Virus record (IMG/VR): IMGVR_UViG_3300025137_000149
Span: 1-33,093 of that record
Direction: 5' to 3' (one strand)
From: a virus
DNA length: 33,093 bases
Shown here in pieces: positions 1-33,093 of the stretch. A program made the position numbers and the translations under genes. The notes beneath the pieces are model-generated. The model was not told where the DNA came from and did no database searches. It saw only the letters and a program-made list of their open reading frames with translations. Each line of letters opens with the position of its first letter. The stretch's first letter is position 1.

Positions 1-113
1 CAAGCCTGTGGTGCCATCATTAACAGTTGTAGTAACCGTGTCTGCAGTAGTTTTAGCGGTGTCTGCTATAGTTTTAGTAGCAGCCAAGCCTGTGGTGCCG
101 TCATTAACGGCTG
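1..113. repeat. 84-bp (28-codon) tandem repeat inside the tail fibre gene
   Basis: The stretch starting CAAGCCTGTGGTGCC at position 1 recurs at position 85. The match continues for about 25 bases with two A/G differences and then decays. The period of 84 keeps the frame and gives two copies of VNDGTTGL about 28 residues apart. More copies may lie left of the window. Confidence 0.7.
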
Positions 114-1743
114 TTTGGACTGAAGTAAATGACGTAGATAGCGAAGATAAATTAGCTGCTGAAGCTGACCCTGCATTAGAACTAACAGTATTAAGCTCTT
201 TTATCGCTGCGGTGCTGGCTTGACCAAAATTACTTAAATTATTTGTACCATGATCGTGCCATTTAGCTGCATCAGTACCGGGAGTAACATCAGTTTGTAC
301 TAAAGATCTATATATTTTGCCATCGGCATCAAGTTTAACTATCGTACCTGCGGGGTAAGTACCTGCAGTCCAAGAAGGAATACCTGTTGTTGTAAAACTT
401 GTATTTAAAATATTAAGCGCTGAAGCAGCAGCAGAAGTAGAGCTGGAGCTAATATTATTAATTTCGTCTATAGATGCTTTGGCGCCTGCCGCTTGTGCCG
501 CTACGGTAGCTAGTCCGCAATCTATCCAGTTAGTTGTACTTGGGGGTTTGCTAGCAACAGTATTAACAGAATTATGATTTGTTTTAGCTTTAAATAGTTT
601 TAAAGCGCCGTCAGTAAAACTTACTACTTGGCCTATAGTGTAACTCTGGCCTGCAGCCCAAGGTGTCCAATCGCCTGTAAAAGTCTTTAAGCCTTTGACA
701 GCGACGGCACTGGCTCCACTTGGAGTACCACTAATATTATTTACATCTATAATCGCTGCCTGATTAGCTGCCGCTAGTTCCCCGACGTTTGAGTAATCAC
801 CTAATTTAGTCCAATTAGAGGCACTATCGGAGGGCTCTTCAGTGTTATTATCGGCTGTTGATTGCCATATGTTACTGCTGTGTTGTACTAGAGCATCGTC
901 AGCGTAAGTAGTGCTGTTACTCCAAGCGGCAGTACCACTGAGGTTATTTACCTGTGTTTGGACAGCAGATATTGCCGAACCGCGAGCAGTAGCCTCGTCC
1001 GCGAGTCGTTTATTAACACTGCCAGTAACGCTGGCTGCTCCATCTATAAGATTAATTCTAGTATTTAGAGCAGAAGCTAATTCTGAATCGGTCAAAGCCC
1101 CACTTAAAACCGTTTTTAAAGCCGCCGCATCCGCAGTTGTTATAGCTACTGTGCCGTTTGCAGAGAACCATGGGCCTATTTCTGCTTGGTTTGAAACGTG
1201 ACGTATCCAATAATATCTAGTTTGCCCACCGCCTAACTCATGTGTAAACATAGAACCTGTTGTAATAGACAACAATGTAGCGGTACCTAACACATTAGCG
1301 GTACTGCTATGTATCTCTGTTAAAGAGTGTCCTTTATAATCTGTAGGATAATCCCAATTTAATTGTACTTTTTGATAAAGGGCAGTAGCAGTAAAGTTTG
1401 TAGGTTTACTAGGGTACTCAGATGTTACACCACTTATTGAAACTGTAGGCAGTGATATGCCGCCGTTAGCATTTGATATTGGTATAAAGCCGATACCAGA
1501 GCTCGTGACTATATTAGTATTATAAGCCCCAGAAACTGTACTATTTTGTTCAGCAGCTAACCCCGATGTTGTTAGCTCTCTTACAGTTATTGCTCTATCT
1601 CTTGGGTCACCACGCCGACCTAATCGTATATCTATCGCTTCTGATAAAGATAATAAATAATTTGTTAGTTCAGGACTCAACCCCGGCGGTGGATTAGCTG
1701 GTATAGCAGGTACTTTAGTTGGATCAGCGGTTTTCTTGGTCAT
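1..1743 (-). CDS. Tail fibre / host-recognition protein with FnIII-like and CBM-like modules (3' end beyond window)
   Basis: The frame is open from ATG at 1743 to the window edge, giving 581 codons with no stop, so the C-terminus is missing. The N-terminus is Pro-rich (residues 8-22). Residues about 110-203 read like a fibronectin type III domain (PSKPTNFTATALYQKVQLNW). Three modules with the W...Y...G.V.....W/F....P....W pattern of CBM5/12-like domains lie at about 272-316, 358-410 and 455-500. After that the protein becomes Ala/Thr-rich with 28-residue repeats (546-581), as in trimeric fibre stalks. The start overlaps the upstream hub gene by ATGA, so translation is probably coupled. The likely role is a virion appendage that contacts surface polysaccharide. 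The appendage call is fairly safe; the ligand is inference. Confidence 0.75.
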   Translation of the reverse strand, partial: MTKKTADPTKVPAIPANPPPGLSPELTNYLLSLSEAIDIRLGRRGDPRDRAITVRELTTSGLAAEQNSTVSGAYNTNIVTSSGIGFIPISNANGGISLPTVSISGVTSEYPSKPTNFTATALYQKVQLNWDYPTDYKGHSLTEIHSSTANVLGTATLLSITTGSMFTHELGGGQTRYYWIRHVSNQAEIGPWFSANGTVAITTADAAALKTVLSGALTDSELASALNTRINLIDGAASVTGSVNKRLADEATARGSAISAVQTQVNNLSGTAAWSNSTTYADDALVQHSSNIWQSTADNNTEEPSDSASNWTKLGDYSNVGELAAANQAAIIDVNNISGTPSGASAVAVKGLKTFTGDWTPWAAGQSYTIGQVVSFTDGALKLFKAKTNHNSVNTVASKPPSTTNWIDCGLATVAAQAAGAKASIDEINNISSSSTSAAASALNILNTSFTTTGIPSWTAGTYPAGTIVKLDADGKIYRSLVQTDVTPGTDAAKWHDHGTNNLSNFGQASTAAIKELNTVSSNAGSASAANLSSLSTSFTSVQTAVNDGTTGLAATKTIADTAKTTADTVTTTVNDGTTGL

Positions 1744-3803
1744 GTAGTTTTAATTTCTTCTATAGATTGAGATAAACAAAAATCGTTTACTTCAAACGCA
1801 CTACTTACTTCTACTTCCCAGACCTGACCAACAATTGCAGGCAAACGCATAATTGGTTCTCTAAGACTAGCACTAGGTGTATTAGAAGGGGTGGTAGTAG
1901 TTTGTGTATAAACGCCGGCAGAGAAAGAAATGCTGTAGTTAGCTATTTCTGTGCTATCGGCTGTAACTTTAACGGTTACGGGATAGCCTTCAGCATGTAC
2001 ACTAACCCATGACATTGATAATGGGTTAGGTGTTACATATTTTCTACTTTTATAAGTAGCCGTAGTGTTGGCTGTACTACCTCGATATTTTTTAATTTTG
2101 TCGCCGACTATTAAGTATAATTGATTATCTCGTTCATCAAAAAAACCACTTTCTACTTTTGCTGAAACAGACAAATTGCTTAAAGTATTAACGCCTCTCC
2201 TTGGGTCGTATGCCCACCCACCATAGCTACCGCTATCTTCCCAAAAAGCTACATAAGTATTTTCATATCTAAATGCTTTTATAATTGAGGGTCTAAAAAT
2301 ACCTGTGGAACTATTCCATTGTTGTGGCGTTATCTGCTGTTCGGTAAGTACTTGTCCTTGTGTATTTTCTACCCGACATAATCCATCTGGTCCCGCATAT
2401 AAAACATAGTCGCCCATGTCTACGACAGAGCTTTTATTTATGCAAGCCTGCGCTAAATCGATAGAAGTAGATACCATTGCAGATGGATTTTGGCCAGTAA
2501 CAAATGCAGGTTTACCATCCGTTAAAGCCATAATACCATTACGTGTTGCAGCTATAGCGACGATTGTTCTGTCAACTGTTATTCTGTATTGAATAGGCCA
2601 AGCGTGTGGTAGAAAGGGTTCTGACACACAAAACCTTTTACCTGTAAAGCCAGCAAACATACCGTTGGGTAAAGGTGTTAATTGCTGTAAAGGGCCAGTA
2701 GGATATAAAGCCGTATCATCATTTGGAGGGTGTATCCATGTGGTACTAGGTAATACTTCCGCTAGTGTCAAGGCGGTATTATAATCTGTAAAGGTAGTGG
2801 TGCCAAATGCCACTTCACCAGCAAATTGAAAAGTAGTATTTTTAGAGCCTGTATTAGACCTATAGATATATACTTTAGCGCCGCCTGATGTAGATATATT
2901 ATAGCCATTAAATACTGATGATCCCGCCGTGTAATTTAAAGTAACAGTAACATCTTCGTTATCTACAAGTTGTATGGCAGCGCTGGCTTCACTGGGTGGG
3001 CCTTCTTCTCCAAAATTACTTACAATTGTATATACATATGATACGTCGTTAGGAATTTGCTCATCTAATTCCCCTAAATCAGTCCAAAAAGTATCATTTG
3101 GTGGCTCGTTAGCAGCAGCAGAAGTATGAGATGATTTTGCCCTATATACATTAGTTATGTCATTTTGCTCTCTTTTTACTAATTTATGTTGAGCATAACT
3201 TTGTGCGCCCACCCACGTAGTTGCTACAATTTTTGACACGGTGGGGGTTTGTGAGCTAGCTGGTGCAGGTACACCTAACCTATAAGAACCATTACTTGAT
3301 GCTGGGTAAGGGCCAGTGGTGCTTTGTATAGCAATAGGATAATTAGAAATACGAGGATAATCTTCGCCTGTCCAATATAATCTACCCAAAGTGTCGTTTA
3401 TAATTGGGCCTTGATGTGCACTTATATTAGCTTCATCCCATTGAAACCACTGATCTGCTGTCGTGCCTAAGTCAGTCCAGTTCGCACTATTGCTACCTGC
3501 TGGAGTTTGGTTATTATTACCCTGCGCTGCCTTCCATATATTATTACTGTGCTTTACTAAATTACCGGCTACATAAGTTTTAGAGCTGTCCCAAGCATCT
3601 ATATAAAGTGGTTTTTGATAGAGAAATATAGATTTTTTATTAGCGGAATTAAGAGTCAAAGCATCAGTATCTGTTTTAATAGGTGTTAACCTACCAGAAT
3701 CAAAATCTATATTTTGTGAAGTTTGCCCTAGTGGTTCCGGCAACAGCCTAGGTGACATAGCTGGTGCAATGCCACCAAATGTTAATTGTTTAAAATATGC
3801 CAT
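1740..3803 (-). CDS. Tail hub/nozzle-type protein with two inserted CBM5/12-like modules
   Basis: The protein has 687 residues. The opening (residues 8-42, FGGIAPAMSPRLLPEPLGQT, then NIDFDSGRLTPI) matches my recollection of the N-terminus of phage tail stabilisation/hub proteins of the P22 gp10 type, which bridge the tail tube and the receptor-binding parts. Repeating beta-rich segments follow, consistent with a propeller. Two short modules interrupt it at about 70-113 and 196-244. The first shares the pattern AW..S.TY....LV.HS.NIW with a module in the adjacent fibre gene. The gene starts directly after a 58-residue ORF (stop at 3804, ATG at 3803) and ends in an ATGA overlap with the fibre gene. 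Hub assignment is by family resemblance only. Confidence 0.6.
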   Translation of the reverse strand: MAYFKQLTFGGIAPAMSPRLLPEPLGQTSQNIDFDSGRLTPIKTDTDALTLNSANKKSIFLYQKPLYIDAWDSSKTYVAGNLVKHSNNIWKAAQGNNNQTPAGSNSANWTDLGTTADQWFQWDEANISAHQGPIINDTLGRLYWTGEDYPRISNYPIAIQSTTGPYPASSNGSYRLGVPAPASSQTPTVSKIVATTWVGAQSYAQHKLVKREQNDITNVYRAKSSHTSAAANEPPNDTFWTDLGELDEQIPNDVSYVYTIVSNFGEEGPPSEASAAIQLVDNEDVTVTLNYTAGSSVFNGYNISTSGGAKVYIYRSNTGSKNTTFQFAGEVAFGTTTFTDYNTALTLAEVLPSTTWIHPPNDDTALYPTGPLQQLTPLPNGMFAGFTGKRFCVSEPFLPHAWPIQYRITVDRTIVAIAATRNGIMALTDGKPAFVTGQNPSAMVSTSIDLAQACINKSSVVDMGDYVLYAGPDGLCRVENTQGQVLTEQQITPQQWNSSTGIFRPSIIKAFRYENTYVAFWEDSGSYGGWAYDPRRGVNTLSNLSVSAKVESGFFDERDNQLYLIVGDKIKKYRGSTANTTATYKSRKYVTPNPLSMSWVSVHAEGYPVTVKVTADSTEIANYSISFSAGVYTQTTTTPSNTPSASLREPIMRLPAIVGQVWEVEVSSAFEVNDFCLSQSIEEIKTT

Positions 3804-3980
3804 TTATTTAACCCAGCTTTTAAAATACGCCTTAATATTTTTAATTGACTGCTTTACTTTTTCTTTAACTAAAATAAATTCAGCTTGTATTAAAAGTATA
3901 CCTTTTTTGTATTTAACTTTAACTGCTTCAATAGCTTTGTTAATAACAGTTTTGATGTTGCTATATTGTTGTTTGAGCAT
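3804..3980 (-). CDS. Small Lys-rich helical protein, function unknown
   Basis: A 58-residue frame running MLKQQYSNIKTVINKAIEAV onward and ending FKSWVK. It exactly fills the space between the holin-like gene (TAATG, one-base overlap at 3980) and the tail hub gene (stop adjacent to the next ATG). It is rich in Lys and Ile, probably mostly alpha-helical and amphipathic, with no clear membrane span. The gapless fit on both sides is the main argument that it is real. Its place after holin-like genes suggests a lysis or tail accessory role, but this is only context. Confidence 0.6.
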   Translation of the reverse strand: MLKQQYSNIKTVINKAIEAVKVKYKKGILLIQAEFILVKEKVKQSIKNIKAYFKSWVK

Positions 3981-4456
3981 TATTCATCCTTGCCGTGTGA
4001 GGCACCAAAATAAAAAGAACTTATACCTGAAACAAGTCCGCCGAGATACCCCAAGACAAGAGAAACGATAGTATCGCTATTTGCGTCAGGGGGTTGAATA
4101 GTAACGAGGAATATATAAGCAAGAAACCCGACAAGGCTAAATAGTCCGAATACTCGTGGTGTCCAATCTCCCCTATGAGCTTTTCTAGCGTCCTGTACAT
4201 CTGCAGTCTCCAAAGCAAATATGTCTACATCCATCTTCTTCATTTGAGCTTCAAAATCTAGTTCAGCTTTTTTTATTTCAGCTAACTGCTCTGGAGTAGC
4301 TTGTTGCATAGCTGTAGATATAGATTTCGGGTCTGCGCTGCATCCTAGCACAGCAGATATAGCTTGCGCCGCAGTGCCGCCTAGGGGGCCAGCTAAAGCT
4401 GTACCGAGCGTTGGTGCGACAGCCCCGATAATTCCTTTCAATGCGCCAAATTTCAT
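3980..4456 (-). CDS. Holin-like membrane protein (3TM / GTA-holin type)
   Basis: The protein has 158 residues. The Gly/Ala-rich N-terminus (1-38) could form a first weak membrane helix. An acidic helical stretch with DVQDARKAHRGDWTPRV (86-102) follows, then two clear hydrophobic helices at about 102-120 and 129-151. The DAR...W.pR signature ahead of two helices fits the 3TM holin family of phages and gene transfer agents (PF11351). Such proteins permeabilise the inner membrane to release endolysin. The endolysin candidate lies some 6 kb away at 10420-10767, so the lysis genes are dispersed. The start has AGGA about 8 nt upstream. The family call is from memory of the motif. Confidence 0.7.
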   Translation of the reverse strand: MKFGALKGIIGAVAPTLGTALAGPLGGTAAQAISAVLGCSADPKSISTAMQQATPEQLAEIKKAELDFEAQMKKMDVDIFALETADVQDARKAHRGDWTPRVFGLFSLVGFLAYIFLVTIQPPDANSDTIVSLVLGYLGGLVSGISSFYFGASHGKDE

Positions 4457-4460
4457 AATA

Positions 4461-4958
4461 TTATCCTAGTGGTGATGAAGCTGCATCAAGACCTTTCCAT
4501 AAGTCGTCAACCTCTTTTTTAAAGTTTTGAACATCTTGCTCAAATTTTTTAATCATATCTGCCATAGCTTTGTATTCGTTTCTAACTTCAATCCAGTCTT
4601 TTTCCATGGTATTAACTTTAGCCGTAGAAGTAGAGGCATCTGTCAAAACTTCACTTTGACGTTCTTTTATACTAAGTAGTAGTGTGTCGAGTTCCGCCAG
4701 CTTGCCTTGCAGATGCCCCAGATCATTATCCTCTATTTTAGTGCGAATGGAAGCTAATTCTAGCTCCATAGGCTCTATGTCAGGTATAGACTCTATAGTA
4801 TCGGTCAACGTTTGTTCAATATTATCTATACGAGACACAAACTCACTGGCTGCCCAAATGCCGCCACCTATAGTTGTTGCAAAACTAAACAAGATAGCTA
4901 TATAGACACCTTTAAATTTAGTGCCGCCTACATCTAGTTCAATATCTTCGAGTGCCAC
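4461..4958 (-). CDS. Single-pass membrane protein with long coiled coil (lysis-accessory or spanin-like)
   Basis: 165 residues starting at GTG, which overlaps the stop of the upstream 50-residue gene as TAGTG. One hydrophobic segment at about 16-37 is followed by a long Glu/Lys/Leu-rich region (about 45-155) with heptad-like spacing, predicted as a coiled coil facing the periplasm or cytoplasm. This layout recalls i-spanins (Rz) and other phage membrane-anchored coiled-coil proteins, and its neighbours include a holin-like gene. No lipoprotein partner (o-spanin with a lipobox) was found in an embedded frame, so spanin remains a hypothesis. Confidence 0.5.
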   Translation of the reverse strand: MALEDIELDVGGTKFKGVYIAILFSFATTIGGGIWAASEFVSRIDNIEQTLTDTIESIPDIEPMELELASIRTKIEDNDLGHLQGKLAELDTLLLSIKERQSEVLTDASTSTAKVNTMEKDWIEVRNEYKAMADMIKKFEQDVQNFKKEVDDLWKGLDAASSPLG

Positions 4959-5110
4959 TACTTACCTACCTTTTTCATAGCTTTTTTATGCGCCGCTGTA
5001 AATGTACTTCCGTTACCCATTTCTTTTTTCATAAATGCCATATGTTTTGCGGTGTGATGTTTTTTATGTTTTTTAAGTGTTTCTTCTTGCCTTTTAGTTA
5101 ATTTATTCAT
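4958..5110 (-). CDS. Small His/Lys-rich basic protein, unknown function
   Basis: A 50-residue frame: it starts MNKLTKRQEETLKKHKKHHT and ends TFTAAHKKAMKKVGK. It is joined to its neighbours by single-base overlaps on both sides (TAATG at 5110, TAGTG at 4958), which is strong evidence of a translated gene. Lys and His make up a large share of the residues, so it is strongly basic and helical. I recall similar short phage proteins with the same TFTAAHK.AMK.VGK ending in marine phages, without assigned function. Binding to nucleic acid or membrane is possible; nothing in the sequence decides it. Confidence 0.7.
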   Translation of the reverse strand: MNKLTKRQEETLKKHKKHHTAKHMAFMKKEMGNGSTFTAAHKKAMKKVGK

Positions 5111-6183
5111 TACAGACCGCCTAAGTTCCCGTTTTGGTTGTTGTAATTTGTAGTCGGATTTTCATTAGTTACATCGATTACATCTTGTACTAATTGTACA
5201 GGATCGTACAATTTTGCGTTAATATCATACCCAGACCCCATAGAAGCTACGGTTTCTCCCGATCCATAAGAGTATGCTGAGTACATCTGATTGATGCTAA
5301 CGGGAGGAGTGTCGTTGTAAAAGCCGTCATAGACCTCTGCGGTGGCTTGTGTCCACCCTATATTGTCTGTGTTGTTAAAGAATACACCTTGTAGGACAGT
5401 ATCAGTCGCATTGTCCCAAGTGATTGTCATTTGATCAGACCAAGCGTCATAGGCTACCGTAGAGTTAGTTATGTTGGATAATGTGGCTATCCCGTCATAA
5501 TTTATCATTGCAAGAGTTGCTGAATCCTGACTTGCCCAAAGGCTCGCTGTAGCCGCCTGTGCTTTATCTTCAATAACATCAAGCGACTGGTTAAACGTCT
5601 GGACTGTTGATTGGTCAATTTGTACATCATTTGCACGAATATAATTCTGAAGCTGTATACGATCATCATCAGTCTGAGCATTAATAGCTTCAGTGTATAT
5701 AGCTTCAGCCTTACTAATTTCTGTAGCAGCGTCGCTAAACATTTCGATCGCTGCATCCATTTGATCCATATTCTCTTCATAAGAGTCCACCAGTAAGTGT
5801 TCTGCTGAGTAGTAATTAGCGTTAGCTGTATCAAGTATAGATTGGTTGTAGTACGCAACTTCTATAAGGTCTATTTTATGTGAATCAGTGCGGCCTGCAA
5901 CCGGCACAATAGTGCTTGCAACGCCTGTTGGGTCAGTCGGTACGCCTAGAGCCATCTCTACTACACTGGCTTGTGCGTCACTAACTTGGGTGTTAATGTA
6001 ATTAGCAGTGTTAACCAGCTCTTGTATCTCTACAAAATCACCAATTGGCCGTAAAGGGTTAATATTAGGATCAATAAGACTACCGAAAGTAACAGCTTGA
6101 GGATAATAGACACCTGTATCACCACTCAGTTGTGCGGAAACGCTCAGAAATAGGCTTGTTGCTATCACTTTCTTTATGTTCAC
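5110..6183 (-). CDS. Secreted/exported protein of unknown function, GTG start
   Basis: A GTG at 6183 is the best start because GGAGGT sits 7 nt upstream (6196-6191). It yields MNIKKVIATSLFLSVSAQLS, a typical signal peptide, and about 357 residues. The longer reading from an ATG at 6198 adds five residues and destroys that spacing. The mature part is acidic, with a helical Ala/Glu/Asp-rich middle and a Tyr/Asn/Gly-rich C-terminus. It overlaps the preceding secreted-protein gene by 65 bp. No enzymatic motif was recognised. An exported product from a virion/lysis block may act in the periplasm or be part of the particle; this is inference. Confidence 0.65.
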   Translation of the reverse strand: MNIKKVIATSLFLSVSAQLSGDTGVYYPQAVTFGSLIDPNINPLRPIGDFVEIQELVNTANYINTQVSDAQASVVEMALGVPTDPTGVASTIVPVAGRTDSHKIDLIEVAYYNQSILDTANANYYSAEHLLVDSYEENMDQMDAAIEMFSDAATEISKAEAIYTEAINAQTDDDRIQLQNYIRANDVQIDQSTVQTFNQSLDVIEDKAQAATASLWASQDSATLAMINYDGIATLSNITNSTVAYDAWSDQMTITWDNATDTVLQGVFFNNTDNIGWTQATAEVYDGFYNDTPPVSINQMYSAYSYGSGETVASMGSGYDINAKLYDPVQLVQDVIDVTNENPTTNYNNQNGNLGGL

Positions 6184-6823
6184 CGTTTGTACCTCCATTA
6201 ATGCCTAGTGCAACATCAAAATATTCTTTGTTTGCCTTATAACCTCTGACAAAAAGCGCTGGTTTGCGTTTCATCAGTAAGTAAGCATTCTTACCTGCTA
6301 CTACTTTACCGCCTACAATAAGGGGACATGGTGTCCCTGACTCAAACATCGACATCCAGTTATCGTCGTGCTGACACATTCTGGTTATTGCCGCTATCTT
6401 CATGTTTAACGTAAACAGCATTTGTGCATCTTTACGTCTATTACAATCTTCATCTTCTACATATTTACCAGAGCTTATGCCTATCTGCAGAGTAGATACG
6501 CCTCCGCTAGTAGACTTCAAGCAACTATCGTTGCCGCCTGACATCAGGCTTGGCGCTACTGCACTGGCTACAGGTATCTCACTAGCACTACCTGCGCCGT
6601 TGTACTGGTTAGTGTTAGTGGTTGTTTCATTGTTGCTGTCAACTGTAGCACCCTGCTGGTTAGTATTTAAGTCACCAGATTGAGTAGAGCTGTTACCGCT
6701 GTCTGTTTGGCTATGCGATAAACTGGGCCAAAGTAAAAGCAGCCCCAACAGTGATAGTAATAATAATCCCGTACAACCCCCAGATAGATTTTTGCAAGAA
6801 GTCGAATTTTTCTTTTCCATCAT
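6119..6823 (-). CDS. Secreted Asn/Thr/Ser-rich protein with four cysteines, unknown function
   Basis: 234 residues. A basic start (MMEKK) is followed by a hydrophobic core LLLLSLLGLLLLW (about 20-32) and a probable signal peptidase I site near SHS-Q (38-39). A low-complexity Ser/Asn/Thr/Gln linker covers 40-78. The C-terminal domain has Cys101, Cys127, Cys150 and Cys166, which could form disulfides outside the cytoplasm. AAGGA lies 8 nt before the ATG. The first 113 bp overlap the upstream holin-like gene in another frame, so this stretch encodes a membrane helix in one frame and a signal peptide in the other. I remember similar proteins in uncultured marine phages, all of unknown function. 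Confidence 0.65.
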   Translation of the reverse strand: MMEKKNSTSCKNLSGGCTGLLLLSLLGLLLLWPSLSHSQTDSGNSSTQSGDLNTNQQGATVDSNNETTTNTNQYNGAGSASEIPVASAVAPSLMSGGNDSCLKSTSGGVSTLQIGISSGKYVEDEDCNRRKDAQMLFTLNMKIAAITRMCQHDDNWMSMFESGTPCPLIVGGKVVAGKNAYLLMKRKPALFVRGYKANKEYFDVALGINGGTNGEHKESDSNKPISERFRTTEW

Positions 6824-6908
6824 CTAAACGTTCCTTGATGTTATCGAGCCTAATAGAACACTCTGCCTCATGTTTTTCTAGCTTTGCTAGTAACTCTTTA
6901 ATAGTCAT
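6711..6908 (-). CDS. XhlA-like small holin/haemolysin-type membrane protein
   Basis: 65 residues. An N-terminal amphipathic coiled coil (ELLAKLEKHEAECSIRLDNI, then KERLDDGKEKFDFLQK) precedes one C-terminal membrane helix at about 42-63. This is the layout of the XhlA family (PF10779), which works with holins in host lysis. Start: ATGA overlap with the upstream gene and TGAGGT about 6 nt ahead. The 3' third overlaps the following secreted-protein gene. The small size and topology make a lysis role likely, but similar proteins also exist outside lysis cassettes. Confidence 0.6.
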   Translation of the reverse strand: MTIKELLAKLEKHEAECSIRLDNIKERLDDGKEKFDFLQKSIWGLYGIIITITVGAAFTLAQFIA

Positions 6909-7348
6909 AATAACCTCAATTTAACAGGGATACAGGTTTCTTGAACCTCCTCACTTTCATACTGAAATAAATCTGTTCTGTTACAACTAGCTTTAGTCCA
7001 GTTGTGCATTGGCGTACCATCGGTACACGCTACCTGTAAATGTGTAAACCCAAGCGATTTTAAAAGTGTTGCACTGTTAGTTACGGCTTCCACAAAAATA
7101 CTATCGTTTTTAGTGACACTATTAAAAACACTTATGGTTGTACCATATCCAAACCCCTGCACATATCCACATGCTTCGTCATCCTTAGTAAATTTAAAAA
7201 GATAAAAATTATCTGCTTCATCGGTAAATGTTGTGCGCAAGTTTTCTTTATCATCATACCCAGTGTTTTCAATAATAGAGGCAGAGTTTGCATCATAAAC
7301 TGTATCGAAAACATTGTTATCAATTTTTGATATACGCTCAACTAACAT
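6905..7348 (-). CDS. Hypothetical protein, possibly GNAT-like fold
   Basis: The preferred start is ATG at 7348: GGAG lies 6 nt ahead and the ATG follows the previous stop by two bases (TAATAATG). A longer in-frame reading from 7438 would run 88 bases into the preceding gene and give an implausible N-terminus. The 147-residue product begins MLVERISKIDNNVFDTVYDA. The alternating strands and helices, with an EAVTNSATLLKSLGFTHLQV stretch in the middle, loosely recall phage GNAT-fold proteins encoded next to tail genes. No acetyl-CoA motif is clear, so the function is unknown. Confidence 0.6.
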   Translation of the reverse strand: MLVERISKIDNNVFDTVYDANSASIIENTGYDDKENLRTTFTDEADNFYLFKFTKDDEACGYVQGFGYGTTISVFNSVTKNDSIFVEAVTNSATLLKSLGFTHLQVACTDGTPMHNWTKASCNRTDLFQYESEEVQETCIPVKLRLL

Positions 7349-7350
7349 TA

Positions 7351-7851
7351 TTACTCCGCTATTGTTAAGGTTCTTGTGGTGGTTGAAGAGCCTATTATGT
7401 CTGGTGGTACACTTGTACCGACTATTCTCCAAGCCCATTGAGTTACTTTAAAGTTTGGATTACCATAACCTGTGCTCAAAGAGTGACTTGTAGCATCAGC
7501 CGAATTCAAAGTACCTAAATCTGTGCTTATACTTGTAAATAAGTTTTGCGGTAATATCGTGCTACTTGTTTGGTCTGGCAATAAAATTGTTAATGTCTGT
7601 GAGGGGAAAGCGCTAACAAAATTTACAATTTGATAGTTGGTGCCACCTAAATTAACATTAACTGGATCAAGACCACCGAATTTATTAATATTTGCTGCAC
7701 CCGAACCTTGTTGTTCAAAAGGAGGTGTGGAGTTAGCGTCTGCTAAAAAACCTCGTCTTGTGCCAAATTTATCTGAAAAAAGACCTACTATAAAGGCTGC
7801 GCTATATCCTGTAGATACTCCAGAGGCTGCTACAATACTAGAACTAAACAT
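7351..7851 (-). CDS. Hypothetical tail-region protein
   Basis: 166 residues, Ser/Thr/Gly-rich with alternating hydrophobics, probably all-beta. Its N-terminus (MFSSSIVAASGVSTGYSAAF) is mildly hydrophobic but has no basic n-region, so a signal peptide is doubtful. It lies between the long fibre gene (stop 7861) and the 147-residue gene and shares their orientation. The position suggests a fibre tip, a fibre-capping or attachment protein, or a chaperone. I do not recognise the family. Confidence 0.55.
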   Translation of the reverse strand: MFSSSIVAASGVSTGYSAAFIVGLFSDKFGTRRGFLADANSTPPFEQQGSGAANINKFGGLDPVNVNLGGTNYQIVNFVSAFPSQTLTILLPDQTSSTILPQNLFTSISTDLGTLNSADATSHSLSTGYGNPNFKVTQWAWRIVGTSVPPDIIGSSTTTRTLTIAE

Positions 7852-7860
7852 ACAGCCTCC

Positions 7861-9798
7861 TTATATACCTGAACCAAAACACTGAACCTCAGTATTAGCT
7901 GAATAAACGAACTCTACTACGCCGCCTTTTTTAACAGTTAAATTACCAGAAGTTATAGAAGTAGGATCGCTCTCTGCTACAAGTTTCTTTATAGTAATAC
8001 TGTTAGTAGTTCTGTCTACAAATAAATCTTTATTACTCGCATTTACTACTGTTAGCATTTGACCTGTGTTTGTGCCTGTAGGTAAAACAAAAGTATTACT
8101 GCTAACTGTGTATGTATTAACATACTTTCTATTTTTAACCATGACTAAAGAACTACTATTAGAAGGATTATGAGGAGTAGATATAACTTCAGTTCTAGGT
8201 GCTAACTCTACATCCCTTATAAAACTTTCATTAAGTCTCAAATTACCACTACCATCTCTTTCGCCAACTATTATTGTTCCAGCTCTATCTGGTAGGTTTA
8301 CATTTCCAGCCTGTGTGCTAAAATTGCTTATAGTTAAAGACCCACCACTCTGTGCTGGGATAGTAAAGTAAACACCATCATTAGCACCTGAAAACTTTAG
8401 TCCTTCTTGTGTGTTTACAGATAAAGCAAGTGCGTCAAGTTCCATAAAAGTGTGGTCACCAGTGATATCACCAGTAATACTTGTCACAGGATTATCAGAG
8501 GCCGTAGAATCTATATAACCATCACCCCTAGGTAGATGAAAACTTAATTTAGCGCGTTCTTCAAAAGCTGAATTACCATCAGTAATACTGCCCGTATAAT
8601 TACACTCTATACCGCCCATTAATTTTTTATTATTAGCACCTGTATTGTTACCAAAAAACCTAACAGCGCCTACAATATCATTTACTACTGGACTTGTACT
8701 GTCTTTATATAAAGCTAAAACAGGTATTGCAGTAGCTCCATTATCAGAGCTAGTTATTTCTACTGAGTTGCTTGCAATATTAAATGCTCCTGACCCAACA
8801 TTAATACTAACATTACCGTTGCTAGTATTTATATCAACAGCGCCATCAATATCTAAACTATCACCTTTAACTTCGCCTGTTACCTCTATGCCAGCTTGAG
8901 TTGTTTCAAATCTTTTTCCAGCACTTGTGCCTCGCCAATATAAATCAACTGAGCCTTGATTGTTAAAATTTGCATAATCACCCCCAGCAGGAGTTTGAAA
9001 AAATATGTGTGCGCCTTGAATGTAAAGTTGTCCAGTGTTATGGGTTTCTTTAATTACAGATGAGCCGCCTGACTGATGCTCAATAGTAAACTCTCCACCA
9101 GTTCCGAATGTTGCTTTAGCCCCGTCTGCTAAATTTAATCCAGTAGCAGTTACAGTGCCAGAAGCCGTTAAATCAGTTACATCTGTTACGGCACCAGCTA
9201 TTGAGGCATTACCATTTATGTCCAGAGAGCCGCCTTCTATTTCTCCAGAAGCAGTTATAGTACCCGTTGTACTTATAGACCCAGTTGTAGTAGTTCCAAG
9301 TGCAGTAGCCCCACTTACAGTAACATTACTACTAAAAGTATTATTGCCACTAAAAGTCTTAGAACCGGATATTGTCTGGTTACCTGCCTTAGTAACTGCG
9401 TCGCTTACATTTACCCCATCTACGGTGCCGGTAATAGTTATGTTGCCATTAACGGTGGCTGCGGCGGTAGTTATAGAATCAGTAGTTATGCCCGCTTGCA
9501 AAAGACTTGCGTCCTGTAGCCCTTCTGCAGTTACTCGAACTGCAAAAATATCATTAGCATCAAAAGCAGAGGGGCTTGCATTTCTTTCTATAGTAAAATC
9601 AGTACCAGAAGGATTAGCGGTTACCTTTACGACCTCAGTAGTAGTGGAATTAGAAACTTTTTGTATAGTGGCGTAAAAGAAATCAGCGCCGGCTACACTA
9701 GGAAACCCAGTTTTATCGGCTAAAGTAACGGTAGTTACTGAGTTATTAATCGCACCCGTTATAGTTGTTGAAGCATTATTAGTAAATTTGACGCCCAT
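7861..9798 (-). CDS. Tail fibre protein, beta-rich repetitive
   Basis: 645 residues with almost no Cys or Trp and very high Thr/Ser/Gly/Ala/Val. The N-terminal about 115 residues (starting MGVKFTNNASTTITGAINNS) look like a virion-attachment domain shared by many phage fibres. From about 115 to 330 the sequence consists of short repeating strands of the type NGNITITGTVDG and SGSKTFSGNNTFSSNVTVSG, typical of trimeric beta-helical fibre shafts. The C-terminal region has mixed beta content ending near VQCFGSGI. It follows a 64-residue gene by three bases. The receptor cannot be predicted. Confidence 0.75.
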   Translation of the reverse strand: MGVKFTNNASTTITGAINNSVTTVTLADKTGFPSVAGADFFYATIQKVSNSTTTEVVKVTANPSGTDFTIERNASPSAFDANDIFAVRVTAEGLQDASLLQAGITTDSITTAAATVNGNITITGTVDGVNVSDAVTKAGNQTISGSKTFSGNNTFSSNVTVSGATALGTTTTGSISTTGTITASGEIEGGSLDINGNASIAGAVTDVTDLTASGTVTATGLNLADGAKATFGTGGEFTIEHQSGGSSVIKETHNTGQLYIQGAHIFFQTPAGGDYANFNNQGSVDLYWRGTSAGKRFETTQAGIEVTGEVKGDSLDIDGAVDINTSNGNVSINVGSGAFNIASNSVEITSSDNGATAIPVLALYKDSTSPVVNDIVGAVRFFGNNTGANNKKLMGGIECNYTGSITDGNSAFEERAKLSFHLPRGDGYIDSTASDNPVTSITGDITGDHTFMELDALALSVNTQEGLKFSGANDGVYFTIPAQSGGSLTISNFSTQAGNVNLPDRAGTIIVGERDGSGNLRLNESFIRDVELAPRTEVISTPHNPSNSSSLVMVKNRKYVNTYTVSSNTFVLPTGTNTGQMLTVVNASNKDLFVDRTTNSITIKKLVAESDPTSITSGNLTVKKGGVVEFVYSANTEVQCFGSGI

Positions 9799-9801
9799 AG
9801 T

Positions 9802-9996
9802 TTATCCCAACAAATCAGTATTAAAATTAGATGCATTTAGAGTTTGCGTACCAAAAGTTACGTTTATAGTATCTACAAGCTCTGTTAATACCACCCTTGC
9901 AAATGTATAAGAATTAGATACTTGTGCGTTAGAAGTCTCAACTATACTTTCAGCATGTATAGTATCAACAACTATTTCTAAATCCTTCCCGGCCAT
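9802..9996 (-). CDS. Small hypothetical tail-region protein
   Basis: 64 residues, acidic, without membrane segment (MAGKDLEIVVDTIHAESIVE at the start). The ATG overlaps the previous stop as TAATG at 9996, and the next gene, the fibre, begins three bases after its stop. The tight packing supports a real gene. It could be a linker between the BppU-like protein and the fibre, or an assembly factor. No family recognised. Confidence 0.55.
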   Translation of the reverse strand: MAGKDLEIVVDTIHAESIVETSNAQVSNSYTFARVVLTELVDTINVTFGTQTLNASNFNTDLLG

Positions 9997-10376
9997 TAGT
10001 TAAAATCATCCCTAACAGTAAACTTCATAAGATCGTATATTGTTTGTACATCATTACCAGTATTGTAAGTAAGTTCTATTTCGCCTTCATATGTACCCGC
10101 CGATGTAAAAGTAGTAGTTAAAGGTTCAAAAGTAGCTTGTCCATTTGTACCGCCCCCCACTTTATTTCCATTTAAAGTGCTAATCGTAGAACTACCCAAT
10201 TTTCTTATGTGCATGCGAACAACGTCGGCTGTACTAATGTTAATAGCCGCCCAAGTGGTTGAATCTTGTTCATCAAGCGTTTTCCCTGCGGCTGCAACAT
10301 TACTATCCTTAATAGTTATATTTATCAAGGGCATAGTATCGCCAACTACATATTTTATTGTGTCTGAATATGCCAT
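9996..10376 (-). CDS. BppU N-terminal-like tail attachment protein
   Basis: 126 residues. It starts with a VVGDTMPLINITIKDSN strand, then ADVVRMHIRKLGSSTIS, then GTYEGEIELTYNTGNDVQTI and a final FTVRD strand. This order (a polar drive for substrate-free beta sandwich, 'G.y.aei.l.y..G...' near the end) matches the N-terminal domain of phage baseplate upper protein BppU (PF10651), used to fix receptor-binding parts to the tail. AAGGA is found 8-9 nt upstream of the ATG. It comes immediately before the fibre genes, which fits an adaptor. Family call from pattern memory. Confidence 0.55.
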   Translation of the reverse strand: MAYSDTIKYVVGDTMPLINITIKDSNVAAAGKTLDEQDSTTWAAINISTADVVRMHIRKLGSSTISTLNGNKVGGGTNGQATFEPLTTTFTSAGTYEGEIELTYNTGNDVQTIYDLMKFTVRDDFN

Positions 10377-10419
10377 TTTTTGTTTCCTTTACATTAAGGT
10401 TTAGTATAGCTAAATGCCG

Positions 10420-10767
10420 CTAATAGCACCAGAGAACTGGCGCTGTAGTACGTATATCTACGTGGACGAAAGTCTTAGCTACGCCCACCCCGTTAAAACC
10501 CATTTCTAGGGCTTTTTCAATTATTAACCGTCTTTGTGCCCCGCCTGACACTCTGATGTCTGCGGCTATACCTTGAGCATGAGTGCCGGGACTGCTTTTA
10601 CGAGCCTCAATACTATGTTTAGGGCTTCTATAGCCAGAAGTTACGATAAACGGGAACCCACATGCTTCTCTAAGCTCGTCAAGCTTGTGTATAAATTCAT
10701 CGGGTATTTCGTTTTCGCCTGTCTCCTGACAATCAAAATCCTCTTTTTTAAAATACTTAAAGGTCAT
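10420..10767 (-). CDS. M15-family zinc peptidase, probable endolysin
   Basis: 115 residues, the size of a single-domain M15 peptidase (Peptidase_M15_3/VanY-like, PF08291). Expected metal ligands are His63 (in GTHAQGIAADI), Asp70 and His102 (in FVHVDIR). The TSGYRSP motif at 43-49 holds the conserved Arg near the active site. Such enzymes cut peptide cross-links in peptidoglycan. With no transglycosylase or amidase elsewhere in the window, it is the best endolysin candidate. Its start lies 11 bp inside the DUF3310 gene with AAAGGA ahead. It has no signal peptide, so a holin would be needed for export. A virion-associated role is the alternative. Confidence 0.85.
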   Translation of the reverse strand: MTFKYFKKEDFDCQETGENEIPDEFIHKLDELREACGFPFIVTSGYRSPKHSIEARKSSPGTHAQGIAADIRVSGGAQRRLIIEKALEMGFNGVGVAKTFVHVDIRTTAPVLWCY

Positions 10768-10990
10768 TGTTTTTCCTTTTGCGCAGTTCAGCGTGTCGTT
10801 TGTCTAATTCCCTGTTTATATACCATCTAGCTTTTTCTAGGTCTTGTATACCGTCTTTTTTTAAATCACAACGCCATATGTATTTTAAAGCGTTACCTAA
10901 ATTAAACCCCATATGCTCAGTAATTTGTATACATTCTATACCGCTAGGGTGGCGTATATAATGTTCTGGGTGGTTAACATCATCCGTCAT
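10757..10990 (-). CDS. DUF3310 family protein
   Basis: 77 residues, carrying the family signature VNHPEHYI...GIECIQI, then GNALKYIWRCDLK, then DLEKARWYINREL. This matches DUF3310 (PF11753), a helical domain common in phages and also found at the end of T7 gp1.7, a nucleotide kinase; no kinase motif is present in this short form. It overlaps the end of the 2122-residue gene by ATGA and the M15 gene by 11 bp. Its presence inside a virion/lysis block is unexpected for a nucleotide-metabolism protein. Confidence 0.85.
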   Translation of the reverse strand: MTDDVNHPEHYIRHPSGIECIQITEHMGFNLGNALKYIWRCDLKKDGIQDLEKARWYINRELDKRHAELRKRKNNDL

Positions 10991-13900
10991 AGTAATCCTG
11001 TGGGTAAAACCCTGTTACGTAATGTGCTATCCATACCATCTGTAAATATACGTTCTACTGTTTCAGCAGTTGGCCCTAAACCTACCGATACCGCGCCGGG
11101 GACTCCGCGTCCCCAGTCAGATGCTTGCATCATTTGATAACCAATCGATGCGGGACCTGCTGCAAAGCTGCGCTCCATGGCTGCTTTAATGTACGCTCCC
11201 CACGACATATCGTCGGTGCGGAAGTAGTTCTTTTCGTCAGGGTCAATTCCCGGCATAGCCCAAGCTAGTCCATATTTAGCATACTCGCGAGTCTCCATTC
11301 CAACCATTGCAAGTGGTAACGTGGCTATACCCAACAATGCGAAGATACTCGCAGCTGCACCTGCAGTAGCTAGTCCGCCAGCGCCGGCTGCGTTGGCATC
11401 GGCAGCTCTAGTCATACCTTCTCGTTTTACGCCAGCTAATATAACTTTTCCGTATGAATAGAAGAAACCTTTTAACTGCCACAATATTGCATAATGTGGA
11501 TCTGATGCCCATACGGGTCTTTCTGCTGCGTTCGGGCGTAAAGTAGCCGTTTCTGTAAACTTACGTAACGCCAGCTCAACTCTTCTACCTTCAGGGGTAG
11601 TAAAATCTTGATCAGATTTTGTCCAGACGTTAAAATCTGCTGCGGAGACTCCTAGCTCTTGTAAATATCTAGGCGAGTTAGCGTTAGACTCGGCAGGGTT
11701 GGAATGCTTTTGTAAAAACTTAACGCCCATGTTTAACGCATACGCACGGGTGAATTTAGTGAAGTTGTCTAGTTGTATAAACCTAAAAAACGAATCTGTC
11801 ATCCTACGAGTACCTTGTGTCATCCATTCTAGCTCTGCTTGAGACATAAGTACTTCGGCTGCTGTTTGACTAGTAATTAACCCTAAATCTCGTGCAAATT
11901 GTCTAGCTTCTTCTTTATTTTTAAATGTATTTATTATTTCTCGCATACCAAGAGCCATAGAATTAAACTCTTTAGATGCGACCATAGGGCCAGCTAATTC
12001 AGGTAATGAACCAATAACTGCTAGGGGTAGTATTGCAACCACTTGTACTAAAGTAAGAACGCTTTGTATATTGCGCCACACGGGGCCTATTGGTTTAATA
12101 TTATAGCCAATATATTTTTGTACGATTAAATCGACTTCTTTTTGTTGTGCAGCAGTAAGTTTGTTGTATTCTTCTTCAAATACACTGTACCCTGCAGAGT
12201 CTTTTGTATGCCTGTTCCATTCTACTCGTTTAACTGTTTCTGCAATATACTTAATAGAAGATACGCGGGGGTCTTCTACAAAACCAGCATCTTTTAGTTT
12301 CTTAAGATCTACATTTCTAGTTAACTCGAGTGCTTTTTCGGCTGATTTAGCGGGATCAAGTTTACCTATTACTACAGACTCTCCGTCAATAAGTGATTGG
12401 TGGTAAGAAACTAAAGTATTTACTGCCGATCGAACTTTAGCCCTGTCAGCATCCGGCTCACTTTCTAATATTAAATCTATAAACGCTTCTGCCCTTTCAT
12501 GTATTTCATCTAACTTTAATACACGAGGTACGTAGTTTTCTCGTTTTGCAATATTACTATTTGATGGGCCTATATACTGGTCGTGGAACTCTGCAAAGTA
12601 TTCTCTAATAATTTTAGCCTGTGGATTAGTAAGGTCAGCAGTATCAACACTATCATCAAACGCTTCATCAAACGCTCTATCAAGATTAGGGTCATCTAAC
12701 TTGCCACCTAATCTATCTTCTAGGCCATTTATCCACTTGTTATTTTCTGTAGTGGCCGCTTTCAACATACCTAACGGATTAGGCATCTTACGGTTAGAAT
12801 CTTGTGCTCTTATGTAGAACATATCCGCCATTTTGTCTCCAGCTACTTTTCGTAGCCTAGAGTCAGCAGTAACAATCAAATTGTATACGCCTTCAAATGT
12901 TTTACTTTCAATAACCTTTTTAGCCATCATAGGGAAGAAAGTAGCAATGTTTACATTTTGGTCTTTTTGTGTGGCTTCGGCAATGGCATCAGCTAACACT
13001 TTATCTTTGTACCTAGGTATCTCTCTAACAACGGCAGCTTGTCCGGCTGGTTTAGCTGGGACTGCATTTTGTTCTTTGTTTTGTTTAAGTACGTTGTCCA
13101 TGTACTCAGCAAATGTTTCTGAGTACGCCTCTGGACCAAAACGTTGTTTTAATGCGGCAGATAAATTGTTGTAATGTTGTCTTAGTTTTTTAGCTATTCC
13201 TCTAAAATGCGAGGACACTACGCCTTTTGTAGCTACAACTTTTCCGTCCTTGGTTAGTTCTCTACCTGTCCGACTGCGTTCACTCTTTATATCTTCAGTT
13301 AAAGCTTTACGATAAAGTTTATTAACCGAAATAGCTACTTGGTCTGCATAAAACTCTTCAAACCCGTTTTCTTTTTTATAAGATTTAGGCGCACCTTCTT
13401 TATTTCGTGCTTCTAAGAAAGCATTATATAAACGTTTTTTTAGAACTGGGTTACTTAGAGAGTTATCCATTTGTTCCCTAAATAATGCGTGTCCTAATTC
13501 ATGCCCTATAGACAATGCAACTTGTAGTTCATTTTCGACATTTGTATCTACAATGACAAAATGTGCATTTTCAAACCCTAAATATCTCGCCGCCTTTTTC
13601 TTTTTCTTCATATCTTTAGCTTGTTGCACCACTGCTTTTGCTACAGCTGGGTCGCTAAAGTATTTTGCTAAAGTTTCGGGAGTGGCTTCTAATATAGAAT
13701 CAACTGATAAAGTACCTACTGCATACTTTAAATTAAGTGCTTTTATTGCTACTTTGGCTACGGTTTGGGCTATCGTACCTTTTAAAGTTGCAAAGTCAGA
13801 AAGTATCTTAGGGCCGGTATAAGTAGTAGTATTAAGTGCAGGGTTTGCACCTTCAGATGGCCCAAGTGTTTCAACTTTTTCTGGCGAATCTTCTGCCATT

Positions 13901-16900
13901 TGCTCAACTTCAGCTTTATCTAAAGCCTGACCATCAAGTCTAGATGTTCGTTCATCAAGACCTACATCTGCTTCATCATATATAAAAGGGTTATCTTTAT
14001 TTTCTCTGTCAACTACATTAACAGCAGGTTCTCCTGCTATTATTGCACCTTGTCTATCTGAAACGGTATAAAGAGTAGGTTGTAGGTCATTAGACACATC
14101 ATCTAAGATTTCCATGATGTCTTGTTTATTACCTTCATATTCTATTGTAGAAGGTAAATCTTTGCCTGAGTTTATAATAGCCCTTCTTAAGTCAGTTTTA
14201 CTATATAAAACACCTTGGTCATTTCTAGGTGAAATCCCTAACTGTAAAGATAGCAGTACTAAAGAACTTTGATTAAGATTACCCTTAAGTTGCCCTTTTT
14301 TAGTTAGAGGATTAAATTTAGAACCTTTCTTTTCTCCATCTATAGATAATGTATATGTTTTATTGCCATATGTAATATTTGCAGGAGATACCCCTAGCAA
14401 CTTACCTAATTTAATTGGTTTACCGGCGTCGCTAAAACCAGCTATAACATCCATGTTTTTTAGGTAATCTCTAAGTTCTTTTTTTAATTCTGGTGCTGGC
14501 TTACCTTCTGCCTTTGCTTTAGCAAACTTTTTAGCCCAAGCTGCGTACTCTTTGCGGAATTCAGTTAGCCTATCTAAGTTAGTAAGTGCCATAGCATCAC
14601 GCTGACTTAATGGCTGGCCACCAATGTTTATTTTGTAGCCTCTAGCAATCAACTCCGACATTATTCTAAAAAAACCATCGCGTTGAGATGTAGTTACTCC
14701 ACCTTCTGTAAACTTTTGTCTTTGTTCGGCTTGGTTTAATCTACGACCTACATTAACTAAGTCTGTTAAATTTACTGCAAACCCTTTTCCCTTAGGGTCA
14801 TTAGGGGCAAGTAAATATACTTTTTGATCTTTTGATTTAGCCTTTTCTTTTTTTGCGTCAAAGAAATTAGCAAACACGCTATCTCTTGCTTTTTTAATGC
14901 CATCAAGAATTGCTTTAGTTATAGTATTCGCAAGGCCTTGATCAGATATATTACTGTCAGCGCCGGGGACAAGTGGTGTTCCAGTTATTTGATCAGGTAA
15001 AGTAGTTTGTTGTATAACAAAGTTACCATCTTCATTTTTAATAATAGATACAATTGTTTCTGGAGCGTTTTCTTGTATTTCAGCAGCTCTATTTAAAAGA
15101 GCGTCACTATAAGTAGCTGGATCGCCTTGTGATTCTGTTTTTCCAGAAAAAAAGTCTATTAAGTCTTGTGAAATACCTGCATTTTTAACATATTCTATAG
15201 TTTGTTTTGTAGCTGCTTGCCATCTATCTCTTGCGGCTTGTGTAGTATCAAATACTTGATCATCTGTTCTAGGTGCGTAACCTTTGCCGTTGTTATCAGC
15301 AACAACCCTAGTATTAACATCAGAGTCTTCGGTTAAAGTAGTGCCTTGCTCAAGTTCCTGTTCAGAGGTTACATCTGTTCGATCAAAGTCAAGGCTATTA
15401 CGTAAATCTATTAGTTCTTTTCTATCTTTAAGTAGTAATTGAGCTTGCCTTATTATGTTTTGTTTTTGTTCTGTAGTTTTTGCGCCTTTAACGCGGCTAT
15501 CTAAATCATTAAGTTTTTCATTAATTGATTCTAACGCCTCATCTATCTCCTCCCTAGTAGCAGGATCTGTATTAACTTCTTCTTTATTTTTTTGATTTAT
15601 TTGAGACAGCATATCTTCTAAAATACCGTCTTGATCTATATTACGAACTGTGGGGCCTGTTTCGCGATCTACCTGTGCGGCTCTATCTTCTAACGCCTGT
15701 TCTATAGTAGTTCTTGTTACTGAATACCCTTCACCTTTACCAGCTATTCTATTTGCTGCTGCACGGGCTTCTTCTACTGTGTTTTCATTTGTAGCCTGCT
15801 CCCAAACTACTTTTCCATCTGCGTCTTTAACTTGTATGACTACATTATCATTAGGGCCTTTAGTGTCGCTATATCCCAATGCAAAAGCAAGTGATTGGTC
15901 TGAAGCTTTTGATAAACCTACTTCGCTAACAATTCTTTCATTTGTTGAGAGAATTGTCCCTCTTCCTTCAACATATTGAGCAAATACTTCTTTACCATCT
16001 ATTTCTAGTTTTTGAGTAACACCTTGCTCAACATTTTTCATTGATTCTATAGGGTTACCTGCTATCCAAACAGACTCTTTGTTAGTGTCAGGGTCAAGCA
16101 TTGCTCGTAATTGTGCAGCAATAGTTTGGGGGGATTCAGGTGTGGTTACATAGCCATCTTGTGCGCCATAAAGTTTTTGATCGGCGTCTCTATTAAACTT
16201 AGCTTCTCGTACTTGAGCAATGTAGTTATCTGCGATGGCAAAAGTATCTTTTACTGCCCTAAGTGAGCCAATAGAGCCTCCTCCTCCTGCGCCCATACCC
16301 GCGCCAGCAATAAAGCCTGCTGCAGCAGACTCACCTAACCGCATCTTCGCTTGTTCTTCGGTATAAGTTGGATCAGTTTGTAACCGACTAGCAACTTGTA
16401 GTGAGTCTTGTAAAAATTCAGTGGTCATCTCAATAGGTGCAGACCTAGCTGCCCCCTTAGCTATGTCTTTAGCTAAGTTACCAAAGATTTCTTTACCACT
16501 TTTACCAGCTGCTCTTTCAGCTGCAACTTTACCTAGTTTGTCTCTAAACATGCCTAAAACAAACCGCTCGCCTGTCACACCAATTAATGCTTGTGGTATA
16601 GCTATACCAGCAGCCCTCATTCGAGCTTCGCTGTCTTCTAGATCTTGTATTCTTAAGTTTTCTCCGTAGTTAGCACCCGCCATTGTTTTATATTCTTCGG
16701 CAAGCATACCTAACGTAGCACCTCCTTTTAGGCGCTGCGCTGTTTGGTTCATCCATGTACGGCGGCCATATCTATAAGCTAACTCAGCTAAATGTTTTTC
16801 GTCAGGAGTAGCTGTACCCGCGGCGGCTCGTTTGACTGAGTCTTGTACAGCTCTTTTTCCAGCCATTCGCGCACTTGTACCAAGCCCCATTTTAGCGACG

Positions 16901-17355
16901 GTTTGTGCTGTAGCACCGCCTATACCACCAGCTATTGTGGTAGCTAAGAAAGGAGTAACTTGGCCGGTGATTCGTGCAGAATAATCTAAAAGACCGCTAA
17001 AAGTAGGGTTTTCAACAAACCCTTCAAACGTAGCCATGCCGTCAAGTGCAGTAGATGCGCTTTCTTCGGTTAATCTAGCTTTGCGTATGTTGTCTGCGGC
17101 GGCTTCTTCAAACCCAAATGATCGTTGTACTAACGCTTGAAAATAATCAGTATCAGAATCTAATTGTGATAAACCTGATTGAAATCCACGGGCATATTTA
17201 CCAGTAAGAGTAGAAGGTGCTACTGAGGGTATATCAACGTCTTCTTGGAAAAGAGACTCAAAACCCTCTGTTCTTTTTTCAATAGGTGTGGAATCATCTA
17301 AACTTTCATCTATTAAACCTGCATACCTGTCGAAAAAACCTTGTGGTTCAGCCAT
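10987..17355 (-). CDS. Giant internal virion (DNA-ejection) protein with HELGH metallopeptidase motif
   Basis: 2122 residues, the longest gene here. N-terminal about 130 residues are charged and helical; Gly/Ala-rich hydrophobic stretches lie at about 131-158 and near 350. The middle is helical with charged low-complexity linkers. HELGH at 1285-1289, followed by EEFYAD (1333-1338), gives the two His ligands and a plausible third acidic ligand of a gluzincin-type peptidase. Hydrophobic segments near 1762-1790 and 1996-2020 could insert in the host membrane. Size, position after three smaller probable ejection proteins, and this architecture resemble T7 gp16-type and polyvalent phage ejection proteins. 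No lytic transglycosylase motif was seen, so the peptidase may replace it. The substrate is unknown. Confidence 0.75.
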   Translation of the reverse strand: MAEPQGFFDRYAGLIDESLDDSTPIEKRTEGFESLFQEDVDIPSVAPSTLTGKYARGFQSGLSQLDSDTDYFQALVQRSFGFEEAAADNIRKARLTEESASTALDGMATFEGFVENPTFSGLLDYSARITGQVTPFLATTIAGGIGGATAQTVAKMGLGTSARMAGKRAVQDSVKRAAAGTATPDEKHLAELAYRYGRRTWMNQTAQRLKGGATLGMLAEEYKTMAGANYGENLRIQDLEDSEARMRAAGIAIPQALIGVTGERFVLGMFRDKLGKVAAERAAGKSGKEIFGNLAKDIAKGAARSAPIEMTTEFLQDSLQVASRLQTDPTYTEEQAKMRLGESAAAGFIAGAGMGAGGGGSIGSLRAVKDTFAIADNYIAQVREAKFNRDADQKLYGAQDGYVTTPESPQTIAAQLRAMLDPDTNKESVWIAGNPIESMKNVEQGVTQKLEIDGKEVFAQYVEGRGTILSTNERIVSEVGLSKASDQSLAFALGYSDTKGPNDNVVIQVKDADGKVVWEQATNENTVEEARAAANRIAGKGEGYSVTRTTIEQALEDRAAQVDRETGPTVRNIDQDGILEDMLSQINQKNKEEVNTDPATREEIDEALESINEKLNDLDSRVKGAKTTEQKQNIIRQAQLLLKDRKELIDLRNSLDFDRTDVTSEQELEQGTTLTEDSDVNTRVVADNNGKGYAPRTDDQVFDTTQAARDRWQAATKQTIEYVKNAGISQDLIDFFSGKTESQGDPATYSDALLNRAAEIQENAPETIVSIIKNEDGNFVIQQTTLPDQITGTPLVPGADSNISDQGLANTITKAILDGIKKARDSVFANFFDAKKEKAKSKDQKVYLLAPNDPKGKGFAVNLTDLVNVGRRLNQAEQRQKFTEGGVTTSQRDGFFRIMSELIARGYKINIGGQPLSQRDAMALTNLDRLTEFRKEYAAWAKKFAKAKAEGKPAPELKKELRDYLKNMDVIAGFSDAGKPIKLGKLLGVSPANITYGNKTYTLSIDGEKKGSKFNPLTKKGQLKGNLNQSSLVLLSLQLGISPRNDQGVLYSKTDLRRAIINSGKDLPSTIEYEGNKQDIMEILDDVSNDLQPTLYTVSDRQGAIIAGEPAVNVVDRENKDNPFIYDEADVGLDERTSRLDGQALDKAEVEQMAEDSPEKVETLGPSEGANPALNTTTYTGPKILSDFATLKGTIAQTVAKVAIKALNLKYAVGTLSVDSILEATPETLAKYFSDPAVAKAVVQQAKDMKKKKKAARYLGFENAHFVIVDTNVENELQVALSIGHELGHALFREQMDNSLSNPVLKKRLYNAFLEARNKEGAPKSYKKENGFEEFYADQVAISVNKLYRKALTEDIKSERSRTGRELTKDGKVVATKGVVSSHFRGIAKKLRQHYNNLSAALKQRFGPEAYSETFAEYMDNVLKQNKEQNAVPAKPAGQAAVVREIPRYKDKVLADAIAEATQKDQNVNIATFFPMMAKKVIESKTFEGVYNLIVTADSRLRKVAGDKMADMFYIRAQDSNRKMPNPLGMLKAATTENNKWINGLEDRLGGKLDDPNLDRAFDEAFDDSVDTADLTNPQAKIIREYFAEFHDQYIGPSNSNIAKRENYVPRVLKLDEIHERAEAFIDLILESEPDADRAKVRSAVNTLVSYHQSLIDGESVVIGKLDPAKSAEKALELTRNVDLKKLKDAGFVEDPRVSSIKYIAETVKRVEWNRHTKDSAGYSVFEEEYNKLTAAQQKEVDLIVQKYIGYNIKPIGPVWRNIQSVLTLVQVVAILPLAVIGSLPELAGPMVASKEFNSMALGMREIINTFKNKEEARQFARDLGLITSQTAAEVLMSQAELEWMTQGTRRMTDSFFRFIQLDNFTKFTRAYALNMGVKFLQKHSNPAESNANSPRYLQELGVSAADFNVWTKSDQDFTTPEGRRVELALRKFTETATLRPNAAERPVWASDPHYAILWQLKGFFYSYGKVILAGVKREGMTRAADANAAGAGGLATAGAAASIFALLGIATLPLAMVGMETREYAKYGLAWAMPGIDPDEKNYFRTDDMSWGAYIKAAMERSFAAGPASIGYQMMQASDWGRGVPGAVSVGLGPTAETVERIFTDGMDSTLRNRVLPTGLL

Positions 17356-19893
17356 TTACTCACCTTTTTCGCGACGGTTTAATTCAGCAATAAAATATTT
17401 GTATGTAGCTGTGTTTGAGCCGCCCATATAAGTAGCTAAATCGGCTAATGAAATTTTACCAGCAGACAATTCTGAATCACCTTGTGTTATAGAAATTTCG
17501 TTAGGTTGACCCTTACCATCTCTGCCTGATATTTTAATCCTACTAAGATCAAAATCTCCACCGCCTACAAAATCTGCATCATTAAACCATTTTTCATCTT
17601 TTGCATATGCCTGAATAACTCCACTTAAACTTGCGTTTAGTTGATCTCGCAGTATATTAGCTTTACCGATCGCGGTGTTTCTAACGTCTTGGTCTTTTGC
17701 ATTTCTTGCTGCAGCTATTTGAGCTCTAGTTCTTGAGGCTAATGAGTGTATATTATTTGGGCCGGCACCAAAAGCTAGTCGCTGTATATCATCTTTGCCT
17801 CTTAATTCAGCTGTTTGATCATCATCATTTATATCATAAATAGCTGATTGTATATTTTTTAATATAGGATCTATTTTACCAAATAAGTCGCCATACTCTC
17901 CAGCTCTCTTGGTTTCCATATCAAAATTTAGTTGTTTCCATTGTCGTTGCGAATTACTAACTGCAGTTGCTGCGTTTCGTGCATCTATTCCCGCAGCAGC
18001 CGCTTCTTTAGCACTAAAGCCCGTATCGCCAGTCTGCATATAATTTGAAAATTCTTTATATATAGCATTTTTTTGAGCATCAGTTGTGGCATAAGATGCG
18101 AGTAACGCGCGTAACCCCTGCGCTTTTTCGTCACTTAACTTATCTACTGCATCTTTTATAGTTTGTATATTTTGCGATTTTAAGTAATCTTCTATTTGTT
18201 GCCTTTCTTGTTGTGTAACTATAGGTGCTTTTTTGGGGTCTTTTTTTACTTCATCTGATACTCTATCTAATACTCCAACTGTAGATCCGGCTTCCGCGGC
18301 CCGGTTTGCATCAGTAGGGCCTTTATAAGCTGGGTTAGGTACAATATTCCCTGCATCATTAACTATACTAGGTGTATTACCATCCGCATCTCTAATAGCT
18401 GCACTATCAGCTTGTCTTTCAGGATTAGGTGCGCGACCTGCTGGAGTTAAAGAGAAATCGTCAGGATTCTTAAAATCTTTTCTATCCATACTATTATTAC
18501 GGACAAAATCAATTTGGGCTTTACCACCTTCTATATTTTTACTCTCAGCATACTTTTCTATTTCTGCTTCTATTTCTGCTTTTCTAGCAGAAGAGTTACT
18601 TGAATCTGCAAGATCTTTATATAAATTTTTAATTGTTGGGCTATTATAAGTACCAAGAAATGGTATAGAAGTAAACTGTCGGTCTCTATCTCTTTGTTCC
18701 CCTCGTTCTGCTCGGCCAATTTGGTCAGCAATAAGCTGCTTATTTGAATTTACGAGTTTTTCTATTTGATTAAAAGCCTGAGATTCTCCATATAACTTAC
18801 CATCTTGTTTGGCCGCATCAAGTTCTTTACGTAGGGCAGTTATTCGTCGGGCTTGCGCTTTATACTTCTTTCGCATTTTGCGTTGTATACCATCGGCTAG
18901 GGGTGTTCCTAGGAATTGATCAAATTCTGCATCAGAATAAACTGTGCCATAGTCAATGTTGTCAAGAGTAAGAGCCTTGCTGGTATCTAAAGGTTTTTCT
19001 GTAGCTATATCACCTTCGTTTGGTAGGGTAGTAGGGTCGTCTTTAGATATAGAAGTTTGATTATTTTTTGCAGCATCACCTATGCTAATTGCCTGTGTTG
19101 CAGTTTGAGGGTCAATAATCGCTTGTTCGTCATCTGATTCTACAGTGCTAAGTTCTTTAACAGCTTTTTGAAGAATTTCAATTTGTTTAAAAGGGTCAGA
19201 TTCTCCTGCTAATAAAGAAGTAATAGCATCTACTCCTTTTTCATTGCCTATCATGTCATAAGCAGTAGTTATAACACTGAGCATTTGCTCTTTTGCGTCA
19301 TCTATTTTGATGTTAGTGTTATTTATATCTATATTAGCACCAACAGCTAGTTGTTTTGCTGCTACGCCGGGTTTGTAACTTAATTGATTATGAAAAAGAG
19401 CTATTTTTTCACCTATTTGGCCTGCGGTTCCAAACTCTACAGGTTCGTTTTCATCTGTAGTTCTATCTCTAGTGATAAAACGTACTATTCTTCCTAGCGC
19501 GCCTTCTTTTTCATACTCACCGGCTAACGCATAAGTTTGTTCTCCGTCACTTATCGGCCCTTTTGTTAAACCTAATGCACTAAAACCTTCGTTTTCTTTT
19601 ATAAACGGATCATTTTGATTTGCTTGGTTGACAGCAAAACCTATAATACCTTGGTCATTATTTCTAATTCCATTACCAATTTTTACAGGGTCTATTCTCG
19701 TAGGATCATCATCCATAGCTATATCTAAATCCCGCATTTGTACTAAATTAGCATTATACGTAGCGTTATTATTATCAGATATATTCTGAAAATTTATAGC
19801 AGATGTAGCCGCCCTACGCTGCTCATTCACTAAGCGATTTGAGTAGTTCGTTGATGCAGTATTTAAACCTGCTAAAATTGGATTAATAGCCAT
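17356..19893 (-). CDS. Probable internal virion protein (T7 gp15-like position)
   Basis: 845 residues, hydrophilic and mostly helical, rich in Asp, Asn, Gln, Lys and Ala, without signal peptide or membrane segment. It begins MAINPILAGLNTASTNYSNR. Coiled-coil-like charged stretches occur around 340-400 and 610-760. No catalytic motif was recognised. It sits between two small Ala/Gln-rich proteins and the 2122-residue protein; in T7-like phages that place is taken by the second ejection protein. Its stop is adjacent to the next ATG (17356/17355), and AGGT lies ahead of its own start. Function assigned by position and composition. Confidence 0.6.
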   Translation of the reverse strand: MAINPILAGLNTASTNYSNRLVNEQRRAATSAINFQNISDNNNATYNANLVQMRDLDIAMDDDPTRIDPVKIGNGIRNNDQGIIGFAVNQANQNDPFIKENEGFSALGLTKGPISDGEQTYALAGEYEKEGALGRIVRFITRDRTTDENEPVEFGTAGQIGEKIALFHNQLSYKPGVAAKQLAVGANIDINNTNIKIDDAKEQMLSVITTAYDMIGNEKGVDAITSLLAGESDPFKQIEILQKAVKELSTVESDDEQAIIDPQTATQAISIGDAAKNNQTSISKDDPTTLPNEGDIATEKPLDTSKALTLDNIDYGTVYSDAEFDQFLGTPLADGIQRKMRKKYKAQARRITALRKELDAAKQDGKLYGESQAFNQIEKLVNSNKQLIADQIGRAERGEQRDRDRQFTSIPFLGTYNSPTIKNLYKDLADSSNSSARKAEIEAEIEKYAESKNIEGGKAQIDFVRNNSMDRKDFKNPDDFSLTPAGRAPNPERQADSAAIRDADGNTPSIVNDAGNIVPNPAYKGPTDANRAAEAGSTVGVLDRVSDEVKKDPKKAPIVTQQERQQIEDYLKSQNIQTIKDAVDKLSDEKAQGLRALLASYATTDAQKNAIYKEFSNYMQTGDTGFSAKEAAAAGIDARNAATAVSNSQRQWKQLNFDMETKRAGEYGDLFGKIDPILKNIQSAIYDINDDDQTAELRGKDDIQRLAFGAGPNNIHSLASRTRAQIAAARNAKDQDVRNTAIGKANILRDQLNASLSGVIQAYAKDEKWFNDADFVGGGDFDLSRIKISGRDGKGQPNEISITQGDSELSAGKISLADLATYMGGSNTATYKYFIAELNRREKGE

Positions 19894-19902
19894 ATATCTT
19901 AC

Positions 19903-20424
19903 CTATAATTTCGAAAGAATAGCGACGCCGATTTGATTATACATTTGTGCTTTATATTGCTCTTCCGCGTTCTGTCTAGCAATTTGACCTTGCGCCGCTG
20001 TTTGCATTTGTTGTAAAGAAGATCTGTTTACACCCTGCCCTATATTAATTAAATCAGCTAATAAAGCACGATTAGCATCTGATTGAGCCAACCTAGCATC
20101 CGCAACAGTTTGTATGCCTGTTGTAGTACCAGCTAATTGTGATGTCCTGTCTCGCTGCTGACGTTGCGCTGCTGTTATACTGCCTCCATATCTATTTTGC
20201 GTCCTATCTACCATTGCTTGCGCACGAGCTGGCCCTTGATTAGCTCTATTAATAGCATCATCTATTAAAGTAGTATCTGTCTTAGCTTTTTGTATTAAAG
20301 CTAACTCTCTAGGTCTATAGTCTTTTAAATACTTTTCATAGTCCATTTGAGATACTTTAGCTAAAAGCTCATCTGCTTTATCATCATCGCTATCACCATA
20401 ATCTGGTACGTAATATTCAGCCAT
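19903..20424 (-). CDS. Probable small internal virion protein
   Basis: 173 residues. An acidic N-terminus (GDSDDDKADELLAKV) is followed by an Ala/Gln/Arg-rich helical region and an amphipathic end (AQMYNQIGVAILSKL). Composition and order next to a similar 196-residue gene and two very long hydrophilic genes suit T7 gp14-like ejection proteins. No family motif recognised. Confidence 0.55.
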   Translation of the reverse strand: MAEYYVPDYGDSDDDKADELLAKVSQMDYEKYLKDYRPRELALIQKAKTDTTLIDDAINRANQGPARAQAMVDRTQNRYGGSITAAQRQQRDRTSQLAGTTTGIQTVADARLAQSDANRALLADLINIGQGVNRSSLQQMQTAAQGQIARQNAEEQYKAQMYNQIGVAILSKL

Positions 20425-20425
20425 T

Positions 20426-21016
20426 TTAAGCCCCTAACTTTAAAAAATCTGACATTCGAGTTGCCCAGTTTTGGTCGCCATCTTGATAATTAGGGCCACT
20501 CCTAAAGGCATCGGCCTGATTTGTAATTACATTACCAGTAAATGCTGCTCCACCTTGCATAAGTCCCGATGCTATCATTTGATCTGATTTAGCTCCACTT
20601 ATGGCTTCAGATGCACCTAACCTTGCTAGTAGTGCCATTGACTTGCTATTATCTGCTGCTTGTCCCACACCTACACCTAATGCTGCAGCCTGTCGTTTGT
20701 TTTGGAACTGTTTGGCTTGGCTTTGTGCGGCATTTACATTTTTTTGATAAAATTCATTTATTACGTTCGCTGCAGCGGCTGGGTCACCTTGTTGTTGAGG
20801 CAATCGTGAGGTATCGGCAAGCTGTTTGGCCATTTGCTGCATACTATCTGCTGCAGCTCTACCTGTCATAGCCTTTTCTATTCTGGCAGAAGAAGCATCA
20901 TCAAGTTCCATAACATTTAATGGGTCATAATTCTGAGCAAAAAACTTTTTCTTCTGAAAGCCGATATCAGCATTAATTTTTTCTGCTCTAGATTGCTTTA
21001 TATCTGGTTCACTCAT
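20426..21016 (-). CDS. Probable internal virion protein (gp14-like position)
   Basis: 196 residues, Ala/Gln/Ser-rich, helical, with a small-residue-rich stretch GLMQGGAAFTGNVITNQADA near 150-170 that might associate with membranes. The ATG overlaps the preceding stop (ATGA, 21016-21013). The following gene starts after one spacer base. It is first in a series of four probable ejection proteins. The assignment rests on context and composition. Confidence 0.5.
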   Translation of the reverse strand: MSEPDIKQSRAEKINADIGFQKKKFFAQNYDPLNVMELDDASSARIEKAMTGRAAADSMQQMAKQLADTSRLPQQQGDPAAAANVINEFYQKNVNAAQSQAKQFQNKRQAAALGVGVGQAADNSKSMALLARLGASEAISGAKSDQMIASGLMQGGAAFTGNVITNQADAFRSGPNYQDGDQNWATRMSDFLKLGA

Positions 21017-21426
21017 TTTACTTTCTTCCTATAAATTACCGTGTCTAATTCCCATTCGTCTTTTACTAGATGTTCTCCAAACTTATGTATCGGAGTTTTT
21101 GCTATTAAATTCTTGTACCCTGCATTTTTAGCGACTTCATTAAAAAAAGGTGTATACCTATTAATAACATTAGTACCTTTTTTGTTTGTCCAACCTAACC
21201 AAAAAATAAGTGATTTTTGGTTGTTAAATGGGTTGGTACTACTCTGAGTTACAAAAAAACTACCCTCTGTAACCCACAACACTGCTTCCCCATGTAAACA
21301 CTCTGCGTATACATCTTCTGCTCTAAATGTAAGTTGGGGTTGATCTGCTAATATTTCTTCAACGCCCTTCCTAACCCAGTCCCACTCTAAACGTATATCA
21401 CCAATTTCTAGTTTTGTAGGTTCCAT
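21013..21426 (-). CDS. GNAT-fold-like phage protein of unknown role
   Basis: Start chosen at ATG 21426 because AGGAGAAG lies 5-8 nt ahead; a longer reading from 21468 lacks such a site. The 137-residue product begins MEPTKLEIGDIRLEWDWVRK. The order ending in a VEEIL...AEDVYAECLHGEAVLW helix, then WVTEGSFFVTQ, then FFNEVAKNAGYKNLIA, matches small phage proteins with an acetyltransferase-like fold encoded between connector and internal-core genes. No acetyl-CoA loop is obvious, so the enzyme activity may be lost. It overlaps the upstream gene by 29 bp. Confidence 0.6.
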   Translation of the reverse strand: MEPTKLEIGDIRLEWDWVRKGVEEILADQPQLTFRAEDVYAECLHGEAVLWVTEGSFFVTQSSTNPFNNQKSLIFWLGWTNKKGTNVINRYTPFFNEVAKNAGYKNLIAKTPIHKFGEHLVKDEWELDTVIYRKKVK

Positions 21427-22093
21427 AGTTTCTTCTCCTAAGACGCTTACTCTGATGCAATCCTCCATACCTAACTTGTCTTGCTATTCCAGTATCTGCG
21501 GATCTAGCCCTTTTATCTGCTTCTGCTACGCCTTCTTGGAATAAAGAGCCATACACACTTGCTGCTGAATAATCAGTCCAGTCTTTATTAGGTAATCTTA
21601 ACAACCTAAATATAGCACCGTTTATAATGGTATCTCGATAATCATTAATAACTTCGTTATCACAACTTCTACTAGTATGTGTAGGTTTTAGCACTACTCG
21701 TACCCGTACTGCGTCAGCTTCACCTGTTGAAGGTTTAGGGACTAACCACATCGTGCTAGATGACTGTTTTACATAAAACTGTGGTGTATCTGTAGCTGTT
21801 GTACGCCATTTTGGTATGCGTTGTTCTAGTAATTGTGGGCTTATAGGTTCTAAATCTAGCCCTTTTAAAGTAACCCAGACAATTTTATGTACTGTTGTAT
21901 TGCTAGGCGCATCTAAATCATATTCAAAAATGTCAGCGGATGTACTAATTGGATCTAAGTCTTGTTGATATACTTCAGACTTTTCACAAAGTTCAATAAT
22001 TGCGGATCTAATAGCATTTTCTATTAAAGTATCGGAGCATCCGGGCACCATAGGTATAATATCAGGAAGTAATGTTTCATAATTTATAGCCAT
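21398..22093 (-). CDS. Probable head-tail connector/adaptor protein
   Basis: 231 residues. The N-terminal LLPDIIPMVPGCSDTLIENA then IRSAIIELCEKSEVY segment is a helical motif I associate with connector proteins encoded after the capsid gene in marine podoviruses and similar phages. The middle is beta-rich and the C-terminus ends in a very basic tail (KRLRRRNYGTYKTRNW). It starts one base after the DUF6682-like gene. The role in joining portal and tail is inferred from gene order (capsid, adaptor, core proteins). Confidence 0.55.
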   Translation of the reverse strand: MAINYETLLPDIIPMVPGCSDTLIENAIRSAIIELCEKSEVYQQDLDPISTSADIFEYDLDAPSNTTVHKIVWVTLKGLDLEPISPQLLEQRIPKWRTTATDTPQFYVKQSSSTMWLVPKPSTGEADAVRVRVVLKPTHTSRSCDNEVINDYRDTIINGAIFRLLRLPNKDWTDYSAASVYGSLFQEGVAEADKRARSADTGIARQVRYGGLHQSKRLRRRNYGTYKTRNW

Positions 22094-22948
22094 TTATACG
22101 GCTCCCTGTTGTACGCTACTTACTGTGGACGGTGGTATGGGATGTGTTGCTTGATCTACCGCAGCTTTTCCAAGTAATGCATTAGTAAATAACCCATAAT
22201 GTGTAGATGCACGTTGTGCGTTAGCTGCAAACTCTGATTCTTTAGTGTAAGCCATATATAAAACATAATTCATAATTGCGTTAGCAAAAATATCTGGCAC
22301 AGCTAAGTTTGTTATAGCAACTTTAAGCCAATGTGAATTATCAGTATCAGTCGCTGGGTCAACACCACTATTAGATCCTTGCTGTGATTGATACTTCACA
22401 CTATCTTTTACTACAAAAACATCTGCACCAAATGAAACGCCACTAGTCCACACGGTTACCCCCGAGCTTGTTGCTACAGCTTCAGGGTTAGCAGAGTAAA
22501 CAATTTCAATAAAAGCACTAGGCTTTACGCCGGGGTATACATAAAAATTACGTGGGTTACTATCATCATACATAAAATGCTTGACTACACCTGTATGGGC
22601 AGCATATCCAGTAACACTTGGGTTGTGCCAGTCAGGAGTCTGTGAATCTAGGGTTTCTCTATCAACTGCTCTAATTGCTCTAGCGCCAGTAGCATCTGTG
22701 GCAGCAGAAGACATATTTCTAATCACATTTAGGAGTCGATTTCCGCTTGTGGGGATAGTTTGCTTTGTGCCTACAACAAGAGCAATGGATTCATTTTTTG
22801 CTGTGGCATCTGGTTTTATTAAAGAGACTTCACGCTGTGCATCATTTATCCAAAGTTCTAATTCAGAGACAACTGGCCAACGTAAACCTGTTGTATCTTG
22901 AAGTGTAGCTTGAACTCTTTCAATTATACTTTGTACTGAGATGGTCAT
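22094..22948 (-). CDS. DUF6682-like connector or tail-joining protein
   Basis: 284 residues. The start (VQATLQDTTGLRWPVVSELE, then LWINDAQREVSLIKPDA) matches the helical opening of DUF6682 proteins common in phages with N4- or P22-like heads. A beta-rich middle covers TIPTSGNRLLNVIRN and the FYVYPG...IEIVYSANPE strands; a helical C-terminus follows. A short insertion near 165-215 contains a VW...V..G.....D.V.Y...W-type segment related in look to the CBM-like modules of the tail genes. Located two genes after the capsid module terminator. It may be a tail-tube or gateway protein. The family name is from memory. Confidence 0.6.
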   Translation of the reverse strand: MTISVQSIIERVQATLQDTTGLRWPVVSELELWINDAQREVSLIKPDATAKNESIALVVGTKQTIPTSGNRLLNVIRNMSSAATDATGARAIRAVDRETLDSQTPDWHNPSVTGYAAHTGVVKHFMYDDSNPRNFYVYPGVKPSAFIEIVYSANPEAVATSSGVTVWTSGVSFGADVFVVKDSVKYQSQQGSNSGVDPATDTDNSHWLKVAITNLAVPDIFANAIMNYVLYMAYTKESEFAANAQRASTHYGLFTNALLGKAAVDQATHPIPPSTVSSVQQGAV

Positions 22949-22957
22949 TTATTACCT

Positions 22958-23308
22958 CTAAGAATTTAGTATAGAGTCCCAAGCCGCTTCTCTCTCCTCA
23001 CTTGGCACATTTCTGCCAACAGCAGCATTAACCGCTGCAGCTTTTGGGTAACCATCAGCTTTAAAATTTTTAGGATCACCTTCATCCATCATTTTTTCAA
23101 GCACAGTAACAAGAGCTGTTGTTTCATCTTGTGCCGGTTCTTCTATCTTTGCTGGAGTTACTGAATCAATAACTAGTTTAGCTCCTTTAGCAAGAGCCAC
23201 CTCTGCCACTTCATCCCTTAACTCTTGTGGTTCATTTGCCTTTAAAATAGCTGTGTGCCCTGAATTAGCGGCAACATGCATACCAAGCTCACTTACTACT
23301 ATTACCAT
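22958..23308 (-). CDS. Small capsid-proximal protein with LEM/HeH-like C-terminus
   Basis: 116 residues. A short beta-rich N-terminal part (VIVVSELGMHVAANSGHTAI) is followed by a charged helix and the C-terminal motif DGYPKAAAVNAAVGRNVPSE (about 86-105), which resembles the helix-extended-loop-helix repeat seen in many small phage proteins encoded next to the capsid or neck genes. Its AAGGA site overlaps the T-run of the terminator just upstream, so it is the first gene transcribed by read-through or by a new promoter. Function unknown. Confidence 0.55.
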   Translation of the reverse strand: MVIVVSELGMHVAANSGHTAILKANEPQELRDEVAEVALAKGAKLVIDSVTPAKIEEPAQDETTALVTVLEKMMDEGDPKNFKADGYPKAAAVNAAVGRNVPSEEREAAWDSILNS

Positions 23309-23319
23309 TTTTATTCCTT

Positions 23320-23349
23320 AAAAAAATGCCCCCCCTAGAAGAGGGGGCT
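23320..23349 (-). terminator. Rho-independent terminator after the capsid accessory gene
   Basis: On the minus strand a C-rich arm (GCCCCC) and a G-rich arm (GGGGGC) form a 6-bp all-GC stem around a short pyrimidine-rich loop, followed by A and seven T. It lies between the stop at 23362 and the ATG at 23308, so it would cap the capsid-gene transcript and lower expression of the connector genes. It is the cleanest intrinsic terminator in the window. Confidence 0.85.
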
Positions 23350-23361
23350 AGTATTGGAGTT

Positions 23362-23823
23362 TTATCCTATGAATGCAATTACTGTATAAGTACTTTGTGC
23401 AGTACCGGCATTACCAGTAGTCGGGCCAGTCTTGACATGGATGTCAATCGTAGTGTCCGTAGCAACTGAGAATGGGCCGGGTGCAAACAATGTGTCATCT
23501 GCAGCATTATCAAAAGTACTTTTCTTGTTAATGGTTGACTTGGCGGCATCATCAACAATGTCGTCAGATGTAGAGACAACAGTTAAATCAGTGTTGCCAT
23601 ATCCAACGTCATATCTGATGGCAGAACCATCGTCACCAGCTGGTAATGTAACTTCTACACCGTACAGCTTTTCACCTTTTTTCAAGGGTACCATTTGAAT
23701 TACGTCATTTATCACGACCGCTGCTGGTACTACAAAAGTACATTCACGAACGTGCAAATAACCATTAGGGGCTGTAAAAGCTGCATTGCTTTCAACTAAC
23801 CCAGATTTATATAAAGTAGCCAT
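23362..23823 (-). CDS. Probable capsid accessory/decoration protein
   Basis: 153 residues, beta-rich, Thr/Val/Asp-rich and acidic, no signal peptide, starting MATLYKSGLVESNAAFTAPN. It is the only gene sharing the transcript segment between the major capsid gene and the strong terminator, so it would be made in amounts close to the coat protein. That expression logic and its size fit a capsid decoration or stabilising protein. GAGAGGTGA precedes the ATG at good spacing. No family motif recognised. Confidence 0.55.
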   Translation of the reverse strand: MATLYKSGLVESNAAFTAPNGYLHVRECTFVVPAAVVINDVIQMVPLKKGEKLYGVEVTLPAGDDGSAIRYDVGYGNTDLTVVSTSDDIVDDAAKSTINKKSTFDNAADDTLFAPGPFSVATDTTIDIHVKTGPTTGNAGTAQSTYTVIAFIG

Positions 23824-23840
23824 ATCAGATCACCTCTCGA

Positions 23841-24989
23841 TTATTGGGCTGTGTCTAAGCAAATAACACCAAAGTCTTGAACGGCGGCACCAGTGCCAGC
23901 GTAGTCAGTAGTGTATTTTGGTTTACGTAAGCCAAAGATCTTGCCGATGCTGATACCATGTTGGTTACCATAATCGAAAGTTTCTTCAACAACCTCGGGA
24001 GCACCGATGTCGGCCATTGCAAGTGCTTGAGCGCCACAAAACAATGCTCGCGCACCGTCAATAGTACCGCCTGAACCCCATTTATTACCGGCTCCAGCGC
24101 CACTTGTGTTATACACATGACGGAACTCGTGGATCATGATGCCATCAACCATTAAGCTTGAGTTACCTGCAAACAAGCTGTTGTTAGGTCCACGAACACC
24201 TGCGTTACGGACATTAGCTAAGAAATCACTATCTAATTTCAAGTCAGCCATTTGTCTTGGAGTAACAAACATGTGATACATTTCACCGTTAGCGCCACCT
24301 CTAATGCCTCTGATGTAGTTATCTTTAGCATGTGCTTTAAGATCTACAATTGCATTGTAAGACAACTTATCAGTAACAGCTACACTACCAGTAGCCCCAG
24401 CTTTTAACTCAACATAAGCACCGCCAGTGCCTGAAGAGTCAATGCGTAAGTGACGCTGGTTAGTAGGAGTAGCGGCTGCAGCTTCAGCAGCAAACTCAAG
24501 TTCACTTAAGTTTTGACCAGTACCAAGAACAGACCTTAGCGCGCCATTGTTTTTGTAAGCGTAAGAAACGCCAGACAAAGTTAAAAACGCAAGTTGGTCA
24601 ATACGATCAGCCATTGCATAAGCAAGTGCATCACGAGATTGCTCACGGAAATTTACAACAGTTTTTTGGTCGGTTAATCGGCCAGCTAAACGATTTGCAA
24701 AGCGCAATTGATCCAGCTCGATGCTGATATCATAAGCGCGTAATGCTTCTTCGTTGCCTTCGAGATCGTGATCACCAACAACACCGTCGGTATTCATATC
24801 AGCAAGCAAAGTAATGTTAGCTTTTGTGCCTTTTTGAGATTTAGTAAGTTCAGTAACGCGCTGAACCATAGCGTTTGAGCCAGTTCCAGCAAATTGGTTA
24901 ATAAACGACTGATTTCTTGCCACACGCCAGAAGTCGCGTGACCACATTTGTAGCTGTTCACCTGACAGCGTACCAAAGTTAGTCTTCAT
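23841..24989 (-). CDS. Major capsid protein, N4 gp56 / DUF4043-like
   Basis: 382 residues. Features typical of the N4 gp56-like coat family (PF13252): SQKGTKANITLLADMNTDGV (strand pair after the N-arm), DQLRFANRLAGRLTDQKTVV, the ALAYAMADRIDQLAFLTLSG helix at about 134-153, and the C-terminal IGAPEVVEETFDYGNQHGIS, then GKIFGLRKPKYTTD. HK97-fold coats of this class assemble with a scaffold, present two genes upstream. GGAG lies 7 nt before the ATG (25000-24997). A 257-nt untranslated gap precedes the gene, unusual in this compact block. The coat assignment is strong; the subfamily is from motif memory. Confidence 0.85.
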   Translation of the reverse strand: MKTNFGTLSGEQLQMWSRDFWRVARNQSFINQFAGTGSNAMVQRVTELTKSQKGTKANITLLADMNTDGVVGDHDLEGNEEALRAYDISIELDQLRFANRLAGRLTDQKTVVNFREQSRDALAYAMADRIDQLAFLTLSGVSYAYKNNGALRSVLGTGQNLSELEFAAEAAAATPTNQRHLRIDSSGTGGAYVELKAGATGSVAVTDKLSYNAIVDLKAHAKDNYIRGIRGGANGEMYHMFVTPRQMADLKLDSDFLANVRNAGVRGPNNSLFAGNSSLMVDGIMIHEFRHVYNTSGAGAGNKWGSGGTIDGARALFCGAQALAMADIGAPEVVEETFDYGNQHGISIGKIFGLRKPKYTTDYAGTGAAVQDFGVICLDTAQ

Positions 24990-25109
24990 GGTTTTTCTCC
25001 AAAAAATTAACGAATAAAATTAGTGGCACACGCCACTGCTATTAGCCGACTTAATGGAGCGGCTAATCCGTTTCCCCGTATCGTGGAGCGACGAACTAGC
25101 GCTGATTAG

Positions 25110-25133
25110 CGAGGCGCGACCTCGGCCTTTTTT
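25110..25133 (+). terminator. Plus-direction hairpin followed by T6
   Basis: CGAGG/CCTCG 5-bp stem with a 5-nt loop, three spacer bases, then TTTTTT at 25128-25133. It acts on rightward transcription, antisense to all nearby genes. The stem is short and the spacer reduces confidence. Confidence 0.35.
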
Positions 25134-25134
25134 A

Positions 25135-25161
25135 CGTCTTGGGTAGACGAGAGCGTTTTTT
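25135..25161 (+). terminator. Second plus-direction hairpin with T6
   Basis: CGTCT/AGACG stem with loop TGGGT, six bases later TTTTTT at 25156-25161. It shares the sequence TTTTTTACG with the preceding unit. Two such units in tandem look like a double antisense terminator, although each alone is weak. Confidence 0.3.
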
Positions 25162-25210
25162 ACGTGATCGACACGACCATATATCGTAATGGTATACGAA
25201 TGTTCATCTA

Positions 25211-25239
25211 ATAGTAGTATAGGTAATAAGAAGATGCAA
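25211..25239 (-). promoter_or_regulatory. Possible sigma70-type promoter for the capsid gene
   Basis: On the minus strand TTGCAT (25239-25234) and TACTAT (25216-25211) are separated by exactly 17 bp, with transcription expected to start near 25204. A TATACT overlaps at 25221-25216. The -35 box coincides with the loop of the 18-bp inverted repeat. Each hexamer is only a partial match, so this stays tentative. It would give the coat gene a leader of about 215 nt. Confidence 0.3.
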
Positions 25240-25257
25240 CTTTTTATTACCTATACT
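25216..25257. repeat. 18-bp inverted repeat spanning the stop codon of the DUF5872-like gene
   Basis: Arms AGTATAGGTAATAAGAAG (25216-25233) and CTTTTTATTACCTATACT (25240-25257) pair over 18 positions with one G-T wobble around the 6-base loop ATGCAA. The stop codon (25249-25247) lies inside the right arm. No T-run follows on the minus strand, so it is not a standard terminator. RNase III-type processing, mRNA 3'-end protection or a protein-binding operator are possible. Confidence 0.75.
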
Positions 25258-25612
25258 TTGCCGTTTTCTTAGCAATTCGTTTTGGTTGCTTACTAAACTG
25301 CTTTCCTGCTTTCGTGTCTTTGGCTTTTTTACGATTGGTGGCTCGTTTCTCAGCGGGTGTTAAAGCCTCACGAGCTTTTTTAGGTAAATAGCGAGATTTT
25401 TTCTTCTTGCCCGCATACCCCCAATCTTCTTTAGACCATTTAGACAACTTATTAGAAGACTTTTTCTTACCTGAGTAAGTGCCCCCTGAGTCTTTGTAGT
25501 ATTTAACGGCTAGCTGCATAGCTCGCGCTGAGTGTTTGCCACCCATTTTTGCTTTTGCGCGAGCTTTTGCTCTAGCCCATTTAGCAGGATCGCGTTTAGT
25601 CGCCGTGCTCAT
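25247..25612 (-). CDS. DUF5872-like very basic protein
   Basis: 121 residues, with Lys plus Arg a large share. Motifs: SARAMQLAVKYYKDSGGTYS (about 28-47), LSKWSKEDWGYAGKKKK, RYLPKKAREALTPAEKRATN and a C-terminal KQPKRIAKKTAKYR. The order matches DUF5872-type proteins that I recall from phages and large viruses, of unknown function. It begins 3 nt after the stop of the 38-residue AT-hook-like gene with no Shine-Dalgarno, so translation is probably coupled. Its location between scaffold and coat genes and its charge suggest DNA contact inside the head, but this is not shown. Confidence 0.7.
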   Translation of the reverse strand: MSTATKRDPAKWARAKARAKAKMGGKHSARAMQLAVKYYKDSGGTYSGKKKSSNKLSKWSKEDWGYAGKKKKSRYLPKKAREALTPAEKRATNRKKAKDTKAGKQFSKQPKRIAKKTAKYR

Positions 25613-25615
25613 GGT

Positions 25616-25732
25616 TTAATAACCACGCATCATAGGCTTTTTCATTTTTTTCATTTTTGGTTTTTTCTTTTTCGCTTTAGTTGTCGGTGGTCGACCGCGT
25701 TTTGCTCCGTAAGTACCTTTTCCACTTGGCAT
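25616..25732 (-). CDS. 38-residue AT-hook-like basic peptide
   Basis: The frame reads MPSGKGTYGAKRGRPPTTKA, then a run of Lys residues, and ends PMMRGY. KRGRPP matches the AT-hook core (RGRP flanked by basic residues and Pro), which inserts in the minor groove of AT-rich DNA. AGAGGT lies about 8 nt ahead of the ATG at 25732. The gene fits exactly between two other basic-protein genes. I recall short phage proteins with the same opening. AT-hook function is inferred; a single hook usually binds weakly. Confidence 0.7.
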   Translation of the reverse strand: MPSGKGTYGAKRGRPPTTKAKKKKPKMKKMKKPMMRGY

Positions 25733-25760
25733 AATATTTACCTCTAAGTTATTGATTTTA

Positions 25761-26051
25761 CTACCATTTTACGCGATTAGCCCAGTAAGCTGCTGACATT
25801 TTTCCCTTCGCTATGTTCCGTCCATGACGGGCCTTAAACGAGGCCCGCTTTTTCTTCATGCGATCCGACTCACCCTTCTTGGGTTTACCTGCAGTTTTAG
25901 CCCCTTGCTCCCCAAACCGTATAGTTTTTACCCGATCACCTTCTTTAGCTACCACAACATGTGACTTTTTGGGGTGGCTAGGTGTTCGTTTTGGTTTGTT
26001 AAACCCGCTAACGCCCGCTCTTGCTAGGCGTGGATCTTTTTTTGCTGGCAT
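25761..26051 (-). CDS. Small basic conserved phage protein (DUF6321-like)
   Basis: 96 residues. The C-terminal half has RVKTIRFGEQGAKTAGKPKK and then KKRASFKARHGRNIAKGKMS followed by AAYWANRVKW, a signature I know from many marine phages, where it lies near capsid or packaging genes. The N-terminal half is Lys/Pro-rich and disordered. Its ATG overlaps the stop of the scaffold gene by one base (TAATG). Function unknown; the charge suggests nucleic acid binding. Confidence 0.75.
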   Translation of the reverse strand: MPAKKDPRLARAGVSGFNKPKRTPSHPKKSHVVVAKEGDRVKTIRFGEQGAKTAGKPKKGESDRMKKKRASFKARHGRNIAKGKMSAAYWANRVKW

Positions 26052-27076
26052 TAGACAATGTCTCCTCTTAGCCTAGCTAAAGTTGCTGCTGGAAGTGCCT
26101 CAAACTCATCTTCTGTCATATTATCTATGTTAATAGCCGAGTCACCATGTTCAGAAGTAGACTCACCGGGTAGTTCTGGGGGTTGAGATGATGCAGCTTT
26201 TAATTTTTTGTTAACTTGAGCTCGTTTTTTAGCTACTTCGTCAACTGTTGTTGGCGCTGTACCTAAAGAAGTAGTCTCTGCATCTAACCCTTTATCTGCT
26301 ACTACATATCTTACCGCTTTTCCTAATGCATCTACAACATTTGCGCCGCTTGCAATGAAAGCATTTCGTAATTCAACTACTTCATTGGTTAATTCTTCGT
26401 CAAACTGCTCAGATTCTTTACTAAACATCGGATACGCCTCTTCCATTGCAGCTGCTGCCTGTTGCAATGCATTGAACTCTCTGTCTTGTTGCACTGTTTG
26501 AGTCATTTCTTCTTTTAACTCATATGCAACTTGTGCTCTTTCGGCAGATCGCATCTCTCTTCGTAAAGCTGCAGCCTTTTCGGCTTCACCATCGAGTACA
26601 AATTCTTGATATTCGAGTTCTTTTTTATCAAAATCGTATTCTTCAGGTGCTTTTTGTTTTTCTTTAACTGCGGCGTTTGCTGCGCGCGCTTCGTCGAGCT
26701 GTTTTTGTAAAGCTTTTTGTTTACTTAGTACTTCATCTAGCCTAGATTTAGGTACCATTGGCTTAGAAGCTTTTTCTTGTTTGGGAGACTCTTCTGTTTC
26801 CGGTACATCTTCAGCTAAAGCCGATTTTTCTTCTTGCAGCTCTTCTTCCGCAGCCTCTTCGAGCGTTTCTTCTTCGGTTGCTTCAACTTCAGCGGTAACT
26901 TCTTCTTGTTCAGACTCAGCCACCTCTTTTTCTGAGGCTTCTTCTAACTCTGATATAGGTACATCGGCGAAAGACATGTCTAATGACGGTAAATCAGCAT
27001 CTTCCATCTTCTCGGCACCGGGCATAACATCCATTTCGATGACATCCGCGTCTAATTCTTTCTTATCTTCACTCAT
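26051..27076 (-). CDS. Capsid scaffolding protein
   Basis: 341 residues. Residues 1-100 are extremely acidic (Glu/Asp repeats). A VPKSRLDEVLSKQKALQKQL segment (108-127) starts a long coiled-coil-prone region to about 215, and the C-terminus (DNMTEDEFEALPAATLARLR, then GDIV) is a short helix. Acidic tail, coiled coil and small C-terminal helix are the usual makeup of scaffolding proteins in phages with N4- or T7-like heads, where the C-terminus contacts the coat. It lies directly after the portal gene; AGGAG precedes the ATG. No protease motif was seen. Confidence 0.75.
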   Translation of the reverse strand: MSEDKKELDADVIEMDVMPGAEKMEDADLPSLDMSFADVPISELEEASEKEVAESEQEEVTAEVEATEEETLEEAAEEELQEEKSALAEDVPETEESPKQEKASKPMVPKSRLDEVLSKQKALQKQLDEARAANAAVKEKQKAPEEYDFDKKELEYQEFVLDGEAEKAAALRREMRSAERAQVAYELKEEMTQTVQQDREFNALQQAAAAMEEAYPMFSKESEQFDEELTNEVVELRNAFIASGANVVDALGKAVRYVVADKGLDAETTSLGTAPTTVDEVAKKRAQVNKKLKAASSQPPELPGESTSEHGDSAINIDNMTEDEFEALPAATLARLRGDIV

Positions 27077-27079
27077 AGA

Positions 27080-29221
27080 TTACTCCTGTTCTGGTTGTGG
27101 TGGTGGGGGGGCCCCTTTATCCGAATATTGCATGGCAGCAGTAGCAATTTTAGCTGCTTGTGACTGTTGTGCCTGCAATTGACGAATTTTATTAGTAGCT
27201 GCAGACAATTCTCTTCGTAAATCAAGCTGATCTTGATTCATTTTAGCTTTATTCTGCATATCTACTACTTTAAGTTGTGGTTCCATATTTTGTTGCTCTG
27301 CTTTAGCAGCATTTAATTGCGCTTCGGACTGCAGTTTCATAACTTCGGCCTGCATTTTTTGCAATTCTAGCTGTATCTGCTGCATTTGTATTTGCTGTTG
27401 TGCTTGTAATACTTCTGCTTGCTCTTCTGAAGGAGGTTCTTGGCCAGTCATAGTACGTATACGTTTAGCTAACTCTCCTTTTTTGGCTAAATGACTGTAT
27501 TCAACAACCGCATCGTCAGGAATCGCAACGCCTGCAGAGCGTAAACTAATCGCTTCCGCAAACTGTACCTCATCAAACGAGTCTCTGGCGGGTGCAGAGC
27601 CTATAATTACATCATATTCACCCACAGTTAAATCATTAACTAAGTCACCTTGTGGTGTTACATCATTAATTACAATAGTTTCTCTAAGTTCGAGAGGGTC
27701 TGCATCGTTTGTAATTTGTATTACACGTCTTTCTGAGTAAAAAACTTGTACCACTTCTAATATTTTTTCAGCTAGATACTGTCGTGTTTTACGTAAATTA
27801 TCTAAAGGCACTTGTATCATGACAGCGCCGCGGTTTTGTTTAGCCTGTATAGCCACGCCAGATACTTCTGCACTATCAGAGCCTAACATACTGTCATTAA
27901 CACCCGATATATTTTTAATATTTTGGGCAGCTTTTTGACTTATCCTATCTAACCCACTAGGTATTTGATTTGCCCCTATTTTAACTGGGGGTGTTGTACC
28001 ACGCGCATACTCAAGTACTAAACCTGTTTCCGCGCCGTGCTCTTCTAAATCGTCGGCTGTCATACCAACAAGTGAGCCTGACTCTACCATCCAACCGCTG
28101 TTAGCTGTGGTGTTAACAATATGCAACTCTTGTGAAGCAATCTTGTTAAGCTGCTCTTGTGGTGATAATAAGTTACGCACTACGCCGAAAGGACGCCCGC
28201 GTCGGAAGTAACAGAAGAATGGAACAATAGTAAACTCTTTGTAAGGTGACCACTCGTCATGCAACACTACCTTGTCGCATGTTACTGTCCATCTTACTTT
28301 CTTAACCATTTTTTCCATCAAAGTTAAGCCATACTCTTTAGCAAACTTTTTACATTTTGCTTCGGTCCAAGCTTCGGGGGCGTTTCGTTTATCACCTGTT
28401 TCAGGATCAATAAAGCATTTTACTCGACCTATCTTTTTGTACTGACGCTCTATAACACGTAGGGCTTTTACATTTCTATACCCTTCATCATCAGGATGCC
28501 CTGCACCAAAAAAGTCATCATGTTCGTTAGTATCTCCGAATCGTGTTTCGTGATACTCAATAGAATCTGATCCATAGCTATTACCATTTTCAGCTATAAA
28601 GCTCAGTTTTTCTGCCTGCTTCTTACCATACATCTCTTCTATTTCATCTAGTGTCATCCATTTTGTTTCAAACACTTCATTCCATGTTTTTGGATCTGCA
28701 TTTTTTGCATCAGGATCTATAAGAATATCTAGCGGGTCTTTTGCAGTAATTCTAACTTCACCCTCGATGTGATCACTAAAATCAACACGTACGTCGAAAT
28801 ACCCACGGCCATCCATAATTAAGCCATCTGCAAATACTTGTTGCTCTAGCCAGTCCAACTTATTATTGTCGGCTATTTGCATATACAGTTTTGTTAGAAC
28901 TTCGGCAGTTTCATTGTTGGTGTTGCGGCGTGGTTTAAATTTAACATCTGCGCGGCGGTTAGATTGCTCACCTAGTATAGTATTTACGGTTGGTAAAATT
29001 GTATTGATGGTTAGTGCTGGTCTACCCTCTGAGTCAAGCTCTGCAACATCCATTTCATCCCATTGTTCGCCTTGATAATAAGCGTCGCATTTGCGGGCCA
29101 TCTCTATGTAGTCTAAATGCCCATTATCTCGAGCACGTTCATATCGATAAAACTGGGTTGAAGATATTTCTTCTTCTTTAGCGGGGCTTAACTTAGGAGA
29201 TGTGGCAACTTTTTTCATCAT
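27080..29221 (-). CDS. Portal protein, P22-like
   Basis: 713 residues, within the usual size of P22-like portals (PF16510 type). The N-terminus has ERARDNGHLDYIEMARKCDA then YYQGEQWDE; RPALTINTILPTVNTILGEQ and then SNRRADVKFKPR (67-98) is the most diagnostic part. The stem region has PLDILIDPDAKNADPKTW. The wing/crown region carries SGVNDSMLGSDSAEVSGVAI. The C-terminal about 115 residues (from about 598) form a Gln/Glu/Leu-rich coiled coil like the P22 portal barrel. It starts two bases after the terminase stop. The portal is the DNA channel of the head and docks the terminase. Confidence 0.9.
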   Translation of the reverse strand: MMKKVATSPKLSPAKEEEISSTQFYRYERARDNGHLDYIEMARKCDAYYQGEQWDEMDVAELDSEGRPALTINTILPTVNTILGEQSNRRADVKFKPRRNTNNETAEVLTKLYMQIADNNKLDWLEQQVFADGLIMDGRGYFDVRVDFSDHIEGEVRITAKDPLDILIDPDAKNADPKTWNEVFETKWMTLDEIEEMYGKKQAEKLSFIAENGNSYGSDSIEYHETRFGDTNEHDDFFGAGHPDDEGYRNVKALRVIERQYKKIGRVKCFIDPETGDKRNAPEAWTEAKCKKFAKEYGLTLMEKMVKKVRWTVTCDKVVLHDEWSPYKEFTIVPFFCYFRRGRPFGVVRNLLSPQEQLNKIASQELHIVNTTANSGWMVESGSLVGMTADDLEEHGAETGLVLEYARGTTPPVKIGANQIPSGLDRISQKAAQNIKNISGVNDSMLGSDSAEVSGVAIQAKQNRGAVMIQVPLDNLRKTRQYLAEKILEVVQVFYSERRVIQITNDADPLELRETIVINDVTPQGDLVNDLTVGEYDVIIGSAPARDSFDEVQFAEAISLRSAGVAIPDDAVVEYSHLAKKGELAKRIRTMTGQEPPSEEQAEVLQAQQQIQMQQIQLELQKMQAEVMKLQSEAQLNAAKAEQQNMEPQLKVVDMQNKAKMNQDQLDLRRELSAATNKIRQLQAQQSQAAKIATAAMQYSDKGAPPPPQPEQE

Positions 29222-29223
29222 GA

Positions 29224-30858
29224 TTATGCGCTCATTGCAGATTTACTGCGTTTTGTATTTTGTAAACTTGGCAATTTATCTCTCCAAGATGGAATATGTG
29301 TTGTAGGTTCTATATATGTACTAAACTCAGTCATCATAAGGCCTAGCCATGCTAGTGCATCAACTTGGTCATCATGAACCCCGTTTGGAAACCGTAATAA
29401 TTCAGCTACTAATGGCCCTGTGTTTAAGTCGTCGCTGGGTAAAAACACCATGCCCTGTTGCATACGGCCTTGGATTGCGCGCGCCCGTGCTTCTTTATCT
29501 CTCCTTCCTGTTTTTAAATCTTTAAAATATGCTTCATATAGCCCACGTTCCCGCACTCGTTTTTCAAGCAGCGGCCCAAGGGCCATTTCTATGTGGCCTT
29601 TTTCTATACCTATTATTGATGGTTTCCAAGTTTCATATAAGTCTAATATTTGCTCTACGATCTCAAGCCCATCAAATCTACCCCTTACTATATCACAAAC
29701 AAATAGGCAATCGCTTTCATCTACGCCGACAACCATTCCAACAGTATAGTCATTTCTGTCATTCTTACCAATCGCCAAGTCCCACGCACAATAGAACTTC
29801 ATACGATCATAATCAACTTCGTCTCGTTCGTAATATTGAATCATGTCACGAGTAAAATAATCGCCGTCATCTGCTACTGGATTCTGTTGATACAGCGCCG
29901 ACCAATCCCGGGGGCCGACGGCTTTTTCAATTTTCTTCAGTGCGGCAGCGTCGTAACGTTCCGGATGCAGCGCGTCGCCGACGCCGCGAAATTCTTCGCG
30001 TTCTTCCGCAATGGCTGGATAACGTACAACTTCCCAATCATCTCCACCCTCTTCGCCCTGCTTTAAGAGCCGGCCAGCCAGATCATCATCATGCCAACGA
30101 GTGAGAATAACAAGCACACCGCCCCCGGGGGCAAGACGTGTGTAAGCAGTTGATGTATACCAATCCCAGTTGCTGTCTCGGTTGTTCTGGCTTTCCGCAT
30201 CTTCGCGGTTTTTAACTGGGTCATCGATTAATAAGATATGGGCCCCTTTACCCGTGATACCACCACCAACACCAGCTGCTACATATCCGCCGCCATCTGT
30301 TGTTAACCATGCTTCCGCTGATTGTGATGTTGGATCAAGGCGTGACTTAAACGCGGCCTTGTATCCGTCTTCTCTTAACAAGCCCCTTACTTTTCGACTA
30401 AACGCCATAGCAAGAGATCCTGAATACGAACAACTTATAAACTCGTGGTCTGGGTTGCGCCCTAAATGCCACGCAGGGAACGCAACGCTAGCCAGTGTAC
30501 TTTTGCCGTGACGCGGTGGCATAAACAACATTAATCGGGGCGATTTTTTGTCCACCACATCGCGAGAAAATTTTTCCAATCTTTGGCAAATGTCTTTGTG
30601 TACCCATCCTGCATGGTAGTCTGGGTTAAATCTTTCGACAAATGGGAGCAATCGTTTGCGTGTAAGGAATCTGAGCGCAAGTTCAGCCTTTGCTTTTTCC
30701 TCAACTGGTGTTTCAGTTGATTCTTGCTTCTCTGCTTTTTGTGGTTCGGGGCCATTTTCTTGTATGTCTGCCTTACAGTAAACACACAACTTGTCTTCCC
30801 CGGCAAACAGTGTTTCCGAATGCAAGTTCTTACATCGAACACACTCAATCTTGTTCAT
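29224..30858 (-). CDS. terL: Terminase large subunit with N-terminal zinc-ribbon-like motif
   Basis: 544 residues. Walker A PPRHGKST at 114-121, Walker B ILLIDD at 208-213, coupling motif TRWHDDDLAGRL at 253-264. The nuclease domain shows Asp360 (CAWDLAIG), Glu419 (GIEKG) and Asp497/Asp500 (HDDQVDAL). It powers DNA packaging and cuts the concatemer. Unusual: the first 29 residues contain CVRC and CVYC 15 residues apart, a treble-clef or zinc-ribbon-like arrangement not found in most TerL. The start overlaps the TerS gene by 14 bp. Confidence 0.95.
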   Translation of the reverse strand: MNKIECVRCKNLHSETLFAGEDKLCVYCKADIQENGPEPQKAEKQESTETPVEEKAKAELALRFLTRKRLLPFVERFNPDYHAGWVHKDICQRLEKFSRDVVDKKSPRLMLFMPPRHGKSTLASVAFPAWHLGRNPDHEFISCSYSGSLAMAFSRKVRGLLREDGYKAAFKSRLDPTSQSAEAWLTTDGGGYVAAGVGGGITGKGAHILLIDDPVKNREDAESQNNRDSNWDWYTSTAYTRLAPGGGVLVILTRWHDDDLAGRLLKQGEEGGDDWEVVRYPAIAEEREEFRGVGDALHPERYDAAALKKIEKAVGPRDWSALYQQNPVADDGDYFTRDMIQYYERDEVDYDRMKFYCAWDLAIGKNDRNDYTVGMVVGVDESDCLFVCDIVRGRFDGLEIVEQILDLYETWKPSIIGIEKGHIEMALGPLLEKRVRERGLYEAYFKDLKTGRRDKEARARAIQGRMQQGMVFLPSDDLNTGPLVAELLRFPNGVHDDQVDALAWLGLMMTEFSTYIEPTTHIPSWRDKLPSLQNTKRSKSAMSA

Positions 30859-31423
30859 TAATTGTACTCTTAGGTTCTAGATAATTAATATCCTTGCCTG
30901 CTATCTTTAACAACTCTTCATCAGACATTCTTTCGAGTTGTTTAGTACCATTAATATTTATATTTACTTGCGTCGCGTTGTCAGGTGCAGCCAAACCGTG
31001 CAGCTTTACTAGTGAGTCGGTTGTGTTTTTCATTTCTGTAGCATTTGCGGAAGACGAATAAGCTTCCATATACATTGTGTGCGCGTTTTGTATATCAAAC
31101 TTTACGGTTTCCCGCATTTCTTCCCTGTACCACTGCAATGCTTTTTGCACTGTAGCAACTTTATGCGCTTCATAAGCAGAGTTGGGGGTCGCGTACCCCG
31201 CACCGCGGCCAGCTGCCGCGATTGACATGCCGCTTGTAATTAAAAGTACAAATTTTTCCTGTTGCATGGTCAACGAACCATGCTGAAGTCCCATGTAGGG
31301 CATCAGTGATTGGAATTCTGTATGTTCGTCAACCTCAGTGGAGGGTTGTTCCTGTTGGTTTATCGACTGGATAGCCAGAATCCTCTCTTGTAAATACAAA
31401 CATAGGTGCGCGTGGAGTATCAC
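30845..31423 (-). CDS. terS: Probable terminase small subunit
   Basis: Up to 192 residues. LTMQQEKFVLLITSGMSIAA and then AGRGAGYATPNSAYE (about 51-85) is a helix-turn-helix-like DNA-binding segment of the small terminase type. The central helix carries oligomerisation-type features, and the C-terminus (NININGTKQLERMSDEELLK) matches the usual TerS tail. The start is not secure: GTG 31423 has no Shine-Dalgarno and reads 89 bp inside the upstream gene; ATG 31300 would give a 151-residue protein without one either. It sits directly before terL. TerS recognises the packaging site. Confidence 0.7.
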   Translation of the reverse strand: MILHAHLCLYLQERILAIQSINQQEQPSTEVDEHTEFQSLMPYMGLQHGSLTMQQEKFVLLITSGMSIAAAGRGAGYATPNSAYEAHKVATVQKALQWYREEMRETVKFDIQNAHTMYMEAYSSSANATEMKNTTDSLVKLHGLAAPDNATQVNININGTKQLERMSDEELLKIAGKDINYLEPKSTINEQD

Positions 31424-31604
31424 TAGTTGCTAAATACTCTACGTGCCCCTCGGCTTCTTCTATGTCATAGCCAGAATTAACTAATATGTTAACGGCAGAG
31501 CGATAATCGTACACGATTACCTCTTCGTGCTCCTTGTACCCCGTTCCTATGATTGCGGCATCAAGACCCTCAATCATAATAACTTTTAGTTCTATGTCTG
31601 ACAT
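31335..31604 (-). CDS. Small conserved phage protein, unknown function
   Basis: 89 residues. The pattern EGLDAAIIGTGYKEHEEVIV, then YDYRSAVNILVNSGYDIEEA, then PMFVF matches a family of small phage proteins I recall from cyanophages and other marine phages (motifs 'aiiG', 'vYDy', 'eeA'). They have no known activity. It is placed between the HNH gene and TerS and overlaps the TerS reading frame by 89 bp if TerS starts at the GTG. Confidence 0.65.
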   Translation of the reverse strand: MSDIELKVIMIEGLDAAIIGTGYKEHEEVIVYDYRSAVNILVNSGYDIEEAEGHVEYLATSDTPRAPMFVFTREDSGYPVDKPTGTTLH

Positions 31605-31627
31605 GTGGATATTATCTCAGTTATATG

Positions 31628-32173
31628 CTAGTCACAAGAGAAATCATGGATATTTTTAACCCACCAGTACAACATATCCTCAGAAAGCGTATGTTTTAGG
31701 AAATTTACACGATACGCTACCAATTGTACGTTGTTTTTTGTATACGAGCCATTAGGATCTACGCGATCTATTGACGCGTTAAAATCTTTTGCTCCATCAC
31801 CATCTCTATGGTGTGTTAAGAATACTCCCGATAGGGCGCACTTTCCTTCTTGTTCCTCCCACAGGTTCTCTAAGTCTTCGGCGGTTAATTTATATTCTAT
31901 TTCTTGTATTTTACTACGGTGATATTTTGATTGATTTATTAGATTTCCTAAATACGAGGCGGGCGACGAGCTATGGCGCCTGCGTTTCCGTAGCTCCATG
32001 CATTCGAAACATGTTCGCGTTGTGCGGTTCCCTTTGGTGGCTCTAAAAGAGTCAAGGGGTTTTTCCATACCACACTTCGTACAAGTACGGGTATCGGACA
32101 TGTTTTCAGTATACACACTATAAAAAATTTTGCAGAAAAAAATTTGAAAATGTATTCTATATCGCTGAGGCAT
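31628..32173 (-). CDS. HNH endonuclease with N-terminal zinc ribbon
   Basis: CTKC...CFEC (two CxxC pairs, about 24 residues apart) near the N-terminus is followed by an HNH-type core: CALSGVFLTHHRDGDGAKDF, then ASIDRVDPNGSYTKNNVQLV, then a conserved N in RVNFLKH. ATG 32173 has GGAAGGGGGAG ahead and gives 181 residues, but adds an odd 24-residue aromatic start; ATG 32101 gives 157 residues beginning MSDTRTCTKC, the more usual N-terminus, with no clear ribosome site. HNH enzymes next to terminase genes often take part in packaging; a homing endonuclease is the alternative. Confidence 0.8.
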   Translation of the reverse strand: MPQRYRIHFQIFFCKIFYSVYTENMSDTRTCTKCGMEKPLDSFRATKGNRTTRTCFECMELRKRRRHSSSPASYLGNLINQSKYHRSKIQEIEYKLTAEDLENLWEEQEGKCALSGVFLTHHRDGDGAKDFNASIDRVDPNGSYTKNNVQLVAYRVNFLKHTLSEDMLYWWVKNIHDFSCD

Positions 32174-32354
32174 TATCTCCCCCTTCCTGCAATCTGCCCT
32201 CTCTATCCCGGATTTTAGCCATCTGGAACCTTGTCTTGTATACCCTACATGAACCTAGTCTGGGACTCCAAGGTCGTCTCCTCCGTCGACTCCCGTCGGG
32301 TAGCTTTAGTGTTACATTCATTAGTTTATTATTTAATCAATCAGGAGATACATC
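32174..32354. promoter_or_regulatory. Divergent intergenic region between late minus block and plus genes
   Basis: 181 bp without ORF. AGGAG lies about 8 nt before the plus gene's ATG at 32355. The last 50 bp are AT-rich (TTACATTCATTAGTTTATTA) and a plausible place for a plus promoter, though no good -35/-10 pair was found. The GC-rich part includes a small CGAC/GTCG hairpin near 32299-32310. The minus side carries the strong ribosome site for the HNH gene. Confidence 0.35.
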
Positions 32355-32771
32355 ATGATCATTAACATCACTAACGTTTCAATTGGTAACAACGTCTCAT
32401 CTGCCAACACGGTTGCCATCTACGCGACTACTGCCAACGGTCAAGTCTTTTGCTTCAATGACCTATGCGACACCATCAACCGTGGCGACCTGCTCACCGA
32501 AGCACAGGAAGTAGTCCACCTCGCAGAGTCTACTGGCATCATCAACACTAGCTGCTGGACTAAGGTGCGTAACGCCAACGGATCACGCCCCAAGGCACTC
32601 GGTTCACGCCCCGCTAAAGCGGTTCGTGCCCCTCAACCTCGGGTCGCGGTCAAAGCTGCGCCAGCTGATACGGAGGTCGCAAAACTAAAAAAGCAGTTAG
32701 CTGCAGTGACAATCCGTGCACGGAAAGCGGAGGCGCAACTTTACGCACTTACCGGGAAAGCAGCCGCGTAA
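32355..32771 (+). CDS. Small two-part protein (alpha/beta N-terminus, basic linker, coiled coil), unknown function
   Basis: 138 residues. The start follows AGGAGATACATC. Residues 1-70 form a compact domain (MIINITNVSIGNNVSSANTV, then a short strand, then CFNDLCDTINRGDLLTEAQE). Residues 72-105 are a Pro/Ala/Arg-rich basic linker (GSRPKALGSRPAKAVRAPQP). Residues 105-138 have heptad spacing. G+C content and C-ending codons differ from the minus-strand block. The C-terminus appears interrupted: an open -1 frame continues past the TAA to the next gene (see 32672-32693 and 32693-32854). It may be the first gene of an early plus-strand module. Not recognised. Confidence 0.75.
   Translation: MIINITNVSIGNNVSSANTVAIYATTANGQVFCFNDLCDTINRGDLLTEAQEVVHLAESTGIINTSCWTKVRNANGSRPKALGSRPAKAVRAPQPRVAVKAAPADTEVAKLKKQLAAVTIRARKAEAQLYALTGKAAA
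32672..32693 (+). promoter_or_regulatory. Putative -1 ribosomal frameshift signal
   Basis: Heptamer A AAA AAG at 32687-32693 is in the correct phase (zero-frame codons CTA AAA AAG). A Shine-Dalgarno-like GGAGGT at 32672-32677 is 9 nt ahead, close to the spacing in the E. coli dnaX signal. No strong downstream hairpin was found, only a weak GTG...CAC element. Slippage would yield a 166-residue product (113 + 53). Confidence 0.4.
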
Positions 32772-32854
32772 CCGAACTGGCTCGCCGCTACATCAGGGCG
32801 GGCTACTCACCATCCGAAGCTATATTCAAAGCTCGTAACGATCAATTTAAATAG
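32693..32854 (+). pseudogene. Open -1 frame after the 138-residue gene: frameshifted C-terminus or 1-base lesion
   Basis: Starting at 32693 in the -1 frame there are 53 sense codons up to TAG 32852-32854, which touches the AGGAG of the next gene. The last 28 codons, after the zero-frame TAA (32769-32771), read VTELARRYIRAGYSPSEAIF and then KARNDQFK, a protein-like amphipathic helix pair. The first 25 codons look less protein-like. Inserting a single G before GTA at 32768 would join the zero frame to this C-terminus as GKAAAVTELARR, also 166 residues. So this may be a one-base deletion, an assembly error, or a programmed shift. Confidence 0.5.
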
Positions 32855-32864
32855 GAGAACTATC

Positions 32865-33056
32865 ATGAGCAAACCATTCCAAAAGCTATTAGCACTCATC
32901 GAGGACGAGATCATCGACCTAACTCAAACAGGTTGGGAAGTCTCTATCTCCCCCGAGCATTACGGAGAACTCGAGTACGAAGTGCTATTGAGAGACATCG
33001 ATGCACAGCTCCACGCTCTCGAATCTCATGCCGACCGCCTCCGTGCTGCTGCATAA
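32865..33056 (+). CDS. Small acidic helical protein, unknown function
   Basis: 63 residues, MSKPFQKLLALIEDEIIDLT onward, ending DRLRAAA. AGGAGAACTATC precedes the ATG. Acidic, helical, with the C-terminal half ALESHADRLRAAA suited to a coiled coil. It shares the plus orientation and codon style of its upstream neighbour and is probably co-transcribed. No family recognised. Confidence 0.65.
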   Translation: MSKPFQKLLALIEDEIIDLTQTGWEVSISPEHYGELEYEVLLRDIDAQLHALESHADRLRAAA

Positions 33057-33057
33057 G

Positions 33058-33077
33058 GTGTGTACCAGTGTGTACCA
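33058..33077. repeat. 10-bp tandem repeat, two copies
   Basis: GTGTGTACCA occurs twice head to tail directly after the stop of the last plus gene, followed by GCAAAATTT. Only two copies are visible before the window ends. It could be a start of iterons, a terminal or regulatory repeat, or chance. Confidence 0.5.
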
Positions 33078-33093
33078 GCAAAATTTACCTAGT

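Follow-up and report, generated by a model that had tools for sequence, protein, structure and literature searches.

The leader locus and its distribution

The window, that is, the whole stretch of 33,093 nucleotides analyzed here, is a 33-kb virus record whose minus strand carries a 257-bp non-coding gap (24990-25246) between the gene for the major capsid protein (MCP) and the ORF upstream of it (Table 1). The sequence-only reading had described this gap ahead of the capsid gene as structured, relatively rich in G+C, and devoid of ORFs, and our analysis bore out each of these points. The stems are present, including an 8-bp stem (25041-25048/25060-25067); the G+C fraction is 0.43 in the gap and 0.50 in its structured core (25039-25201), compared with 0.41 in the window; and no conserved ORF was detected. 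A coding leader was rejected because leader lengths fall into all three classes modulo 3 and few leaders contain a long open frame. A seeming second gap at 4959-5109 carries a small ORF of ~50 aa (MNKLTKRQEE..., with an ATG start at 5110), so that 24990-25246 stands as the main large non-coding gap within the minus-strand operon. Compared with dinucleotide shuffles, the folding energy of the gap was better on the minus strand (z = -2.57; 4 of 200 shuffles as good) and unexceptional on the plus strand (z = -1.17; 23 of 200 as good).

Table 1. Features of the MCP transcription unit and its leader in the window (positions in window coordinates)
Feature	Position	Strand	Details	Evidence
ORF upstream of leader	25247-25612	-		
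Inverted repeat	25216..25257	.	near-perfect, 2 x 21 nt, over upstream gene's end and MCP promoter	
Promoter, sigma70-like	25211..25239	-	TTGCAT-17-TACTAT; predicted +1 near 25204	-10-like hexamer position in relatives
P1 hairpin and PK1	25176..25199	-	at predicted mRNA 5' end; stem 25193-25189/25180-25176; PK1 UCGU 25199-25196 with ACGA 25187-25184	P1, E ~0 in tree-based scan, 100% of cells paired on A2; PK1, 0/1000 shuffles in both alignments
P2 hairpin	25163..25175	-	CGUG-UCGAU-CACG	stem supported by covariation scan and pair counts
P3 hairpin and PK3	25126..25149	-	stem 25149-25145/25139-25135; PK3, loop with segment just 5' of P4	unbiased scan; 0/1000 shuffles, A1 and A2
P4 hairpin and PK4	25100..25124	-	CGAGG-UCGCG-CCUCG; stem 25124-25120/25114-25110; loop CGC 25118-25116 with GCG 25102-25100	pair counts, shuffles
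P5 hairpin and candidate PK5	25074..25094	-	stem 25088-25085/25077-25074; UCGU 25094-25091 with ACGA 25084-25081	P5 among strongest covarying pairs
P6 hairpin (the 8-bp stem) and PK6	25041..25069	-	inner stem 25064-25060/25048-25044, outer part to 25067/25041 weaker; GGA 25069-25067 with UCC 25058-25056	pair counts, RNAalifold, shuffles
P7 hairpin	25022..25037	-	AGUGGC-GUGU-GCCACU; variable, absent in some clades	alignments
Shine-Dalgarno of MCP	24997..25000	-	GGAG	sequence
MCP gene, served by leader	23841..24989	-		phrog_334, 8e-81
153-aa ORF	23362..23823	-	between MCP and terminator; without PHROG or Pfam match	
Intrinsic terminator closing MCP unit	23328..23348	-		equivalents in most relatives

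An initial MCP query of IMG/VR found 131 encoded relatives, of which 80 were kept, and two further queries each returned at least ~600 matching stretches; the leaders collected ahead of homologous MCP genes comprised 116 distinct sequences. When a DNA pattern drawn from the gap alone was used instead, at least 119 stretches matched, and among the matches listed the downstream ORF, wherever one was present, was this MCP. Our covariance model recovered one good copy in 14 of 18 whole records, an extra match in one record (E = 6) being noise. In the records searched, the structured leader was always located directly ahead of the MCP gene and in single copy, the fixed position ahead of one gene family that characterizes a conserved cis-regulatory leader, and it is common to well over a hundred phages, mostly uncultured. 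For MCP pairs of 65-100% amino-acid identity, the RNA core was 0.55-0.82 identical; it is about as conserved as the MCP coding sequence and more so than fourfold MCP sites (0.40-0.62), which indicates that the RNA itself is under selection.

Conserved hairpins and pseudoknots

Comparison of the relatives revealed a conserved structured RNA of ~165 nt on the minus strand with six hairpins (P1-P6). In alignment A1 (66 sequences under 94% identity), 94.3% of 2,540 pair cells were standard pairs, compared with 28-43% when the partners were slid, and changes on both sides were seen in 24 of 39 pairs. Alignment A2 (62 distinct rows gathered in new searches, mostly outside the training set of the model) had 90.6% of its cells paired and both-side changes in 30 of 31 pairs, with the proviso that it was fitted to the model and hence leans toward the structure, and that some of its contigs overlap the first set. 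An unbiased scan of all column pairs against a tree-based null, run with our own script in the manner of R-scape, returned seven top pairs (E 0 to 0.07), mostly standard pairs and all in P1, P2, or P5; compensatory base-pair changes beyond phylogenetic expectation, as in a conserved structured leader, were observed. Covariation had been named as the check on the 25041-25067 stem, and stem pairs proved to be kept with many compensatory changes, including its inner five pairs, with the outer three weakly supported (65-76% of cells paired). Taken as comparative evidence, these patterns indicate that the gap almost certainly encodes the 5' leader of the MCP mRNA, a conserved cis-acting RNA.

The loops of P1, P3, P4, and P6 pair with a flanking strand in covariation-supported H-type pseudoknots (PK1, PK3, PK4, and PK6), and the P5 loop very probably does likewise (PK5). 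Each of the four exceeded 1,000 shuffles in A2; in A1, PK1, PK3, and PK4 were matched by 0 of 1,000 shuffles and PK6 by 26 of 1,000. These shuffles ignore phylogeny, and in the tree-based scan the pairs of the same four pseudoknots reached E values of ~2 to 150 over 13,041 tests, significant only as single tests. PK1 varies by exchange of U-A and C-G, changing UCGU/ACGA to UCGC/GCGA. PK3, which emerged from the unbiased scan (25144-25125; 95% standard pairs, five co-substitutions), has only 2 bp in the window itself. In PK4, the P4 loop UCGY pairs downstream, with versions CGC/GCG, CGU/ACG, and CAUA/UAUG in relatives. PK6 was first proposed by RNAalifold and occurs as GGA/UCC, GGG/CCC, and GGU/ACC; in pooled shuffles, the covariation of the P6 loop with the upstream GGA was matched in 0 of 500. 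The strands of PK5 are near-invariant in the clade of the window; in distant relatives, the module also appears as UCGG/CCGA and UCGC/GCGA. A further candidate, pairing of the P2 loop with the downstream linker, failed in both alignments (801 and 190 of 1,000 shuffles) and was rejected. Single relatives, such as L280 (CAGU/ACUG), hint at a pairing of the P2 loop.

Predicted promoter, terminator, and transcription unit

Of 159 distinct sequences, 152 have a -10-like hexamer at a distance of 6-16 nt upstream of PK1, compared with 42.8 in shuffles; this places the predicted start, and with it the mRNA 5' end, within a few nucleotides of PK1. A -35-like TTGCNT/TTGACA is frequent 17 nt upstream of the -10 (TAATAT), with single-sequence scores mostly not significant. 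Most relatives have an intrinsic terminator (typically GCCCCCTCTTCGGAGGGGGC plus T) that starts ~10 nt past the MCP stop, directly after the gene, whereas in the window it sits after one extra gene, the 153-aa ORF. A T7-type RNA polymerase gene was not found in the window, in 11 related virus records, or in KPP25, with the T7 positive control detected, and the result for the relatives fits host-type promoters. Relatives often carry a palindrome other than the inverted repeat of the window, ATATTAG-N5-CTAATAT, between -35 and -10, which is possibly a repressor operator; promoter palindromes reached p <= 0.05 in 15 of 66 sequences, a suggestive count only, as the sequences are related.

Possible functions of the leader

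RppH and RNase E depend on a 5' end that is single-stranded, and this accounts for the stabilization of mRNAs by 5' structure (PMC3997798). This principle, together with the arrangement seen here, namely, a structure at the 5' end, a separate promoter, a 3' terminator, and a capsid gene, fits a protective role, and we give an even chance to the reading that the 5' structure protects the MCP mRNA against 5'-end-dependent decay and keeps capsid output high. Transcription would start within a few nucleotides of PK1, and the mRNA 5' end would be buried in a stack of pseudoknots. The buried end could then hinder 5'-end-dependent decay, presumably by RppH and RNase E in gammaproteobacteria-like hosts or by RNase J elsewhere, and the 5' array and the 3' terminator hairpin together might keep the MCP mRNA long-lived in late infection. 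Accessibility of the ribosome site in computed folds was intermediate (0.41-0.46 unpaired), neither open nor closed. One hairpin would suffice for simple 5'-end protection, yet ~165 nt are retained and many of the loop bases hardly vary, a hint that there may be a specific partner. In distant lineages whose leaders escape the covariance model, the module UCGN - stem - N'CGA - stem is still present, altered by compensatory changes. A more tentative proposal, which we hold to be possible rather than probable, is that an array of up to six H-type modules caps the 5' end of the capsid mRNA and acts either as a modular barrier to decay or as a landing site, repeated along the array, for a capsid-assembly protein, which would link coat production to assembly and would represent a new class of phage RNA.

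The main rival to 5'-end protection is a translational operator, in which a phage protein (MCP, scaffold, or other) would bind the pseudoknot array and repress or activate MCP translation, as T4 gp32 does by binding the pseudoknot of its own leader. The leader resembles the T4 gene 32-type operator in containing an H-type pseudoknot (PMC3014915). Its module is repeated, its array stops some tens of nucleotides short of the MCP AUG, and loop bases including ACGAUA and UCGNA are more conserved than base pairing requires. However, the P6 loop shows no covariation with the ribosome site, the spacing to the AUG and P7 differ among clades, and the binder is only hypothetical, such that we consider this explanation rather unlikely. 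The sequence-only reading had also offered a regulatory leader controlling coat protein output; it was right in kind, since this is the structured leader RNA of the capsid gene, whereas switch-type regulation drew no support. A riboswitch, thermosensor, or attenuator, masking the ribosome site or terminating transcription, might be suspected because the P6 loop (CUCC) is complementary to the Shine-Dalgarno GGAG, a region into which the minimum-energy fold of the single sequence also pairs. Covariation of the P6 loop with the Shine-Dalgarno region was nevertheless matched in 151 of 500 shuffles, and given its covariation with the upstream GGA instead, a switch at the ribosome site is disfavored and was rejected for this loop. 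Attenuation was likewise rejected, with attenuator-like units in just 9 of 112 leaders. Neither a conserved alternative pairing with the ribosome site nor a conserved terminator was found in the related leaders, and no Rfam riboswitch matched; this whole group of mechanisms is highly improbable.

Because the RNA begins right at a promoter-like element and a strong terminator after MCP is followed by more minus-strand genes, a cis-acting antitermination RNA resembling HK022 put, whose nascent structure would modify RNA polymerase to pass late-operon terminators, also deserves mention. Such an element would, however, defeat the terminator immediately after MCP, and the six-hairpin form would seem to differ from put; we regard antitermination as improbable. 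The high conservation and compact fold across ~165 nt could also suit a leader released as a stable non-coding RNA acting in trans, e.g., in assembly or packaging, but the leader is always joined in cis to MCP and has no conserved terminator at its 3' end (sense terminator-like units in 9 of 112), which makes this a very improbable account. The probability of an antisense RNA or of plus-strand terminators, the other alternative of the sequence-only reading, is close to negligible. The tandem plus-direction hairpin-T6 units on which it was based do exist in the window; they are not conserved, however, terminator-like units of that direction occurring in only 14 of 112 related leaders, and are thus incidental. 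The plus-strand fold is ordinary, and no convincing plus-strand gene ends at the gap.

Relation to known systems

At the gathering threshold, Rfam 15 (4,227 families) gave no match in the window, and relaxed searches yielded only chance-level matches (E up to 5 in eight related loci and up to 10 over the gap). Consecutive small H-type pseudoknots make up the upstream pseudoknot domain of plant RNA viruses. That domain (Rfam, e.g., RF01109) shares this consecutive arrangement with the MCP leader but lies in the 3' UTR of eukaryotic RNA viruses, with no homology shown; a match to it over PK1 was at chance level (15 bits, gathering 33, E 4.8). The T7 gene 10 unit, phi10 promoter-leader-gene 10-Tphi (NC_001604), is likewise an MCP transcription unit placed among late genes and equipped with a promoter, leader, and terminator of its own; that leader measures ~60 nt, and the promoter is one used by the phage polymerase, whereas here the leader holds a structured RNA of ~165 nt and the relatives yielded no T7-type polymerase. 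In T4-type phages, the gene 32 leader has an H-type pseudoknot 67 nt ahead of the AUG, the mRNA is very stable, and gp32 binding has been demonstrated (PMC3014915); that is a single pseudoknot on the gene for an ssDNA-binding protein, in contrast to an array on MCP. The 5' hairpins that stabilize bacterial mRNAs similarly place structure at the extreme 5' end, where it hinders RppH and RNase E (PMC3997798), but consist of simple stem-loops and not of a conserved array of pseudoknots. Leaders with structure, and pseudoknots within leaders, are already known; a pseudoknot array of such form on a capsid mRNA was not described in Rfam or in the open literature searched.

The leader represents a structured RNA family with strong support that Rfam does not contain, and it serves the gene that is, among structural genes, usually expressed most highly, in a phage clade that is abundant, as judged from the two larger IMG/VR scans. 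How coat protein is made in large amounts from host-type promoters, in phages for which searches returned no T7-type polymerase, becomes a testable question, and the hundreds of natural variants of this pseudoknot array would be a resource for studies of bacterial mRNA stability.

Distant lineages and cultured phages

A clade with MCPs ~54-59% identical has shorter leaders that the model missed, yet these carry UCGG-GUAGU-CCGAUA-ACUAC, the same module changed on both sides. In the various sets, the module's two variable bases were complementary in 69-81% of instances, compared with 42-55% expected, related instances not being independent. Model R1 had no homologous match in the cultured relatives KPP25, phiA008, and AP1 or in a Spirabiliibacterium contig; by eye, the leaders of all four contain similar UUCGY hairpins. 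In a pseudoknot-sum test, KPP25, phiA008, and AP1 were not significant and the Spirabiliibacterium locus (L210) was, although the test is a weak instrument that recovers the window's own array poorly (5/100). This locus, from a cultured strain of Spirabiliibacterium mucosae (NZ_JABTBO010000005.1), encodes an MCP relative (52%) on a 110-kb contig and is probably a prophage; a terminator lies upstream, and a TATAAT box and CGU/ACG-type hairpins are also present. Another group (L374-L388 and L419) has an MCP leader that is distinct and shorter, in which CCC/GGG and UCGG/CCGA appear to form pseudoknots. An intrinsic terminator lies immediately before its promoter, and this leader could be modeled as a separate RNA family.
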